Assembly: GCF_001984035.1 (NCBI RefSeq)
Contig: NZ_CP019449.1
Location: 3,658,001 to 3,722,000, forward strand
DNA length: 64,000 nt
Direction: 5' to 3'
Origin: Sphingopyxis sp. QXT-31
Lineage (GTDB): Bacteria > Pseudomonadota > Alphaproteobacteria > Sphingomonadales > Sphingomonadaceae
Below the pieces are notes generated by a model. It did not search any database. It was not told where the DNA came from and saw only the letters and a list, made by a program, of their open reading frames with translations. Both the position numbers and the translations under genes were made by a program. Positions 1 to 64,000 of this stretch are shown here, piece by piece; the first letter of the stretch is position 1; each line of letters opens with the position of its first letter.

Positions 1-1025
1 CCGACCCACAGCGCCGGGAGCGCGCAGATGCGGTTCCACGGTCCGCCGTCGGCGCCGCGCATTTCGAGGAAGCTCTTCAAACGCACCTCGGGGAAGGCGG
101 TCGAGAGATGGTCGTTCCAGTCGCTGAGGCGCGGCAGTTCGCCGGGGAGGACCGAGAGCTCGCCCTTCATGAAATCGCGGAAGCTGAGTCCCGCAGCGTC
201 GATATATTTCCCGTCGCGGAAGACGAAATACATCGGCACGTCGAGCATATAGTCGACATAGCGATCATAGCCGAAGCCCTCTTCGAACACGAAGGGCAGC
301 ATGCCGGTGCGCGCGGGGTCGGTGTCGGTCCAGATATGGCTGCGGTACGACATATAGCCGTTGGGCTTGCCCTCGGTGAAGGGCGACGAGGCGAAGAGCG
401 CGGTGGCGAGCGGCTGGAGCGCCAGCGAAACGCGGAACTTCTGCACCATGTCGGCCTCGGACGAATAATCGAGGTTGGTCTGGATGGTGCAGGTGCGCAG
501 CATCATATCGAGCCCCATGGTGCCGACGCGCGGCATATGCTCGAGCATGATCTTGTAGCGGCCCTTGGGCATGATCGGCAGCTCGGCGCGGGTCTTGTCG
601 GGCCACATGCCGACCCCCAGGAAGCCGAGTCCGAGCTCGGCGCCGACTTCCTTGACCTGCTTCAGATGGCGCCCGGTTTCGGCGCAGGTCTGATGGAGAT
701 TTTCGAGCGGCGCGCCCGACAGTTCCAATTGCCCCGCGGGTTCGAGGCTGACGGTGCCGTCGCTGCCCGCGAGCGCGATGACTTTCCCGCCCTCGATCAC
801 CGGTTCCCAGCCGAAGCGGGTGAGCGCCATGAGCAGGTCGTGGATGCCGCCGGGCTCGTCATAGGAGGGCGCGCGGTGGTCGGCGGTGCGATAGACGAAT
901 TTCTCGTGCTCGGTGCCGATGCGCCAGCGGTCCTTGGGCTTCTCGCCCTTGATCATGGGGGCCGCGAGCTGGTCGCGGTTTTCGACGATGGGATCGTTGC
1001 TGTCGGAGGCGGTGCGCGTGCTCAT
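1..1025 (-). CDS. gshA: Glutamate-cysteine ligase, 3' end outside the window
   Basis: This enzyme joins glutamate and cysteine with ATP, the first step of glutathione synthesis in the cytoplasm. The frame is open from an ATG at 1025 to the window edge, giving about 341 residues; the C-terminus lies beyond position 1. The glutamate-binding motif IGTEHEKF is near residues 36-43, followed by family stretches such as [12 protein letters not shown] and [16 protein letters not shown]. These fit the plant/alphaproteobacterial GshA type rather than the E. coli type. The next gene upstream on the same strand ends 41 bases away. Because the frame has no stop inside the window it can be missed by ORF callers. 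Identity is secure; the C-terminus cannot be judged. Confidence 0.93.
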
Positions 1026-1066
1026 AGCGCGCCATCTAGACTATCCGGTACAGAATGCAATTGGGG

Positions 1067-3424
1067 CTATTCCACCATCGCGCGGAGGTTGATCGTGAAG
1101 CTCGATCCGGGTGCCATGCTGCCTTTGGGATTGATGCGGATGTGCGTGACATTGGGGTCGACGCCGTCGGCGTGGGCGACCGGGGTGTAGGTGAAGCTGG
1201 CGCCATTGTTGTTCGAGAAGCTGAGGTCGTCGCTCGTGCTCGCGAGACTGGTGAAGCTGTAGGTGAGGCCGCTCGATCCCGCGGCAAAGGCGAGCGGGCC
1301 GGGGCCGGGGGCGTAGGTGCCGACGAACAGCGCGAGGTTCGCGGGGAGCGCGTCGGTGACGATCACGCTGTTGCTCGTCGCCTGCGTACCCGCGGGGGCG
1401 GTGACGGTCAGGCTGTAGGTCGCGAAGCCGCCGGGGATGAGCTTGGGGTTGGTGGTGCCGTTCTGCGGGTCGCTGTACGCGGCCGAAGTCTTGGCGATCG
1501 TCAGGGGCAGGACATAGGCGTTGGTGTAGGTACAGGTCGTCGCGGTCGTGCTGCCCTGGATCGTCAGCGTGCGCCCGGTCGCGCCGCTCGCGAGCGGGCT
1601 GCCGCCGGTGCATTCGACGCTGGCGTTGTAGAGCGCGGCGACCGCGCCGCCGCCATATGTCTCTGCGGGCAGCGTCACGACATCGCCCGCGCGGACGTTG
1701 ACATAGCTGCCGGTGGTCGCGGTCGGCGCGGTCGAACTAAAGGTCGGATTGGCGGTGCCCCCGCTCGTCGTGGCGCTTGCGGTGTGGCCGGTCGTCGCGC
1801 CTCTCCACGCCTTGGCGAGGCGCAGCTGCTGGGCGATGCGGCTGTTGGTAAAGGTGCAGACGATCGCGGTGTCCGCGGGGTTTACTGTCAGCACGCTGCC
1901 CGCGAGCGCGGTGGCATTGCCGGTGCAGGCGAGCGCCTGGCTATAATTGCCGCCGCTGCCCGCGGTGAAGGTTTCGGTCAGCGTGGCGGCTTCGGCGGCG
2001 TAGACGGTGACCGCTGCATTGGTGTCGGTCTCGTTAGCGCTGTTCGCGACCGAGGCGAGGCTCGCGTTGTTGATCAGCCCCGTGGTCGCGACGGTCACCG
2101 CGTTGGTGGTCAAGGCATTGACCCAGGTCTTGCGCACCACGAGCGTCGCCGACTTGCGGGCGTTGGTCCACGTGCAGGTGAGCGAGGTGCCGCTGGGCAT
2201 CGTCACGGTGCGGCTGAGCCCGGTGCCCGCGGTCGTCACGACGGCATTGTCGCTGTTGCGGCGGCATTCGAGGCTGCTTGTGTAATTGGCCGCGGCGCCC
2301 GTGGTGAACGCCTCGGTCAGCGTGAGCGTCGATCCCGCGACGGCCACCGCGGTGGCGTTGGTCGTCGTGCCGCCGACGGTCGAGCTGCCCGCGGTGGGGA
2401 CGAGCCCGCCGCTGATCGCCAGGCTGACCGCGTCGTTCGCGATGCCGTTCGTCCACGCCTTGGTCAGCACGACGGGCGAGTCGTTGTCGGTGATCGTGTA
2501 CGTGGCGGCGGTGATCGGGGTGCCGCCGCAGCTCGACGTGCTCGACACGGTGTAGCCGGTGCCGGTGTTCAGCGCGATCTGGATCGTCTCGCTGCTTTCG
2601 GTCGCGGTGTCGTCGATCACCGCGATGCCGAGCGGCACGGTGGTGTTCTGATAGGTCCCCGCGGGGATGGTGACGGTGAAGCTCGCCGCGCCGTTCGGCG
2701 TCGTATAGTCGGTGCCGCGCGTCGCGGTGCCGCCGGTGATGCTGACGTTGACCGTGCGCGCCGAGAAGAGCGTGCCGCTGATCCGCAGCGCGGGGATGTT
2801 CGCCGAGGGGATCGATTCGACCCCCGAACCGGTCGCCGCCGACAGCTCGACAAAGGGGTTGAGGCTGATGCGGATGTCGTCGAGGAAATTGCCGAAGCTG
2901 CCCGCGTCGGTGGTGATGAACTGGACGCGCTGGACCCCCGACGCACCCGTATAGGTCGTGGTGCCGGAATTGACGTTCCAGACATTGTTGATCGTCGAGG
3001 CCTGAGTGGCGAGAAGCTGGAGCTGTGTGCCGCTGCTGTTTGCGATCTGGAAGCGTGCGGTCTGGGTGGCCGGGCCGCCGGCGCGGGCGCGGTGGGCAAA
3101 GGTCCAGCCGATCGTCTCGCCATTGACCATGCAGATATTCTGATAGAGTGCGCCGGGAACATTGGCGTTCATTTCGGCAAAGACCGCGCCGTCATAGGCG
3201 GGGACCGCGTTGAAGCCGCCGTCCCACAATTCGACCTCGCCCGAGACCGAGTTCCAGCCCGACACCTCGCCGTTCGAATAGATTTCGTAATTGGCCGCGC
3301 CGGCGCCCTGCGGGTCGTTCGCCTCGAACGAGGGATTGACGATGACGCGCTGGGCGTGCGCGGTGCCCGTCAGCGCGAGCGCCGCGGCGAGCAGCGCGGG
3401 CAGGAAATGCGCGCGGGCGGCCAT
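1067..3424 (-). CDS. Secreted repeat protein with DUF11/Calx-beta-like modules
   Basis: The product has 785 residues and a clear signal peptide (hydrophobic stretch ending at THAQ, about residue 25), so it should be exported. The first ~200 residues look like a lectin/jelly-roll domain (VNPSFE start, DDIRISLNPF end). A Calx-beta-like segment follows, then three tandem units of about 90 residues. Each unit begins with a KAW or KTW motif, carries TLTE-FT and ends in C-TFTN or C-TWTN with paired cysteines. The last 130 residues form a DUF11-type unit starting TIAKTSAAYSDP. There is no PEP-CTERM, LPXTG or autotransporter barrel. The start is one base after the stop of the upstream gene, so the two are probably translated together. 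Surface or matrix role is inferred; the exact function is unknown. Confidence 0.75.
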   Translation of the reverse strand: MAARAHFLPALLAAALALTGTAHAQRVIVNPSFEANDPQGAGAANYEIYSNGEVSGWNSVSGEVELWDGGFNAVPAYDGAVFAEMNANVPGALYQNICMVNGETIGWTFAHRARAGGPATQTARFQIANSSGTQLQLLATQASTINNVWNVNSGTTTYTGASGVQRVQFITTDAGSFGNFLDDIRISLNPFVELSAATGSGVESIPSANIPALRISGTLFSARTVNVSITGGTATRGTDYTTPNGAASFTVTIPAGTYQNTTVPLGIAVIDDTATESSETIQIALNTGTGYTVSSTSSCGGTPITAATYTITDNDSPVVLTKAWTNGIANDAVSLAISGGLVPTAGSSTVGGTTTNATAVAVAGSTLTLTEAFTTGAAANYTSSLECRRNSDNAVVTTAGTGLSRTVTMPSGTSLTCTWTNARKSATLVVRKTWVNALTTNAVTVATTGLINNASLASVANSANETDTNAAVTVYAAEAATLTETFTAGSGGNYSQALACTGNATALAGSVLTVNPADTAIVCTFTNSRIAQQLRLAKAWRGATTGHTASATTSGGTANPTFSSTAPTATTGSYVNVRAGDVVTLPAETYGGGAVAALYNASVECTGGSPLASGATGRTLTIQGSTTATTCTYTNAYVLPLTIAKTSAAYSDPQNGTTNPKLIPGGFATYSLTVTAPAGTQATSNSVIVTDALPANLALFVGTYAPGPGPLAFAAGSSGLTYSFTSLASTSDDLSFSNNNGASFTYTPVAHADGVDPNVTHIRINPKGSMAPGSSFTINLRAMVE

Positions 3425-3425
3425 C

Positions 3426-5414
3426 TCAGTTGACCGTGGCGGTAAAGGCGATCGCCATCGCCGCGGCCGGCGCGAGGCTGGCGGTGTTCGCGGTCACATT
3501 GGTGCCGACAAAGGCCGCGCCGAAGGGGTCGCTCTCGTCGGCACCCGTCGCATTGTCGTCCTCGACCGTCGTCGCGCCGGCGCAGCTGGTGCCGCTGCGC
3601 AGCGAGGCGGGGGTGTAGGTCATCGTCGCGGGGATCGCGTCGTTGATCGCGACGCTCGTCGCGGTGGCGCTTCCGGTGTTGGTGACGAGCAGGCAATAGC
3701 GGATCACCGCGCCCGGGATCGCCTTCGGGTTGGTTGTGCCGTTCGTCGGGTCGCTGACGATGCTGCTCGTCTTGGCGAAGACAAGGTTGGTCGTCGGGCG
3801 GCAGAAGACGATGTCGTGGATCGCGATCGCCTGCTGCCCCGGGTCGGTCGGCGCGGTCGAGTGGTTGCCGTAGTTGATGACGATCGTGTCGACGGGCGAC
3901 GAAAAGGTGACGACGACATTGCCGTTCGCGCTGGTGTCGGCGGCGACGACGTCGCCATACGCGCTGTTGCCCACGACATAATTGCTGACGCCGTTGGTCA
4001 GCGTCGGGGTGACGCTGGCGCCATTGTAGCTGCCGGTCACGGTCACGCGGTCGGCGAACTGGTTCGCGTTATAATCGATGTCGAACAGGCGGAACTGCGC
4101 GCCCGGAACCGCGGTCGGCAAGGTGATCGTGCTGGTGACGCTACCCGATTGGCTGGTCATGTCGACCAGCTCGAAGATCGAATATTGCGCGGGCGAAAAG
4201 CCGCCGGTCACGACATTCTGCCTCGTCGGCGACTGGCCGCCATAGGTCGCGTTGCTCAAAAAGCTGCCGCCGCTGATCGCGATGGCGAAGTTCATCGTGC
4301 CGATATTGGCGAGCGCATAGCTGCCGCTGGTCGTCCCCGCCGACCAGCTGATGCTGTCCCAGTCGTGCGTCGTCGTGCCCGCGCTGCAGACAAGCGTCGG
4401 CGGCGTACCCGCGGTGCGGCTGCCCGCGACGGTGAAGCTGACGCTGTCATAATCGTCTTCGCCGATCGCGCCGTTGTTCGGGGTCGAATCGCTGTCGGTG
4501 ATCGAGGACGCCGTAATCTCGGCGCTGTTGACGATCGTCGCGCCCGAGGTGGCATTGACAGTGCCGCTGATGGTCAGCGTGCGCGTCGTTCCCGCGGGAA
4601 CGCTGCCGACGGTCCAGACGCCCGTGCCGCTGTTGTAGCTGCCGAAACCCGAGGCGCTGGCAAAGGTGAAGCCCGCGGGCAAAATGTCCTCGACCGTCAC
4701 CCCTGTCGCACTCTGCGGCGAGCCGCTCGCGTTTGTGACGCTCAGGGTGTAGCTGATCGTCGCACCGTTGTTCGGCGACGCGTTGCTCACCGCCTTGGTC
4801 AGCGACAGGTCGGCATAATTGGCGGGCAGGCTGGTGATGTAAAGGTCGGCGCGGGTGAAGCTGCCATTGTCGGCCTGCGGATATTGGTCGCAGATCTCCA
4901 GCCGCCAGGTGCCCTGCGCATTCTGGCCGTTGAACGCCGAGAGCGCGGCGTTGGGGGCGAACTGGTTCTGATACGGCGGCGCGCTGGTCGAATGGTTCGC
5001 GGTGTTGCCGTCGGTGTTGACCGTGCTCGCCGCGGCGTCGTCGAGCCGGACGTTGAAATTGTCGCCCGAGATATTGTTCGTGTCGCCATCGACGAGCTGG
5101 ACGCGCGTGCCCGCGGGCGACTGCAACGTGATGCGCAGGTCCCCGCGCCAGCTGTGCGTCGCGAGCACGCCGAGATCGACGTCGCCGACGAGATAGCTCG
5201 TAGACACGGTGAAATTGCGCACCAGCGGCGCGGTGCAGGTCGTGCCGTTGTTGATCGTGCCCGTGGTGCTGTTGCTGTAGGTCGTTATGGTCTGCGCGCG
5301 CGCGGGGGTTGCAACGGCGGCGAACGCCAGCAGGACGAGCGCCATCAGCGCCCGCCACAGCTGCGTTTGCCGGGCCCCACCCCGGCAATCTCGGCTCTGG
5401 TCCCGCCGTTGCAT
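3426..5414 (-). CDS. Secreted protein with P-domain and DUF11 repeats
   Basis: The product has 662 residues. Its signal peptide may begin at the first Met or at the Met near residue 24 (MALVLLAFAAVATPARAQ). Residues ~45-200 resemble the proprotein-convertase P (Homo B) domain, with HSWRGDLRITLQSPAGT and GTWRLEICD motifs. A DUF11 unit follows (LSLTKAVSNASPNNG), then a central domain that may be a C-terminal-like adhesion module, and a final DUF11 unit starting VFAKTSSIVSDPTNG. That last unit is closely similar to the last unit of the next gene, so the pair probably arose by duplication and reshuffling. No protease domain is attached. Likely a cell-surface structural or adhesion protein; this is inference. 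Confidence 0.75.
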   Translation of the reverse strand: MQRRDQSRDCRGGARQTQLWRALMALVLLAFAAVATPARAQTITTYSNSTTGTINNGTTCTAPLVRNFTVSTSYLVGDVDLGVLATHSWRGDLRITLQSPAGTRVQLVDGDTNNISGDNFNVRLDDAAASTVNTDGNTANHSTSAPPYQNQFAPNAALSAFNGQNAQGTWRLEICDQYPQADNGSFTRADLYITSLPANYADLSLTKAVSNASPNNGATISYTLSVTNASGSPQSATGVTVEDILPAGFTFASASGFGSYNSGTGVWTVGSVPAGTTRTLTISGTVNATSGATIVNSAEITASSITDSDSTPNNGAIGEDDYDSVSFTVAGSRTAGTPPTLVCSAGTTTHDWDSISWSAGTTSGSYALANIGTMNFAIAISGGSFLSNATYGGQSPTRQNVVTGGFSPAQYSIFELVDMTSQSGSVTSTITLPTAVPGAQFRLFDIDYNANQFADRVTVTGSYNGASVTPTLTNGVSNYVVGNSAYGDVVAADTSANGNVVVTFSSPVDTIVINYGNHSTAPTDPGQQAIAIHDIVFCRPTTNLVFAKTSSIVSDPTNGTTNPKAIPGAVIRYCLLVTNTGSATATSVAINDAIPATMTYTPASLRSGTSCAGATTVEDDNATGADESDPFGAAFVGTNVTANTASLAPAAAMAIAFTATVN

Positions 5415-5552
5415 CGCGCCGCTATGGCGCGTTTGTGGCTAACATCGGGTTAAGGATGGTGAATTCGGGCCGTAACTGTGTCGGATGGGGACAGAACGAC
5501 GCGATGGGTTCGGCGGGTTTTGGGCGTTTATGGACGAACCGCCCTATAAAGC

Positions 5553-5631
5553 CCGTTCGTGTCGAGCGAAGTCGAGACACGCGTGGGAAGCGCCACCCTT
5601 GACGTGTCTCGACTTCGCTCGACACGAACGG
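5553..5631. repeat. Perfect 29-bp inverted repeat with 21-bp spacer
   Basis: Positions 5553-5581 and 5603-5631 are exact reverse complements; each arm contains GTGTCGAGCGAAGTCGAGAC. It lies between the 3' end of rsmE and the start of the P-domain gene, both on the minus strand. It could form a long hairpin that ends rsmE transcripts, or be a dispersed REP-like element. No other copy was seen in this window. Confidence 0.85.
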
Positions 5632-5677
5632 AAATAGGTGAATGTCTTAAATCCACCCCAAAACCGTCCCCGCAATC

Positions 5678-6421
5678 CTATCCGGCCCAATCGCCATAGG
5701 CCGCCATCCACAGCGCTGTCGCGGCGATCGCGGCGGTTTCGGCGCGCAGGATGCGGGGGCCGAGCGCCATGCGCCTTACCGCGGGCGCGGCGAGGAGCAG
5801 GTCGCGTTCGCGGTCGGTGAAGCCGCCCTCGGGACCGGTCAGGATTGCGGCGGGCGCGGGGGCGGCGAGCGCGGCCATCGGCACGCCGCCCGCCTCGTCG
5901 GCGAAGAGCAAAGCGCGATCTGCCGGCCAGGTCTTGAGCAGCGCGGGGAGCTTGACCGGTTCGGCGAGGTCGGGAAGCGCGGTGCGGCCGCATTGCTCGC
6001 ACGCCTCGACGATCTGCGCGCGCAAGCGCTCTTCCTTGACGCGCTCGACGATCGTGCGCTCGGTGATCACCGGCTGCAGCCGCGCGACGCCGAGCTCGGT
6101 CGCCTTTTCGATGATCCAGTCGAGCCGCGCTTTCTTGACCGGCGCGAAGCACAGCCAGAGGTCGGGCACCAGCTCAAGCGGACGCATCTGCCGCTCGATC
6201 GTCACGGTCAGCGCGCGCTTCGCGGCATCGGCGACGATGCCAAGCCATTCGCCGCTGCGATTGTCGCAGAGTAACAGCGGGTCGCCCGCCTTGGCGCGCA
6301 TGACGTTGAGCAGATAATGCGCCGCGCCGCCGTCGATCACCGCGTTGACGCCCGCTGCGAGCGGGGTTTCGACGAACAGACGCGGGGTGCTGGCGGGCGG
6401 CCAGGCAGGAACGGCAGGCAT
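5678..6421 (-). CDS. rsmE: 16S rRNA (uracil-1498-N3)-methyltransferase
   Basis: RsmE methylates U1498 of 16S rRNA using S-adenosylmethionine. The product of 247 residues shows the SPOUT-fold SAM motifs: LTGPEGGFTDRE about residue 190 and LGPRILRAETA close to the C-terminus. The N-terminal PUA-like part includes HYLLNVMRAKAGD. I chose the ATG at 6421 (MPAVPAWPPAS); an in-frame start 22 codons upstream would add a non-conserved tail and reach into the divergent promoter. Length matches the family (about 240-250). It is divergent from the Tad-like operon. Confidence 0.92.
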   Translation of the reverse strand: MPAVPAWPPASTPRLFVETPLAAGVNAVIDGGAAHYLLNVMRAKAGDPLLLCDNRSGEWLGIVADAAKRALTVTIERQMRPLELVPDLWLCFAPVKKARLDWIIEKATELGVARLQPVITERTIVERVKEERLRAQIVEACEQCGRTALPDLAEPVKLPALLKTWPADRALLFADEAGGVPMAALAAPAPAAILTGPEGGFTDRERDLLLAAPAVRRMALGPRILRAETAAIAATALWMAAYGDWAG

Positions 6422-6624
6422 AGCGCCGCGATAGCAGACGCAGGAAATTTGCACATCCCGCGCCGCGATTTCGCGATTCTGTCTCATGCCGGGTCAGAAT
6501 AGGGCCTTTGGCTCCGGCGCGGCTGCGCCCGATTAGCGTTTTGGTAAGCAATCCCGCCCTAGGTGCAGGTTACCTGCCGTGCGTCCGTTGGGGCGAACTG
6601 CGCGGCCAAGAGGGGTTTGTGACC

Positions 6625-8622
6625 ATGCGAGGGACCTCGTTCCGCGATATCTGGCGCGCCATTCGCAGCTTTGCGCGCGACCAGCGCGGCAATGCGATGA
6701 TGCTGACCGCTGCCGCGGTGGTGCCGATCATCGGGATCGTCGGGTCGGCCGTCGATATCGGCCGCGCCTATATGGCCGAGGCCCGGCTGCAGCAGGCGTG
6801 CGACGCGGGCGTGCTGGCGGGGCGCCGCGCGATGACGGGGACGACCTACAGCAGCGCGGCGCAGGCCGAAGCGAACAAGATGTTCAACTTCAACTATCCT
6901 TCCGACACCTATGGCAGCACGAACGTCGTCTTCACCTCGGCGGCGCAGGGCGCGTCGAACGTCAACGGCACCGCGACCGCGCGCCTGCCGACCGCGCTGA
7001 TGCAAATCTTCAATTTCACCCAGTTCAACCTGTCGGTGGCGTGTACCGCAAAGCTCGAAATCTCGAACACCGACGTGATGATGGTGCTCGACGTCACCGG
7101 CTCGATGACCACGGTCAATTCGGGCGATACCGTCAACCGCATGGACGCGCTCAAGGACGCGACCATGGACTTCTTCGATACGCTGACCAATGCCGAAACC
7201 GGCGACGGCCGGCTCCGCTTCGGCGTCGTTCCCTACAGTTCGTCGGCGAACGTCGGGGCGATCCTCAACGCGAAGAACCCGGCGTGGCTGCGCAATTCGG
7301 TGCTCCTGCCCTCGCGGACGCCGATCTACCGCGTGACCTGGGGCAATGCGTCGACCACGACGGGGCCGAGCAACGACGGCACGACCACCTATGGCAATTG
7401 GAGCAACGTCGACACGATCAGCGGTAAGAACGCGACCACCTGTCCCGCAACCGAACCGCCGGCGGATACCACCCCGACGACGTCGGGGACGCCGTCGACC
7501 AACCAGACCGGTCAATATGTCGACGGCGACGGCAACCGCATCACGACGTACAACAACAGCCAGACCTACACCTATTACAACTACCGCTATTATTGGGACA
7601 CCAGCGGCAGCAACAACCGCTGCCGCCAGCAGCGCCGCGTCGCGACCTTCACGCGGACCTCGACGTCGACGACGACCGAGACGCCCGTCCAGACCTTCGA
7701 CAATAAATATCGCTACGAGAACCGCACGTTCGACGTCAGCGCGGTAAAGAACGGCACTACCGCGATCGTCACCGACACCGGCGATTCGGGGGCGAATGTC
7801 AGCTATACCTGGGGCGGCTGCGTCATGGAGCGCGAGACCGAGCCCTTTGCCGCGAACCAGACGGCGCCGTCGGACGCGCTCGACATGGACATCGATTCGG
7901 CGCCGACCAGCGACGATGCGACCAAGTGGCAGATATTGATCCCCGAGATCGCCTTCCCGCGCGCCAGCGGGCCGGGCAATACGCCGTCGAACACGACGAC
8001 CGCGATCCAGGTGAACAGCAGCAACGTGTCGGCCGACACCACCACCAACGGCAGCTGGCAGCGTTATTCGAAATATTGGTCGAACGGCTGGGGCGTGTGC
8101 CCGGCGCCGGCGATGAAGCTGACCACGATGACCAAGAACGACCGCGCGACGTTCAACACCTACGTCCAGTCGCTCCAGGCGGTCGGAGGCACCTATCATG
8201 ATTCGGGCATGGTATGGGGCGCGCGCCTGCTGTCGCCCGACGGCATGTTCGCCGACGAAAATTCGACGGCGCCGAACGGCCGCCCGATCAGCCGCCACAT
8301 CGTCTTCATGACCGACGGCGACATGTCGGCGAACATGGGGAACCTGGGTTTCCAGGGCTATGAGTGGACGATGAATCGCGTCGGCGGTACGAGCGACAGC
8401 GACCTCACCTCGCGCCACAACAACCGCTTCCTGCAATTGTGCGAAAAGGCGAAGGCGAAGAACATCACTGTCTGGGTGGTCGGTTTCGGCGTGACGCTGA
8501 ACAACCAGCTCACGACCTGCGCGACCGCGGGCAAGGCGTTCCAGGCGAACAACGCCGCGCAGCTCAACGACCAGTTTCAGGCGATCGCGCGGCAAATTTC
8601 TAAGCTGAGGCTCTCGCAATGA
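6625..8622 (+). CDS. TadG-type pilus assembly protein with vWA domain
   Basis: The 665-residue product starts with a TadE/TadG-type N-terminus: RDQRGNA followed by one membrane segment (about residues 25-45) and the AYMAEARLQQACDAG motif. A von Willebrand factor A domain starts near residue 150, with the MIDAS motif DVTGSM and a later MTDGD. Residues ~270-385 are an insert very rich in Thr, Tyr, Asn and Ser. The ATG at 6625 follows an AAGAGGGG ribosome site; longer in-frame starts lack one. It overlaps the next gene by ATGA and begins a three-gene operon. Likely role: a minor pseudopilin/adhesin of a Flp-type pilus at the envelope. No TadA ATPase or TadB/C is in the window. Confidence 0.82.
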   Translation: MRGTSFRDIWRAIRSFARDQRGNAMMLTAAAVVPIIGIVGSAVDIGRAYMAEARLQQACDAGVLAGRRAMTGTTYSSAAQAEANKMFNFNYPSDTYGSTNVVFTSAAQGASNVNGTATARLPTALMQIFNFTQFNLSVACTAKLEISNTDVMMVLDVTGSMTTVNSGDTVNRMDALKDATMDFFDTLTNAETGDGRLRFGVVPYSSSANVGAILNAKNPAWLRNSVLLPSRTPIYRVTWGNASTTTGPSNDGTTTYGNWSNVDTISGKNATTCPATEPPADTTPTTSGTPSTNQTGQYVDGDGNRITTYNNSQTYTYYNYRYYWDTSGSNNRCRQQRRVATFTRTSTSTTTETPVQTFDNKYRYENRTFDVSAVKNGTTAIVTDTGDSGANVSYTWGGCVMERETEPFAANQTAPSDALDMDIDSAPTSDDATKWQILIPEIAFPRASGPGNTPSNTTTAIQVNSSNVSADTTTNGSWQRYSKYWSNGWGVCPAPAMKLTTMTKNDRATFNTYVQSLQAVGGTYHDSGMVWGARLLSPDGMFADENSTAPNGRPISRHIVFMTDGDMSANMGNLGFQGYEWTMNRVGGTSDSDLTSRHNNRFLQLCEKAKAKNITVWVVGFGVTLNNQLTTCATAGKAFQANNAAQLNDQFQAIARQISKLRLSQ

Positions 8623-9215
8623 CCCGGTTCCAACGCTCCGCACGCGCGCTTCGCCGCGACAATCGCGCCACCGCGGTGACCGAATTCGCGCTGACCGCAC
8701 CGCTGTTCCTGCTCGTCCTGATGGGAATCTTCGACTATTCGTGGCAGATGTACGGGAAGCAGGTGCTGTCGGGCGCGGTGGCGAAAGTCGCCCGCGCCTC
8801 GACGCTGGAAGGGAATGCCAGCAGCCAGACCGCCCTCGACGCCGGGGTGCGGACACAGGTGCAAAAGGTGTTCAAGGGCGCGACCGTGACCTTCACACGC
8901 AAGGCCTATGACAGCTACGACGAAATCGGCGACCCCGAAAATTACACCGATTCGAACAGCAACGGCCGCTACGACAAGGGTGAATGTTTTCAGGACAGCA
9001 ACGGCAACGGCAGCTGGGACACCGATCGCGGCCAGACGGGAAATGGCGGCGCCGAGGACGTCGTCGTCTACACCGCCAGCATGCAGGTCACCCGCGTGCT
9101 GCCAGTGTGGAGGATGCTCGGCCAGACCCAGAACAAGACGATCACGGCGAGCACGGTGCTGCGCAACCAGCCCTATAACGCCGCGACGTCGGTCAACACG
9201 GTGATCTGCACATGA
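8619..9215 (+). CDS. TadE-like pseudopilin with two EF-hand-like loops
   Basis: This 198-residue protein opens with a TadE-like segment (TAVTEFALTAPLFLLVL, about residues 18-35) that holds the prepilin-type Glu and a single membrane helix. In the middle, residues ~110-135 contain two consecutive aspartate/asparagine-rich loops, DSNSNGRYDKGE and DSNGNGSWDTD, which fit the DxNxNGxxD calcium-loop pattern of dockerin/EF-hand repeats. The start overlaps the preceding stop (ATGA) and the end overlaps the next start (ATGA), so the three genes are one transcript. Pilus-related role is inferred from family and context. Confidence 0.82.
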   Translation: MTRFQRSARALRRDNRATAVTEFALTAPLFLLVLMGIFDYSWQMYGKQVLSGAVAKVARASTLEGNASSQTALDAGVRTQVQKVFKGATVTFTRKAYDSYDEIGDPENYTDSNSNGRYDKGECFQDSNGNGSWDTDRGQTGNGGAEDVVVYTASMQVTRVLPVWRMLGQTQNKTITASTVLRNQPYNAATSVNTVICT

Positions 9216-9883
9216 CCACCCAGCTTCCTCGCCGCCTTCGCCTGGCGATCGCCCGCGCAGCGCGCGTCGCCCGCGACGTCCGCGCGACGGTCATCATCGA
9301 AATGGCGTTCGCCATCCCCTTCCTCGTGCTCGTGGGCTTTGCGGGGCTCGAGATCGCCAATCTGACGCTGACCAATACGCGGATCAGCCAGATCGGGCTC
9401 AGCGCCGCCGACAATGCGTCCCGTATCGCCTTCGGCAACAATCTGTCGCTGCCGCGCGTGCGCGAGATCGACATCAATCAGGTTTTCACCGGGGTGGAGG
9501 AACAGGCGAAGGGCCTGAATTTCCAGACCCGTGGCAAGATCATCTTGTCGAGCCTCGAGCGCAATCCCGACGGCGGCCAGTGGATCAAGTGGCAACGCTG
9601 CTACGGCAATCTGGCGGTCAGTTCGAGCTATGGCACGCAGGGCCAGGGCGCGACGGGCACCGCGATCGCCGGCATGGGCCCCGCCGGGCGCCAGGTTGCG
9701 GCATCGACCGGCACCGCGGTGATGTTCGTCGAGATTGTCTATGACTATCAGCCTTTGCTCTATGGCAAATGGCTGGGTTCGAAGCGCATCCGGTCCACCG
9801 CGGCGTTCAATATCCGCGAGGCGCGCGACCTGACACAGGTGTATAATCCGTCGCCGTCGGTGACGGCGTCGACCTGCAGCTGA
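9212..9883 (+). CDS. TadE-like pseudopilin
   Basis: The 223-residue product has the TadE pattern: a basic N-terminus, then ATVIIEMAFAIPFLVLVGFAGLE (about residues 27-49), with a conserved Glu at the start of a single membrane helix. The rest is a periplasmic domain rich in beta structure, ending in a short cysteine-containing tail (TASTCS). It is the last gene of the Tad-like trio, joined by a 4-base overlap. The hairpin just downstream may close the operon. Confidence 0.82.
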   Translation: MTTQLPRRLRLAIARAARVARDVRATVIIEMAFAIPFLVLVGFAGLEIANLTLTNTRISQIGLSAADNASRIAFGNNLSLPRVREIDINQVFTGVEEQAKGLNFQTRGKIILSSLERNPDGGQWIKWQRCYGNLAVSSSYGTQGQGATGTAIAGMGPAGRQVAASTGTAVMFVEIVYDYQPLLYGKWLGSKRIRSTAAFNIREARDLTQVYNPSPSVTASTCS

Positions 9884-9905
9884 TCTGCTGACGATCTTCC
9901 GTTTA

Positions 9906-9940
9906 TCGGACCCGCGCGGGCTGCTATCGCGCGGGTCCGA
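9906..9940 (+). promoter_or_regulatory. 13-bp stem hairpin ending on the ubiA start codon
   Basis: TCGGACCCGCGCG at 9906-9918 pairs perfectly with CGCGCGGGTCCGA at 9928-9940 across a 9-base loop. It follows the TadE-like stop at 9883 and its last base is the A of the ubiA ATG. No T-run follows. It may be the operon terminator, or may mask ubiA translation initiation. Confidence 0.6.
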
Positions 9941-10851
9941 TGACGACCGCTCCTCCTCCCGACAGCCAGCTCACCGGCTTCGTCGCGCTGCTTCCCGCCG
10001 CGGCGCGGCCCTATGCGCTGCTCGCGCGATTCGACCGGCCGATCGGCTGGTGGCTGCTCTATTGGCCGTGCACCTTCGGACTGGGGCTCGCGGGCGGGGC
10101 AAAGAGCCACTGGCCGCTGTTCCTGTGGATGCTGCTCGGCGCGATCGCCATGCGCGGCGCGGGCTGCGTCTATAACGACATCGTCGACCGCGACCTCGAC
10201 GCCAAGGTCGCGCGCACCGCGTCGCGGCCGGTGGCGAGCGGCGCGGTGTCGCTCCGCAATGCCTGGCTCTGGACGATCCTGCTGTCGCTCGTCGGGCTGC
10301 TTGTGCTCGTGCAATTGCCGCTGCGCGCGCAGCTGATCGCGCTGCTCAGCCTGCTGCTGGTCGCGGCCTATCCCTTCATGAAGCGCATCACCTGGTGGCC
10401 GCAGGCGTGGCTGGGGCTGGTGTTCAGCTGGGGCGCGCTCGTCGGCTGGGCGGCGGTCGGCGCGAACCCGCCGGGGCTGGCGCTACCCCTGCTCTATGCC
10501 GGCTGCATCGCGTGGGTGATCGGCTACGACACCATCTATGCGCTGCAGGATATCGAGGACGACGCGCTGGTCGGCGTGAAGTCGAGCGCTCGCGCGATGG
10601 GGCGTCACGTGAAGGCGGGGGTCGGGCTCTGCTACGCCGTCGCGCTCGCCTGCTGGGCCGGCGCGCTGTGGCAGGTGCGGCCCGACCCGCTGGTCTTCGT
10701 CGCGCTGCTGCCCGCGGGCCTGCATTTCATCGGGCAGGTGGTGACGCTCGATCCTGGACGCGGCGAGGACGCGCTGGCGAAGTTCCGCAGCAATCGTTTT
10801 GCGGGGCTCTTGATCTTCGCGGCAATGCTGGTGGTCGGTAACGCGCCCTAG
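9940..10851 (+). CDS. ubiA: 4-hydroxybenzoate polyprenyltransferase
   Basis: UbiA attaches the polyprenyl tail to 4-hydroxybenzoate in ubiquinone synthesis at the inner membrane. The 303-residue protein has many hydrophobic helices and both aspartate-rich Mg/prenyl-diphosphate motifs: NDIVDRDLDAKVARTASRP near residue 70-90, and YALQDIEDDALVGVKSSA near residue 200. Length fits the family. The ATG at 9940 sits in the 3' arm of a hairpin. The stop codon directly abuts the stop codon of convergent smc, with no intergenic base between them. Confidence 0.93.
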   Translation: MTTAPPPDSQLTGFVALLPAAARPYALLARFDRPIGWWLLYWPCTFGLGLAGGAKSHWPLFLWMLLGAIAMRGAGCVYNDIVDRDLDAKVARTASRPVASGAVSLRNAWLWTILLSLVGLLVLVQLPLRAQLIALLSLLLVAAYPFMKRITWWPQAWLGLVFSWGALVGWAAVGANPPGLALPLLYAGCIAWVIGYDTIYALQDIEDDALVGVKSSARAMGRHVKAGVGLCYAVALACWAGALWQVRPDPLVFVALLPAGLHFIGQVVTLDPGRGEDALAKFRSNRFAGLLIFAAMLVVGNAP

Positions 10852-13800
10852 TTACTCCGCCGCGAGCAGTTCCTCGGCGCCGCCGAGGTCGACCGAGACG
10901 AGGCGGCTGACGCCCTTTTCGATCATCGTCACCCCGAACAGGCGGTGCATGCGCGCCATCGTCACCGCATTGTGGGTGACGATCAGATAGCGCGTCTTGG
11001 TCTCGCGCGTCATGCGGTCGAGCAGGTCGCAGAAACGCTCGATATTGGCGTCGTCGAGCGGCGCGTCGACCTCGTCGAGGACACAGATCGGCGCGGGGTT
11101 GGTGAGGAACAGGCCGAAGATCAGCGCGATCGCGGTCAGCGCCTGCTCGCCGCCCGAAAGCAAAGTCAGCGTGCCGAGGCGCTTGCCCGGCGGCTGCGCC
11201 ATGATTTCGAGCCCCGCCTCGAGCGGATCGTCCGAATCGACGAGCTCGAGATGCGCCTGGCCGCCGTTGAACAAAGTCGTGAAGAGGCGCTGGAAATGCT
11301 CGTTGACGGTTTCGAACGCCGCGAGCAGGCGGACGCGGCCCTCGCGGTTGAGATTGCCGATCGAGCCGCGCAGGCGGTGCACCGCCTGCGTCAGCTCCTC
11401 GATTTCGGCGGCGCTCTTCTCGCGCTCGGTGTCGAGTTCGATCAGTTCGTCGGCGGCGACGAGGTTGACCGGCCCGAGCCGCTCGCGGTCGGCGATGAGG
11501 CGGTCGTGCTGTGCCGATTCGGCGCCTGCGTCGCCGACGCTCGCGCTTTCGAAACCGGCCTTTTGCGGCAGCAGCGGCGGCGGGCATTCGAAGCGCTCGC
11601 CCGACAGGCGGCCCATTTCGACGCGGCGGAGCTCGGCATTTTCGGAGCGCGCGACCGCGCCGGCGCGGGTCTCGCGCGCGCTCGCCAGCGTCTCGCGGAT
11701 CAAACCCAGCGCGGCCTCGGCCTCGCGCAGCGCGGCTTCGGCGGCGCGCTCATGCGCTTCGGCGGCGGCGACCGCTTCGCGCAGTTCGGCCTGCTTCGCC
11801 TCGGCCTCGCTGCGCTGTGCGGCGAGCTTTTCGGGGAGGTCGGCGAGCTTCGCGGCTTCGGCGGCGAGCGCTTCGGCGCGCTTGTCCATTTCGGTGACCC
11901 GGCGCGCGGCCTCGCCGGCGCGCGCCTTCCAGCTCTTGATCTCGGCGCTGACCACCGCCTGGCGTTCGCTCAAGGCGGCGAAGGCGCGTTCGTGCGCGGC
12001 CTGCGCCTCGCGCGCGGCATTGGCGTCGCTCCGCGCTCGCTCGGCGGCACCTTCCTGTGCGTCGAGCGCGGCGCGCGCGATGCTGTCATCGGGCAGCGCG
12101 GCGAGTGCGGCCTCGCTGTCGGCGAGTTCCTTTTGCGCTTCGGTCGTCGCCGCGGCGAGTTCGGCGCGGCGGCGGTCGAAGAGGCTCGCGGCGTCGCGGT
12201 GCCGGTCGAGCGCGGCTTGCGCCTGGTCGGCGGCGCGTAGCATCGTGCGGCGGCGCTCGTCGGCGTCGGCGAGCGCGCGGCGCGCGGTCGAGACGGCGGC
12301 CGTCGCTTCGGCGAGTGATGCGCTCGCGGCATCGCGGCGGTCGCCGAGCTGGGTGACGCCGAGCTCGACTTGCGGGCGCTGCGCGGCGAGCTCGTCGAGG
12401 CGGTTCTGGCGGACGAGGCGCTCGGTCGCGGTGGCGCCGTCGCCGCGCGCGACGAAACCGTCCCAGCGGCGCATCACGCCGTCCCTGGTCACGAGGCGCT
12501 GACCGACCGCGAGCGGCTGGCCCGAGTCCGTGTCGGCGACGGCGACCTGGCTCAGGCGGCGGAGCAGCGCGGCGGGCGCCTGGACGACGTCGGCGAGCGC
12601 GGTAGCGCCCGCGGGCAGCGTAGGGTCGCTCGCGTGCCGGTCGGCGCCGCGCCAACTGCGCTGCGCCTCGGCATCGGTGCCGGCGTCGAGATCGTCGCCG
12701 AGCGCGGCGGCGAGCGCGGCTTCATAACCGGGAGTGACGCGGAGCTGGTCGAGCACGGGGTTGGCGTCGGATCTGGCGGCGGCGAGCGCGCGCGCCAGCG
12801 TCGCGGCCTCGCCTTCGAGCGCGGCGAAGGCCGCGCGCGCTTCGGCGAGCCCCGCCTCGATTTCGGCGAGGCTCGCGGCCGCGGCCTCGCGGTCGGCCTC
12901 GGCGTCCTGCAGCGCTTCCTCGGCGGCGCCGATCGCGCCTTCGGCTTCGGCGGCGGCGCTCGCGGCCTCGGTCTGCCGCGCGGCGAGCGCGGCGCTGTCG
13001 CCCAGCGCCGCGACCTCGGCCTCGACGCGCGCGCTGTCGTTGGCCAAGCGGCGGACGGCGCCCTCGGCGCTGTCGCGCGCCGAGACGGCGATGCGGCGGT
13101 CGGCGGCCTCGCTCGCGGCCTGCGCGCGCGCCTGCGCCAGCGCGACCTCGGCATCGCGGAGTAAAGCCTGCGCGGCCTGGCTCGCCTCGACGAGCGCGGC
13201 TTTGCCGGCTTCGTGGACGGCGAGCTGCTGCGCCAGCGTCTTGGCCTCCGTATCGAGGTCGGTGAGCGCGCCATGCGCCTCGCGCGCGAATTCGCCCTCG
13301 CGCTCGCGGTCGTCGGCAAGGCGGGTTTGCTGCGCGGCGAGATCGTCGAGCCGCTGGCGCGCGGCGCGTTCCTCGCCCGCGAGGCGGACCTGCGTCGCGG
13401 TCGCCTCGGCAAGCGCGTCGCGCTGCGCCTGCGCGGCGCTGCGCGCGTCGGCGACGCGGGTCGCGACCTCGGTCTGCGCGCGGGCGAGCGTGTCGAGCTT
13501 TTCCTGCGCGGATTTGACGGCGGCCTCGGCGGCGTCGGCGTCGCGGCGCGCCTGGTCGGCGGCGGCGGCGGCGTCGCGCCAGCGCGCGTAGATCAGCCGG
13601 CCTTCGGCGATGCGAATCTCGTCGCTGAGTTTCTTGTAGCGCTCGGCGGCGCGCGCCTGGCGGCGCAGCGCATTGGCGCGCACCTCCATGTCGGCGACGA
13701 TTTCGGACAGGCGGCCGAGGTTGGTCTCGGTCGCGCGCAGCTTCTGTTCGGCGTCCTTGCGGCGTACGTGCAGCCCGGCGATGCCGGCGGCTTCTTCGAG

Positions 13801-14295
13801 CATCGCGCGGCGGTCGGTCGGCTTGGCGGCGATGACGTTGGCGATCTTGCCCTGGCTGACGAGCGCGGGGCTGTGCGCACCGGTCGCGGCGTCGGCGAAG
13901 ATCAGGGCGACATCCTTGGCGCGCACGTCGCGGCCGTTGGCGCGGTACGCGCTGCCCGCGCCGCGTTCGATGCGGCGGATGATCTCGAGCTCGTGGCCGT
14001 CGCTGGCGTCGGACAGCCCCGCGACGATGTCGCCCTCGCTGTCGCAATGGATCGCGACCTCGGCGAAGTCGCGCGGCGGGCGCTGCGTCGTGCCCGCGAA
14101 GATGACGTCCTCCATGCCGCCGCCGCGCATCGATTTGGGGCTGGATTCGCCCATCACCCAGCGGATCGCCTCGAGCAGGTTCGACTTGCCGCAACCGTTG
14201 GGGCCGACCACGCCGGTCAGCCCGGGTTCGATGCGGAGTTCAGTGGGTTCGACGAAGCTTTTGAAACCGGTCAGGCGCAGGCGTTTTATCTGCAC
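10852..14295 (-). CDS. smc: Chromosome segregation protein SMC
   Basis: SMC is the ATPase of the bacterial condensin, forming long coiled-coil dimers that organise the chromosome. In the 1147-residue product, Walker A (GPNGCGKSN) is at about residues 31-39. Long Ala/Glu/Arg-rich coiled coils flank a hinge near residues 510-640. The signature LSGGEQALTA and the Walker B VLDEVDAPLD follow at about 1046-1080. The start is a GTG giving QIKRLRLTGFKSF, the usual SMC N-terminus; it lies inside a small hairpin and has no obvious ribosome site. It lies downstream of two DsbA-like genes on the same strand. ScpA and ScpB are not in the window. Confidence 0.96.
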   Translation of the reverse strand: MQIKRLRLTGFKSFVEPTELRIEPGLTGVVGPNGCGKSNLLEAIRWVMGESSPKSMRGGGMEDVIFAGTTQRPPRDFAEVAIHCDSEGDIVAGLSDASDGHELEIIRRIERGAGSAYRANGRDVRAKDVALIFADAATGAHSPALVSQGKIANVIAAKPTDRRAMLEEAAGIAGLHVRRKDAEQKLRATETNLGRLSEIVADMEVRANALRRQARAAERYKKLSDEIRIAEGRLIYARWRDAAAAADQARRDADAAEAAVKSAQEKLDTLARAQTEVATRVADARSAAQAQRDALAEATATQVRLAGEERAARQRLDDLAAQQTRLADDREREGEFAREAHGALTDLDTEAKTLAQQLAVHEAGKAALVEASQAAQALLRDAEVALAQARAQAASEAADRRIAVSARDSAEGAVRRLANDSARVEAEVAALGDSAALAARQTEAASAAAEAEGAIGAAEEALQDAEADREAAAASLAEIEAGLAEARAAFAALEGEAATLARALAAARSDANPVLDQLRVTPGYEAALAAALGDDLDAGTDAEAQRSWRGADRHASDPTLPAGATALADVVQAPAALLRRLSQVAVADTDSGQPLAVGQRLVTRDGVMRRWDGFVARGDGATATERLVRQNRLDELAAQRPQVELGVTQLGDRRDAASASLAEATAAVSTARRALADADERRRTMLRAADQAQAALDRHRDAASLFDRRRAELAAATTEAQKELADSEAALAALPDDSIARAALDAQEGAAERARSDANAAREAQAAHERAFAALSERQAVVSAEIKSWKARAGEAARRVTEMDKRAEALAAEAAKLADLPEKLAAQRSEAEAKQAELREAVAAAEAHERAAEAALREAEAALGLIRETLASARETRAGAVARSENAELRRVEMGRLSGERFECPPPLLPQKAGFESASVGDAGAESAQHDRLIADRERLGPVNLVAADELIELDTEREKSAAEIEELTQAVHRLRGSIGNLNREGRVRLLAAFETVNEHFQRLFTTLFNGGQAHLELVDSDDPLEAGLEIMAQPPGKRLGTLTLLSGGEQALTAIALIFGLFLTNPAPICVLDEVDAPLDDANIERFCDLLDRMTRETKTRYLIVTHNAVTMARMHRLFGVTMIEKGVSRLVSVDLGGAEELLAAE

Positions 14296-14311
14296 GGGCG
14301 CATCCCGTGCA
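14291..14311 (-). promoter_or_regulatory. Hairpin covering the smc GTG start
   Basis: TGCACGGG at 14291-14298 and CCCGTGCA at 14304-14311 form a perfect 8-bp stem with a 5-base loop. The smc start codon (14295-14293) is in the stem. No Shine-Dalgarno-like sequence is evident upstream. This could restrain smc translation; inference only. Confidence 0.5.
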
Positions 14312-14457
14312 GTCGACCGAATCGCAGATGATGCAACCTGCTTGTCACATATCCCCCTTGGCCCCCGTCATGCCGCGCGGGCGGGGGAGTCGCAAGGGGG
14401 TTGGGGCGGGATGAGGCGCGGTTTCGCGTGGCCCTCGAATTCGGGCGCCGCCGTAGA

Positions 14458-14595
14458 GATCCTCCCCTTGGCGCAGCCATGGGGAGGTGGCAGCGCGAAG
14501 CGCTGACGGAGGGGTAATATCGCCGGGGTCGAGACCCCTCCACCACCGCCTACGGCGGCGGTCCCCCTCCCCAACGCTTCGCGATGGGGAGGATC
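14458..14595. repeat. Intergenic inverted-repeat element, copy 1
   Basis: About 138 bp bounded by GATCCTCCCC and GGGGAGGATC. It contains GGGGAGGTGGCAGC, GCTGACGGAGGGG, ACCCCTCCACCACCGC and GGTCCCCCTCCCCA in the same order as copies at 53224 and 57796. It fills most of the 343-bp gap between smc and the DsbA-like gene. The remaining part of that gap, 14312-14457, holds no recognisable feature. Confidence 0.85.
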
Positions 14596-14638
14596 TTTAG
14601 GGTCGCTTATCACCCCAAAGTGGGAGTCGAATGCGCCG

Positions 14639-15379
14639 TCAGCGCGCGCCGAGCGTCTTCAGGCGGTCGCGCAGCACCGGCCAGGTGCCGATGCCTTCGG
14701 CGAGCTGGCCGTTGATGATGAACGCCGGGGTGCCGGGGATCGGATAGGCCTCGTTCGCGGCGTTTACGCCCTTTTCCAGCTTTTCGAGATTGGCGACGTT
14801 GCCGAGGCAGCTGTTGATCTGCTCGGCGGTCATGCCGCGCGACTGGAAGAAGGTGTCGAGCTTGATCGCCTTGGCGAGCGCGGGAAAGCGCTGCGCCGGG
14901 GGCAGACCCATCGCGGCCTCGTAACCCGCCTGGTTGCCCTGCGCGTTGGCGAAGATTTCGGCTTGCGCCGCCATCGCATTTTCCATCAGCGCGAAATAGC
15001 GTTCCTTGGGCGCACACTGGATGATCGCCGCGGCAGTGATGTCGATCGGGTCGCGGACATAGTTGCGGATTTCGAAGCTGACGCGGCCGGTGTCGACGAA
15101 GTCGCGCTTCAGCTCCTCGTGGCTGGTGTTCGAGAAATCGGCGCAGTGCGAGCAGGTGAGCGAGGCAAATTCGATCACCTTGATCGGCGCCTCGGGGTTG
15201 CCCATCGCATAGCCGCCCTCGGGGGTAACGGTGACGGTCTGCGACCAGCTCTTGCCCGCGGGCGCCGCGACCTTTGCGATCGCCGCCTGTTCCTTGGCGG
15301 GATCGGTCTTGCTGTCGCCGCAGGCGGCGAGGGCGAGCGCGCCCATCGAGGTCAAGAGGGCAGTACGCAGCAGGGTCAT
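14639..15379 (-). CDS. DsbA-family thioredoxin lipoprotein
   Basis: A thiol-disulfide oxidoreductase of the DsbA/DsbG-like thioredoxin_4 type, probably exported and lipid-anchored: the signal ends with a lipobox LALAACGDS. The active-site CxxC is CSHC, in FASLTCSHCADF near residue 80, and the cis-Pro loop is IPGTPAFIING near the C-terminus. I start it at the ATG at 15379 (MTLLRTALL), nine bases after GGAG; an upstream GTG five codons earlier is possible. It probably shares an operon with the paralogue upstream. Likely substrate is periplasmic proteins; specific partners are unknown. Confidence 0.88.
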   Translation of the reverse strand: MTLLRTALLTSMGALALAACGDSKTDPAKEQAAIAKVAAPAGKSWSQTVTVTPEGGYAMGNPEAPIKVIEFASLTCSHCADFSNTSHEELKRDFVDTGRVSFEIRNYVRDPIDITAAAIIQCAPKERYFALMENAMAAQAEIFANAQGNQAGYEAAMGLPPAQRFPALAKAIKLDTFFQSRGMTAEQINSCLGNVANLEKLEKGVNAANEAYPIPGTPAFIINGQLAEGIGTWPVLRDRLKTLGAR

Positions 15380-15414
15380 TGGTATCATCTCCACTGATCG
15401 GGGAAGGCGGGCTT

Positions 15415-16146
15415 TTACGAGGCCTTGAGCGCAAGGTCGAGTTGCGATTTCACCGCCGGCCAGGCGGTGACTTCGAGCCGGCGGCCGTTGAGGAAAAAGG
15501 CCGGGGTGCCGCCGACGCGGTCGGCGTTGCGGCCGATGTTGGTCATGCCGGTGAGTTCGGCCTGCGCGACCTCGTCGTCGAGGCAGGCGTTCTGCTGCGC
15601 GGCGGTGTAGCCGCGCGCGGTCATCAGCGCGGTGAGGCCGGTGTCGGCGGCGATCTTGCGCGCGCGCTGGCCGGTGGTGCCCTCGAACCAGCTGGTCTTC
15701 TGCGCGTCGCTCGCCTTGGTCACCTTGTCGAGCAGCGCTACCTGGCCGCCGAAGATCGCGGCGTGGTTGCCGGCAAAGGCCTTGGGTCCGCCGCAGCGCG
15801 CGAGCAGCGCCGCGGTCATGTCGATCGGATCGCGCACGAGGTTGCGATATTCGAAGAGGACGAGCCCTTTGTCGACATAGAGCGTCTTGAGCGGCACCGC
15901 TGCCGCCTTGGCGAAGTCGCCGCAGACGTGGCAGGTGTAGCTGAAATATTCGACCAGCTTGATCTTCGCCGCGGGGTTGCCGACGGTATAGGCGCCGATG
16001 CTGCTGGCGGTGACGGTCGACGACCAGCGCGGCGCGGCGGCCGCGGCCTTCTTGGCGGGGGCGGCGTGGACGGCCGACAGCGCGAGGATGCCGAGCGCGG
16101 CGGTGGCGGCAAGGGCGATGATAGAACGCGGACGGAATGGCTTCAT
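15415..16146 (-). CDS. DsbA-family periplasmic thioredoxin
   Basis: The 243-residue product is a paralogue of the gene after it. It has a cleavable signal peptide (hydrophobic segment ending AVHAAPA), an Ala/Lys-rich linker, then the thioredoxin fold with CHVC in YFSYTCHVCGDF and the cis-Pro loop VGGTPAFFLNG. Unlike its neighbour it has no lipobox, so one copy is probably soluble and the other membrane-tethered. The ATG at 16146 was chosen because MKPFRPRS begins the signal peptide; the open frame extends 32 codons further into the dciA end. The gap to dciA is 16 bases. Confidence 0.88.
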   Translation of the reverse strand: MKPFRPRSIIALAATAALGILALSAVHAAPAKKAAAAAPRWSSTVTASSIGAYTVGNPAAKIKLVEYFSYTCHVCGDFAKAAAVPLKTLYVDKGLVLFEYRNLVRDPIDMTAALLARCGGPKAFAGNHAAIFGGQVALLDKVTKASDAQKTSWFEGTTGQRARKIAADTGLTALMTARGYTAAQQNACLDDEVAQAELTGMTNIGRNADRVGGTPAFFLNGRRLEVTAWPAVKSQLDLALKAS

Positions 16147-16162
16147 CGGGGCCGGGTCTTCC

Positions 16163-16750
16163 TCAACTGATGCGGGGGAGCTTGGGCGGCGTCGCGAGCC
16201 CGGCCGCCATCCGTTCGAGCACGGTGCGAAGCTCGGGGTCACCGATGTCGCGCAAACTGTCCCCCAGTTCGGCGGGTACGGGTTTGAGCATTGCTGGCGG
16301 CTGAACGGCGGGCGCGGGGGTGACCTGCCCGTGGCTCATGCGCACGCCGGCGATTGCGGCATAGCCGAAGAAGCGGTTGACCGCGGCGATCAGGTCGGGG
16401 GCGACGTGCTGGAGCATCGGCGCGTGCGCGCCGCTGATCGTCAGGTGCAGCGTGCCGCCGGCCTTTTGCCCCGCGGGGAAACGGATCATCGCGGGCTGGG
16501 TGACGTCGGCGAGGCGGTCGCCGACGATCTCGCGCCAGCGGCTGACCACCGACGACTGGATGAAGCCGAATTTGCGGAACGCCGTGCGGCCGATTTCGGG
16601 GACGAGGTCGGAGATCGCGCGCGCCTCGCCGCCGCGCGGGCGTTCATAGGGGCGCGCGGCGGGCTTGGCGGCTTTCGCCTTCGCCTTTTTCGCCTTCGGC
16701 TTGGGAGCCGGGCCATCCTCTCGCGTCTCTTTCGTCATTCGGGGCGTCAT
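16163..16750 (-). CDS. dciA: DciA-like DUF721 protein
   Basis: DciA loads or assists the replicative helicase in bacteria that lack DnaC. The 195-residue product has a Lys/Ala/Pro-rich N-terminal tail (residues 1-40), then the DUF721 domain with VSRWREIVGDRLADVTQPAMIRF pattern around residues 68-90 and LTISGAHAPMLQHVAPDLI after it. The N-terminal start may be residue 1 or the Met at residue 5. The start codon is only 14 bases from the divergent mutY start, so their control regions overlap. It heads the strand of dsbA-like genes and smc. Confidence 0.82.
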   Translation of the reverse strand: MTPRMTKETREDGPAPKPKAKKAKAKAAKPAARPYERPRGGEARAISDLVPEIGRTAFRKFGFIQSSVVSRWREIVGDRLADVTQPAMIRFPAGQKAGGTLHLTISGAHAPMLQHVAPDLIAAVNRFFGYAAIAGVRMSHGQVTPAPAVQPPAMLKPVPAELGDSLRDIGDPELRTVLERMAAGLATPPKLPRIS

Positions 16751-16764
16751 GCCATAGGCGGGGG

Positions 16765-17793
16765 GTGAGCGTCCAGACTTCCGACATCGCTGGAGACTTC
16801 GCCGCGCGCCTGCTTGGCTGGTACGACCGCGCGGCGCGCGTGCTGCCTTGGCGCGTGCCGCCGCGGAGCGCCACGGTGCCCGACCCCTATCGCGTGTGGA
16901 TGGCCGAGGTCATGCTGCAGCAGACGACGGTCGCCGCGGTCGCGGGCTATTTCGAACGCTTCACGGCGCGCTGGCCGACGGTCGCCGATCTCGCCGCGGC
17001 CGAGGATGCCGACGTCATGGCGGCGTGGGCGGGGCTCGGCTATTACGCCCGCGCGCGCAACCTGCTCGCCTGCGCGCGCGCGGTGGTGAGCGAGCATGGC
17101 GGCCTGTTTCCCGATAACGAGGCAGGGCTTCGCGCGCTGCCCGGGGTCGGCGACTATACCGCGGCGGCGGTCGCGGCGATCGCCTTCGGGCGGCCGTCGG
17201 TGGTGGTCGACGCCAATATCGAGCGCGTCATCGCGCGCCACCGGCTGATCGAGATTCCGCTCCCCGCGGCGAAGCGTGACATCAAGGCGGCATTGGCGCC
17301 GCTGGTGCCCGCCGATCGCCCGGGCGACTTCGCGCAGGCGCTGATGGATCTCGGCGCGACTATCTGCACCGTACGCAGCCCCGCGTGCGGCATCTGCCCG
17401 GTGATGGCCGACTGCCGCGCGCGCGGGCGCCCCGATATCGAGCGGTTGCCGGTGAAGCCGCCGAAGAAGGCGAAGCCGCATCGTCACGGCCTCGCTTACT
17501 GGATCGAGCGGGACGGCAGCGTCTGGCTGGTGCGGCGGCCCGACAAGGGCATGCTCGGGGGGATGCGCGCGTTGCCGGGCGGCGACTGGACCGACATACG
17601 CCCACGCGAGTCGGGGATCGTGTCGGTCGACCATGGCTTTACCCATTTCGACCTGACGCTCACCCTGGTGCGCCGCGAATCCGCCGATGCCGCAGCGGAA
17701 GGCGCGTGGTGGCCGATCGCGGAGCTTGACGCGGCGGGGCTGCCGACGCTCTATCGCAAACTGACCGACAAGATGCTGGAGAGGTTGAGATGA
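16765..17793 (+). CDS. mutY: A/G-specific adenine DNA glycosylase
   Basis: MutY removes adenine mispaired with 8-oxoguanine. The 342-residue product carries the LQQTTV motif near residue 52, the helix-hairpin-helix LPGVGDYTAAAV with the conserved Asp in VVDANIERV, and a [4Fe-4S] cluster motif C-x6-C-x2-C-x5-C (CTVRSPACGICPVMADC) around residue 200. A C-terminal NUDIX-like domain for 8-oxoG recognition follows. The start is a GTG after an AGGCGGGGG ribosome site. The stop overlaps the next ATG (ATGA). Confidence 0.95.
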   Translation: MSVQTSDIAGDFAARLLGWYDRAARVLPWRVPPRSATVPDPYRVWMAEVMLQQTTVAAVAGYFERFTARWPTVADLAAAEDADVMAAWAGLGYYARARNLLACARAVVSEHGGLFPDNEAGLRALPGVGDYTAAAVAAIAFGRPSVVVDANIERVIARHRLIEIPLPAAKRDIKAALAPLVPADRPGDFAQALMDLGATICTVRSPACGICPVMADCRARGRPDIERLPVKPPKKAKPHRHGLAYWIERDGSVWLVRRPDKGMLGGMRALPGGDWTDIRPRESGIVSVDHGFTHFDLTLTLVRRESADAAAEGAWWPIAELDAAGLPTLYRKLTDKMLERLR

Positions 17794-19076
17794 ACATGAT
17801 GGTTTCGCGCCGGGCGATGCTCGGCGGGCTGGCGCTGGGCGGTTCGAGCCTCCTGCTCCCCAGTGCGGCGTGGGCGTATAAGGAGAGCGGGGCGCAGCTC
17901 TATCCCGCGACCAATGCCTTCATCAAAGGCTTTGTCGACCGCAAGGAACTGGCGGGCACGCTCGCCGCGATCGGCAAGGGGCAGGCGGAGGCCAGCTTCT
18001 TCGGCGCCGGGGTACAGTCGCTGAGCGACGGCGTGCCGGTCGGCCCCGATACGCTGTGGCGGCTCTATTCGATGACCAAGCCGGTCACCGGCATCGCCGC
18101 GATGCTGCTGATCGAGGATGGCAAGATGACGCTCGACCAGCCGATCGCCGACTTCCTGCCCGCCTTCGCCAATATGAAGGTACAGAATACCCCCGACGGC
18201 TCGATCACCGACGTGCGGCCGGCGAAGACGCAAATCACCTTGCGGCATCTGCTGACGCATACCGCGGGGCTGGGCTACAACATCATCCAGAAGGGGCCGA
18301 TCAAGAAAGCCTATGACGACAATGGCATCGTCGGCGGGCAGGCGAGCCGGCTGCCGATCCCGGGGCTGCCGCCGGTCACCGCGGCGCCGAGCCTGGCGCT
18401 GATGGCCGACCGGCTCGCGACCTTGCCGCTCGTCTATGAGCCGGGGACGAAGTGGAGCTATTCGATCAGCCTCGACCTGATGGGGCGCGTGATCGAGGTC
18501 GTGTCGGGGCAGGCGTTCGACGCCTTTCTGAAGGCGCGCATTTTCGATCCCCTGGGCATGACGAGCACCGGCTTCCAGGTCGCGGCGAAGGATGTCGGGC
18601 GCTTCACGAGCAATTATGCCGCGTTCAACGGCGTGCTCATCCCCTTCGATCCGGCGAGCGCATCGATCTATCTCGACAAGCCGCCCTACCCCTTCGGCGG
18701 CGGCGGCCTCGTATCGAGCGCGCGCGATTACGACCGTTTCCTCGCGATGCTGCTCGGCGAGGGGGAGACGGGCGGCAAAAGGATCATGAAGGCCGAGACC
18801 GCGCGGCTCGCAATGTCGAACCTGCTCGACGACAGCGTCGATCGCAAGGGAACCTTCGTCGACGGCCAGGGCTTCGGTGCTGGCGGGCGCGTGTCGCTGC
18901 CGACCTCGCCGGGGGGCGAGGGGCTGTTCGGCTGGGCGGGCGCCGCGGGGACGATCGGATTTGTGCATAGGAAGCTCGGCTACCGCGTCGGCGGCTATAC
19001 GCAGATCATGCCGTCGGAAACGGTGCCTTTCCAGGCCAAGTTCGGCGAGACGGTGCTGAAGGATGTGACCGCCTGA
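17790..19076 (+). CDS. Exported serine hydrolase, beta-lactamase/esterase family
   Basis: The 428-residue protein resembles class C beta-lactamase-type serine hydrolases (EstB, penicillin-binding-protein-like). A twin-arginine-like signal starts VSRRAMLGGLALGG and ends at about residue 29. The catalytic S-x-x-K motif is SMTK near residue 93, in LWRLYSMTKPVTG, and the Tyr motif is probably YSIS near residue 223. Its reaction is not predictable from sequence; esterases, D-peptidases and true lactamases share this fold. It lies between mutY and nudC with overlapping stop/start codons on both sides. Confidence 0.85.
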   Translation: MNMMVSRRAMLGGLALGGSSLLLPSAAWAYKESGAQLYPATNAFIKGFVDRKELAGTLAAIGKGQAEASFFGAGVQSLSDGVPVGPDTLWRLYSMTKPVTGIAAMLLIEDGKMTLDQPIADFLPAFANMKVQNTPDGSITDVRPAKTQITLRHLLTHTAGLGYNIIQKGPIKKAYDDNGIVGGQASRLPIPGLPPVTAAPSLALMADRLATLPLVYEPGTKWSYSISLDLMGRVIEVVSGQAFDAFLKARIFDPLGMTSTGFQVAAKDVGRFTSNYAAFNGVLIPFDPASASIYLDKPPYPFGGGGLVSSARDYDRFLAMLLGEGETGGKRIMKAETARLAMSNLLDDSVDRKGTFVDGQGFGAGGRVSLPTSPGGEGLFGWAGAAGTIGFVHRKLGYRVGGYTQIMPSETVPFQAKFGETVLKDVTA

Positions 19077-19945
19077 TGCCGCGACCGCTGGGCTTTACGG
19101 GCGCGCGGCTCGACCGCGCCGACCAGGTCCGCACCAACGAAGCGGCCTTCGCGGCGGCGCTGGCCGATCCGCGTGCGCGGTGCCTCGTCCTCGACGGCAT
19201 CGACTTCGTTCCGGGCGAGGGCGGAGGGCTCTGCTGGGAGCCCTTCGACCCCGCCGACGATCGCGCGGTCATGCTGCTCGGGCTCGACGAGGCGGGGGTG
19301 CCGCACTTCGTGCGCGAACCCGCGCCGAGCCAGCGGATCGATGCGCGCTCGCGCACGGTGATGCGGTTGTTGCCCATGCTTTCAACCGAGGAAGCCGCGC
19401 TCTACGGCGGTGCGCGCAGCCTGGTCGACTGGCACGCGCGGCATCGCTTCTGCGCGGTGTGTGGCCAGCCGACGGACCTCTTCCGCGGCGGCTGGGGGCG
19501 GCAATGCGGCAGCTGCAACGCCGAACATTTCCCGCGCGTCGACCCGGTGGTGATCATGCTCGCCGAATGCGAGGATCGCGTGCTCGTCGGACGCCAGCCG
19601 GGTTTCCCGCCGGGTTTCTTCTCGGCGCTCGCGGGCTTCGTCGAGCCCGGCGAATCGCTCGAGGAAGCGGTGGCGCGCGAATTGTTCGAGGAAGCGGGAA
19701 TCCGCGTTGCGGACGTGACCTATGTCGCGAGCCAACCCTGGCCTTTCCCCTCATCGCTGATGATCGGCGCGCGCGCGGTAGCGCACGACCCGGCGCTGAC
19801 GCTCGACACGACCGAGATCGAAGCGGCGATGTGGGTCGACCGCGCCGACGTCCGCGCCGCGCTGGCGGGCGACATGGGCGCGCCCTTCATGGCGCCCCCG
19901 CCGCTGGCGATCGCACGGTTTTTGCTGGAGGATTGGGCCGCTTAG
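19076..19945 (+). CDS. nudC: NAD+ diphosphatase
   Basis: NudC splits NAD(H) into NMN(H) and AMP and can remove NAD caps from RNA. The 289-residue product has a zinc site of paired C-x2-C (CAVCG and CGSC, about residues 123-145), a full Nudix box GFVEPGESLEEAVARE plus LFEEAGI around residue 183, and the NudC-specific QPWPFPSS motif after it. The ATG shares one base with the preceding TGA. The gene family assignment is secure. Confidence 0.94.
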   Translation: MPRPLGFTGARLDRADQVRTNEAAFAAALADPRARCLVLDGIDFVPGEGGGLCWEPFDPADDRAVMLLGLDEAGVPHFVREPAPSQRIDARSRTVMRLLPMLSTEEAALYGGARSLVDWHARHRFCAVCGQPTDLFRGGWGRQCGSCNAEHFPRVDPVVIMLAECEDRVLVGRQPGFPPGFFSALAGFVEPGESLEEAVARELFEEAGIRVADVTYVASQPWPFPSSLMIGARAVAHDPALTLDTTEIEAAMWVDRADVRAALAGDMGAPFMAPPPLAIARFLLEDWAA

Positions 19946-20025
19946 CGAAACCGCCGCGATATTCGAAGAAATTTTCCCAAAATTATAGTAAATAGAAAAC
20001 GAATCACGCGGATGGGGGAGGCGGG

Positions 20026-20748
20026 ATGCAGAAATATTTGCTGTTACCGGCGCTATTGTTGTTGCCGGGATGTGTTTCCACTTTTGAAGACAAGCATCAC
20101 TTCGCGACCGTCGATACGAGCACCGGTCAGGTGGTGAATGTCTTTCGCGTCTCTGTCACCGGCGGTGCGGAGATGGCGAATCTGCGGTATATCGCAGGCT
20201 ATTACGATCCGCGCGCGGTCGACCTCTTCTTCAACGAAGTCAATTCCCAGAACTACACCGACGCCGAGCTGAAAGGCGCGGTCCCGTCGATCTTCAAGAC
20301 GGTGTCGTGCGACGACCGGGGGGACGACGACTGCAAGAAGAAACAGGACGCCGTGCTGCGCACCGTGCCGGTCGGCGCCGATGGCGGCAAGGAAGGCCGC
20401 TTCGTCATGATCCTGTCGAGCAACGCCAATGCCGTGGCGAGCTCGATCGGCAAATTTGCCGAAAATGAACTGGTGATCAGCTCGGCGCTGTTCCTGGCGA
20501 CCAAGAATGATCGCGAAGCGGTGGCGAGGCTGGACGCCGAGGCGCCGATCGTTTCGGCGCGGCGCAACGCAACGACGGGGGAGATCGGTAAAATCCTGGA
20601 AGGGACCGACGCCGATTATAACAGCAAATATCTGCGTACCTTGCAGGCGATAGCGGCCGGACTGGCGCCGGATGCGGCGCCGGCGTTCAAGGACAAGGAT
20701 GAGGCGGCCGCATGGTTCGCCGCGCGGCCGCGCGGAGGTCGGCAATGA
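20026..20748 (+). CDS. Lipoprotein of unknown function, cassette gene 1
   Basis: I do not recognise this family. The 240-residue product has a short signal peptide with a lipobox (LLLLPGC, Cys near residue 16) and so should be an envelope lipoprotein. The mature part is mixed alpha/beta with no metal or nucleotide motif; an acidic stretch with two cysteines (CDDRGDDDCKKK) lies near residue 100. The ATG is preceded by GGGGGAGG and by an unusually AT-rich leader (19960-20010) that may hold the promoter. It overlaps the next gene by ATGA. Confidence 0.75.
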   Translation: MQKYLLLPALLLLPGCVSTFEDKHHFATVDTSTGQVVNVFRVSVTGGAEMANLRYIAGYYDPRAVDLFFNEVNSQNYTDAELKGAVPSIFKTVSCDDRGDDDCKKKQDAVLRTVPVGADGGKEGRFVMILSSNANAVASSIGKFAENELVISSALFLATKNDREAVARLDAEAPIVSARRNATTGEIGKILEGTDADYNSKYLRTLQAIAAGLAPDAAPAFKDKDEAAAWFAARPRGGRQ

Positions 20749-21977
20749 CCGGCTTGGGCAGGCTCTCGGCCGCGGTCTTGCTGGGTAGCGTGGCGCTGGG
20801 CGGCTGCGCGCGATTGACCGTGCAGGTCGATGTGATGGACCCGGTCTATGCCAAGCAGGCCGCGCGCGATGCCGAAATGCGGATCGAAGGCCAGCGGCTG
20901 GCGGAAGGCAATTACCGGACGACGCGGACGCTGGTCGTGCGGCAATTCGCCACCTATCGAAGCTTTCGCGCCAATTGCCTGACCGATGCGGCCACCGCTT
21001 ATGAGGAGATCGCCGGCGGAATGACCGCCGCCGACGCGGCAACGCAGGGACAGCGGCAGGCCAGCATCGCTCTGGCCCAGACCTATCGCACCGCGATCGC
21101 CGATCCCGCCCTGCTGGCGGCCATTGCGGCGCAGGAAAAGGCCTGGCTCGATCGCCTGATCGCCGCCGATCGAAATGCCGGGGCGGCGGTGGCTGCGAGC
21201 GGCGGAATCCTGCCGCAGAAAGCGCCGGTGAGCGACGTCGTGCAGCGGACCTGGCTGGCGCGCAACGAGGCGATTGCCGAGCTCGAAACTTATCTGAGGG
21301 GCGAGGTCGGGCAATGGCACGCGATCTGCGGACCCGCTGCGGAAAGCGCGGCAGGAGCGCTCGGGCAGAGGGGGCAGGCGATCAAGGCCAAGGTCGAAGC
21401 CGAAAAAGGCGCGACCGAGGCGCAGATGGCCGCTGCGACGCGGCAATCGATTGCCGGCGGCGGTATCCTGTTGAACGATCGACTGGAGGCTTTCTATGTC
21501 ACCGATGCGCCCAAGGAGGCGTGGGCGGAAAGCTATAATCGCGCGTTCGGCGAAGGGATTGGTGGCAGCACCAGCATCGCCGTGGTCATGAACGAAACCG
21601 CCGATTTTTCGATCAAGGGCTTTGTCTTCGACGGACGCTCGACCGCCGATATGATCGGCAAGGTCGCGGTGCAGGCCGTCACCCTGCTCGCGGCGTCGCA
21701 GGGCCTGCCGGTCGGGACCAGGGCCGCGACGGATTCCGCTCCGGCGGCGTTCACGTCGGACACCACGAAGCTCGTCGCCGATACGCAGAGCAAGCAATAT
21801 GCGGCGGAGGCGAGCGAAGCCGCCTATCGCGCCTTTCTGTTCCGCATGGCCGATACGATCATGGCCGACATGGGAGCGCTGACGACGGCGGGCGGCTCCG
21901 GCGACCCGGCCCGTCAGCGGGTCAAGGACACCTTCGACGCCCACAAGGATAGCTGGAAGTTGCCAGAGCCGAAATAG
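20745..21977 (+). CDS. Lipoprotein of unknown function, cassette gene 2
   Basis: The family is not recognised. The 410-residue product starts at the ATG overlapping the preceding stop; a longer frame 11 codons upstream would lose the signal structure. The signal ends in a lipobox (VALGGC, Cys about residue 22). The mature part is Ala-rich and mostly helical with probable coiled coil (residues ~40-260); then a smaller Gly-rich domain with GGGILLNDRLEAFYV near residue 245. It probably works with the lipoprotein encoded before it, since the two are translationally coupled. Confidence 0.75.
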   Translation: MTGLGRLSAAVLLGSVALGGCARLTVQVDVMDPVYAKQAARDAEMRIEGQRLAEGNYRTTRTLVVRQFATYRSFRANCLTDAATAYEEIAGGMTAADAATQGQRQASIALAQTYRTAIADPALLAAIAAQEKAWLDRLIAADRNAGAAVAASGGILPQKAPVSDVVQRTWLARNEAIAELETYLRGEVGQWHAICGPAAESAAGALGQRGQAIKAKVEAEKGATEAQMAAATRQSIAGGGILLNDRLEAFYVTDAPKEAWAESYNRAFGEGIGGSTSIAVVMNETADFSIKGFVFDGRSTADMIGKVAVQAVTLLAASQGLPVGTRAATDSAPAAFTSDTTKLVADTQSKQYAAEASEAAYRAFLFRMADTIMADMGALTTAGGSGDPARQRVKDTFDAHKDSWKLPEPK

Positions 21978-21988
21978 GGGAGGAAGCG

Positions 21989-22321
21989 ATGCCGGGGTTG
22001 GAACATTATCGCGTCGGCGATGTGGTCGAGGTGCAGGATGCGAGCGTCGGCTGGATTCCCGGCGTCGTCATCGGGGCGGGCGTCGGAATGCCGGTCACCG
22101 TGAAGACGTCGGGTCCGATACCGGTCGCGGTCACTAATCCGGCGAAGATACGCCCGAGTGCCGCCGGTGTGGCCGCGCGAATACCGGGCAGGACGACTGG
22201 GGCGCCGATGCGCGGTGCGTTCCTGCTCGGCGGGATGCAGCATGAAATGGTGCTGGTAAAGCTGGCCGGCCGCGGCGGCGCGAAGCTGCTGGTCGACGTG
22301 AACGATATTGAAATCGACTAG
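21989..22321 (+). CDS. Small SH3/Tudor-like protein, cassette gene 3
   Basis: This 110-residue protein has no signal peptide and is not assigned to a family. The first 60 residues (YRVGDVVEVQDASVGWIPG, then VTVKTSGPIPV) have the pattern of an SH3-like or Tudor-like small barrel. A strong ribosome site (GGGGAGG) lies 5 bases before the ATG and 11 bases after the preceding stop. The insertion sequence starts on the last base of its TAG stop codon. Restoring the empty site also gives TAG, so the protein is intact. Confidence 0.7.
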   Translation: MPGLEHYRVGDVVEVQDASVGWIPGVVIGAGVGMPVTVKTSGPIPVAVTNPAKIRPSAAGVAARIPGRTTGAPMRGAFLLGGMQHEMVLVKLAGRGGAKLLVDVNDIEID

Positions 22322-23151
22322 GCTCAGGACCTATTAAAAAGCTTGCGCGTGATGGGAGTGGGTGATTCAAGGGTTGCGGGATGTGCAGCCATGGGTGATT
22401 TGCTGTTGCTGAGCGAGGCGCAGATGCGCCGGATCGAGGGCTATTTTCCGCTGTCGCACGGGATACCGCGGGTCGATGACCGGAGGATATTGAGCGGCAT
22501 TTTCTTCGTGTTGCGCAACGGGGTGCGCTGGCGCGACGCGCCGCGGGATTATGGGCCGCACAAGACGATCTACAACCGCTTCATCCGCTGGAGCCGACTG
22601 GGGGTGTTCGATCGTATCTTTGCCGAACTGGCCAAGGATGGCGATGGGGTGCTGATGATCGATGCGACCCATATCAAGGCGCACCGGACGGCGGCGAGCC
22701 TCTTCAAAAAGGGGCTCTACCCCGCGCTATCGGACGCAGCCGCGGCGGCCTGACCAGCAAGCTCCACCTCGTATACGACGGTCGGGGACGGCCGCTGCGG
22801 CTTCACCTGACCGAAGGACAGCGCAGCGATCACAAGGGCGCCGAGGCGCTCATCGGCAGCCTGCCCCCGGCCCGAACCATGATCGCCGACCGCGCCTATA
22901 GCTCGGCCTGGTTCCGCCAGGTGCTGGCAGCACGCGCCATCGACGCCTGCATCCCCCCGCACCCCACCCACAAGGTCCGGCACGACTACGACCGGACCCT
23001 CTACAAACAGCGCCACCGCATCGAAAACCTCTCCGCCCGGCTCAAAGACTGGCGCCGTATCCATACCCGATACGACCGATGCGCCGACATCTTCAAAGCC
23101 GCCATCACATTCGCATGCATCTGCATCTTCTGGATTAATGAGTCCTGAGCC
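22321..23151 (+). mobile_element. IS5-family insertion sequence (IS427-like)
   Basis: An 831-bp element. The ends are inverted repeats: GGCTCAGGAC at 22321 matches GTCCTGAGCC ending at 23151, and the match continues with mismatches. A TA direct repeat flanks it (22319-22320 and 23152-23153), in a CTAG context as typical for this IS group. It carries one transposase split into two frames. The insertion lies between the unknown lipoprotein cassette and popZ. Confidence 0.92.
22391..23148 (+). CDS. IS5-family transposase in two frames (-1 frameshift)
   Basis: The first frame runs from the ATG at 22391 to a TGA at 22751-22753 and contains the first catalytic Asp (VLMIDATHIKAHRTA). The second frame, one base back, reads IGRSRGGLTSKLH from 22729. 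It carries the second Asp (MIADRAYSSAWF) and the Glu (RHRIENLSARLKDW), ending at 23148. A shift site CAAAAAGGGG lies at 22705-22714, inside the overlap; slipping back one base there gives QKGALPRAIGRSRGG, which is the normal family sequence. This matches programmed frameshifting known in IS427-group elements, so the element may be active. Confidence 0.88.
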
Positions 23152-23179
23152 TAGCCGCCGATGGCTCCGCCGGTCGCCG

Positions 23180-23608
23180 TTACAGCCGCCGACCGGTAAT
23201 CCGGCTGATTTCCTTCGCCACCATCGCCTCGACCATCGTCGGCAAATTGGCGTCGAGCCAGTCCTTGAGCATCGGGCGCAGCGCGTCGGTCACCACATCC
23301 TCGAGCGTGCGGCCGGCAGCCGCCGGTGCGGCAACCGCGGCGGCGACGGCGGGCGCGACCGCGGCGGTCAGCGCTTCGAGCGACTGGCGCGCGGCATCGG
23401 CGCTGGCGGGCGAGACGAGTTCCTCGGCGGAGCCTGCCTCGGGCGCGGGGTCGGCGTCATAATCGTCCTCGGCATCCCTCAGTTCGAGGATGTCCTCGCG
23501 GGCGGGCTCGCGCGTTTCGCGCGCGCCGGGGGCTTCATCGCGCGCGATGACGCGCCGGATCGACGACAAAATGTCTTCCATCGACGGTTCACGCGACATG
23601 TCGCCCAT
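23180..23608 (-). CDS. popZ: PopZ-like polar organizing protein (DUF2497)
   Basis: PopZ forms polymer hubs at the cell poles that anchor the chromosome in alphaproteobacteria. The 142-residue product shows the usual pattern: a conserved N-terminal helix SMEDILSSIRRVIARDE, a Pro/Glu/Asp/Ala-rich disordered middle, and a C-terminal oligomerisation region (LEDVVTDALRPMLKDWLDANLP to ISRITGRRL). I chose the ATG at 23608 (MGDMSREPSMED); an ATG three codons later is also possible. It stands downstream of tolC on the same strand and is followed by the IS. Confidence 0.85.
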   Translation of the reverse strand: MGDMSREPSMEDILSSIRRVIARDEAPGARETREPAREDILELRDAEDDYDADPAPEAGSAEELVSPASADAARQSLEALTAAVAPAVAAAVAAPAAAGRTLEDVVTDALRPMLKDWLDANLPTMVEAMVAKEISRITGRRL

Positions 23609-23684
23609 ATGGCCCCCTGTGAATCGCCCGGGAAGCGGACGATTAACCATCTCTTACCGGTAGCCGGCGATGGTTAACAAGTTC

Positions 23685-25163
23685 TTATTGCGGGTTCAGC
23701 GGATCGCCGGCGGGGACGCTGGCGTCGGCGGCGGGCACGGCGCGCGTGTCGGTCGCGACCTGCTGGGGCTTCGGATCGTCGTCCCAGTCGAAAATCTTGC
23801 CCTTCACGCGCTTGTAATTGACCTCGGGGTCGTAGAGCGCGCCGCCCTCGATCCCCAGGTCGCGCGCCTCGGCCTTGCCCATCGCGGCGAGCACCGAAAA
23901 GGCTGCGACATAGGAGTTGCGCCGTGCCGAGACGAGTTGGACCTGCGTGTTCAGATATTCTTGCTCGGCGTTCAGGATATCGAGGATCGAGCGCGTGCCG
24001 ACGCTGTTCTCGGCGCGCACGCCCTCCAGCGAGAGCGCGTTGGCGCGCACCGCCTGCTCGGTCGCGGCGATGATCTGTTCGTTCGCCTGCCACGCGGCAT
24101 AGGCGCCGCGCGTCTGGGCGATCACGCCGCGTTCGGTCTCGACATAGGCTTCGATCGCCTGGCTGTTGCGCGACTGCGCCTGGCGCACCTGCGCCGCGGG
24201 ACGGCCACCCTGGAAGATCGGGATCGTAAGCGATACCGCGGCCTGGGTGCTGGTTGTGATATTCTCCGACGTCGCGCTCGTCACCGAATTGAGGTTGTTG
24301 TTATAGCCGCCGCTGAGCGTCGTCGACAATTTGGGCAGGCGCGTCGCGCGGGCGACGCCGATGTCCGAGCGGCTCGCATTGACCAGCTGGTTCGCCGCCT
24401 CGATGTCGGGATTGTTGTTGAGCGCGATGGCGACGGCATCCTCGGCGGTGGCGGGCAGGTTAGGGAGCTGCGGCGGCTGTTCGAGGTCGACCGGCGCGTC
24501 GCCGACCAGGCGGATATAAGCCTCGCGGCTGGAGATGAGGTTCGATTCGGCGGTGCGCAGATCGCCTTCGGCCAGCGCGAGCCGCGCCTGCGACTGCGCG
24601 ACGTCGGTGCGCGTGAGGTCGCCGATCTCGAAGCGGTCGCTGGTCGCCTGCAAATTGGTGCGCAGGACCGAGACATTCTTCTGGTTCAATTGGACGATTG
24701 CCTGGTCGCGGATGACGTCCATGTAGGCGCCGACGGTCTGCGAGAAAATGCTCGCCTCGGTCGCGCGCAGATCGGCCTGCCCCGCTTCGACGCGATATTT
24801 GGCGGCCTTGACCGCATTTTTCACCGCGCCGCCCTGATAGATGGGGACGGTCAGCTGGCCGCCGACGGTCAGCGTGCGCTTCGGCGAGAAAAAGGCGTTG
24901 CCGGGAAGGACCAGATTTTCCTGATAATCGACCCCGGCGCCCGCGCTCGGCAGGCCGTCGGCTTTGCGGATCGGCACATTCTCGTCGTTCGCGCGCTGCC
25001 CTGCGCGCGCGGCGGTGAGCGTCGGGTTGTTCTCATAGGCCTTGGCGAGCGCCCCCTGCAGCGTTTCGGCGTGCGCCGCGGCGGGCAGCATCAGCGCGCC
25101 GAGCGCGAGGCCGGCAAGCCAGCGGGCGCGGGGCTGTTTCTTGTTGGTATCGAGCATCGTCAT
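23685..25163 (-). CDS. tolC: TolC-family outer-membrane efflux protein
   Basis: TolC forms the outer-membrane channel for type I secretion and efflux pumps. The 492-residue product has a signal peptide (GLALGALMLPAAAHAE), two OEP repeats with long helices, and family motifs such as ALAKAYENNPTLTAARA and GVRAENSVGTRSILDILNAEQE. I use the ATG at 25163, just before MLDTNKKQPRARW; the frame stays open upstream only because it runs antisense-free through pcm. It lies 29 bases after pcm on the same strand. Confidence 0.92.
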   Translation of the reverse strand: MTMLDTNKKQPRARWLAGLALGALMLPAAAHAETLQGALAKAYENNPTLTAARAGQRANDENVPIRKADGLPSAGAGVDYQENLVLPGNAFFSPKRTLTVGGQLTVPIYQGGAVKNAVKAAKYRVEAGQADLRATEASIFSQTVGAYMDVIRDQAIVQLNQKNVSVLRTNLQATSDRFEIGDLTRTDVAQSQARLALAEGDLRTAESNLISSREAYIRLVGDAPVDLEQPPQLPNLPATAEDAVAIALNNNPDIEAANQLVNASRSDIGVARATRLPKLSTTLSGGYNNNLNSVTSATSENITTSTQAAVSLTIPIFQGGRPAAQVRQAQSRNSQAIEAYVETERGVIAQTRGAYAAWQANEQIIAATEQAVRANALSLEGVRAENSVGTRSILDILNAEQEYLNTQVQLVSARRNSYVAAFSVLAAMGKAEARDLGIEGGALYDPEVNYKRVKGKIFDWDDDPKPQQVATDTRAVPAADASVPAGDPLNPQ

Positions 25164-25192
25164 GATCAGCCTGAAAACTGGGGAGGTGCCGG

Positions 25193-25870
25193 TTAGAACT
25201 GGAAACCCTTCGGTGCCGCAAAGCCCGGCAGCGGCGCGACATCCATGTCGGCAAAGGGCCGCAGCACGATCGTGCCGCCGGTCTTCACCCCCTGCACCAG
25301 GCGGCTGACGCTGCCGTCGCGCAGCGCCGCGACGATCCGGCCGCCCTCGACCAGCTGATCGGCGAGCGCCGCGGGCAGCGCCTCGATCGCGCCTTCGACG
25401 ATGATGCGGTCGAACAGCCCCTTGCCCGGCGTGCCAGCGGCGAGCGGACCTTGCGTCCAGCGGATCGCGGGGTTGGTCGCCGCAAGCTTCGCCATTTCGA
25501 TCAGCCCGGTCTCTTCCTCGAGCGCTTCGACCTCGGCGCCGAGCAGCGCGAGGCATGCGGCGGTGTAGCCGGTCGCGGCGCCGACGAGCAGTACGCGCAT
25601 GCCGGGACGGATCGCCGCCGCGACGAGCAGGCGCCCGGTGACCAGCGGCGGGTTGAGCGCGCGGCCGCTGCCCAGCGGGATCGCGCGGTCCATATAGGCG
25701 ACGCTCGCCAGCGCGGGCGGCACATGCGCCTCGCGCGCGACCGCGCCCATCGCGCCGACGACGGCAGGGTCGATCACGTCATTGGTGCGAAGCTGGCTGT
25801 CGATCATCGCAGCCCGCATCTCCGCGGCACTTGCCTCGTTCAATTTGGCCTCGCTCAATTTCGTCGCCAT
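25193..25870 (-). CDS. pcm: Protein-L-isoaspartate O-methyltransferase-like protein
   Basis: The family methylates L-isoaspartyl residues in damaged proteins. The product of 225 residues has the PCMT N-terminal part (MIDSQLRTNDVIDPAVVGAMG), the SAM-binding motif VLLVGAATGYTAACLA near residue 105, and GGRIVAALRDG in the C-terminal half. Start at the ATG at 25870 (MATKLSEAK), after AGGAAA; a long in-frame extension covers the tRNA and is not coding. Some catalytic-region residues differ from classical PCMT, as in other sphingomonads where it pairs with tolC, so the true substrate is less sure. Confidence 0.85.
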   Translation of the reverse strand: MATKLSEAKLNEASAAEMRAAMIDSQLRTNDVIDPAVVGAMGAVAREAHVPPALASVAYMDRAIPLGSGRALNPPLVTGRLLVAAAIRPGMRVLLVGAATGYTAACLALLGAEVEALEEETGLIEMAKLAATNPAIRWTQGPLAAGTPGKGLFDRIIVEGAIEALPAALADQLVEGGRIVAALRDGSVSRLVQGVKTGGTIVLRPFADMDVAPLPGFAAPKGFQF

Positions 25871-25925
25871 CAGCGCTGTCCGTTTCCTGGAATGACTTTC
25901 ATTGCAGCCCGCTCTAGCCCAAGCG

Positions 25926-25953
25926 ATGCTGTATTGCAATGCTAATACAGCAT
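25926..25953. promoter_or_regulatory. 10-bp inverted repeat upstream of pcm
   Basis: ATGCTGTATT (25926-25935) and AATACAGCAT (25944-25953) pair perfectly around an 8-base spacer. The site is 56 bases upstream of the pcm start and AT-rich compared with its surroundings. It could be an operator for the pcm-tolC-popZ strand or a hairpin; no matching regulator is obvious. Confidence 0.45.
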
Positions 25954-26092
25954 GAGCGTCTGCTGGGCCGCGCATAGCTGCCCCGGCCGCCGCCGCCAAG
26001 GGTGCATCGGCGAATCCTTGACAAGGGTGGCAAAGCCCATCACTAGCGCAGGCCCACCCAGGCCGTCCGACAGGACCGGCCGTTCGGCATGA

Positions 26093-26166
26093 GGCCCGAT
26101 GGCGGAGTGGTGACGCAGCGGACTGCAAATCCGTATACGCCGGTTCGATTCCGGCTCGGGCCTCCA
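26093..26166 (+). tRNA. tRNA-Cys (GCA)
   Basis: GGCCCGA (26093-26099) pairs with TCGGGCC (26156-26162), followed by discriminator T and an encoded CCA. The anticodon stem GCGGA/TCCGT encloses CTGCAAA, with anticodon GCA at 26125-26127. The T arm is GCCGG-TTCGATT-CCGGC. The discriminator U fits tRNA-Cys identity. The 198-bp region after it (26167-26364) holds nothing I can identify. Confidence 0.97.
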
Positions 26167-26364
26167 ACCATATCCATCGAACCGACTTATGGACAGTTTC
26201 GTCTGCGAAACGGCGCAATTGTGCGTGTCCGCAAGGCGTGGACGGTCTCTGATCATGGTACTCTCGCATGTGAATAGCGTGAAATTGGCCAGAGTCTCTG
26301 CGCGAGAATCTCGATCTACGGAATTGAAATCACGGCGGGGCTTGTCCGGTAGTCGACGGTCTGC

Positions 26365-27060
26365 TTACGTGCCTGCATTTGCAAAAGCCGACATATAACG
26401 CTGTTCCAGCGTTGCATGCACATTCTCGGAGTATGAAGTATCAAGTTCCAAGGCTGCCTCGAAACATTCGATAGCCTTCACATCCGCCGCGACGTCGCCT
26501 TCCGCCCAAATTGACGCATGGCATAGCAAACCGATATAGTCGCCTTTGCGTCGTACAAGCGACGCGGTACCGGCCAATTTCCGCCCCGCCGATACCAGAT
26601 TGAAGCGGCCGTCGCAGTGGCTGCCGTCTACACGGCCCAGGCATGCGCGGACGCCTATCGAACATATCGACGCTGCCAGATGTTCGCAGAATATCCGGAA
26701 CCGACGGATCGCATCGTCGCCGTCCCCGCGCCACGATTGAAGATGGCTGGCGTTCAGTGTGCCGGGCCGGTGCGCCACCGTCGTTCCCCCACTCGGCCGC
26801 ACAAACACCGGCCACCCTCGGCAGGCGCTCTCCAGCGCTGCATCGGCGAAACGGGGCATAGCCGCAAAACGCCGCGTCGTGACGAGACAAGGGCGGTTCG
26901 TCCAGAGCCGCCACCCGCCCGCGCTGGCGTCACCCCCGAGCAGCGCGTCGAGGCGCACGGAATCCGCGTCGATCGCTGTCCGTCCGTCGCCGCACTCGAC
27001 CGGAACATCATCCGCTATCGCCATCGCCAGGCGCGACACGATCGTCGGCGGCATGATCAT
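26365..27060 (-). CDS. Lipoate-protein ligase-like protein
   Basis: The 231-residue product belongs to the biotin/lipoate ligase fold. The lipoate-adenylate motif reads RPSGGTTVAHRPGTLN (about residue 90), in the place of the usual RRxSGGG-H-GNLN. The catalytic lysine motif AGRKLAGTA is near residue 160. It is shorter than E. coli LplA (about 340), lacking the accessory domain. The ATG directly follows the stop of the lipoyl-domain gene, so its substrate is probably that protein. Codon use and base composition look less GC-rich than neighbours. Alternative: an octanoyl-transferase-type LipM/LipL protein. Confidence 0.75.
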   Translation of the reverse strand: MIMPPTIVSRLAMAIADDVPVECGDGRTAIDADSVRLDALLGGDASAGGWRLWTNRPCLVTTRRFAAMPRFADAALESACRGWPVFVRPSGGTTVAHRPGTLNASHLQSWRGDGDDAIRRFRIFCEHLAASICSIGVRACLGRVDGSHCDGRFNLVSAGRKLAGTASLVRRKGDYIGLLCHASIWAEGDVAADVKAIECFEAALELDTSYSENVHATLEQRYMSAFANAGT

Positions 27061-27291
27061 TCAGACGATCCGTGCCGCCACCGCCCCCGCACGCACCGGG
27101 ACCTCAGCCGCGATCAGGATTTGCAGCGTTCCGGTGGCCGACGCGATGAGTTCATAGCTCGATTTCTCCACCATGATCTCGGCGATGATCGCGCCTTCCG
27201 CGACGGCGTCGCCATCCGCATAGAGCCATGCCGAGATCGCGGCTTCATCGTCGGCGCGCCACACGCCGAATGGAATCGTCACATCGGTCAT
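27061..27291 (-). CDS. Stand-alone lipoyl-domain protein
   Basis: At 76 residues this is just one biotinyl/lipoyl domain, with no E3-binding or acyltransferase domain. The modification loop is IMVEKSSYEL and the acceptor is Lys43. The family normally carries lipoamide on a swinging arm between E1, E2 and E3 of 2-oxoacid or acetoin dehydrogenases, or in the glycine cleavage H protein. Its ATG shares a base with the E1-beta stop (TGATG) and its stop touches the ligase start. It is most likely the lipoyl carrier for the E1 encoded just before it. Confidence 0.85.
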   Translation of the reverse strand: MTDVTIPFGVWRADDEAAISAWLYADGDAVAEGAIIAEIMVEKSSYELIASATGTLQILIAAEVPVRAGAVAARIV

Positions 27292-28334
27292 CAGTTCGAA
27301 ATCCTCATCATCTGGCGCACGGCGGCCGTGACCTTGTCGGCATTGGGCAGCACGAAATGCTCCATCACCGGGGTGAAGGGCACGGGAATGTCGGGGAAAG
27401 CGATGCGCTGCGGCGGCACGAGAAGCGGGATGCTAGCTTCGCAGACGCTAGCGATGATCTCCGCGCCGACGCCGTAGCTCAGATAATCATCGTCGACGAC
27501 AAGCAGCCGCCCGGTCCGGCGCACCGATGCGCGCACCGTTTCGCGGTCGAGCGGCGCGATGCTGATCAGATCGATGACCTCGACCGAAACATCCTCGTTG
27601 GCGAGCCGCCCGGCGGCGTCGAGCGCCTGATGAACCGAAAGACCCAGACTCACGACCGTAATATCTTCGCCCTCGCGCACGCATTTCGCTTTGCCGAGCG
27701 GGACGACATAATCTCCCTCGGGCGCATCGGTGATCGAACGCTGCACGGTCCCGAGCCAGCCCATGCCCTGCAGAGCCTTGTGATACATGAAGATCACCGG
27801 GTTGGGATCGCGGATCGCCGCCAGCATCAGGCCCTTCGCGTCGTGCGCGTTCGAGGGAATGACAACCTTCAGCCCCGGCAGATGGCCGAAGGTCGCGTAG
27901 AGCGCCTGGCTGTGCTGACCGGCGTCGCCATAGCCGCCGCCGACGCTGGTCATCAGCACCATCGGACACGTCACCTGTCCGCCCGAAAAATAGCTCTGCT
28001 TGGCCGCGAGATTATAGATCGCGTCCATGCACACGCCGAAGAAATCGACGAACATCAGCTCGACCACGGGGCGCATTCCCGCAGCCGCGAGGCCCACCGC
28101 GGCGCCGATAAAGGCGGTCTCGGAGATCGGCGTATCGCGGACGCGTTCGGGGCCGAAACGGTCGAGCAGCCCGGTTGTCGTGCCGAAGACGCCGCCGAGC
28201 TTTGCAATGTCCTCGCCCATGACGAGGACATCGGGATCGCGCTCCATTTCCTGCCCGATCGCTTCGGCGATCGCGCGGGCGATGGTCAGGCGGCGAGCCG
28301 GCCTAACGGCCGTTGCGGTGTCAGGCGAAGACAT
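27291..28334 (-). CDS. 2-oxoacid/acetoin dehydrogenase E1 beta subunit
   Basis: The 347-residue product is a transketolase-type beta subunit that, with E1-alpha, forms the thiamine diphosphate site. Family signatures include MGEDIAKLGGVFGTT near residue 40, DTPISETAFIGAAVGLA near 65, QHSQALYATFGHLPGLKVVIPS near 130, and a C-terminal PFTPVMEHFVLPNADKV. It resembles acetoin dehydrogenase and branched-chain E1-beta. I chose the ATG at 28334; it overlaps the end of E1-alpha by 14 bases. The complex should sit in the cytoplasm. Confidence 0.88.
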   Translation of the reverse strand: MSSPDTATAVRPARRLTIARAIAEAIGQEMERDPDVLVMGEDIAKLGGVFGTTTGLLDRFGPERVRDTPISETAFIGAAVGLAAAGMRPVVELMFVDFFGVCMDAIYNLAAKQSYFSGGQVTCPMVLMTSVGGGYGDAGQHSQALYATFGHLPGLKVVIPSNAHDAKGLMLAAIRDPNPVIFMYHKALQGMGWLGTVQRSITDAPEGDYVVPLGKAKCVREGEDITVVSLGLSVHQALDAAGRLANEDVSVEVIDLISIAPLDRETVRASVRRTGRLLVVDDDYLSYGVGAEIIASVCEASIPLLVPPQRIAFPDIPVPFTPVMEHFVLPNADKVTAAVRQMMRISN

Positions 28335-29310
28335 GGGCAAAAGCCTCTTCTGGATCGGGATAAGCCGCGGCGCGTGCGAAGGCGAAGGCGGCATCGACGG
28401 CCGCCCGCGCGTCGGTCTCGGCGCGGTCGAGGTCGGCCGCCTCGAAACCGTCGGTGAGCAGGCGCGCGCGATAGGCCGGAATGGGATCGCTCGCCTTCAA
28501 CCGCTGGACCTCCCCCTCAGGCCGATACCCTTCCGCGTCGCCCATAAAATGTCCCTCGAGCCGGCAGGTCTCGATCTCGATCAGCGATGGGCCCTCGCCG
28601 CGCCGCGCGCGAGCGATCGCCGCTCCGGCAATGGCATGGACCGCGTCGGCGTCGTTGCCGGCAACGAAATGGCCGGGCATCGCATAGGCCGCCGCGCGAT
28701 CGGCGTTGCGCTCGACCGCCGTGCAGTCGCGCTTGGAGACGGAGATGCCATAGGCATTGTCCTCGATCACGAAAACCGCCGGCACCTTCCACACCGATGC
28801 GAGATTGAGCGCCTCGTGAAAGGCCCCCTGGTTCGCAGCGCCCTCGCCGAGAAAGGCGATCGCGACAGTATCGTCACCGCGCAGCTTGCTCGCCAGCGCC
28901 GCGCCGACCGCTGGCCCCAAACCCTGCGCAATGATGCCCGAACAGGCGAAATTCACCCGAGCGTCGAACAAATGCATATGGCCGCCGCGGCCGCCCGACA
29001 GCCCGCTCGCCTTGCCGAAAATCTCCGCCGCCATGGCGCCCAGATCGACCCCCTTGGCGATCGCGACATGGTGCGGGCGGTGCGTCGCGGTGACCGTATC
29101 GCCGGGCCGAAGATGCGCGCAGACTCCCACGGCGCAGGGTTCCTGCCCGTCGGACAGATGCATCTCGCCCGGGAGAGGCCCCTTCGCCATGTTGAACACC
29201 GGGCTTTTGCCTTCGAAATAGGCGGGCTTGATCAGTGCCTCGAAATGGCGGCTCTTGACCATCGTGGCGTACATCCACAGCCGGTCGCTGGCGTTGCTCG
29301 CGCCGCTCAT
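28321..29310 (-). CDS. 2-oxoacid/acetoin dehydrogenase E1 alpha subunit
   Basis: The 329-residue product has the thiamine-diphosphate motif FLGEGAANQGAFHEALN through VIEDNAYG (GEG in place of GDG) around residues 148-180. Upstream are THRPHHVAIAKGVDLGAM and GGRGGHMHLFD, which match the acetoin dehydrogenase AcoA pattern more than pyruvate dehydrogenase E1. The likely reaction is C-C cleavage or decarboxylation with transfer of the acyl unit to lipoamide. The ATG at 29310 overlaps the SDR stop by ATGA. Substrate is inferred only. Confidence 0.87.
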   Translation of the reverse strand: MSGASNASDRLWMYATMVKSRHFEALIKPAYFEGKSPVFNMAKGPLPGEMHLSDGQEPCAVGVCAHLRPGDTVTATHRPHHVAIAKGVDLGAMAAEIFGKASGLSGGRGGHMHLFDARVNFACSGIIAQGLGPAVGAALASKLRGDDTVAIAFLGEGAANQGAFHEALNLASVWKVPAVFVIEDNAYGISVSKRDCTAVERNADRAAAYAMPGHFVAGNDADAVHAIAGAAIARARRGEGPSLIEIETCRLEGHFMGDAEGYRPEGEVQRLKASDPIPAYRARLLTDGFEAADLDRAETDARAAVDAAFAFARAAAYPDPEEAFAHVFA

Positions 29311-30080
29311 CGCGCGACCCATCCGCCATCGATGACCAGTTCGATCCCGGTCACGAAACGCGCTTCGTCGCTGCCAAGATAAACCGCGCCCATCCCGATA
29401 TCCTCGGGACTTCCCACCGCGTTGAGCGGGCACAGCGAAGCGACCGCGGCCCACGGATCGTCGGCGGGGATCGACCCTTCGCGCACCCAGCCCTCGACCG
29501 CCATTTCGAGCATCGGGGTACGGATGCAGCCGGGGTGGATCGAATTGCAACGGATCGGCAGTGCATGGGACGCCCACTCGATCGCGAGGCTCTTGGTCAT
29601 ATGGCGCACTGCGCCTTTCGACGTATTATAAGCGAGCTGGTCGGGATAACCGACGAGCCCCGCAATCGACGAGATGTTGACGACGCTGGCCGCACCACTC
29701 GCGGCGAGCAGTGGCTGCATCGTCCGGCAGCCGAGGAACAGTCCGTCGACATTTACCGCCATCAGCCCGCGCCAGTCGGCAAGGCTATGCTCGGTCATCG
29801 GCTTGACCAGTTCAACGCCGGCATTGTTGACCAGGATCGAAAGGCTGCCGTGCGATGCAGCGATATGCCCGGCCGCGGCGGCCCAGTCGTCTTCGCTCGT
29901 CACGTCGAGCGCCAGCGCCTCGACGCCGATCTCGTCCGCCAACGTCTCGCAGCCCGCAACATTGCGGTCTGCTGCGACGACGCGCGCGCCTTCGGCCGCC
30001 ATCGCCCGCGCGATCCCCGCCCCAATGCCTTGTGCTGCGCCCGTGACCAGCGCGACCTTGCCTGCGAGCCTGCCCGCCAT
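29307..30080 (-). CDS. Short-chain dehydrogenase/reductase
   Basis: The 257-residue product is a classical SDR: TGAAQGIGAG cofactor motif at residue ~14, NNAG at ~86, the catalytic Ser in NISSIAG and YNTSK at ~150. Asp in AADRN after beta-2 points to NAD(H). It is the first gene of the E1/lipoyl operon, so it probably oxidises an alcohol to the keto or hydroxyketone substrate of E1, as butanediol/acetoin dehydrogenases do in acetoin operons. Substrate is not shown by the sequence. Confidence 0.9.
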   Translation of the reverse strand: MAGRLAGKVALVTGAAQGIGAGIARAMAAEGARVVAADRNVAGCETLADEIGVEALALDVTSEDDWAAAAGHIAASHGSLSILVNNAGVELVKPMTEHSLADWRGLMAVNVDGLFLGCRTMQPLLAASGAASVVNISSIAGLVGYPDQLAYNTSKGAVRHMTKSLAIEWASHALPIRCNSIHPGCIRTPMLEMAVEGWVREGSIPADDPWAAVASLCPLNAVGSPEDIGMGAVYLGSDEARFVTGIELVIDGGWVAR

Positions 30081-30150
30081 ATCCGTCTCCCATCGTCTTT
30101 GGTCCGGACTAGGAGAGCGGACGCCTCGTGACTTGCATCAGAAAGGCGGC

Positions 30151-31146
30151 TTATTTGGGCAGGAAGGAACTCGCAGCTTCTCCGTCCCGGCTCTCGGCCG
30201 CCGCCCGGCGAAAGGTGCGCGGCGAGAGTCCGAAAGCATCGCGAAATGCATGGCTGAAATGCGAGGCATCGGCGAAGCCGTGCCGCATCGCGATCTCGGT
30301 GATCGAGTAGGAAGCCATCGACCGGCTCGACAGGTCGCTCCGTGCCGCGAGCAGACGGCGTTCGCGGATCCAGGTGCCGACGGTGACGTCGAACTCCTCG
30401 AACAGGCGGTGGAGATAGCGCGGGCTGAACCGGAAGGCCGCCGCGATGCTCGCTGCGGACAATCCGGGGTCGCCGAGATGCGCCACGATATGATCTTGGA
30501 CCCGGCCGAGCAGTGCGCGGCGAAAATTGGTGCCGCCGAGCTTCTCGGTGTCGGGGCGAAACGCCGCCGCGACCAGTTCGACCGTTGCGCGCAGCACCGC
30601 GGTCCGGTCGCGTGGATCGACGGTTTCGACCGTGCGGTGGATTTGCCGCAGGTGCGACAGCAGAATTGCGCCCAGTCCCGCGCTGCCGTCGACGGTGAGC
30701 CCGCACATATCCTCGATCCCCGGCACGATCGTCTTCGCCATCTGGTGCGGGATCATGATCGACAGCTGGTGCAACTGCTCGCTGTTCTGGAACATAGCGG
30801 GACGCGTGCTGTCCCACACCGCGATCGTGTCGCGCCGCACCACGGATTCATTGCGCCCCTGCCGCAGCAGGCAATTCCCCTCCTCGAAATGGAGCAGGCA
30901 GAAATAATCCTCGGTTCCGCGCTTCACATCGTCCATCGTGCGGTAGCCGGTGACGGGGTCGCACACGATGTCGGTAAAAACGAAATCGTCGATGGCGCGC
31001 CGGCGCACCTGCGCGTCGTATCGCTCGCCATTGCCCTTGCTCAGCCCCCAGTGGAAATGCGTCCGGTCGAACACTTCCTGGAATCCCGGCAATTGCCGTG
31101 GCGGCGGCAAATGCGCCGATGTCCATTGTTCCTCGGTCAGAAGCAT
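30151..31146 (-). CDS. AraC-family transcriptional regulator
   Basis: The 331-residue product has an N-terminal sensor part of the AraC_binding_2 type and a C-terminal double helix-turn-helix (FSPRYLHRLFEEFDVTVG near 235 and ITEIAMRHGFADASHFSHAF near 285, then FGLSPRTFRR). The start is the ATG at 31146 after GGAGAG. It is transcribed away from the TBDR at 31423 and 70 bases before the SDR, so it is placed to control both arms of the catabolic cluster. The divergent 276-bp region (31147-31422) is the probable control region. Confidence 0.88.
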   Translation of the reverse strand: MLLTEEQWTSAHLPPPRQLPGFQEVFDRTHFHWGLSKGNGERYDAQVRRRAIDDFVFTDIVCDPVTGYRTMDDVKRGTEDYFCLLHFEEGNCLLRQGRNESVVRRDTIAVWDSTRPAMFQNSEQLHQLSIMIPHQMAKTIVPGIEDMCGLTVDGSAGLGAILLSHLRQIHRTVETVDPRDRTAVLRATVELVAAAFRPDTEKLGGTNFRRALLGRVQDHIVAHLGDPGLSAASIAAAFRFSPRYLHRLFEEFDVTVGTWIRERRLLAARSDLSSRSMASYSITEIAMRHGFADASHFSHAFRDAFGLSPRTFRRAAAESRDGEAASSFLPK

Positions 31147-31422
31147 TGGCCTGCCCTCTCTCCAACGCGGCAAGCTATGCCTTTTGGCGTGGCGATGCAA
31201 TCGAGGGGGCGGCCGGGTTCACGCTGACACAAATATGGCTACGCGATGAGACAATTGCCGCCACAAAAGCACGGCCTTCCGTGCGCTTTGCGCCGCACGC
31301 AGTTCCCGCTCAACCAAATTTTGCACCGCTCAGGCACATGCGCCAAGCATCAGCACCGGCCTAGAAGACGAGAACAGCAGGACGCCCAAACAAAGGGCGC
31401 CGATATCCTGGGAGGGGACATC

Positions 31423-33645
31423 ATGAAAAGCCAGTTCCGAACTTCGCTACTGACCGCCGCCACCGTTTCCGCACTTGCTTTGGCCGCGCCGGCGTTTGCG
31501 CAGGACAGCGCCGAGGGCGACCCGCCGACCGGCGGCGTCGGCGAAATCGTCGTCACGGCGCAGAAGCGCGCGCAGAATCTACAGGACGTCCCGATCTCGG
31601 TCAGCGCGTTCGACGACACCGCGATCCGGGAAGCGGGCTTTACGAACAGCCTGTCGATCGGCGACCAGGTTCCGAACCTTGAGATCAAGACGTTCGGCGG
31701 CGTCCCCAACATCTTCATCCGCGGCGTCGGCAACAATGATTTCAACGCCTCATCGATCGGTCCGATCAGCATCTACCGCGACGATGTGGTTGTCGCCTCG
31801 ACCGGTAGCCAGATCTTCTCGCTGTTCGACCTCGAACGGATCGAGGTGGTGCGCGGCCCGCAAGGCACCCTCTTCGGCAAGAACACGACCGGCGGCGCGA
31901 TCCAGTTCTTCTCGAAGCTTCCCGATGGCGAATTCGAAGGCAATGCCCGCTTCGGCTATGGCCGTTTCGACCTGTTCGAAGGCGAGGCGGCGGTCAGCCT
32001 GCCGCTGGCCGATACGCTTTCGCTGCGCGTCGCGGGAATCGTCCGCCGCCGCGACGGCGAAAAGGTCAACCTGTTCACCGGCGACCGCGCGATCGATGTC
32101 GACGAAGCCGCCGCCCGCGCGATCCTGCGCTGGCAGCCGTCGGGTGACACCGACGTCCGCTTGTCGGTCGGCGGCGGCCGCGACCGCAGCGATTATCTTG
32201 AAAACAAGCCGGTCGGGACGATCAGCGGCGCCGACCTGTTCGGCTATTCCGACCCCTTCCCCGACAATCCCAATTTGCTCAACTTCAACGGCCAGTCGCG
32301 CAATCACAGCGACAATGTCTTCGTCAATCTCAACATCGCCCAGAGCTTCGGCGACTTCACCTTCAAGTCGATCAGCGGCTACGACAAGAGCGATGTCGAC
32401 AACCGCGTCGATGTCGATGGCGGCACCAAGCGCGTCGATGAAATCACCTTCCTGACCGACGCGAAACAGCTGACCCAGGAGTTTCAGATCGCCTATGATA
32501 ACGGCCCGCTCAACGCGATCGCGGGCCTTTACTATTTTCAGGAGAATCTCGACGCCGACAGCAATGCCGATCTGCTCGGCGAATTGACTTTTGCGCAGGG
32601 TGCGCTGCCGCTGATCACGCGCGCGACACGCAAGAACCGCGCTTATGCGATCTTCGGGCAGGCGACCTATGCGGTGATGCCGACGCTGCGATTGACCGTC
32701 GGGGGGCGTTACACGATCGACAAGGTGCGCGCGACGCACCGCGCCGATCTGGTTCCCGGTTTCTTCGATGCCGACATTCCCGACGGCGCACCGGTGCCGC
32801 TGGTGCCCTTCGCGGCACTGCGCGATACCTTCAAATCCTTCACGTGGCGGATCGCAGCCGACTTCGACGTGACCGACGACATACTGGCCTATGCCAGCAT
32901 CGACCGCGGCTTCAAGGCGGGCGGCTTCAACATCGGCATCATCACCAGCATCGCCGAGCGGACGCAGGTCGATCCCGAATATCTGACCTCTTATGAAATC
33001 GGGCTAAAGAGCACCTTGTTCGATCGCCGCCTGCGGTTGAACCTCTCGGCCTTCTACTACGACTATACCGATCTGCAGGTGCTGTCGGTGAACCGGCAGG
33101 CGGGGAGCGCGGTGCCGACGCTGGGGCTCGACAATGCCGCCGACGCCACGATCAAGGGGATCGAGGTCGAGGCGACAGCCGTGCCGACGGACTGGCTCGA
33201 CATGGGACTCAACCTCGGCATCCTCGATGCCAAGTACAAGAATTACCTGTCGGGTGCGATCGATCCCGTGACCGGCGATCCGCGCGACTTTTCGGGCAAC
33301 CGCATGCCCGGTGCACCGAAATTCACGCTGTCGACCTTTGCACAGGTCACCGTGCCGGTGGGCAGGTTCGAGACGCGCTGGCGTGCCGAGTACAACTACA
33401 CCGGCAAGAAATATTACAACAATGCGCAGGACGAGCTGATCAGCTCGGGCGAAGGCTATGGCCTGCTCAATCTGCGCGTCGCCTTCGCCGATCCCGACCA
33501 GGGATGGGAACTCGCCGCCTGGGCGAAGAACGTCACCGGAAAGGCCTATATCGTCGATGCGACCGACACGAGCGGCTTCGGTTTCGTGCCCCGCTATTAT
33601 GGCGAGCGCGCGACCTATGGCGCCGAATTTTCCGTCCGCTTCTGA
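31423..33645 (+). CDS. TonB-dependent outer-membrane receptor
   Basis: The 740-residue product has a signal peptide ending APAFAQ, a TonB box-like segment EIVVTAQKRAQNLQDVPISV, a plug domain with IFIRGVGNNDF and LERIEVVRGPQGTLFGKNTTGG, and a beta barrel ending in Phe (AEFSVRF). The sequence style (AQKRxQNLQDVPISV) is that of sphingomonad receptors for hydrophobic or aromatic compounds. ATG follows GGAGGGG. It begins the plus-strand arm with the cupin and acyl-CoA synthetase; it likely imports the substrate of the pathway. Confidence 0.93.
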   Translation: MKSQFRTSLLTAATVSALALAAPAFAQDSAEGDPPTGGVGEIVVTAQKRAQNLQDVPISVSAFDDTAIREAGFTNSLSIGDQVPNLEIKTFGGVPNIFIRGVGNNDFNASSIGPISIYRDDVVVASTGSQIFSLFDLERIEVVRGPQGTLFGKNTTGGAIQFFSKLPDGEFEGNARFGYGRFDLFEGEAAVSLPLADTLSLRVAGIVRRRDGEKVNLFTGDRAIDVDEAAARAILRWQPSGDTDVRLSVGGGRDRSDYLENKPVGTISGADLFGYSDPFPDNPNLLNFNGQSRNHSDNVFVNLNIAQSFGDFTFKSISGYDKSDVDNRVDVDGGTKRVDEITFLTDAKQLTQEFQIAYDNGPLNAIAGLYYFQENLDADSNADLLGELTFAQGALPLITRATRKNRAYAIFGQATYAVMPTLRLTVGGRYTIDKVRATHRADLVPGFFDADIPDGAPVPLVPFAALRDTFKSFTWRIAADFDVTDDILAYASIDRGFKAGGFNIGIITSIAERTQVDPEYLTSYEIGLKSTLFDRRLRLNLSAFYYDYTDLQVLSVNRQAGSAVPTLGLDNAADATIKGIEVEATAVPTDWLDMGLNLGILDAKYKNYLSGAIDPVTGDPRDFSGNRMPGAPKFTLSTFAQVTVPVGRFETRWRAEYNYTGKKYYNNAQDELISSGEGYGLLNLRVAFADPDQGWELAAWAKNVTGKAYIVDATDTSGFGFVPRYYGERATYGAEFSVRF

Positions 33646-33668
33646 CCCTCTCAAACGAGTATTTCAAC

Positions 33669-34061
33669 ATGATGGATGAACATCTGACGCCTCCCGCCGC
33701 CATGAAATGGGCAACGATCGCCGACGGGATCGAGTTTGCATTGCTCTATTCGAGCGCCGAGACGGGCCGCTGGACCGTGTTGTTTCGCGCCCAGCCCGGC
33801 AGCTTCTTCGGACCGCACCGCCACCTCGGTGCCGGGGAATATTATGTGACGAAAGGCCGGATGACGTACCGCATGGGCGAAGCGGGCCCCGGCACCTATG
33901 GTTATGAGCCGCTCGACGTGGTGCACGATCACACCGCATTTCCCGAATATACCGAACTGCTTTTCACCAACTATGGCCCGATTGCCTTTCTGGACGAAGC
34001 GGGCGAGATATCGTCGATCCTCGACCACAAGTTGCTGGAGGATCTTTCAGCGGCTGTATGA
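33669..34061 (+). CDS. Cupin protein, dihydroxyacetophenone dioxygenase-like
   Basis: The 130-residue single-domain cupin has the metal-site pattern HRHLGAGEYYVTKGRMTYR (about residues 49-67) and a later HDH in VVHDHTAF. This resembles ChrR-type cupins, including 2,4'-dihydroxyacetophenone dioxygenase and acetylacetone-cleaving enzyme, which split a C-C bond beside a carbonyl. It is 23 bases after the TBDR and four bases before the acyl-CoA synthetase. A C-C cleaving role would suit the alpha-hydroxyketone theme of the cluster, but a binding or isomerase role is possible. Confidence 0.75.
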   Translation: MMDEHLTPPAAMKWATIADGIEFALLYSSAETGRWTVLFRAQPGSFFGPHRHLGAGEYYVTKGRMTYRMGEAGPGTYGYEPLDVVHDHTAFPEYTELLFTNYGPIAFLDEAGEISSILDHKLLEDLSAAV

Positions 34062-34065
34062 GACG

Positions 34066-35949
34066 ATGAGCGCAACTTACGAAGACGCCTATGCGAGCAG
34101 CCTCTCGGATCCCGACGCCTTCTGGCTGGAGGCGGCCGGGGCCGTCGACTGGATCGAGCGCCCGCAGTCCGGATGGACCGAGGGCCGGGGCTGGTTCGCC
34201 GACGGCACGCTCAACACCTGCTACAACGCGGTCGACCGCCATGTCGCCGCAGGGCGCGGGAAAGACATCGCGGTCATCTACGAAAGCCCGGTTACGGGCA
34301 CACGCCAGCAGATCGATTTCGACACACTTCTCGAACGGGTGTCGCTAACCGCCGGAATGCTGAAGAACCTCGGCATCGCCAAAGGCGACCGCGTCATCAT
34401 CTATATGCCGATGATCCCGGAGACGCTCTTCGCGATGCTCGCCTGCGCGCGCATCGGGGCGATCCATTCGGTCGTCTTCGGCGGCTTCGCCGCTCCGGAG
34501 CTCGCCAAGCGTATCGACGATGCGGCGCCGCGCGCCCTGCTGACCGCCTCGTGCGGGATCGAGGGCGGGCGGATTCTTCCTTACAAGCCGCTTGTCGACC
34601 ATGCGCTCGCATTGGCGTCGCACCGGATAGAGCATGTCGTGCTGTTGCAGCGTCCGCAATGCGTCGCGGAACTCGTCCCGGGACGCGACCATGACTGGAC
34701 CGAAAGCTATGAAACTGCCGGCCCTGCCGCCTGCGTCCCCGTCGCTGCGACCGACCCGCTCTATATCCTCTACACCTCGGGCACCACGGGGACGCCGAAG
34801 GGCGTCGTGCGCCAGAACGGCGGGCATGCGGTGGCGCTCGCGTGGAGCATGCGTCATATTTATGGAGCCCAGGCCGGCGAGACCTTCTGGGCGGCATCCG
34901 ACGTCGGGTGGGTCGTCGGGCACAGCTATATCGTCTACGGTCCGCTGATCGCGGGATGCACCACGCTGCTTTTCGAAGGCAAACCGGTGGGCACCCCCGA
35001 CGCCGGGACGTTCTGGCGCACGATCACCGCGCATCGGGTCGACATCTTCTTCACCGCACCGACTGCGATCCGCGCGATCCGCAAGGAGGATCCCGAGGGT
35101 CGCTTCATTCAGGACATCGGCACCGGGCGCCTGCGCGCGATGTTCCTCGCGGGCGAGCGTGCCGATCCCGACACGTTGCTCTGGGCGGAGCAGCAACTGG
35201 ACATTCCGGTGATCGACCATTGGTGGCAGACCGAACTCGGCTGGCCTGCGGTAGCAACCTGCCTCGGGCTCGGCGACAGACGGCGGCGCGCGGGCAGCGC
35301 GGGTTTTCCGGTTCCCGGATTCCGCTTCGCCGTACTGGACGACGACGGCGCGCCGGTCGCACCCGGGGCGAGCGGTCATATGGTCATCGGGACGCCACTG
35401 CCGCCCGGTTGCTATTCGTCGCTATGGAACAATGTCGAAGGCTACGGCCGTGCGTTCCAGAGCTTTGCCGGTCATTATGAAAGTGGCGATGCGGGCCATG
35501 TCGACGATGACGGGTTCGTCCACATCATGGGCCGCACCGACGACATCATCAACGTCGCAGGCCATCGCCTGTCCACAGGGCAGATCGAACAGATCATCGC
35601 CACCCACCCCGCCATTGCCGAATGCGCCGTTATCGGCGCCGACGACCAGCTCAAGGGCATGATCCCGCTCGCCTTTGCAGTGGTCAAGAGCGGTGTGAAC
35701 GCGGCGGAAGAATTGTCTGGCGAGATTATATCTCTGGTGCGGGAAGAGCTTGGACCCGTTGCCGCTTTAAAGCAGGTCGTCATCGTCAATGCTCTGCCCA
35801 AGACCCGCTCGGGCAAGATTTTGCGCGCCGCCATTCGCGGGCTGGCCAACGGAAGAGACGTCGGCACGCCGCCAACGATCGAAAACCCCGGGGCGCTGGC
35901 AGCAATTGCAGCTTCGTTGCAAGTTCGACTGAATCCCCACTCCACATAA
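34066..35949 (+). CDS. Acetyl/propionyl-CoA synthetase (PrpE-like)
   Basis: The 627-residue product is an AMP-forming acyl-CoA ligase. The P-loop is YTSGTTGTPKGVVR about residue 236, the adenylation core is DHWWQTELGWP about 385, and the C-terminal hinge and Lys motif is TRSGKILRA about 585. The N-terminal ACAS-type part (CYNAVDRH) and VFGGFAAPELAKRI place it with PrpE/AcsA-type enzymes for short acids. It probably activates the acid released by the cupin or by lipoyl turnover. Translation is probably coupled to the cupin. Confidence 0.88.
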   Translation: MSATYEDAYASSLSDPDAFWLEAAGAVDWIERPQSGWTEGRGWFADGTLNTCYNAVDRHVAAGRGKDIAVIYESPVTGTRQQIDFDTLLERVSLTAGMLKNLGIAKGDRVIIYMPMIPETLFAMLACARIGAIHSVVFGGFAAPELAKRIDDAAPRALLTASCGIEGGRILPYKPLVDHALALASHRIEHVVLLQRPQCVAELVPGRDHDWTESYETAGPAACVPVAATDPLYILYTSGTTGTPKGVVRQNGGHAVALAWSMRHIYGAQAGETFWAASDVGWVVGHSYIVYGPLIAGCTTLLFEGKPVGTPDAGTFWRTITAHRVDIFFTAPTAIRAIRKEDPEGRFIQDIGTGRLRAMFLAGERADPDTLLWAEQQLDIPVIDHWWQTELGWPAVATCLGLGDRRRRAGSAGFPVPGFRFAVLDDDGAPVAPGASGHMVIGTPLPPGCYSSLWNNVEGYGRAFQSFAGHYESGDAGHVDDDGFVHIMGRTDDIINVAGHRLSTGQIEQIIATHPAIAECAVIGADDQLKGMIPLAFAVVKSGVNAAEELSGEIISLVREELGPVAALKQVVIVNALPKTRSGKILRAAIRGLANGRDVGTPPTIENPGALAAIAASLQVRLNPHST

Positions 35950-36086
35950 TCGCCAATCGCCGCTTACGGCCAGACCGCTTTCGGCGCAGATATAAAAAGG
36001 CGGACGCTACCGCCGCTTTCGGCTAGGGCATGCGTTCTCATCCTGCATGTCCGGACGGGCGCATGGCCGATGGGAGGGGGAAGCCA

Positions 36087-37195
36087 GTGAAGAAGCTGGG
36101 GCGGCGGACGGTGCTGGTCGGATCCGCGGCGATGACGGTCGGCGGCGCAGCCTCTGCCCGCGCGCGGGCGAACCCGGCATGTCCCGACGCCGATTCGGCG
36201 TGGATTCCGTCGGAGGCGCTGGTCGGCGAACTGCCGCGCCTCATGCGCGTCGCCGGGGTGCCCGGCGTCGCCATCGCGGTGGTCGACCGCGGGCGGCTCG
36301 CCTGGAACCGGGGCTTCGGCGTAAAGAACATCCTCACCGGCGACCCGGTGCGCGAGGACACGCTGTTCGAGGCCGCGTCGATGACCAAGCCGGTCTTCGC
36401 CTATGCCGTGATGCGGCTGGCCGACGAGAAGCGCCTCGATCTCGACGCGCCGCTCGTCGCCTATCGCCGGCCCGACCATCTGGGCGACGATCCGAATCTG
36501 GAACGCATCACCGCGCGGCACGTGCTGGAACATTCGACCGGCTTGCCCAATTGGGCATCGGCGCCGCTCGTCACGAGCAGCGCGCCGGGATCGGGGTACA
36601 GCTATTCGGGCGAGGCCGTCGTCTGGCTTCAGCTGGTCGTCGAGACGATCATGGGCATGGGGCTCGGCGACGCGATGCGGACAAAATTTTTCGAGCCCGC
36701 GGGCATGTCCAGCAGCAGCTTCGGCTGGGACGAGGCGATCGCGGCGGCCGCGGTCTACGGTCATTCCGAGCCGCCCGAAGGCGAAGCGACGCTGCCGCCG
36801 CAGCCGACGCGTGAACTCGGCGACAAGCTGCTTGCGATCGCGGTGAAGCGGCGCAAGCCGATCGCGTCCTGGCCCTAGGCGGATTCGGTCGCGGCGATGT
36901 GCGAGATGGATCCGAAGGCGGTGCCGTCGACGCACGACCTGCTGGTCAATTCGGCGGGCGGCCTCCTCATGACCGCGTCCGACTATGCGCGCTTCATGGC
37001 GCTGATTATGGACCGGCGGGCCCGCTGTTTCAGCACAGCGGCAGCAATTACGGGATATTCAAGACGCTGGGCGTGGGCGACGCGCGCAACGGGCGCGCGA
37101 TCATCGTCTTCACCAACGCCGCGAACGGCAATGCGCTCGCCGCGCGCATCGTCCGCGAGGCGACCGGGATCGACCGTCTGAAAACTTTGATCTGA
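36087..37195 (+). pseudogene. Decayed serine hydrolase (beta-lactamase fold)
   Basis: The frame begins with a GTG at 36087 (ribosome site GGAGGGGG; twin-arginine-like signal KKLGRRTVLVGSA) and has the active-site SMTK near residue 95. An in-frame TAG at 36876 interrupts a normal family stretch (SWP-stop-ADSVAAM, where relatives have Tyr). After SDYARFMALIMDRR about 50-60 residues are missing, including the WGLGW region, and the reading frame shifts near 37015-37030. The C-terminal part (LFQHSGSNYGIFKTLG) continues in another frame to 37195. Two independent lesions make it non-functional. Confidence 0.85.
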
Positions 37196-37207
37196 TCGCG
37201 GCGCTGC

Positions 37208-39232
37208 TCAGCGATCGAGCAGCCGGAAGCGTACCGCCACGCCGCCGCCCGGCGCCATCGCGAGATCGAGGCTGTCGGCGCTTGTCACCACGCGCTTCGA
37301 AATCGCCAGCGCTCCGGGATTGGTGCGATAGTCGGCACCGGGACCGTCGGCGTAGATTTGCGCCTCGTATCGCCTGCCAGGCGCGAGGAAGTCGAGGCGC
37401 TGGCTGAGCCCCCGCGCTTCCTCGTCGCCGATCGCGCCGAGATACCAGTCGCCGCCGCCGCGCTCCTGCCGGGCGACGACGACATAGTCGCCGATCGCGC
37501 TCTGAAGCGTGCGCGACACCTCCCAGTCGGCGGGCACGTCGCGGATGAAGCGGAAGGCGTCGGGGCGGGCGGCGTAATTTTCGGGGAGGTCGGCGGCCAT
37601 CTGGATCGGCGAATAGACGACGACATATTCGGCGAGCTGCGTCGCGAGCGTCGATTGCACGCGGCGCGTCAGCTCCTTGCCGCTACGCGCGATGTCGAAG
37701 ATCCCCGGGGTGAAGTCCATCGGCCCCGCGAGCAGCCGGGTGAAGGGCAGGATCGTCATATGCTCGGGCGGGTTGGTCGGGTTGCCCCAGGCGTTGAACT
37801 CCTGCCCGCGCGCCCCCTCGCGGCTGACCCAGTTGGGCCAGGTCCGGCGCAGCCCGGTGTCCTTGACCGGCTCGTGCGTGTTGATCGCGATGCGAAGCTT
37901 CGCCGCACGCTTGACGACGTCGAGATGATGGTCGACCGCATATTGGCCCGCGAACCACTGCAGCCCGCCGTCGCGATCGGCGATCGTGCCGCTGTGGCGG
38001 ACATAGCCGGTCTTGATCAGCGACACGCCATTGTCGGCGTAGAGCTTCAAGCCGGCATCGAGCTGGCGCGCATAATTTTCGATCGCGCCGCCGGTCTCGT
38101 GATGCCCGATCAGCTTCACCCCTTTCGCCCTGCCGTAGCGCGCGATCTCGGGAAGGTCGAAATCGGGATAAGCGGTGGTGAAGCTGAACTTGTCGCCATT
38201 GGCGATCCAGTCGCCGTCCCAGCCTTTGTTCCAGCCTTCGACGAGGACGCCGTCGAAGCCGTTCGCGGCGGCGAAGTCGATGTAGCGCTTGACGTTGGCG
38301 GTGTTGGCGCCGTGCGTGGGCCCGCTGCCCCAGGTCGACTTCTCGAGGTGCATTTCCCACCACACGCCGACATATTTGCCCGGTTTGAACCATTTTGCGA
38401 TGCCGGGAAGCCGGCTCGGCTCGTTGAGGTTGAGCGTGATGCGGCTGTCGGCGAGCGCACCCGGCGTCTCGCCGACGAGCACGGTGCGCCACGGCGTCGT
38501 GAACGGCCCGGTCTTTTTCGCGAGCACCCCGTCGGGCCAGGGCATCAGCCACGCGCTGTAGGTGCCCGCGCCATTGCCCTGGAGCAGCATCGACGGGAAA
38601 TCGACGAGCGCGGCCTCGTGGAAGCTCAGATAAAGGCCGTTGTCGCCCTTCAGTGTCAGCGGGGTCTCGGCGAGGGTGATGCGGCGCGCGTCGGTCTGCT
38701 TGTAGAGATATTCGTCGCGTTCCTGTCCCAGCCCCTCGTACCACCAGGCCTGATAGGCGCCGACGGTGCGAAACTGGGTGCGGTCGGCGGTCACCGCGAC
38801 CGCCTGCCCCGCGGGGATGCCGGCATAATCGTAGCGAAAGCCGAGGCCGTCGTCGAAGAGGCGGAAGGTGACCCCGACCGACCGGTTGAGCGGCGTGTCG
38901 CCCGCGAGCTTGACCGAAAGCTCGCTGTGATTGTCGCGGATCAGGCGCTCTTCGCCCCACGGCTGTTCCCAGCTCGTGTCCGACGCCGAGCGCCTGGCGT
39001 CGCCGAGCGCGGTGAAGCGCGGATCGTTTTCGCCCGCGAAGCTCAGCCCCAGCCGCGACGGCGCGATCACCGTCACGTCGCCGCGCCGCACCTCGTAACG
39101 CGCGTCGCCGCCCTCGACCGCAATGCAGAGCTCGAGCACTTTGCCGGGCGACGCGATGCATTCGCGCGCCGTCGCGGGCGACGCGAGCGCCAGCAGCGAC
39201 AGGCCGGAGAACAGGGCAAGCTTGCGGATCAT
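37208..39232 (-). CDS. GH97 family alpha-glucosidase
   Basis: The 674-residue product has a signal peptide (LSLLALASPATA) and the three parts of GH97: an N-terminal beta-sandwich, a TIM barrel and a C-terminal sheet. Key motifs are LIGHHETGG near residue 375, INTHEPVKDTG near 455 and REGARGQEFNAW near 475, matching the glutamates of the inverting SusB-type enzymes. The retaining type has an Asp nucleophile here instead. It likely hydrolyses alpha-1,4 or alpha-1,6 glucosides in the periplasm. Last gene of an operon with the TBDR and halogenases. Confidence 0.92.
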   Translation of the reverse strand: MIRKLALFSGLSLLALASPATARECIASPGKVLELCIAVEGGDARYEVRRGDVTVIAPSRLGLSFAGENDPRFTALGDARRSASDTSWEQPWGEERLIRDNHSELSVKLAGDTPLNRSVGVTFRLFDDGLGFRYDYAGIPAGQAVAVTADRTQFRTVGAYQAWWYEGLGQERDEYLYKQTDARRITLAETPLTLKGDNGLYLSFHEAALVDFPSMLLQGNGAGTYSAWLMPWPDGVLAKKTGPFTTPWRTVLVGETPGALADSRITLNLNEPSRLPGIAKWFKPGKYVGVWWEMHLEKSTWGSGPTHGANTANVKRYIDFAAANGFDGVLVEGWNKGWDGDWIANGDKFSFTTAYPDFDLPEIARYGRAKGVKLIGHHETGGAIENYARQLDAGLKLYADNGVSLIKTGYVRHSGTIADRDGGLQWFAGQYAVDHHLDVVKRAAKLRIAINTHEPVKDTGLRRTWPNWVSREGARGQEFNAWGNPTNPPEHMTILPFTRLLAGPMDFTPGIFDIARSGKELTRRVQSTLATQLAEYVVVYSPIQMAADLPENYAARPDAFRFIRDVPADWEVSRTLQSAIGDYVVVARQERGGGDWYLGAIGDEEARGLSQRLDFLAPGRRYEAQIYADGPGADYRTNPGALAISKRVVTSADSLDLAMAPGGGVAVRFRLLDR

Positions 39233-39257
39233 ATGTTCGTCTCTTTCGGGCGAGGGG

Positions 39258-40304
39258 TCATTTGTCGAAGGCGGCGCGCAACCGGCGGCGCAGCGCGGCG
39301 CGCTCGGTGGCGGACATCGGGCCGAGCACGCCGCGCAGCGCTTCGGGGATATGCGCCACGGCGGCCGCGGGGTCGCCGAACACATGGCTCTCGAACATCG
39401 CCTGCCAATAGGCGCGCTCGCCGGCCGGCAGGTCGCGCAGCGCGAGCAGCGCGGCGAGGAAGATGTCGTGCGGGTTTTCGACGCCCGCGCCCGCGCCGCC
39501 CCACCAATAATTGACCATCGCATTATAGGGGTGGAGCGAGGTCACATGGTGCCACCAATAGCGCGGGATGAAGATCGCATCGCCGGGCTCGATCATCGCG
39601 ACGCGCGCCTCGGCCATCGCCTCGCGAAAGCGCGGGAAGCGGTCGTAGTCGGGACTTTCCGGGTCGACGAGCGACAGCGGCGGCGGATTGTCGAGCGGGC
39701 CGATGTAGAGGTTCGCCACCTGCTCGGGCGGGAAGAGCAGGAAGCGCCGCCGCCCCGCGATCACGCAGGCGAGATTATGGTCGCGGTCGTTGTGCGTCTG
39801 CGTCTTCACCGCGCCGCCGAGCCACAGCTTCGGCCCCGTATCGGCGGGGAGCAAAGGCATCGGGTTCTGGCCCGTGAAATCGGGCAGCGCCTCGGCGAGC
39901 GGCAGCATCTGGATAGCCACCGTCGGGGCGTTCGCCTGGCCCATCAGCGCCTCGATCCGCGTCAGCGTGTCGCGCAGCGGCGCGTGGCGCTTGGTGAAGC
40001 TGAACTCACGGATGTCGGCGCGATAGGCGAAGCGCCCCGCGGCGCGCGCGGGCGCCTCCATCACGGGCACCGGCACCCTGCGGTCGAGCCCCGCCAGATA
40101 GGCGTTGAGGCGGCCGGGCGAATGGCGCCCGGCCGCCAGCGCGACCCAGTCGTCGAACAGACCCTTGACGACGACAGGCTTTCCGGCCGCGACCAGCGCG
40201 GCGAAATCGGCGGGCGCCGGCGCGCTGCGCGCGGCGATGCGCGGCAGCGCGTCGAGCGGCGACGGCGCGGCAGCGGGCGGATCGAGGCGCGCGGGCTCGG
40301 CCAT
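39258..40304 (-). CDS. JmjC/cupin-like domain protein
   Basis: The 348-residue product is of the cupin_8 (FIH/JmjC-like) type, with a probable Fe(II)/2-oxoglutarate facial triad: HNDRDHN near residue 178 and RYWWHHVTS near 265. Family stretches GKPVVVKGLFDDW and RRRFLLFPPEQ are also present. In sphingomonads and Caulobacter such genes occur with flavin halogenases and TBDRs, but the substrate is not known. It starts at 40304, sharing one base with the preceding stop, 25 bases before the GH97 start. Confidence 0.82.
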   Translation of the reverse strand: MAEPARLDPPAAAPSPLDALPRIAARSAPAPADFAALVAAGKPVVVKGLFDDWVALAAGRHSPGRLNAYLAGLDRRVPVPVMEAPARAAGRFAYRADIREFSFTKRHAPLRDTLTRIEALMGQANAPTVAIQMLPLAEALPDFTGQNPMPLLPADTGPKLWLGGAVKTQTHNDRDHNLACVIAGRRRFLLFPPEQVANLYIGPLDNPPPLSLVDPESPDYDRFPRFREAMAEARVAMIEPGDAIFIPRYWWHHVTSLHPYNAMVNYWWGGAGAGVENPHDIFLAALLALRDLPAGERAYWQAMFESHVFGDPAAAVAHIPEALRGVLGPMSATERAALRRRLRAAFDK

Positions 40305-41779
40305 CACGCGCGCTGCATGATGCGCGCGAGCGCGGCGTCGTGCGTCGGCTGGCGCAGCACCTGTTCGCGTACGGTGCCGAGCATCTTGCGCAGATGCGCC
40401 TTCACCGTATCGGGCGGGGTGCGGTCGACCGACGGCCGCCAGCCCTCGGGCAGGATGCCGTGGCCGGTGAGCAGCGCGCGCCAGCTGTCGGGGGGCAGGC
40501 TCTCGTCCTCGTGCGGCGCAAGCTCGCCGCGCGCGCGGAAGAAAGCGAGCAAATGCTCGAGCTCGGCCGAGCGCGGGACGGCGCGCGCGGCGTCCCAATA
40601 GCGCCCGCTGTAGGTCTGCAAGGCGAAATGCGCGGTCTGGAAGTCGGCCACGCGGTCGAAATGCGAGCGCATGAGCCGGTTATATTCGGCGCGCCGCACG
40701 TCGCAGGCAGCCGCGCCCGGATAGGCCGCAATCAGATGGACGATACCGAGCTGCAACGCGTGCATTGGCAGGCCGTGGAGCTGGTCGAAGGCAGCGGCGG
40801 CTTCGCCTAGCGCGACGACATTCTGCGCCCAGGGCGCGGCCGCCATACCCGTCGCCAGCGGGCGGATCGCGACGCTTTCGAGCGGCAGCCCGCTGGCGGC
40901 TTGTGCGGCGGCCAGCGCGTCGTCGTCGTTCGTGACGGCGCTCGAAAAGATATGCGTGACATGGGTGTGCGCCATGGCGGGGTAGAGCGCGGTCCAGCCG
41001 TCGGCGCTCGCGCGGACCTCCGAATAGACAGGCAGCGCGGCGAAGCGCGGGGCGCGAGCGACGAGCAGGCGATCGCCGGGCAGCGGTGTCGGGTCGAACG
41101 CGGCGCCCGGCGTCCTGCGCAGCAGCTGCCCTTCGCGCGTGACATCGACGAACAGTCCGGCCTCGATACGCGGCCCGCCGTCGAGCAATAACGCGGTGAT
41201 GCCATCCTCGCCGTGCGCGACGTCGATGCTAGTCGCCTCGACGATCTCGACCCCCAGATGCAGGGCGATCGCGCGCAGGCTCTTCGCATAGGCGGCGGCG
41301 GGGAGGTGGTAGCCGTAGTCGGCGCGCGCGTAGCGCTCGCTCTCGTCGTCGGGAAAGAAGAGACGGCCCTGATGCGCCGCGCTTGCGGTCAGCGAAAAAT
41401 CGTCGAGCCCGACGCCGAGCCCGTGGCGGCGCGCCTTGACCCAGTGCGGGAAGAAGTCGCCGCCGTCGATCGCACTGCCGAAGCCGCCATAGCTGTGGAG
41501 GAAGGAAGCACGCCCGGCGCCGCTCCGCTCGGTGAAATTCTGGCCGAGGGTGAAGGCGCCGCCCGTCGTACGCAGCAGCGCCGCCTCGTCGATGCCGATC
41601 TGGTTGTGCAGCGCCTCGATCGCCGGCAGCGTCGCATGGAGGTCGGCGGGTCCCGCCTCGCCCGGCAGCGCGACCGCGGTGACCGCCACCCCAGCGGGCG
41701 CGAGCGCGCGGCGCAGCGCCGCCGCCGCGAGCCACAGCGGCGCGTCGCGGCCGAGGAGCGCGATGTGCAGCGCGCTCAT
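40304..41779 (-). CDS. Flavin halogenase-like protein lacking catalytic residues
   Basis: The 491-residue product aligns with its neighbour (for example GIDEAALLRTTGGAF against GIDEAEFMRETMGSF) but the functional sites are degraded. The FAD motif GGGTAGW is replaced by GRDAPLW, the catalytic Lys is replaced by Thr in GAFTLGQNF, the WxWxIP motif is GWTALYP, and the halogenase Glu is lost. The frame is intact and overlaps both neighbours, so it is expressed and probably has a binding or structural role. Start at 41779 inside the upstream stop (ATGA). Confidence 0.85.
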   Translation of the reverse strand: MSALHIALLGRDAPLWLAAAALRRALAPAGVAVTAVALPGEAGPADLHATLPAIEALHNQIGIDEAALLRTTGGAFTLGQNFTERSGAGRASFLHSYGGFGSAIDGGDFFPHWVKARRHGLGVGLDDFSLTASAAHQGRLFFPDDESERYARADYGYHLPAAAYAKSLRAIALHLGVEIVEATSIDVAHGEDGITALLLDGGPRIEAGLFVDVTREGQLLRRTPGAAFDPTPLPGDRLLVARAPRFAALPVYSEVRASADGWTALYPAMAHTHVTHIFSSAVTNDDDALAAAQAASGLPLESVAIRPLATGMAAAPWAQNVVALGEAAAAFDQLHGLPMHALQLGIVHLIAAYPGAAACDVRRAEYNRLMRSHFDRVADFQTAHFALQTYSGRYWDAARAVPRSAELEHLLAFFRARGELAPHEDESLPPDSWRALLTGHGILPEGWRPSVDRTPPDTVKAHLRKMLGTVREQVLRQPTHDAALARIMQRA

Positions 41780-43326
41780 GCCGCGCTCGCGGTGGCGCCG
41801 GGCGCCGCGATCCCCGCCGCGGCGCAATAGCCGGCGATGAACTCGGCGTGCGGCGTCATGTCGGCGGCGTTGACCGCGATCCGCTCCGCCAGATCGTCGA
41901 GCCGCGCCTGCAATTCGGTATCGGGCTGGCGGTGCGTCAGCAGGTTGGTGGCCGACGGCAGCACACCTTGGCCTTCGAGCACCGAAAGCCAGCTGTCGCG
42001 CGAGAAGAGGCCGAGCTTATAGTCGGGCGCGATCGCGCTTTCGCGGAACAGCGCGATCTTGTGCGCGAGGCTGTCGGGGAGCGCCATATGGCGGACATGG
42101 TCCCAGAGCGGTTCGCCCGCGCGCGCATTGGCGGTGTAGTGGAGCACGAGGAAGTCGCGCGTGCGGTCGTAGTGGATTTCGAACAGGCGGTTGAACTCGG
42201 CGACGAGCCGCGGGTCGACCTTCTCGCCGCGCCGCGGCATCAGCGCGGCGAGGTCGGTCGTCGCGGCCTGGATCAGAAAGATGCTCGTCGATTCGAGCGG
42301 TTCGAGAAAACCGCTCGAAAGCCCGATCGCGACGACATTGCCCGCCCAGCCGCTGGCGCGCCGCCCCGCCTGGAAACGCAGCAGCCGCGGCTCGTCCATC
42401 GCCTCGCCGTCGATCGCGCCGAGCAAGGTTTCGCGCGCTTCCTCTTCGCCGCAGAAATGGCTCGAAAAGACATAGCCGTTGCCGGCGCGATGCTGGAGCG
42501 GGATGCGCCAGGTCCAGCCGCCTTTTTGCGCTGTGGCGCGCGTATAGGGGGTGAGCGGCGCGACCCCGGTGCAGGGCAGCGCAAGTGCGCGGTCGCACGG
42601 CAGCCATTCGCTCCAGTCGATCCACGGCACGCCCATCGTCTGCCCCAGCAGCAGTGAGCGGAAACCCGAGCAGTCGACGAACAGGTCGCCCGCAACCACC
42701 GCACCCGATTCGAGCGTCACGCTGGCGACATCGCCGTTTTCGGGGTCGCGCGCGACATCGACGACCTTGCCCTCTATCCGCCGGATCCCGCGCGCGGTCG
42801 CCCATTGGCGCAGGAAACGCGCATAGAGCCCGGCATCGAAATGATAGGCATAGGCATAGGTCGAGCGGATCGACTTCGGATCTTCGTTCGGATGCTCGAA
42901 GCCGTTGGCGCGCGCCGCGGCGACCGCGAAGCTGTAATCCTGGAGCGAGCGCGTGTCGGTCCCGGCGAGCCGCGCGCGCGCCCAGGCGTGCTGGAAATCG
43001 CTGCCCGCCCAGCGGTCGCCGAAGGTGCCGAAGGGGTGGATATAGCGCGCGCCATGCGCCTTCCAGCCGACGAACTCGATGCCCAGCTTGAAGCTGCCCA
43101 TCGTCTCGCGCATGAACTCGGCCTCGTCGATGCCGAGCATGTCGTTGAAGGTCTTGATATGCGGCAGCGTCGCCTCGCCGACGCCGACGGTGCCGATCTC
43201 GTCGCTCTCGACCAGCGTGATGTCGTAATCGGCGGCGGGCAGCAGGCGCGAGAGGCCCGCGGCGCACATCCACCCCGCGGTGCCGCCGCCGAGGATCACG
43301 ATCCGATAGACTTGCTCCGCCGTCAT
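41776..43326 (-). CDS. Flavin-dependent halogenase (tryptophan halogenase family)
   Basis: The 516-residue product has the FAD motif GGGTAGW (residues 13-19), GVGEATLP (48-55), the catalytic Lys80 in GSFKLGIEF, WTWRIPL (271-277), which fits the WxWxIP signature, and Glu345 in FLEPLESTSI. These match the active lysine and glutamate of PrnA-type enzymes. Members of this clade in Caulobacterales and sphingomonads halogenate indole-like compounds in vitro but their true substrates are unknown. A flavin reductase partner is not in the window. Gene lies 73 bases after the TBDR. Confidence 0.93.
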   Translation of the reverse strand: MTAEQVYRIVILGGGTAGWMCAAGLSRLLPAADYDITLVESDEIGTVGVGEATLPHIKTFNDMLGIDEAEFMRETMGSFKLGIEFVGWKAHGARYIHPFGTFGDRWAGSDFQHAWARARLAGTDTRSLQDYSFAVAAARANGFEHPNEDPKSIRSTYAYAYHFDAGLYARFLRQWATARGIRRIEGKVVDVARDPENGDVASVTLESGAVVAGDLFVDCSGFRSLLLGQTMGVPWIDWSEWLPCDRALALPCTGVAPLTPYTRATAQKGGWTWRIPLQHRAGNGYVFSSHFCGEEEARETLLGAIDGEAMDEPRLLRFQAGRRASGWAGNVVAIGLSSGFLEPLESTSIFLIQAATTDLAALMPRRGEKVDPRLVAEFNRLFEIHYDRTRDFLVLHYTANARAGEPLWDHVRHMALPDSLAHKIALFRESAIAPDYKLGLFSRDSWLSVLEGQGVLPSATNLLTHRQPDTELQARLDDLAERIAVNAADMTPHAEFIAGYCAAAGIAAPGATASAA

Positions 43327-43399
43327 GCCCGTTCCGTCACTCCCGCCTTAAAACGAAGACGCGGCCGCCATGTTAGCGCGGCCGCGTCCCAGTGGAGGA

Positions 43400-46300
43400 T
43401 CAGAATTTCACGCGCGCCCCGAACTGGAAGCGGCGGTCGACGCGGCTCCACGCCGAGTCGAAATATTTCGCCGCCGCGCCCGGGGTCTGCGGCGAGTCGC
43501 CGAAGACCTGCTGTTGATATTTTGTGGTCGTGTTCAGCAAATTGGTCCCGTCGACCGAAAGCTCCAGCCACTTCGTCGGCGAGAATCGCAGCGACGCATC
43601 GAGGAAGCCCGCGCCCTTCTGGAACACCGGCAGGCCGATGCAGCAGTCGAGATTCTGCGTGAGATAGCGCGAGCGCCAATTATAGGCGACGCGCAGCCCG
43701 ACCGGTCCCTTTTCATAGAGCCCGACGAGGTTGAACGTGTGTTTCGATATGCCGGCGAGCCGGTGCGAGTCGATGACGAAGCCCGAGCCGCCCAGCGACT
43801 GCTGACCCGCGCCGAACGCCCCCACGTCGCCGCTCGACGAGGCGGTGAACAGGTTGGAGTTGTTGATCCCCGACTGCTTCACAAAGGTATAGTTGGCCTG
43901 CATGCCGAGACCGCTGAACAGGCCGGGCAGGAAGTCGAAGAAGGTCTGGTAGGCCAGTTCGCCGCCCCAGATTTCGCCGCCTTTCCGCACGTTGCTCGGC
44001 CCGCTGATCAGCACCGTTTGGGTCGATGCGCCATTGGGCACGTCGCGCGCGAACTGGCCGAAGGAGATCGCATTGGTCAGCTTCTTGTAGAAGAGGCCGG
44101 CCGTCAGCGAGCTGTTCGATCCCATATAGCGTTCGAAGGTCAGGTCGAACTGGTCGGCGCGCAGCGGCTTGAGCGCCGCATTGCCCGAATTGGCGAGGAA
44201 CACGAAGTTGTACCCCGTGATCGCCCCGGCCGCGTTGCGCACGATATAGGGCGAGTCCGCCGTCGTGTTGATGATCGGCGCGTTGATCGCGAGCGTGTTG
44301 CGCAGGAAACCGAACTGCGGCCGCGAGATTGCCCGCGAATAGGCGAAGCGAACGAAGGTCTTGTCGTCGAAGCCGAAGCGCAGGTTGAAGCTGGGAAGCC
44401 AGTCGGTGCGGGTCGTCTTGTACTTGTCCTCGGCGGCGGCGCCGTTGGCGAAGGCGATGATGTCGGGCGTCAGGAAGCATCGCGGATTGACGACATTGTT
44501 ACCCGTCAAAGGCGTGTTGCACGGCACCAGATTGTCGAAGATGTTCGCCGCCGGAAAGGCGACGCTGCCCGTGCTCGCGATCTTGGTGCGCACCACGCGC
44601 AGGCCGACATTGCCCTGCAGCGCGACGCTGCCCAGCATCAGCCGGTCGCCGCCCCCGAATTTGACCATCGCATAGGCCGCCTGGGTCTGTTCGCGGACGC
44701 GAAACTTTTCGCCGGGCGTGAAGCATTGGTCGACGGTCGCCTCGGGGCGGTCGCAGATCGCGGTATAGCCCCCGCCGATCGGCGACGAGGTGGTCGCGCC
44801 GCTCAGCGAGTCGATCAGCCGCGGAAAATCGCGGAGCGTATCGCGGTTGAGATAGACGAGCGGCCCGTTGGGATAGGCGCTGCCATTGTAGAAATCGCCG
44901 AGGCTCTGCGATTCCCAGATGCCCTCGCCATAGCCCTGGAAGGGCGCATGGCCGGCATTGCCGCCGCAATTGCCCGTATTGGTCGGATAGGCGCCGCCGG
45001 TCGTGTTGTCGGCGTTGAAACCCGGGCCGTTGCAATTCCAGGGCGCGGCGATCGGGGTCCAGTTGAAGGTCGAATAGCGCACCGTCTGCTTGCGATCGGC
45101 GTAGCGCACGCCGACCTTCAGCGAATCGAGCCAGCCGCTGTCGGGAAAATCATATTCGGCGTCGCCGCGCAGCGCGAGTTCGTTGGCGTCATTGTCCTCG
45201 ACATGGCCCTGGATGAACGGGATCCAGTAATTGTGGGGATTGGCGAGGCCGCCCGCGGCATAATTGACGTTCGAACCGGGCAGCAGCGTCACCTGCGGCG
45301 TACCGTCGCCGTTCACGCTATAATCGTAATCGGCCATCGATCCCGTCGCGACCAAGATGTCGTTATTATAGGTCGAGGCATCGATATATTGCGCGTCGAT
45401 GTCGATATGCAGCCGGTCGCTCGCGTCCCAGCTGATATTGGCCGACAGGTCGCGCGTGCCTTCGCGGTGATCGAAATTGCGCGCTTCGTTCTGGAAATAG
45501 AGCCCGTCGCGCTGCGTCGTGCAGGCGCCGCCCGGCCCCGGTCCGCAATAGTTTACGAAGGGCTGGCCCGGCACCGCCGAGCCCGCGTTGATCGCGGCCT
45601 GCACGCTTTCGGTCGTGCCGCTGAAGCTGCCGTGCGGCTGGGTCAGGATTCCTCCGGTCAGCATGCCGTCGGGGCCAAAGGTCAGGCCGCTGCTGCCGAC
45701 GAGCACCGATCCGGTGCGCGGATTATATGCGCGCGTGCCGAAATAATTACCGTCGAGGATGGCGTGGCTGGCGCGCTCGAGCCAGGCGTTGGTGTAATGC
45801 GAGTCGATATACTGGATCGTCGCGCGCAGGCTGCCCGAATTATTTTCATATTGCAGCGCGCCGGCGATGCCGCGCCGTTTGCGGTCATAATCGACCTGCG
45901 AATAGCGGATGCCGTCGGGCGCATAGGCCCAGCCCGTTCCGCCGAAGGGATTGGCGGTGCAGGGCAGGCTGCCGTCGGCAGCGGGGGTGGCGCGCACCAC
46001 GCCATCGGCGCCCGTCGTGCCGAAACCGGCCGAGCAATAGGTGTCGATCTTGTCCATGATCACGCTCTCGGTCCGCGTGACGAGATGGCTTTCGGCATAG
46101 CTGGCAAGGATACCGAAGCGGCCGATCGCGGTATCCCATGTATTGCTGATCAACCCTGAAAATTCGGGGTTCCAGCGCCCCGAGCGATCGCCGTAATTGA
46201 CCCGGACGGTCCCCGTGACCACCAGCCCCTTCTGGTCGAACGGCACGCGCGTGCGCAGATCGACGGTGCCGGCGATGCCGCCCTCGATCAGGTCCGCGGT

Positions 46301-46792
46301 CTGGTTTTTATAGACGTCGATCCCCGCGAGCAGTTCGGGCGCGATATCGTTGAACTGCAGCCCGCGCGCGGCGTCGGCGGAGAAGCTGTCGCGGCCATTG
46401 ATCTCGGTACGGACATTGGTCAGGCCGCGGATGAGCACGTCGGTCGGCTCGCCCGACGGGTGCGTCGAATCGTCGGCCGATTGCAGGCGGTTGACCGTGA
46501 TGCCCGGGATCCGCTGCAGCGCCTCGGCGGCCGACTTGTCGGGAAAGGCGCCGATGTCGGTGGCGGTCACCGAATCGACGACGGTCAGCGCGTCGCGTTT
46601 GCGCCCCGCCGCATCCTCCAGCGCGGCGCGCACGCCGGTGACCACGATTTCGTCATCGGCGCCGGCACCGCCCTCGGGCGGTGCGTCCTGCGCCATCGCC
46701 GGCGCGGCGAACAACAGGCCGGCGGCGACCACCGGCAGCGAGGCGCCGCCCAGCAGCATCCGCGCACGAGATTTCGCGATAGTGTCGAGCAT
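43400..46792 (-). CDS. TonB-dependent receptor of the alpha-glucan locus
   Basis: The 1130-residue product has a signal peptide (FAAPAMAQ), a TonB-box-like EIVVTGVRAAL, a plug domain with LQRIPGITVNR and VLIRGLTNVRTEINGRDSF, and a large barrel ending in ARVKF. The length and the DDEIVVTGVRAALEDA start match the Caulobacter MalA-type receptors for oligosaccharides. It is the first gene of the five-gene operon and should take up maltodextrin-like glucans that GH97 then degrades. Substrate is inferred from neighbours. Confidence 0.93.
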   Translation of the reverse strand: MLDTIAKSRARMLLGGASLPVVAAGLLFAAPAMAQDAPPEGGAGADDEIVVTGVRAALEDAAGRKRDALTVVDSVTATDIGAFPDKSAAEALQRIPGITVNRLQSADDSTHPSGEPTDVLIRGLTNVRTEINGRDSFSADAARGLQFNDIAPELLAGIDVYKNQTADLIEGGIAGTVDLRTRVPFDQKGLVVTGTVRVNYGDRSGRWNPEFSGLISNTWDTAIGRFGILASYAESHLVTRTESVIMDKIDTYCSAGFGTTGADGVVRATPAADGSLPCTANPFGGTGWAYAPDGIRYSQVDYDRKRRGIAGALQYENNSGSLRATIQYIDSHYTNAWLERASHAILDGNYFGTRAYNPRTGSVLVGSSGLTFGPDGMLTGGILTQPHGSFSGTTESVQAAINAGSAVPGQPFVNYCGPGPGGACTTQRDGLYFQNEARNFDHREGTRDLSANISWDASDRLHIDIDAQYIDASTYNNDILVATGSMADYDYSVNGDGTPQVTLLPGSNVNYAAGGLANPHNYWIPFIQGHVEDNDANELALRGDAEYDFPDSGWLDSLKVGVRYADRKQTVRYSTFNWTPIAAPWNCNGPGFNADNTTGGAYPTNTGNCGGNAGHAPFQGYGEGIWESQSLGDFYNGSAYPNGPLVYLNRDTLRDFPRLIDSLSGATTSSPIGGGYTAICDRPEATVDQCFTPGEKFRVREQTQAAYAMVKFGGGDRLMLGSVALQGNVGLRVVRTKIASTGSVAFPAANIFDNLVPCNTPLTGNNVVNPRCFLTPDIIAFANGAAAEDKYKTTRTDWLPSFNLRFGFDDKTFVRFAYSRAISRPQFGFLRNTLAINAPIINTTADSPYIVRNAAGAITGYNFVFLANSGNAALKPLRADQFDLTFERYMGSNSSLTAGLFYKKLTNAISFGQFARDVPNGASTQTVLISGPSNVRKGGEIWGGELAYQTFFDFLPGLFSGLGMQANYTFVKQSGINNSNLFTASSSGDVGAFGAGQQSLGGSGFVIDSHRLAGISKHTFNLVGLYEKGPVGLRVAYNWRSRYLTQNLDCCIGLPVFQKGAGFLDASLRFSPTKWLELSVDGTNLLNTTTKYQQQVFGDSPQTPGAAAKYFDSAWSRVDRRFQFGARVKF

Positions 46793-47076
46793 GAATGCTC
46801 CTCCCCTTTCCCAAATGGCGCCCCCTTTGGCGGGGCTTTCTCATTCTGGGCCGAGGCGGAGACTACCCGCTCGACCATTTGCATGATTTTGCGCATTGTT
46901 GCACAAATGGCAAGCGTATTTTCCGGCGCCCGGAATGGGATATTTTATCTATGAAAATCAATTATATGAACGGGAATTGATGCGGTTTTTGGATTTTCTG
47001 CGGTGCGTGAAGGGGCGCCCTGCATACGTTTGTACACCAATCAATTGATGCAAATATTTGCATTCGAGAGGTTAAG
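46793..47076 (-). promoter_or_regulatory. AT-rich control region of the alpha-glucan operon
   Basis: 284 bp upstream of the TBDR, much richer in A/T than the rest. On the minus strand a TATAAT sequence lies at about 46960-46965 and an ATTTGCAT half-site at 46877-46884 (plus strand). A perfect 16-bp palindrome stands at 47048-47063. The promoter assignment is tentative. Confidence 0.4.
47048..47063. promoter_or_regulatory. Candidate LacI operator, TBDR side
   Basis: ATGCAAATATTTGCAT is a perfect 16-bp palindrome about 256 bp upstream of the TBDR start. A near copy, ATGCAAATCTTGCAT, covers the start codon of the MFS transporter at 48589-48603. Both could be bound by the LacI regulator at 48660. 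Inference from similarity and position. Confidence 0.45.
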
Positions 47077-48603
47077 TCAGGGCTGTGGGCGCGGAATCAG
47101 CAGCGCGGCGAGCGCCGCCACGCCGAGCAGCTCCGCTGCGATCGCGAGCGCCATCGCCGGCGCGCCGCCCATCGGCCCGGCGACGAGCGGGCCGAGGCCG
47201 ATCGCCGCGACGAGCTGCGGAATCACGAGGAAGATATTGTGGATGCCGAGGTACACGCCGACCTTCGCGGGCGGTACCGCGCCGACGATGATCGCATAGG
47301 GCAGCGACAGGATCGCCGCCCAGGCGAGCCCGACGCCGACCGCCGCGAGCCAGAGGAGGCCGGGGTCGGAGATCAGCACGAAACCCGCCATGCCCGCGGC
47401 GCCGCACCACAGGCAAGCGGCATAGGCGCGGCGCTCGCCGATTCGCGCAGACAGCGTCGGCAGCGCGAGCGCGCCGAGCGCCGCGACGCCATTATAGGTC
47501 GCGAACAAGATGCCAACCCAGTCGGCGGCGGCGTTATAGGCGGCCGACGCCGGGTCGGCCGCGCCGAAATGGCTGCGCGCGATCGCGGGGGTGGCATAGA
47601 TCCACATCGCGAACAGCGCGAACCAGGTGAAGAATTGCACCACCGCCAGCCGCCGCAGCGCGGCGGGCATGCGCACAAAATCCTCGCCGATCTGGAACAG
47701 GCCGAGCGACGCGTCGCCGCGCGCGCGGCGGCGCCCGGCGGCGAGCTGCGCCAGCCCGATCAGCGCCGTCGCCGCGGCGAGCACGACCACCTCCCATTGC
47801 CAGCGCAGCAGCAGCGCGGCGAGCAGCAGCGCCGCGCCGCCGATCGCGGGCGTGCGTCCGCCGGCGCTGAGCCGCACGATCGGGCCGGTCGTGGCGGGCG
47901 CAGGGCGCTCAGCGGGCGCCGCGCCGCCGGTTGCCGGTCGCTCGCGCGTGAAGGTTACGGTCCACAGCACCGACACCACCAGGCACGCGCTGCCGATGTA
48001 GAAGGCATAGCGCAGCGCGGGGGGCAGCGCGCCCGGCGCCGCGGTGCCCGCGACGCCGAACCAGTTCACCAGCATCCACGGCAGCGCCGAGGCGAAGACC
48101 GCGCCGGTGCCGATGAAAAAGACCTGCACCGCATAGCCGCGCGCGCGCTGCGCCGGCGGCAGATTGTCGGCGACCAGCGCGCGCGAGGGATCCATGGTGA
48201 TGTTGATCGACGCGGTGAGCAGCCACAGCGCCGCGATCGCGGTCCATAATGTCGTGGCATTGGGCATGACCAGCAGCGCGAGCGCGGTGAGCAATCCGCC
48301 GGCGAGCAGGAAAGGGCGCCTTTTGCCGAAGCGCGAGCGCGAATGATCGCTGAGGTGGCCGACGATCGGTTGGACGATCAGCCCGGTGATCGGCCCCGCG
48401 ATCCACAGCGCGGGCAGCGCGGCGACATCGGCGCCCAGCGCCTGGAAGATGCGGCTGGTATTGGCGTTCTGCAGCCCCCAGACGATCTGGATGCCGAACA
48501 ATGCAAAGCACATCGTCCAGATATGCAAATTGGGCGCGCGATATTCGGACGATTCGGGCGTATGCCCACGCTGCGGCGGGTCAGCGATATGCAAATCTTG
48601 CAT
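47077..48603 (-). CDS. MFS sugar transporter (MalY-like)
   Basis: The 508-residue product has about 12 hydrophobic helices. It starts QIVWGLQNANTSRIFQALGA and has the MFS loop motif GHLSDHSRSRFGKRRPF after helix 2, typical of the glycoside-pentoside-hexuronide/SLC45-like sugar transporters. Relatives include Caulobacter MalY, which moves maltose across the inner membrane. It is divergent from a LacI regulator (56 bp between starts) and likely takes the products of GH97. A candidate operator overlaps its start codon. Confidence 0.88.
   Translation of the reverse strand: MQDLHIADPPQRGHTPESSEYRAPNLHIWTMCFALFGIQIVWGLQNANTSRIFQALGADVAALPALWIAGPITGLIVQPIVGHLSDHSRSRFGKRRPFLLAGGLLTALALLVMPNATTLWTAIAALWLLTASINITMDPSRALVADNLPPAQRARGYAVQVFFIGTGAVFASALPWMLVNWFGVAGTAAPGALPPALRYAFYIGSACLVVSVLWTVTFTRERPATGGAAPAERPAPATTGPIVRLSAGGRTPAIGGAALLLAALLLRWQWEVVVLAAATALIGLAQLAAGRRRARGDASLGLFQIGEDFVRMPAALRRLAVVQFFTWFALFAMWIYATPAIARSHFGAADPASAAYNAAADWVGILFATYNGVAALGALALPTLSARIGERRAYAACLWCGAAGMAGFVLISDPGLLWLAAVGVGLAWAAILSLPYAIIVGAVPPAKVGVYLGIHNIFLVIPQLVAAIGLGPLVAGPMGGAPAMALAIAAELLGVAALAALLIPRPQP
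48589..48603. promoter_or_regulatory. Candidate LacI operator, transporter side
   Basis: ATGCAAATCTTGCAT, nearly palindromic, ends on the first base of the MFS start codon (minus strand) and is 57-71 bp from the LacI start. It resembles ATGCAAATATTTGCAT at 47048. Binding here would block transporter expression. Confidence 0.45.
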
Positions 48604-48659
48604 TCCCTCCCCCCTCCTGTGCTAGGGCAGCCCCCGACGCCGGACACGGATGGCCCTTC

Positions 48660-49664
48660 ATGAGCAGCAACAATACCAGATTGGAAGACTTGGCAAGGCT
48701 GGCGGGCGTGTCGATCTCGACCGTCTCGCGCGCGCTCAACGACCATCCCTTGATCAGCGTGGCGACCAAGAAGAAGATCTGGGCACTCGCGCGCGAACAT
48801 CATTATCCCTTCCGCAGCCACATGCCCGCGGCGCCGATGGGGGCCGAGGGATCGATCGTCGTCGTCACCCCGCATATGCACGGCCGCCCGCTGCCGCTGT
48901 CGCACCCCTTCTTCCTCGAGCTGCTCGCGAGCATCGGCGAGGCGGCGCGCGCGCGCGACTGCGATTTCACCGTCAGCCATACCGCGCCGCGCGACATCGA
49001 CGACCTCGTTGCGGTGATGACCACCAGCCGCGCCAATGGCGTGATCTTCCTGGGGCAGAGCATGCTCCACGACGGCTTCAACCAGCTCGCCGAGGCGAAC
49101 AGCAACTTCGTCGTCTGGGGCGCGCATCTGCCGGGGCAGAAATATCGCTCGGTTGGCTCCGACAATGTCCTCGGCGGGCGCCGCGCGACGCTGCATCTCG
49201 CGCGGCTGGGGCGCAAGGCGATCGCCTTCGTCGGGTCGAGCGATCCCGAGGCGATGCAGCGGCGGCAGGGCTATGTCGAGGCGCTGGAGGCGAACGGGCT
49301 TCAGGCCGACCCGGCGCTCGACGTGCGCGTCGATTTCGGCTTCGAATCGGCCGAACGCGCGCTCGGGCAATTGCTCGCGCGCGGCCAGCGCCCCGACGCG
49401 ATCTTCGCTTCGAGCGACCTCATCGCGCTCGGCGCGATCCGCGCGCTGCGCAAGGCCAATCTGTCGGTGCCCAAGGACGTCTCGGTCGTCGGCTACGACG
49501 ACATGCTGCTCGCGCGGCTCAGCACCCCGGCGCTGACGACGATCCAGCAGGACACGCTCGAGGCGGGCCGCCGCCTCGTCTCGCAGGTGATGGACGCGCA
49601 TGCCGAACAGTTCCTCGACTATCTACCGACGCATCTGATCGTCCGCGAATCCTGCGGGGCGTGA
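48660..49664 (+). CDS. LacI-family transcriptional regulator
   Basis: The 334-residue product begins with the LacI helix-turn-helix (LEDLARLAGVSISTVSRALN) and the hinge (AREHHYPFRSH), then a periplasmic-binding-protein-like sensor domain ending with SVVGYDDMLLARLSTPALTTI. It is divergent from the MFS gene. Its likely targets are the transporter and the TBDR-halogenase-GH97 operon, with a maltose-type inducer, by analogy with MalI of Caulobacter. The ATG at 48660 was chosen because it precedes the HTH by four residues. Confidence 0.9.
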   Translation: MSSNNTRLEDLARLAGVSISTVSRALNDHPLISVATKKKIWALAREHHYPFRSHMPAAPMGAEGSIVVVTPHMHGRPLPLSHPFFLELLASIGEAARARDCDFTVSHTAPRDIDDLVAVMTTSRANGVIFLGQSMLHDGFNQLAEANSNFVVWGAHLPGQKYRSVGSDNVLGGRRATLHLARLGRKAIAFVGSSDPEAMQRRQGYVEALEANGLQADPALDVRVDFGFESAERALGQLLARGQRPDAIFASSDLIALGAIRALRKANLSVPKDVSVVGYDDMLLARLSTPALTTIQQDTLEAGRRLVSQVMDAHAEQFLDYLPTHLIVRESCGA

Positions 49665-49673
49665 GGCGGCGGT

Positions 49674-50057
49674 TCAGACGAGCCGCGTGTCGATCGGCAG
49701 CCCGCCCTTCAGCGTCAGCGTCACGGGGGTACGCTCGGCGATGTCGGCGAGGCGCGCCGCCTGCTCGGCGTCGAGCCCGGCGATCTTGAGCGTGCGGTCG
49801 ATGCGGCGGTCGGGATGCTGGCCCGACAGGCGGAGGCCGACCTCGACCGATTCAAGCGGCCACTCCTTGCGGTCGGCGTACATGCGCAGCGTGATCGCTG
49901 TACAGGCGCCGAGGCTGGCGAGCAGCAGGTCGTAAGGCGCGGGCCCGGCCGCGCCGCCGCCGAGCGCGGGCGGCTCGTCGGAGACGAGCTTGTGGCCGCC
50001 GACGTCGATCTCGGTGCGATAGCGGTCCTTACCGATGATCGCGGTACCGTGCGCCAT
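49674..50057 (-). CDS. OsmC-family protein
   Basis: OsmC/Ohr proteins reduce organic hydroperoxides or have thiol-dependent roles. The 127-residue product contains the family Cys in LLLASLGACTAITLRMYADRK near residue 52 and GGG-AGPAPYDLLLA before it. A second conserved Cys usually near the C-terminal half was not found, so this may be a YhfA-like member and not a true peroxidase. It starts at 50057 and lies last in a minus-strand operon with the epoxide hydrolase-like gene. Confidence 0.82.
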   Translation of the reverse strand: MAHGTAIIGKDRYRTEIDVGGHKLVSDEPPALGGGAAGPAPYDLLLASLGACTAITLRMYADRKEWPLESVEVGLRLSGQHPDRRIDRTLKIAGLDAEQAARLADIAERTPVTLTLKGGLPIDTRLV

Positions 50058-50077
50058 GCTCGTCTCTCCTTCGGTGG

Positions 50078-51046
50078 TCAGGTGATGGTGCGCCGGAGCC
50101 ATGGAATGAGCAAGGCCTCGACCTCCGCCGCGCGCTCGGCCTGCGTCCAGTGGCCGCAGCCCTCCAGCATATGCGCCTCGAGATCGGGAACGACTTCGCG
50201 CATGAGCGGGATGGGGTCTGCGGTGCCCAGCACGAGCGCGGGGTCGCTGGTGCCGCCGACGAACAGCGCGGGGCGGCGGATGACGGGATCGAACTGCCCC
50301 GCCCAATCGAAGTCGCGGCCATGGTTGCGATATCGGTTCAGCGCCCCCGCAAACCCCGTGCGCGCAAAAGTCGCCGCGGCCTGCTCGAAATAGCCCGCAT
50401 GGAGCCACGGCGGCACGCGGTCGGGGAAGCGCAGCCCGTCGAGCAGTTTCGCGCCATGCGGCTTGTCGTTGGGCCAGTCGCCGGGCGCGGCATCGCCCGA
50501 GATGCAATGGTAGAAAGCGCGCAGGAAGCGCGCAGGATCGGTCTCGAGCTCGGCCTCGGCGACCCCCGGCTCCTGGAAATAGGCCTGGTAGAAAAAGCGT
50601 CCCTTGTCGGTGAAGCGGCGCTTGAACATCGCGTCGAACGGTGCGGCGGCGCGGCCGAGCCAGGGGATCGACAGCGCCGCGACCGCGCCGAAACGGTCGG
50701 GGCGCGCCATGATGCTGTTCCAGACGATCGAGGCGCCCCAGTCGTGGCCGACGAGCGTGACGGGCTCGTCCGGCGCGAGCGCGTCGGCGACCGCGACCAG
50801 ATCGGCGACGATCGCCTCCATGCGATAGGCCTCGACCGCGGCGGGCCGGTCGCTGTCGCCATAGCCGCGCACGTCGATGGCCGCGGTGCGATAGCCCGCC
50901 GTTACCGCGGCCGCGGTCAGGCGCTGCCACGACTGGCGCAGCTCGGGGAAGCCGTGGACGAAAAGGACCAGCGGTCCGGAACCCGCGACGTCGGCGGCAA
51001 GGCGCACGCCGTCGGGGGCGGTGATGATCGTTGCTGCCTCGCTCAT
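50078..51046 (-). CDS. Alpha/beta hydrolase, epoxide-hydrolase-like
   Basis: The 322-residue product has the epoxide hydrolase signatures HGFPELRQSW (oxyanion HGxP) near residue 30 and GHDWGASIVW with the nucleophile Asp near residue 105. The cap-domain and His near the C-terminus (GCGHWTQAE) complete the triad. The reaction is probably hydrolysis of an epoxide or a halo compound; haloalkane dehalogenases share these motifs. Operon with OsmC and the MpaB-like oxygenase under the TetR sites. Confidence 0.85.
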   Translation of the reverse strand: MSEAATIITAPDGVRLAADVAGSGPLVLFVHGFPELRQSWQRLTAAAVTAGYRTAAIDVRGYGDSDRPAAVEAYRMEAIVADLVAVADALAPDEPVTLVGHDWGASIVWNSIMARPDRFGAVAALSIPWLGRAAAPFDAMFKRRFTDKGRFFYQAYFQEPGVAEAELETDPARFLRAFYHCISGDAAPGDWPNDKPHGAKLLDGLRFPDRVPPWLHAGYFEQAAATFARTGFAGALNRYRNHGRDFDWAGQFDPVIRRPALFVGGTSDPALVLGTADPIPLMREVVPDLEAHMLEGCGHWTQAERAAEVEALLIPWLRRTIT

Positions 51047-51068
51047 TCCGCCCCGCTTGCTTCGTCGC

Positions 51069-51947
51069 CTATCGCCAGGCGGTATCGCCGGGAAGGCCGA
51101 GGCGCAAGGCGGCCTGCCACGCGGGCGAGGTGGGGTCCTTGCGGCGGTCGGCGAGCTTGCCCATCGCTTTCACCATGATCCGGTCGCGCGTGCGAAGGTC
51201 GTGCTCGGGTCCGAGCTCGAGCCGCTGGCGCACCACGGGCGGCAGCAGCGACACCGCGGCGCGCGCGAGCGCCTTGTGCAGGAAGCGCGGCACCGACGGC
51301 GCGGCGCGGCCCGAGCGGATGATATCGAGGAACTCGCCGTTGATCGGGTGCGGCTCGAAGCGCGGCAGCAGCTCTTCCATCATCGCCAGGAATTCGGCCT
51401 CGGACTTGGGCGTGTGCGTCACGCCGTAGAGCGCCGCGACGGGCTCGCCGTCGGCCCAGTAACGCGCCTGCTCGGCCGCCGACAGCGGGCGCACGAAGCG
51501 GTGATAGGCGGTGAGGAAACCATATTGCGCCGTGGCATAGACCCAGTTGAGCAGTTCGGGGTCGAGCGCCGTATAGGCCTCGCCCTTCGGCGTTTCGCCC
51601 GACACCTTGGCGTGCATGCGATTGACCCCGCCGATCACCCGCCGCGCCGCGCTGGCTGGACCGTAAACCCCCACCATCGCCGCCATCCCCGTGCGCTGCG
51701 AGCGGCCGATCGGGTCGGTCTTGTAGATCGAATGGTCCCACACCCCCGAGCGGATGCGCGCGTCGGCGAATTCGAGCAGCACCGCCGCGACCCCGCCGAC
51801 CGCCATCGCGATCGGGTTCTTGAAGATGCGCCACTGCAGCGAATCGGGCGCGAGCAGTGACGGTTCGCCCGTCGGCTTGCTGAAATCGATCGCCATGCCC
51901 GGCGGCGTATTCGTCATGCGGTTCATGCGGATTATCTTCCGTCGCAA
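51069..51947 (-). CDS. MpaB-like oxygenase (DUF2236)
   Basis: The 292-residue product belongs to the DUF2236/MpaB/rubber-oxygenase-like family, haem-containing enzymes that cleave C=C bonds. Motifs include VWDHSIYKTDPIGRSQRT near residue 70, VNRMHAKVSG with the conserved His near residue 110, LLNWVYATAQYGFL near 130, and a C-terminal domain. Substrate is unknown; relatives cut prenyl side chains or latex. It shares a divergent promoter region with the acyl-CoA dehydrogenase at 52006. Confidence 0.82.
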   Translation of the reverse strand: MRRKIIRMNRMTNTPPGMAIDFSKPTGEPSLLAPDSLQWRIFKNPIAMAVGGVAAVLLEFADARIRSGVWDHSIYKTDPIGRSQRTGMAAMVGVYGPASAARRVIGGVNRMHAKVSGETPKGEAYTALDPELLNWVYATAQYGFLTAYHRFVRPLSAAEQARYWADGEPVAALYGVTHTPKSEAEFLAMMEELLPRFEPHPINGEFLDIIRSGRAAPSVPRFLHKALARAAVSLLPPVVRQRLELGPEHDLRTRDRIMVKAMGKLADRRKDPTSPAWQAALRLGLPGDTAWR

Positions 51948-51967
51948 TTGACCATGTTCGCAAAGCT

Positions 51968-51985
51968 GTTATCAGATGTGATAAC
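51968..51985. promoter_or_regulatory. TetR operator candidate, site 1
   Basis: GTTATCAGATGTGATAAC: 7-bp arms GTTATCA/TGATAAC around four bases. It lies between the divergent starts of the MpaB-like gene (51947) and the acyl-CoA dehydrogenase (52006), and matches two other sites near the TetR gene. Confidence 0.7.
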
Positions 51986-52005
51986 GATAGGCAACGGACG
52001 AGACG

Positions 52006-53217
52006 ATGGACCTGAACTGGAGCGCCGAGGAAGAGGCTTTCGCCGCGGAGATGCGCGACTTGCTGGCGCGCGAACTGACGCCGAAACTCCGCGCCGGGGC
52101 TGAGCTCGCAACCAGCGTCTATCCCGACCATCAGGTGTCGATGGACTGGCAGGTACGGCTGCACGCCGCGGGGCTGGCGGCGCCGCACTGGCTGCCCGAG
52201 CATGGCGGGCGCGCCTGGACCCCGGCGCAATTTTATCTCCACGCCCGCGAACGCGCGCGCGCCGGGGCGCCGGCACTGTCGCCGATGGGCATCCATATGG
52301 TCGCGCATGTCATCGCTGCCTTCGGCACCGATGCACAGAAGGACTGGTTCCTGCCGCGCATCCTGACCGGCGAGGTCTTTTTCTGCCAAGGCTATTCGGA
52401 GCCGGGGGCGGGCTCGGACCTCGCCGCGCTCCAGATGAGCGCGGTCCCCGACGGCGACGACTTCGTCCTCAACGGGTCGAAGATCTGGACGACGCACGCG
52501 GGCGAGGCGAACTGGATCTTCTGCCTCGTGCGCACGTCAAAGCACGAGCGGCCGCAGCAGGGGATCACCTTCCTGCTCGTGCCGATGGACCAGCCGGGGG
52601 TGACGGTGCGCCCGCTGACGATGATCTCGGGCGAGACGATCCAGGCCGAGGTGTTCTTCGACGACGCGCGCGCGGCGCGGAGCAATGTGATCGGCGAGGT
52701 CGATCGCGGCTGGACCGTCGCCAAATATCTGCTCGAATTCGAACGCGGCGGATCGGCGCACGCCCCCGCGCTGGCGATGCGTGTCGATGCGCTGGCCAAA
52801 GAGGCGCAGGCGACGATGGAGGGCGACCCGGTCTTTGCGCACAAGCTCGCCAGGGCGCGCATCCGCGTCGATGTCCTGGAGATGATCGAGCTCAAATTGC
52901 TGTCCGCGGCGGGGCAGGGCGAGAGCGTCGGCGTGATGGCGTCGATGCTCAAGATAATGTCGACCGAGCTTGCGCAGCATATCACCGAGCTCGCCTATGA
53001 GGCCGCGGGCCCCGCGGGGCTGGCGTTCCAGCCGCACGCCGCGATGCCGGGGGCCGAGGTGCCGGTGCATGTGGTGCCCGGCGACGGGCATGTGACCGGC
53101 GCAGCATGGCAGGCGATCGCGCCGCTGCGCTATTTCAACGAGCGCGCGGGGTCGATCTACGCTGGCTCGAACGAGATCCAGCGGAATATTTTGGCGAAGG
53201 CCGTGCTGGGGCTGTGA
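52006..53217 (+). CDS. Acyl-CoA dehydrogenase
   Basis: The 403-residue flavoprotein begins MDLNWSAEEEAFAAEMR and has FAD-binding/substrate motifs FFCQGYSEPGAGSDLAAL near residue 130 and a C-terminal IYAGSNEIQRNILAKAVLGL. It removes hydrogens alpha-beta to a CoA thioester. The catalytic base is usually Glu near the C-terminal domain; I did not pin it down. Likely works with the paralogue at 53375, possibly as the large/small subunit type found in steroid side-chain degradation. Confidence 0.9.
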   Translation: MDLNWSAEEEAFAAEMRDLLARELTPKLRAGAELATSVYPDHQVSMDWQVRLHAAGLAAPHWLPEHGGRAWTPAQFYLHARERARAGAPALSPMGIHMVAHVIAAFGTDAQKDWFLPRILTGEVFFCQGYSEPGAGSDLAALQMSAVPDGDDFVLNGSKIWTTHAGEANWIFCLVRTSKHERPQQGITFLLVPMDQPGVTVRPLTMISGETIQAEVFFDDARAARSNVIGEVDRGWTVAKYLLEFERGGSAHAPALAMRVDALAKEAQATMEGDPVFAHKLARARIRVDVLEMIELKLLSAAGQGESVGVMASMLKIMSTELAQHITELAYEAAGPAGLAFQPHAAMPGAEVPVHVVPGDGHVTGAAWQAIAPLRYFNERAGSIYAGSNEIQRNILAKAVLGL

Positions 53218-53223
53218 CCTGAC

Positions 53224-53371
53224 GATCCTCCCCACGCGCAGCGATGGGGAGGTGGCAGCCCGCAGGGCTGACGGAGGGGTTCGACGCCGTCAGGCGTCGG
53301 TGCAAGGCCAGACCCCTCCACCACCGCTTCGCGGCGGTCCCCCTCCCCAACGCTTCGCGATGGGGAGGATC
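53224..53371. repeat. Intergenic inverted-repeat element, copy 2
   Basis: About 148 bp with ends GATCCTCCCC and GGGGAGGATC and the same inner blocks as copy 1. It fills the gap between the convergent acyl-CoA dehydrogenase genes and may end both transcripts. Confidence 0.85.
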
Positions 53372-53374
53372 TGA

Positions 53375-54466
53375 TTAGATCGCCATCCCCGCCGCATAAC
53401 GCGCGACATGCATCTCGCTCGTCCCCAACCGTTGCTCGATCGCAGTCGCGCGTTTGAAATAATGGCCGACGCGAAGTTCCTCGGTCATGCCCATCGCGCC
53501 GTGCAGCTGCACCGCCTCCTGCCCGATCTTGCGCAGCGCGTCGCCGATCGTCGCCTTGGCGGCGGCGGTCGCCTGCGCGTCGCCGGGCTTGAGCGCGGCG
53601 AGCAAGGCGGCGGCCGAAATCGCCTCGCGCAGCATCAGCATGTCGACCATCCGGTGCTGGAGCGCCTGGAAGCTCGACAGCGTCGCGCCGAATTGCCGGC
53701 GCTGCTTGGCGTAGAGCAAGGTATCGTCGAGCAGCACGCGCGCGAGCCCCGCCGCCTCGGCCGCGAGCGCGGCGATGGCGGCATCGACCGCCGCCTGCAG
53801 CGCGGCCTCGCCGTTCTGCCCGCGCCCGATTTCGGCGGCGCTGTCGACCCACAGCCCATCGAGATCGATGTCGGCCGCGGGCATGTCGTCGATCGTCCAA
53901 TAGGCATGGAGCCGCCCCTCGAGCGACGCCGCGGGGACGAGGAAGAGACGCAGATCGTCCTCGCCGTCGCGCGCGGGGATGACGACATGGTCGGCCTCGG
54001 CGGCGAAGGCCACTGCGATCTTGCGCCCCGCCAGAGTCCAGCCGTCGTCGGCGCGCGCTGCGCGCGCCGCGATCGCGCCGATCGCGCCGCGCGTCGCGGG
54101 CTCCTCGATCGCCGTGACGATCAGCGCCTCGCCGCGCGCGATCGCGGCGGCGCGCGCGCTCTCGCCGAGCGCCAGCAGCAATTCGGCGGTCAGGACATGG
54201 CAGTCGATATAGGGGGTGACCGCCAGCGCGGCGCCAAGCTCCTCGGCAACGATCATCGCCGCGACGCGCCCGCCGCCAAAGCCGCCGATGCTCGTCGGCA
54301 GCGCCGCTGCGCCGATCCCGATGCCGCCGTCGGCTGCGCGCCACAGCGCAAGCTGCGCCGCCGCATCGCGCATCGCACGGCGCTTTTCGAACGGCAGCTG
54401 CTGCGCCAGGAAGCGCGCGAGCGCGTCGCGCAGCATCCGCTGGTCGTCGTCAAATTCGAGGTTCAT
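53375..54466 (-). CDS. Acyl-CoA dehydrogenase, second copy
   Basis: The 363-residue product begins MNLEFDDDQRMLRDALARFLAQQLPFEKRR. The middle contains an ACAD M-domain-like part that is shorter than usual (FAAEADHVVIPARDGEDDLRLFLV), and the C-terminal domain has YAKQRRQFGATLSSFQALQHRM near 245 and QLHGAMGMTEELRVGHYFKRA near 320. It resembles the small-subunit type (FadE/ChsE-like) that pairs with a larger ACAD. Together with the gene at 52006 it could form an alpha2beta2 enzyme. Confidence 0.88.
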   Translation of the reverse strand: MNLEFDDDQRMLRDALARFLAQQLPFEKRRAMRDAAAQLALWRAADGGIGIGAAALPTSIGGFGGGRVAAMIVAEELGAALAVTPYIDCHVLTAELLLALGESARAAAIARGEALIVTAIEEPATRGAIGAIAARAARADDGWTLAGRKIAVAFAAEADHVVIPARDGEDDLRLFLVPAASLEGRLHAYWTIDDMPAADIDLDGLWVDSAAEIGRGQNGEAALQAAVDAAIAALAAEAAGLARVLLDDTLLYAKQRRQFGATLSSFQALQHRMVDMLMLREAISAAALLAALKPGDAQATAAAKATIGDALRKIGQEAVQLHGAMGMTEELRVGHYFKRATAIEQRLGTSEMHVARYAAGMAI

Positions 54467-54492
54467 GCCCGGCTTATGCGGCGCGGCGGCCT

Positions 54493-54512
54493 AATTATCA
54501 AGTCTGATAATT
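54493..54512. promoter_or_regulatory. TetR operator candidate, site 2
   Basis: AATTATCAAGTCTGATAATT: 8-bp arms around four bases, 27-46 bp upstream of the acyl-CoA dehydrogenase start at 54466 and overlapping the 3' end of the TetR gene. Confidence 0.7.
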
Positions 54513-55145
54513 CTTCACCAGCCCCGCGAGCAGGGTCTCGACGGTATGCGCGCGGTAGCGCGTATGGAGGTCGTCGTCGGCGTGCGGCTTGCCCTTGAAC
54601 ACGACCTGCAGGGTCAGGCGGTTCGAGTAGAGGCCGTCGGCCGCGCCGATGGTGTTGAAGTAGAAAAGCTTGGGATCGACAGGATTGAACTCGCCTGCGG
54701 CGATGCCCTCCTCGATCATCCGCGCCTGCGCCCCCGCGATCTTCGACAGCAATTCGTCGCCGATGTGGCGCACGCGCTCGGGCTCGGCGTCGCGGACCAT
54801 ATATTGGATCAGCCGGTTGAGATACGGGATGCGGTAATAGGTATCGACGATGCCCTCGAGGTGGATGCGCATCCGCTCGGTCGGGGTGACGGGCAGGCGG
54901 AACAGCGCGTCGAGCTGGTGGATCGCGCGGATCACGTCGCGGTCGAGCAGCGCGGCGAGCATGCCTTCCTTGTCGCCGAAATAATAGCGGATCATGCCGT
55001 GGTTCACCCCGGCGCGCGCGGCGATCTCGACGATGCCGATGTCGATCTTGTCCTGCTCGCGCATCAGCGCGCTCGCCGCGTCGAGCAGGGCGTCGCGGAT
55101 CGATCCGCGCGTCCGGCTTTCCGCCTTTTCACTTCGGGTGGCCAT
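54498..55145 (-). CDS. TetR-family regulator
   Basis: The 215-residue product has an N-terminal helix-turn-helix (IVEIAARAGVNHGMIRYYFGDKEGMLAALL, about residues 37-66) of the TetR type and a helical ligand domain. The ATG at 55145 (MATRSEKAES) follows GAGGAG; the open frame runs 13 codons upstream. A palindrome of the same form as those beside the ACAD genes lies 62-77 bp upstream, suggesting autoregulation. The ligand is probably a CoA thioester, by family; not shown here. Confidence 0.88.
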   Translation of the reverse strand: MATRSEKAESRTRGSIRDALLDAASALMREQDKIDIGIVEIAARAGVNHGMIRYYFGDKEGMLAALLDRDVIRAIHQLDALFRLPVTPTERMRIHLEGIVDTYYRIPYLNRLIQYMVRDAEPERVRHIGDELLSKIAGAQARMIEEGIAAGEFNPVDPKLFYFNTIGAADGLYSNRLTLQVVFKGKPHADDDLHTRYRAHTVETLLAGLVKNYQT

Positions 55146-55206
55146 TGTCGCTCCTCGCGCCCGACAGACCATCATTGCCCGCAAAATGCAAATGCTGTCG
55201 CCTTAT

Positions 55207-55222
55207 CTATCATGATTGATAG
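55207..55222. promoter_or_regulatory. TetR operator candidate, site 3
   Basis: CTATCATGATTGATAG: arms CTATCA/TGATAG around four bases, upstream of the TetR gene. Consensus with sites 1 and 2 is TATCA-N4-TGATA. Confidence 0.6.
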
Positions 55223-55281
55223 CGGACGCGGCTTATAATTTCGTTTCTGGAAGCCCTCATCGCCGCGCGGCAGTCAGCATC

Positions 55282-56292
55282 TCAGGCGACGCTCGCCAGC
55301 GATCCGGTCGAGAAGCGCTGGCGATAGTCGTTGGGCGACAGGCCGGTGATGCGGTGGAAGAGTTTGCGGAAGGCCGCGGCGTCCTCGTAACCGACGCTCC
55401 ATGCGATCTGGTCGACGGTACGGCGCGTGAACTCCAGCAGTTCGCGCGCCTTGCCGACGCGCAGATGCTGCGAATATTCGATCGGAGTCAGGCCCGTCGC
55501 GGCCTTGAAGCGGCGCTGAAAGGTGCGCTCCTCGAGCCCCGCCTCGGCGGCGAGTTCGGCGACCCCCGACATCCGGCCCTCCTTCGCCTGCAACCAGTGC
55601 TGGGCCTTCAGGATGGCTTCGTCGCCGTGGGTGAGGCGCGGGGCGAAGCTCGCGTAATTTTTCTGCTCGCGGCCGCCGGGGTCGATCAGGAAGAAGCGCG
55701 CGGTTTCCATCATCACCGTCGGGCCGAGCAGCCGCTCCACGATGCGCAGGCCCAAATCGGTCCACGCCATCAGCCCGCCCGCGGTGATGATGTCGCCGTC
55801 GTCGATGACCATGCGGTCCGATTCCATGCGCACCTCGGGGAAGCGCGCGCGGAATTCGTCGGCGAAGAACCAGTGCGTCGTCGCGGGGCGCCCCGCGAGC
55901 AGCCCGGTCGCCGCGAGCGCAAAGGCGCCGCCGCAGGTCGAGGCGAGCGTCGTGCCCTGCGCGTGGCGGTCGAGCAGCCAGCGCGCATAGGGAACGACCT
56001 CGTCGGCCTCGAGCAATTTGTGCAGGCTCCCCGGGGCGATGAGGTAGGTCGGCGCGGTGGTGTAGGGTTCGCCGGAGTGGCTGTCGTAACAGCGCGCAAA
56101 GCCGCCCGCCTCCTGCAGCCGCCAGTGGCTGACGCGGATCGGCGCGCGCTCATGCTCGGCGGCGAAGCGGCCGGCGACGTGGAACAGGTCGGTGATGCCG
56201 CTGACCATGCCCATCTGGCAGTCGGGGTAGAGCATCAGCCCGATCTCGGGGAGCGTCGCTGCGGTCGTGTCTGGAACCTTGATTCGGGGCAT
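55282..56292 (-). CDS. GlxA-type AraC regulator (amidase-like sensor)
   Basis: The 336-residue product joins an N-terminal DJ-1/PfpI-like (class I amidotransferase) domain, with the cysteine-containing [16 protein letters not shown] near residue 118, to a C-terminal AraC HTH ([21 protein letters not shown] and [22 protein letters not shown]). Such GlxA-type regulators often control degradation of small nitrogen compounds. It is divergent from the alpha/beta hydrolase at 56422. The start ATG at 56292 follows AAAGGAG. Confidence 0.88.
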
Positions 56293-56421
56293 CGTCGCTC
56301 CTTTGTCGCAATCGGCCCGCATAATGTCGTTTCCGCCAATCCCGCGCAAGCCCCTTGCGGCGTAGATGAGGTGGCACAGGGACGGACCACTTTCGCCCCA
56401 CCGAAAGAAAGGAACCACGAC

Positions 56422-57249
56422 ATGACCACGATCACCACAAAGGACGGCACGCACATCTTCTACAAGGACTGGGGTCCGCGTGATGGGCAGCCGATCATCT
56501 TCTCGCACGGCTGGCCGCTCAGCGCCGACGCCTGGGATGCGCAGATGGTGTTTTTCGCCAACCAGGGCTTTCGCACCATCGCTCACGACCGCCGCAGCCA
56601 TGGCCGCTCGGACCAGGTCTGGGAGAACAACAATATGGACCAGTACGCCGACGACCTCGGCGAGCTGATCGAACAGCTTGACCTGCATGACGTCATCCTC
56701 GTCGGCCACTCGACCGGCGGCGGCGAAGTCACCCGTTATATCGGCCGCCACGGCACCGACCGGGTCGCCAAGGTCGCGCTGATCGGCGCGGTCCCCCCGC
56801 TGATGCTCAAGACCGAAGCCAATCCGGGCGGCCTGCCGCTCGAAGTGTTCGACGGCATCCGCAAGGGCACCTTCGACAACCGCCCGCAGTTCTTCAAGGA
56901 TCTGACGCTCCCCTTCTACGGCTATAACCGCGAAGGCGCCGTGATCAGCGAAGCGGTGCGCGACGATTTCGTGCGGCAGGGCCTGAACGGCGGCCTCAAG
57001 GGCCTGCTCGACAGCATCCGCGCCTTTTCGGAGAGCGACTTCCACGAGGATCTGAAGCGCTTCGACAAGCCGACGCTCGTCCTGCACGGCGACGACGACC
57101 AGATCGTGCCGATCGGCGCCGCAGCGCTCTCGACCGTCAAGATCGTCAAGCAGGCGGTGCTCAAGGTCTATGAAGGCGCCGACCATGGCCTGACGGTCAC
57201 CCATCAGGACCGGTTCAACGCCGACCTGTTGGACTTCATCAACAGCTGA
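56422..57249 (+). CDS. Alpha/beta hydrolase, perhydrolase/esterase type
   Basis: The 275-residue product belongs to the non-haem chloroperoxidase/arylesterase group. Motifs: [13 protein letters not shown] (oxyanion region) near residue 27, the nucleophile Ser in GHSTGGGEV near 97, the Asp in [11 protein letters not shown] and the His in YEGADHGLT near 255. Some family members have perhydrolase activity; no metal cofactor is needed. ATG follows AAAGGA. Upstream divergent GlxA-type regulator is the likely controller. Confidence 0.9.
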
Positions 57250-57305
57250 TATGCAGCGGGCGCGGGCTCGAACCCCGCGCCCCTTCTGCTCGAAGGAGAC
57301 GTGCC

Positions 57306-57791
57306 ATGATCCTCGGTCTCACCATCCCGCAGTTCACCCTACTCCACGTCGCGATCAGCTTCGTCGGCATCCTGACCGGCCTGATCGCGCTCCCCGCCTT
57401 CGCGCGCGGACGCATCCTGCCCCGGCTGACCGGCGTCTTCCTGTGGACGACTTTGCTCACCAGCCTGACGGGCTTCCTCTTCCCGATCGTCGCCTTCACC
57501 CCCGCGCTCGGGGTCGGCATCCTCTCGACGCTGATCCTCGTCCTCACCTTCTGGGCCTGGTATGTGCGCAAGCTCGCGGGTTCGGCGCGGACGATCTACG
57601 CGGTGACCGCGACGATCGCGCTGTGGCTCAACCTGTTCGTGCTGGTCGTGCAGAGCTTCCTCAAAGTGCCCGCGCTCAACATGCTGGCGCCCAACGGCAA
57701 CGAACCGCCGTTTCTGGTGGCGCAGGCGGTGCTGCTGGCGGGGGTGGTCTGGCTTGGCTACCGCGCAGTGAAGGCGAAGGCGCTCGCTTGA
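57306..57791 (+). CDS. Small integral membrane protein
   Basis: The 161-residue product has about four hydrophobic helices (residues ~10-30, 42-60, 68-85, 97-117 and a last one near 140) and no recognised motif. It is 56 bases after the alpha/beta hydrolase on the same strand. Its ribosome site is AAGGAG. Similar small membrane proteins occur beside hydrolases in sphingomonads; function is unknown. The intergenic repeat begins five bases after the stop. Confidence 0.72.
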   Translation: MILGLTIPQFTLLHVAISFVGILTGLIALPAFARGRILPRLTGVFLWTTLLTSLTGFLFPIVAFTPALGVGILSTLILVLTFWAWYVRKLAGSARTIYAVTATIALWLNLFVLVVQSFLKVPALNMLAPNGNEPPFLVAQAVLLAGVVWLGYRAVKAKALA

Positions 57792-57795
57792 TGAT

Positions 57796-57926
57796 GATCC
57801 TCCCTGTGGCGAAGCCATGGGGAGGTGGCAGCCCGCAGGGCTGACGGAGGGGCTTCGACGTCGCGGCCCCTCCACCACGCCCTCCGGGCGCGGTCCCCCT
57901 CCCCACCGCTTCGCGGCAGGGAGGAT
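57796..57926. repeat. Intergenic inverted-repeat element, copy 3
   Basis: About 131 bp from GATCCTCCC to GGGAGGAT, sharing blocks with copies 1 and 2 (GGGGAGGTGGCAGC, GCTGACGGAGGGG, GGTCCCCCTCCCCA). It lies between convergent genes, ending three bases before the MFS stop codon, and may serve as a two-way terminator. Confidence 0.82.
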
Positions 57927-57928
57927 TT

Positions 57929-59425
57929 CTATTGGCGCACCTCGCCCGCCACCCGCGTCATCGCCAGCGCCGCCAGCGCCCACGCGGCGGCGGCGAAGGC
58001 CATCGTCCAGATCGGCTCGCCGGGAAACAGCGCCTTCATGACCTGCCCCATGAGCGTCGCCACCAGCAGCTGCGGCACCACGATGAAGATGTTGAACAGC
58101 CCCATATAGATGCCGAGCTTGGCCTGCGGCAGGTTCGAGGCGAGGATCGCATAGGGCATGGCGAGGATCGACGCCCAGGCGATGCCGATCGCGATTTCGG
58201 AGAGCAGCAGCGCCTGCGGATCGCGCAGCACGAGGAAGCTCGCGAACCCCGCGGCGCCGGTCAAGAGGCAGATCAGATGCGTGCGCGCCTGCCCCACGCG
58301 CTTCGACAGCAAGGGCAAAAGCGTAAGCGCGGCGATCGCCGCAACGCCGTTCTGCACCGCGAACAATATGCCGACCCAATTGCCGCCCTCCTGATAGGTC
58401 GCCGACGCGGTGTCGGTGCTGCCGAACATATATTGCGCGACCACCGGCGTCGTGTTGATCCACATGATGAACAGCGCCGACCAGCTAAAGAATTGCACCA
58501 GTGCAAGCTTCTTCATCACGGGGGGCATGCCCGCGAAGTCGCCGACGATATGCGCGAGCATATTGTTTTCGCGCCCCGCGCGGGCGAGCGCGATGGCGAC
58601 CGCGCTGGCAAGGCCATAGCCCGCGACCAGCGCGGCGAGCAGGTACATCTCCTTTTCGAGGCCGAACTCGGCGACGAGGGCGGCGATGGCCAGGCCCGCA
58701 CCGGCCCAGATCGCGCTGCCGCGATAGCCGCGCGCCGCGAGCAGGCGGAGCGTGTCGGGGCTGTCGGCGACGGTGTCGCTCGTCGCGAAGGCCGCCATTT
58801 CTTCGGGCGAATATTCGCGCGTCGTCAGCACGGTCCACAGCACCGAGAGGAAAAAGACGAGCCCGCCGGCCCAGAAGCTGTAGCGCACCGTGTCGGGGAT
58901 CTGCCCCGGCGGCGCGGTGTTGGCGACGCCCAGATGGTCGAGGAGCCAGGGGAAGGACGAACCCGCCACCGCGCCGACCCCGATGAAGAAGGTTTGCACG
59001 GCATAGCCCGCGGCGTGCTGGTCGCGGCGCAGCATGTCGCCGACGAAGGCACGAAACGGCTCCATCGAGATATTGATCGACGCGTCGAGCACCCACAGCA
59101 TCAGCACCGAGAACCACAGCACCGAGGATTCGGGCATGATCAGCAGCGCGAGCGCCGCAAGGATCGCGCCGGCGAGGAAATAGGGCCGCCGCCGCCCCAA
59201 CCTGCCGAGCCAGGTGCGGTCGGACATATGGCCGATGACCGGCTGGACGAGCAGCCCGGTGAGCGGCGCCGCGGCCCACAGGATCGGCAATTGTTCGAGC
59301 TCGGCTCCCAATGTTTGGAAGATGCGGCTCATATTCGCGTTCTGCAGCGCGAAGCCGATCTGGATGCCGAGGAAGCCGAAGCCGATGTTCCACAGGCCGG
59401 CGAAATTCTGGCGCGGCTTTTCCAT
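57929..59425 (-). CDS. MFS sugar transporter, second copy
   Basis: The 498-residue product is related to the transporter at 47077, with the shared N-terminal GIQIGFALQNANMSRIFQTLGA and the loop GHMSDRTWLGRLGRRRPY. About 12 helices are visible. The ATG at 59425 follows GGAGAG. It is probably an oligosaccharide or disaccharide importer working with the TBDR at 61035; the LacI gene is the next gene upstream on the same strand. A partial match to the LacI operator lies 86-100 bp upstream. Confidence 0.88.
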   Translation of the reverse strand: MEKPRQNFAGLWNIGFGFLGIQIGFALQNANMSRIFQTLGAELEQLPILWAAAPLTGLLVQPVIGHMSDRTWLGRLGRRRPYFLAGAILAALALLIMPESSVLWFSVLMLWVLDASINISMEPFRAFVGDMLRRDQHAAGYAVQTFFIGVGAVAGSSFPWLLDHLGVANTAPPGQIPDTVRYSFWAGGLVFFLSVLWTVLTTREYSPEEMAAFATSDTVADSPDTLRLLAARGYRGSAIWAGAGLAIAALVAEFGLEKEMYLLAALVAGYGLASAVAIALARAGRENNMLAHIVGDFAGMPPVMKKLALVQFFSWSALFIMWINTTPVVAQYMFGSTDTASATYQEGGNWVGILFAVQNGVAAIAALTLLPLLSKRVGQARTHLICLLTGAAGFASFLVLRDPQALLLSEIAIGIAWASILAMPYAILASNLPQAKLGIYMGLFNIFIVVPQLLVATLMGQVMKALFPGEPIWTMAFAAAAWALAALAMTRVAGEVRQ

Positions 59426-59510
59426 ATGCTCTCCCCGGCGCGCCGGCTGGTGCGGCGTTTGCTGCGCAAGGATTGCCGGGTTGGGCGGGGGAGGGCAAGC
59501 GTGGCTGGGT

Positions 59511-59525
59511 GGGTATACGAATGCG
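59511..59525. promoter_or_regulatory. Partial LacI operator upstream of MFS gene
   Basis: GGGTATACGAATGCG shares GGGTATACG with the reverse complement of the palindrome region at 60872-60888, and AATGCG partly matches its other arm. It is upstream of the MFS start at 59425. Confidence 0.35.
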
Positions 59526-59547
59526 TTGGGGGTGGGTCGCTCGAAGC

Positions 59548-59664
59548 CCCTCTCCTTCAGGGGAGGGGTGGGGGCCATCGGCCTTGCTCAAGGTTTCGGG
59601 CCCCCACCCGCTGCGACTAGGCAGCAAGCTGCCAAGTCTCGCTGCCTTCCCCTGAAGGAGAGGG
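59548..59664. repeat. Nested inverted repeat, 17-bp arms
   Basis: 59548-59564 is the reverse complement of 59648-59664 (arm CCCTCTCCTTCAGGGGA). Inside, GGTGGGGGCC at 59567-59576 pairs with GGCCCCCACC at 59599-59608. It differs from the 14458/53224/57796 family. It lies between LacI and MFS genes on the same strand. Confidence 0.75.
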
Positions 59665-59674
59665 CGATATTGTT

Positions 59675-60709
59675 CTAAACCGCCGTGCTCTGCCTTTTGA
59701 TCAACCGCGTCGGCAGCACGCTCCGCTCGACCGCCACATCATCGATCCGCGCGAGCAGCGCGTCGACGAGCAGTTCGCCCGCGCCCTTCAGATCCTGCAT
59801 CACCGTGGTCAGCGTCGGCGAGGTTTGGCTGGCGGCGGGGATGTCGTCGAAGCCGATGATCGCGACGTCGTGCGGCAGCTTCAGCCCCGCCTCGGTCAGC
59901 GCGCGCATCGCGCCGATCGCGATCAGGTCGCTCGCGGCGAAGATCGCGTCGAAACTCTTGCCCCCCGCGAGCAGCGCCTGCGCCGCGGCATAGCCCGATT
60001 CCTCCGACGACACAGCATCCTGCTGGAGCGCGGGGTTGGGGGTCAGCCCCGCCGCCGCCATCGCGCGGCAGAGGCCGGTGTAGCGGTCCTGGAACTCGGG
60101 CGCATGGTCCGACGCGTCGCCGAGGAAGGCGATCGCCCGGCGCCCGATCGCGACCAGATGCTCGCCCGCCTGCACCCCCGCGCCAATATTGTCCGAACCG
60201 ACGGTGAGCCCGATGCTGTCGTCCGACACCGAACCCCAGCGCACGAATTTGGTGTCCATTTCGACCAGATGCTCGAGCTTCGACCGGTAGGTCTGATAGT
60301 CGCCGTAGCCCAAGAGGATGATCCCGTCCGAGCGGTGGCTGTCCTGATAGGCGACGTGCCAGTCGTTGTGCATCTGCTGGAAGCTGATCAGCAGGTCGTA
60401 GCCGCGCAGCGCGCATTGCCGCGTGATCGACCCCAGCATCGAGAGGAAGAAGGGGTTGATCATCGACTGGTCGGGGGTCGGATCCTCGAAGAAGAGCAGG
60501 GCGAGCGTGTGGGTGCGCTGCGAGCGCAGGCTCGAGGCATTTTTGTCTACGGTGTAGTTGAGCTCGCGCGCGATACGCTCGATGTTCGCGCGCGTCGCGG
60601 CGCTCACCGACTTGCTGCCGCGCAGCGCGCGGCTGACGGTCGGTTGCGACACGCCCGCCAGATAGGCGATGTCGAAGCTGGTCGGCTTGGCGGAGGGCGG
60701 GCGCCCCAT
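59675..60709 (-). CDS. LacI-family regulator of the second uptake locus
   Basis: The 344-residue product has the LacI HTH (FDIAYLAGVSQPTVSRALRG), hinge (ARELNYTVDKNASSLRSQ) and sugar-sensing domain with FAASDLIAIGAMRAL and AIIGFDDIPAASQTSP. It is divergent from the TBDR at 61035 and upstream of the MFS on the same strand. The palindrome at 60874-60885 is its probable operator. ATG at 60709 follows AGGAGAGGAG; the frame is open 26 codons further. Confidence 0.9.
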   Translation of the reverse strand: MGRPPSAKPTSFDIAYLAGVSQPTVSRALRGSKSVSAATRANIERIARELNYTVDKNASSLRSQRTHTLALLFFEDPTPDQSMINPFFLSMLGSITRQCALRGYDLLISFQQMHNDWHVAYQDSHRSDGIILLGYGDYQTYRSKLEHLVEMDTKFVRWGSVSDDSIGLTVGSDNIGAGVQAGEHLVAIGRRAIAFLGDASDHAPEFQDRYTGLCRAMAAAGLTPNPALQQDAVSSEESGYAAAQALLAGGKSFDAIFAASDLIAIGAMRALTEAGLKLPHDVAIIGFDDIPAASQTSPTLTTVMQDLKGAGELLVDALLARIDDVAVERSVLPTRLIKRQSTAV

Positions 60710-61034
60710 GCTCCTCTCCTGTCGTGCGGGCGCCTGTTTCCGGCGCCCTGCAGCGCATAAGCCTAGCGATTGGTCCGGTCGATGCAACGCAGGAACGGCA
60801 GGCGGCGGCGCACACGGTCGATTGTCTAAAAGCGTGGCTTTTCGGCGACACTCTGCGCCGCCGCATAATATGCGTATACGTATACCCTATGGTGGCGCCG
60901 GGCGATTGGTTCCAAGTGCGGGGGCAGACGATGGGATCAACCCACGCGGAAGGTGAGGATGCCGTGCGGCCGACTGGCGCCGCCCCCTTTGCCGACGCGT
61001 GGCCAGACCACCCCGTCGCACCAGGGGTAAGAAC
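60710..61034. promoter_or_regulatory. Divergent control region LacI/TBDR
   Basis: 325 bp between the LacI and TBDR start codons with no gene. The palindrome GTATACGTATAC is at 60874-60885 inside an AT-rich patch. I see no further structure. Confidence 0.5.
60874..60885. promoter_or_regulatory. LacI operator candidate GTATACGTATAC
   Basis: A perfect 12-bp palindrome with the central CG usual for LacI-family operators, 149-160 bp upstream of the TBDR start. A related partial copy is at 59511. Confidence 0.55.
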
Positions 61035-63899
61035 ATGAGCAAGCCGACCAATCGCCATCCGCAACTGCGCCGCGGCGCCAGCGTCCTCGCGCTGGGCCTC
61101 GCGATGAGTGTCTTCGCGCCGCACGCCTTCGCGCAGGACAGCGCGCCCGTCGCCGACGATGCCGGCGAGGACGAGATCGTCGTCACCGGTTATGGCGCCA
61201 GCCTGCAGAGCGCGGTCAACGCCAAGAAGACCCGCGACCAGATCGTCGAATCGGTGTCGGCCGAGGATATCGGCAAGCTACCCGATGCGTCGATCGCCGA
61301 AGCGATCGCGCGCCTGCCGGGCCTCACCTCGCAGCGCGTGTCGGGGCGTTCGAACGCGATCTCGATCCGCGGTTTCGCGCCCGACTTCTCGACCACCCTG
61401 CTCAACGGCCGCGAGCAGACCTCGACCGGCGACAATCGCGCGGTCGAATATGACCAATATCCCAGCGAGGTCGTGAACCAGGTCCTCGTCTACAAGACGC
61501 CGATGGCGTCGATCGTCGGGCAGGGCCTGTCGGGCACCGTGGACCTGCGCACCATCCGTCCGCTCGATTACGGCAAGCGCGTGTTCTCGATCGGTGGGCG
61601 CGGCACCTGGGCCGATCTCGGCAAGCTCAACGTCGGGTCGAAGAAATATGGCTACCGCGTCAACGGCGTGTTCGTCGACCAGTTCGCGAACGACACGCTC
61701 GGCATCGCGCTGTCGGCGAGCTATGTCGACGAGCCCTATCAGATCCAGGAATTCAACGCCTGGGGCTATGCCGGGGGCGGCACCGCCGCGAGCCCGGTGG
61801 TGATCGGCGGGTCGAAAAGCTATGCGACCTCGACCCAGCTGACGCGCCTCGGGCTGCAGGGCACGGTGCAGTGGCGCCCGCATCCCAATTTCACCTCGAC
61901 CTTCGATGCGTTCTATTCGGATTTCAGCGACGACCAGATCAAGCGCGGCATCGAACTGCCGCTCGGCTTCGAGGGCAGCGTCGGGGTCAATGTCACCGAC
62001 GTCGACAGCAGCGGCGAGTTCGTCTTTGCGCGCGCGGGCACTTTCACCAATGTCGAGGGCGTGGTGCGCAACGACGTGTTCGAGCGTAACGCCAAGCTCT
62101 ATTCCTTCGGCTGGAACAACAAATGGGAAGGCGACGACGGTTGGAACGTCACCGCCGACATCAGCCTGTCAAAGACCGACCGCAACGAACTGATCCTCGA
62201 AAGCAACGCTGGCACCGGGCGCGGCGCGGGCGTCGGCGCGCGCGATACGATCGGCTTCACCAGCGACATCAACGGCACGGTGTTCAGCCCGACGCTCAAC
62301 TATGGCGACTATAATCTGATCAAGCTGACCAGCCCGCTCGGCTGGGGCGGCAACCAGACCGGGGTCAACGGCGACCGCATTCAGGGCGGGCAGGACGGCT
62401 ATTACAACAACCGTATCATCGAGGACGAGCTGTGGCAGTACCGGGTCGAGGTCGAGCGCGAACTCGACGGCTTCCTGAAATCGGTGCAGTTCGGGGTCAA
62501 TTATACCGACCGCAAGAAGAGCCTGACCCCCGACGAGGCCTTCGTCGGGCTGGTCGCGAACACCGACGGGCTGACCAGCGTCACCATCCCCGAGGAGTTC
62601 CGCCGCGGCACGACCAATCTCTCGTACCTCGGGCTCGGCCCGGTGGTCAGCTACGACCCGCGCGACCTGCTCGCGGCGGGCATCTACCGGCTGGTGCCCA
62701 ACCCCTATGGCGACGTCGTGGTCAAGGCCTATGACGTCTCCGAGAAACTGATGACCACCTATCTCCAGGCCAATATCGACCAGGAAATGGGCTCGTCGGC
62801 GCTGACCGGCAATATCGGCGTCCAGGCGATCTTCACCGACCAGAATTCGAACGGCGCTTCGGGCTCGTTCATCGGGACCAACCCCAATGGCTCGCCGAAC
62901 ATCCAGGGCATTCCGCAGCGCCGGAGCACCGATTATCTCGACGTCCTGCCCAGCCTGAACCTGTCGCTGCGCACCGACAGCGATTTCGTGATCCGCCTCG
63001 GCCTCGCGCGCGAGATCATCCGGCCGCGGCTCGACGACATGCGCGCGTCGCTGAGCTATGGCACGACGATCGGCGATCCGGGCGGGATCGTCTGCCCGGC
63101 CGGTCGGACCTGCGCCGTCGTGCGCGGCGATGCGGGTAATCCCGACCTCCGCCCGTGGCGCGCCAACGCCGCCGATTTGACCTTCGAGAAATATTTCGGC
63201 GGCTCGGGCTATGTCGCGGTGCAGCTGTTCTACAAGCAGCTGAAAAGCTATATCTACAACCAAGCGATCCCGTTCGACTTCACCGGCTATCCTATTCAGG
63301 CGCCGGGTAACGATTCGGGGGATACGGATGGCGACGGCTTCCCCAACCGCGATCCGCTGCCGATCATCGTCAACTACATGGGCACGATCAACGCGCCGAT
63401 CAACGGCGAGGGCGGCAAGCTCTACGGCGCCGAATTCGCCGCGACCTTGCCGTTCAGCACCTTCACCTCGGCGCTCGATGGCTTCGGGCTGACGGGCAGC
63501 GCGTCCTATACCAAGACCAATATCCAGCCGACCCCGGGCGCGCCGTCGGAGGACATCCCCGGCTATTCGAAATGGGTCGCCAACGGCACCGCCTATTTCG
63601 AGAAATGGGGCTTCAACGCCCGCGCCAGCGCGCGCTACCGGTCGAGCTTCATCGGCGAGCTGTCGGGCTTCGGCGGCAACCGCGTGCGGCGCCGCGCGCG
63701 GGCCGAGACGATCATCGACGCGCAGATCGGCTATGATTTCCAGCCGGGCAGCGCGCTCGAAGGCCTGTCGGTGTTCGTCCAGGGCCAGAACCTGACCGAC
63801 GAGCCCTTCGTCACCGACGATCCGCGCGATAGCCGGGCGGTGATCGACTATCAGACCTATGGCCGCCGCTTCCTCGCGGGCGCCTCGTTCAAATTCTGA
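61035..63899 (+). CDS. TonB-dependent receptor, second carbohydrate locus
   Basis: The 954-residue product has a signal peptide (FAPHAFAQ), a DEIVVTGYGASLQSA segment as TonB box, a plug domain with IARLPGLTSQRVSGRSNAISIRGFAPDFSTTLLNGR and a barrel ending in AGASFKF. The pattern DEIVVTGY-ASLQSAVNAKK is common in Caulobacter and sphingomonad receptors for plant or algal oligosaccharides. It is divergent from a LacI regulator. ATG at 61035 follows AGGGGTAAG. No enzyme gene accompanies it here; it may lie outside the window. Confidence 0.93.
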   Translation: MSKPTNRHPQLRRGASVLALGLAMSVFAPHAFAQDSAPVADDAGEDEIVVTGYGASLQSAVNAKKTRDQIVESVSAEDIGKLPDASIAEAIARLPGLTSQRVSGRSNAISIRGFAPDFSTTLLNGREQTSTGDNRAVEYDQYPSEVVNQVLVYKTPMASIVGQGLSGTVDLRTIRPLDYGKRVFSIGGRGTWADLGKLNVGSKKYGYRVNGVFVDQFANDTLGIALSASYVDEPYQIQEFNAWGYAGGGTAASPVVIGGSKSYATSTQLTRLGLQGTVQWRPHPNFTSTFDAFYSDFSDDQIKRGIELPLGFEGSVGVNVTDVDSSGEFVFARAGTFTNVEGVVRNDVFERNAKLYSFGWNNKWEGDDGWNVTADISLSKTDRNELILESNAGTGRGAGVGARDTIGFTSDINGTVFSPTLNYGDYNLIKLTSPLGWGGNQTGVNGDRIQGGQDGYYNNRIIEDELWQYRVEVERELDGFLKSVQFGVNYTDRKKSLTPDEAFVGLVANTDGLTSVTIPEEFRRGTTNLSYLGLGPVVSYDPRDLLAAGIYRLVPNPYGDVVVKAYDVSEKLMTTYLQANIDQEMGSSALTGNIGVQAIFTDQNSNGASGSFIGTNPNGSPNIQGIPQRRSTDYLDVLPSLNLSLRTDSDFVIRLGLAREIIRPRLDDMRASLSYGTTIGDPGGIVCPAGRTCAVVRGDAGNPDLRPWRANAADLTFEKYFGGSGYVAVQLFYKQLKSYIYNQAIPFDFTGYPIQAPGNDSGDTDGDGFPNRDPLPIIVNYMGTINAPINGEGGKLYGAEFAATLPFSTFTSALDGFGLTGSASYTKTNIQPTPGAPSEDIPGYSKWVANGTAYFEKWGFNARASARYRSSFIGELSGFGGNRVRRRARAETIIDAQIGYDFQPGSALEGLSVFVQGQNLTDEPFVTDDPRDSRAVIDYQTYGRRFLAGASFKF

Positions 63900-63912
63900 T
63901 ACCCTCCCCCTT

Positions 63913-63942
63913 GCGGGGGCGGCGGGATGCCGCCGCCCCCGC
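63913..63942 (+). terminator. Rho-independent terminator
   Basis: GCGGGGGCGGCGG and CCGCCGCCCCCGC form a perfect 13-bp stem with loop GATG, followed by AATTTTGTTT. It lies 13 bases after the TBDR stop. The last 58 bases of the window show no feature. Confidence 0.9.
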
Positions 63943-64000
63943 AATTTTGTTTGCACCCGAGGCCTGAGGTCGATCAAATGACCCCCATGCGGCTCATCAT

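Follow-up and report, generated by a model that had tools for sequence, protein, structure and literature searches.

The window analysed here is a 64,000-nucleotide stretch of DNA from Sphingopyxis sp. QXT-31. It carries nine genes that an original prediction had placed as a short-chain dehydrogenase/reductase (SDR)–E1α–E1β–lipoyl protein–ligase-like operon, an AraC gene and a divergent TonB-dependent receptor (TBDR)–cupin–PrpE-like set, and all nine were confirmed at those positions:

26365..27060, minus strand: single-domain LplA/LipB-fold protein, 231 aa (PF21948)
27061..27291, minus strand: free-standing lipoyl carrier, 76 aa, attachment Lys43 (PF00364, 31.5 bits)
27291..28334, minus strand: E1 beta (PF02779, PF02780; NF006667, 326.3 bits, cut-off 321), its start read from the junction as the ATG at 28334
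28321..29310, minus strand: E1 alpha (ThDP; PF00676, 223 bits)
29307..30080, minus strand: SDR (PF13561, 198.8 bits)
30151..31146, minus strand: AraC-family regulator (PF12833, PF14525; NF007243 (FeaR), 132.6 bits, under the cut-off of 199), its ATG start inferred from the ORF
31423..33645, plus strand: TBDR (PF00593, PF07715), its start inferred from the translation
33669..34061, plus strand: Cupin_7 protein, putatively of the Dke1 (acetylacetone dioxygenase) type
34066..35949, plus strand: PrpE-like AMP-forming acyl-CoA ligase (PF00501, PF13193, PF16177; NF007815, 696.5 bits, under the cut-off of 955)

The minus-strand operon runs in the order SDR–E1α–E1β–lipoyl carrier–LplA/LipB-fold gene, with the AraC gene upstream of it on the same strand and the TBDR–cupin–PrpE-like ligase genes divergent. 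SDR and E1α overlap by 4 bp (ATGA), E1α and E1β by 14 bp, and E1β and the carrier by 1 bp (TGATG), while the carrier and the LplA/LipB-fold gene abut (TGAATG). These tight junctions therefore leave no space for an E2 gene inside the operon. A search of PLSDB at megablast sensitivity returned no plasmid record covering more than 9% of the cluster.

A lipoyl-dependent E1 is classically taught as part of an E1-E2-E3 machine, in which the acyltransferase and the swinging lipoyl arm both belong to E2. The genome (4,285,026 bases in one contig) encodes three PF00198 acyltransferase cores, all far from the locus and each combined with a lipoyl domain in a reading frame of 424-453 aa. No free-standing E2 core was found outside frames of at least 392 aa, either in this genome or in four near relatives. 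The operon is thus genuinely without an E2, as had been predicted, and no dedicated E2 just outside the window was found in a search of the whole genome.

The original prediction had also likened the cupin to 2,4'-dihydroxyacetophenone dioxygenase, and this comparison must be replaced, as the nearest characterised relative is Dke1, which cleaves β-diketones. Among solved cupins the best matches in both sequence and fold are Dke1 (3bal) and its relative 2o1q, with 32% identity to Dke1 over the fold, whereas 2,4'-dihydroxyacetophenone dioxygenase (5bpx, 4p9g) gave a weak sequence match (E 0.035) and ranked below Dke1 by sequence and in each of the two fold comparisons. The three Fe-binding histidines (62, 64 and 104) are kept in all 29 aligned cupins, that of the window included. 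The second-shell residues Glu98 (29/29), Thr107 (28/29), Tyr70 (26/29) and Arg80 (25/29) are all present in the window cupin, which accordingly retains every iron ligand and second-shell residue named in a Dke1 review. With the Acinetobacter johnsonii enzyme (EC 1.13.11.50) it has in common the Cupin_7 fold, the three histidines and equivalents of Glu98, Arg80, Tyr70 and Thr107, and it is a putative Dke1-type β-diketone dioxygenase. The two differ in context: the products of Dke1 are acetate and methylglyoxal, and in the acetylacetone pathway as outlined in one account (PMC7226712) methylglyoxal proceeds to lactate via glyoxalase, whereas the window cupin is linked to an E1 and a lipoyl carrier.

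The E1 subunits have a ThDP-binding fold (PF00676, PF02779, PF02780), and E1α carries the motif GEG...EDN in place of GDG...ENN, as do 95 of the 105 rows comprising the E1α family and its outgroups. E1αβ together with a lipoyl domain is a feature shared with acetoin dehydrogenase and 2-oxoacid dehydrogenase complexes, but this family divides E2 into a carrier and a core, the latter absent in the window. Neither the window carrier nor the one E2 core scanned, that of locus L159 (PF00198 only), showed a peripheral-subunit-binding domain. The E2 of acetoin dehydrogenase occurs in an acyltransferase or a lipoyl–alpha/beta-hydrolase form, and the operon's five proteins include no E2 of this kind. 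A plasmid cluster (L167) with an E2 annotated as an acetoin dehydrogenase component encodes subunits 48% (E1α) and 46% (E1β) identical to those of the window. It is conceivable, if doubtful, that E1 is an ordinary 2-oxoacid dehydrogenase and that an aldehyde dehydrogenase encoded elsewhere first oxidises a 2-oxoaldehyde, leaving E1 to decarboxylate the 2-oxoacid. Such a role would suit an E1β that exceeds the cut-off for a subfamily of PDH E1β (NF006667), an E1α that resembles PDH E1α while remaining under the cut-off (TIGR03182, 269.6 bits), and the aldehyde dehydrogenase gene that lies about 1 kb from E1α in a relative (L171). However, the nine genes of the window cluster include no aldehyde dehydrogenase, and a CoA product would still require an E2.

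The carrier has no acyltransferase or subunit-binding domain, PF00364 being the only domain noted. Its Lys43 is conserved in 86 of 86 aligned sequences, and a 48-residue alignment with the lipoyl domain encoded next to the PDH E1 of this genome gives about 42% identity. The adjacent gene had been called a lipoate ligase, a name that holds in part: the LplA/LipB catalytic domain with its conserved lysine is present (PF21948; Lys161 in 78/78 sequences and nearly invariant in a wider set, n = 29), but an invariant cysteine, Cys149, points away from an ATP-dependent ligase. Cys149 aligns with Cys150 of 2p5i; we take 2p5i and 2p0l to be LipL-type proteins, and the position of Cys150 is presumably that of the catalytic cysteine of LipL. 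Since the invariant cysteine falls at the LipL position, the protein may be a LipL/LipM-like lipoyl or octanoyl transferase serving the carrier rather than an ATP-dependent ligase. LipL and LipM of Bacillus (PMC7253636) share with it a single-domain LplA fold, and it has a cysteine where 2p5i and 2p0l have one. The fold alignment gives an identity of 18% to each of these two, a point of difference, and a transferase role is a prediction. The LbpA/LplA pair of sulfur oxidisers likewise combines a free lipoyl protein and an LplA-fold enzyme dedicated to it. In the description available for that pair, LbpA is GcvH-like and acts with Hdr-like proteins (PMC6067878), whereas the window carrier consists of a Biotin_lipoyl domain and is encoded next to an E1. 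Indeed, the profile search gave the carrier a PF00364 match and no GcvH-family match, and there are no hdr genes among the annotations of the 12 annotated plasmid stretches carrying relatives.

The arrangement of these genes across relatives was followed in the best 80 of 511 E1α relatives, kept as named loci; four of these (L097, L108, L117 and L130) end before the carrier gene's place and were dropped, so that counts refer to 76. All 76 loci have a carrier match no more than 4.5 kb past E1α, and a ligase-like gene follows within 4 kb beyond the carrier on the same strand in 69. Such linkage counts indicate that the gene set is more than chance. The E1/carrier/ligase-like genes are conserved as a set, and in 53 of the 76 relatives the carrier gene is succeeded by an E2 core of its own, about 220 aa long. 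The query with the ligase-like protein matched 13 genomes, of which G240, G242, G275 and G278 (E 3e-7 or weaker) and G054 had no linked E1 there; in G054 the remaining system lies on another contig (L218). In a class sample of 385 genomes drawn irrespective of the system, E1α was present in five, and all four cupins above 200 bits occurred in genomes with E1α. The window genome aside, the cupin adjoined E1α in 3/3 cases, all three of one genus, a sequence of which (L145) was contained in the cupin model.

The split E2 is found in deep branches of the tree, in a family that spans alpha- and gammaproteobacteria, a Rhodococcus and haloarchaea. The absence of E2 in the window is real but secondary: it is derived, within a family whose E2 is split over two genes. 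Several separate groups have kept the carrier without the core, and a single E2-less clade was rejected by the AU test (p-AU 2e-5), with the caveat that the E2-less group was defined after the first tree had been viewed and that some branches are long; the 67-row tree excluded 10 incomplete or duplicated loci and 25 near-duplicates. The E2 core has been lost more than once, or lost and then regained. An alpha/beta-hydrolase lies near the E2 core in two E2-bearing loci, L041 (by eye) and L161 (PF00561).

Loss of the core is unevenly distributed with respect to the cupin. Core-less loci number 23 of 76, 19 of them cupin-linked, and of the 22 cupin-linked loci the core is kept in three (L095, L098 and L099). 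L042 and L218 also retain it, the latter cupin-linked and placed outside the main cupin clade, and Halomonas (L149) and G474 (L215) have neither core nor cupin. The coupling is suggestive in the raw counts; it is not clean, and a tree-based paired test with only four pairs was not significant. A possible, though rather unlikely, explanation of these losses is that the E2 core of a housekeeping complex (PDH, OGDH or branched-chain) serves the carrier in trans, a dedicated core having become redundant. The three housekeeping cores in the genome and the survival of the carrier in several separate groups that lack a core are what would be expected of it. Conversely, the divergence of the carrier and its own LplA-fold gene suggest a separate carrier pool, and plain redundancy does not predict the cupin linkage of 19 of the 23 core-less loci, non-significant on the tree as that is. 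Loss of a subunit gene in the window lineage might also mark a decaying, no longer functional remnant. We regard this as very improbable, as gene order is otherwise preserved in three genera, Sphingorhabdus, Sphingopyxis and Sphingosinicella (E1α identity 90-96% in the latter two), and E2-less operons persist in several unrelated genera.

Dongia and relatives (L145, L157, L212-L214) and Sinimarinibacterium (L101) have the cupin gene immediately upstream of E1α–E1β–lip, with a divergent AraC gene adjoining, and the SDR and PrpE of the window are not beside these genes; L101 has another AMP-forming ligase 3 kb further on. L145 and L214 probably belong to one genome. Because these loci lack an adjacent SDR and PrpE, the cupin and E1/carrier together look like the core of the pathway. 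In L164, a distant E1 lineage (E1α 43.5% identical), the order is cupin, M24 peptidase, E1α, E1β, lip, with no E2 in the stretch; its cupin is without equivalents of Glu69, Arg80 and Thr107. The PrpE-like ligase, which had been expected to recover a free acid, is present but occurs also in the E2-bearing relatives L042, L218, L150 and L152, and so need not recover the product of E1.

Operons of the wider family often sit beside alcohol-oxidising enzymes and are also accompanied by sigma-54 activators. Specifically, L159 is surrounded by GMC, gluconate-2-dh3-like subunit, Zn-ADH and GAF-domain activator genes, PQQ dehydrogenase is found near L135 and in L164, and GMC in L160 and L170. Such neighbourhoods (L159, L135, L160, L170) would fit an acyloin pathway, in which an alpha-hydroxyketone formed by the SDR is cleaved by E1 in the manner of acetoin dehydrogenase and the cupin handles another bond. 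So would the haloarchaeal pair HVO_0669/0668, a possible member of the window E1 family, given as 54/47% identical to Bacillus acetoin E1 (PMC8305020). An acyloin route nevertheless seems improbable to us, given a cupin that is not of the DAD type and, in Dongia and Sinimarinibacterium, a cupin–E1 core without an SDR beside it.

We tentatively propose instead, at somewhat less than even chances, that the cluster is an AraC-controlled catabolic island for a β-diketone or β-hydroxyketone, in which cupin cleavage is followed by oxidation on E1 and carrier. The substrate would enter through the TBDR, and the SDR would oxidise a hydroxyketone to the diketone, which the Dke1-type cupin would cleave with O2 to a 2-oxoaldehyde plus a carboxylate. 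From the latter the PrpE-like ligase would form an acyl-CoA, while E1αβ, with ThDP, would oxidise the 2-oxoaldehyde, or a compound derived from it, onto the free lipoyl carrier. The adjacent LplA-fold protein would lipoylate that carrier and the cell's common E3 would re-oxidise it. Against the scheme stand the imperfect coupling of cupin linkage with E2 loss, the residues missing from the L164 cupin, the published methylglyoxal route, which is by glyoxalase, and the chance that housekeeping E2s serve the carrier. A 2-oxoaldehyde is not known to be a substrate of E1. We favour acyl release without a dedicated E2, by hydrolysis, which would be easy if the product were a 2-oxoacyl thioester. In its strongest form, which we judge unlikely, E1 and the free carrier would make a complete unit without E2 or CoA, in which 2-oxoaldehyde passes through a 2-oxoacyl-lipoyl thioester to the hydrolysed 2-oxoacid, and which would have evolved by repeated loss of the split E2 core.

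In the window's E1 family the lipoyl arm and the acyltransferase are encoded apart, and several distinct groups lack the acyltransferase gene. Functional E2-less forms would have to rely either on a housekeeping E2 acting in trans or on a new, E2-free release, and an E2-free unit, if real, would add a new mode to lipoyl chemistry. Moreover, a Dke1-type cupin, known from acetylacetone degradation, is here tied to a specific neighbouring enzyme, which suggests that sphingomonads degrade β-diketones. Among the literature matches listed, no publication dealt with an E2 divided between genes, with an E1 beside a stand-alone lipoyl carrier, or with such a diketone cluster. Separately, a second E2-less E1/carrier operon lies elsewhere in the same genome, and a second E1 lineage without E2 is present in sphingomonads.

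Nine genes had been predicted in this part of the window, and frames and profile matches place every one of them where it was expected:

Minus strand, neighbours overlapping or abutting: SDR, E1α (window 28321-29310), E1β, a free-standing 76-aa lipoyl protein (the carrier) and a 231-aa LplA/LipB-fold protein (the ligase-like protein)
Minus strand, upstream of the SDR operon: AraC gene
Plus strand, divergent from the SDR operon: TBDR, cupin and PrpE-like ligase

The carrier stop and the ligase-like start are joined as TGAATG. The genome is a single contig (4,285,026 bases). It has seven E1_dh matches, and a whole-genome search returned three PF00198 E2 cores, all of them joined to a lipoyl domain within frames of 424-453 aa. 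Because all three cores share a frame with a lipoyl domain, the window E1 is without a dedicated E2 both inside the window and outside it, which confirms the missing E2 of the original prediction. As to the surroundings, a tRNA-Cys gene (window 26093-26166) lies ~200 bases past the 3' end of the operon, window 22391-23148 appears by eye to carry transposase-like fragments, and downstream of the ligase gene a serine-hydrolase (beta-lactamase-fold) frame at 36030-37195 seems, also by eye, split between frames. Few genomes of the genus have the cluster, as expected for an island.

Within the order, the ligase-like protein matched in 13 of 296 genomes, the window genome counted, and the neighbourhoods of the other 12 were retrieved. 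Four genomes (G268, G267, G262, G254) keep the window gene order, and in G262 (locus L039) no prpE follows the cupin. Five of the 12 neighbourhoods (G054, G240, G242, G275, G278) have no linked E1 at the ligase match. G076 carries, on one strand, TBDR, cupin, SDR, PrpE, E1α, E1β, carrier, a 222-aa frame and the ligase-like gene; the 222-aa protein, like its counterparts in G098 and G188, is a free-standing E2 catalytic core bearing the motif DHRVVDG or DHAVIDG. The ligase-like gene is separated by ~8 kb in G188, and in G054 it lies on a different contig from the grouped cupin, SDR, PrpE, E1α, E1β, carrier and E2 core.

Free-standing cores also occur beyond the order. An alignment of eight E1α sequences, used as query, found 511 relatives in named genomes, of which the best 80 were kept; in four of these loci the contig stops ahead of the carrier gene, and counts use the remaining 76. 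With neighbourhood content called by profiles made from the same family, an E2 core lies within 1.5 kb past the carrier at 53 of the 76 loci and is absent there at 23. Among these best 80 of 511, the distance from carrier to ligase-like gene is 707-2483 bases at 51 core-bearing loci and 52-354 bases at 18 core-less ones, and seven of the 76 have no ligase-like gene within 4 kb downstream on the same strand. The core is found, among others, in loci of Stutzerimonas, Pseudomonas, Marinobacterium, Zobellella, Rhodobacterales, Hyphomicrobium, Hyphomonas and Phenylobacterium. Annotation and profile scans place the five-gene order on annotated plasmids of Phaeobacter, Gemmobacter, Paracoccus and Roseibium, and E1α-E1β-carrier-E2 core on those of Sphingomonas, Rhodococcus and two haloarchaea. 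In the one core scanned (L159), PF00198 was the sole match. Since relatives have a free-standing E2 core after the carrier, the E2 of this E1α family is split, and one half of it is missing from the window.

Several loci of the family vary in detail. The Stutzerimonas core (L159:13425-14126) reads DHRAVNG as against DHRVVDG in G076, and the L135 core likewise has Asn at that position. A split-E2 operon on a Rhodococcus opacus plasmid (L162:6998-11082) ends in lipA (lipoyl synthase), not an LplA-fold gene, and L138:10028-17933 holds two facing E1α-E1β-carrier sets, one with a free-standing core and one with none. The ThDP/Mg motif of such enzymes is usually GDG...NN; in the window E1α and its family it is GEG...EDN in 95 of 105 rows checked, with GDG...EDN in L087, L091 and L149, GDG...ENN in the outgroups L164, L166 and L167, and the pattern unmatched in four rows.

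On E1α+E1β trees (one of 67 rows and a careful one of 42), with L138 scored core-bearing for the core in its second E1 set, not its first, the E2 core is present in deep branches and the minimum is six changes in each. Core-less members of the cupin clade fall into these groups: the sphingomonads that include the window; Croceicoccus; Dongia; and Parvularcula joined by Sinimarinibacterium and a gammaproteobacterial MAG. Halomonas and G474 are core-less outside it. The carrier of L153 is truncated. A single grouping of the core-less rows of the cupin clade (n=25), picked after the tree was seen and including some long branches, was rejected (p-AU 1.9e-5). Sixteen core-less named genomes were searched whole, and 12 have E2 cores solely in frames of at least 350 aa, "fused" being judged from frame length alone except in the window genome; G301 and G306 have shorter cores elsewhere, free-standing or broken, and the matches in G308 and G309 are partial. 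Each of the six core-bearing control genomes has an E2 core in a frame below 330 aa. A paired test of cupin linkage against loss of the core, made on the tree, was not significant.

The window genome holds a second operon of this kind at ~689.6-694.5 kb (L036, G000:C1:684000-700000), SDR-GST-E1α-E1β-carrier-SnoaL-NmrA without E2, adjoined by Rieske oxygenases; its carrier is also 76 aa, and its E1α is 42% identical to that of the window cluster. Of 246 genomes of the order, 23 carry this E1α at E <=1e-100 (25 matches in total). Neighbourhoods were retrieved for 14 of the 24 matches outside the window genome, from 12 genomes, and none of the 14 stretches contains a split E2 core, so that E1 and carrier without a linked E2 is a recurring arrangement. 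A fused-type E2 match lies at the stretch edge in L248; the carrier was recognised in 11 of the 14, and L254 ends ahead of its place. Nineteen of the 22 other genomes with this E1α were searched whole: 17 have exactly three E2 cores, and the remaining two have four and five. A distant E1 lineage also adjoins a Cupin_7 protein, on a Sphingobium sp. RAC03 plasmid (L164:2619-10253; SDR-SDR-cupin-M24 peptidase-E1α-E1β-lipoyl-PQQ dehydrogenase, no E2), where the cupin is without equivalents of Glu69, Arg80 and Thr107.

The ligase-like protein matches PF21948 and, weakly, the octanoyl-[GcvH]:protein N-octanoyltransferase model (27.8 bits; cut-off 400). All 78 sequences compared, and all 29 of a broader set, share its Cys149, whose counterpart in 2p5i is Cys150, which we take to be the position of the LipL cysteine. 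In fold comparison, archaeal LplA (17.8) and E. coli LplA (13.7) scored lower than 2p0l (19.7) and 2p5i (18.9), by a small margin. That the protein may be a lipoyl/octanoyl transferase is only a lead, because function within the LplA/LipB-fold family, according to a passage of PMC7253636, cannot be revealed by sequence.

A passage of PMC7226712 describes the conversion of acetylacetone to acetate and methylglyoxal by Dke1. By analogy, the cupin, which is of Dke1 type, would cleave its substrate to a carboxylate and a 2-oxoaldehyde; the PrpE-like ligase would activate the carboxylate, and E1 would use the carrier to oxidise either the 2-oxoaldehyde or a compound derived from it. The acyl group might then leave by hydrolysis, a candidate that draws on the chemistry of 2-oxoacyl thioesters, or through a housekeeping E2 or some other acceptor. 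The acid that the PrpE-like ligase serves is more likely the cupin's than E1's, because AMP-forming ligases accompany the cupin both with an E2 core (L042, L098, and L218 of G054) and without one (window, L087, L101, L107). At odds with this, L150 (a Croceicoccus MAG) and L152 (an uncultured Sphingomonadaceae) have a PrpE-like ligase and an E2 core and no cupin match. In both, a TBDR is present and the ligase gene immediately precedes E1α-E1β-carrier-E2 core-ligase-like gene, an arrangement that may represent a pathway variant with a different first enzyme.
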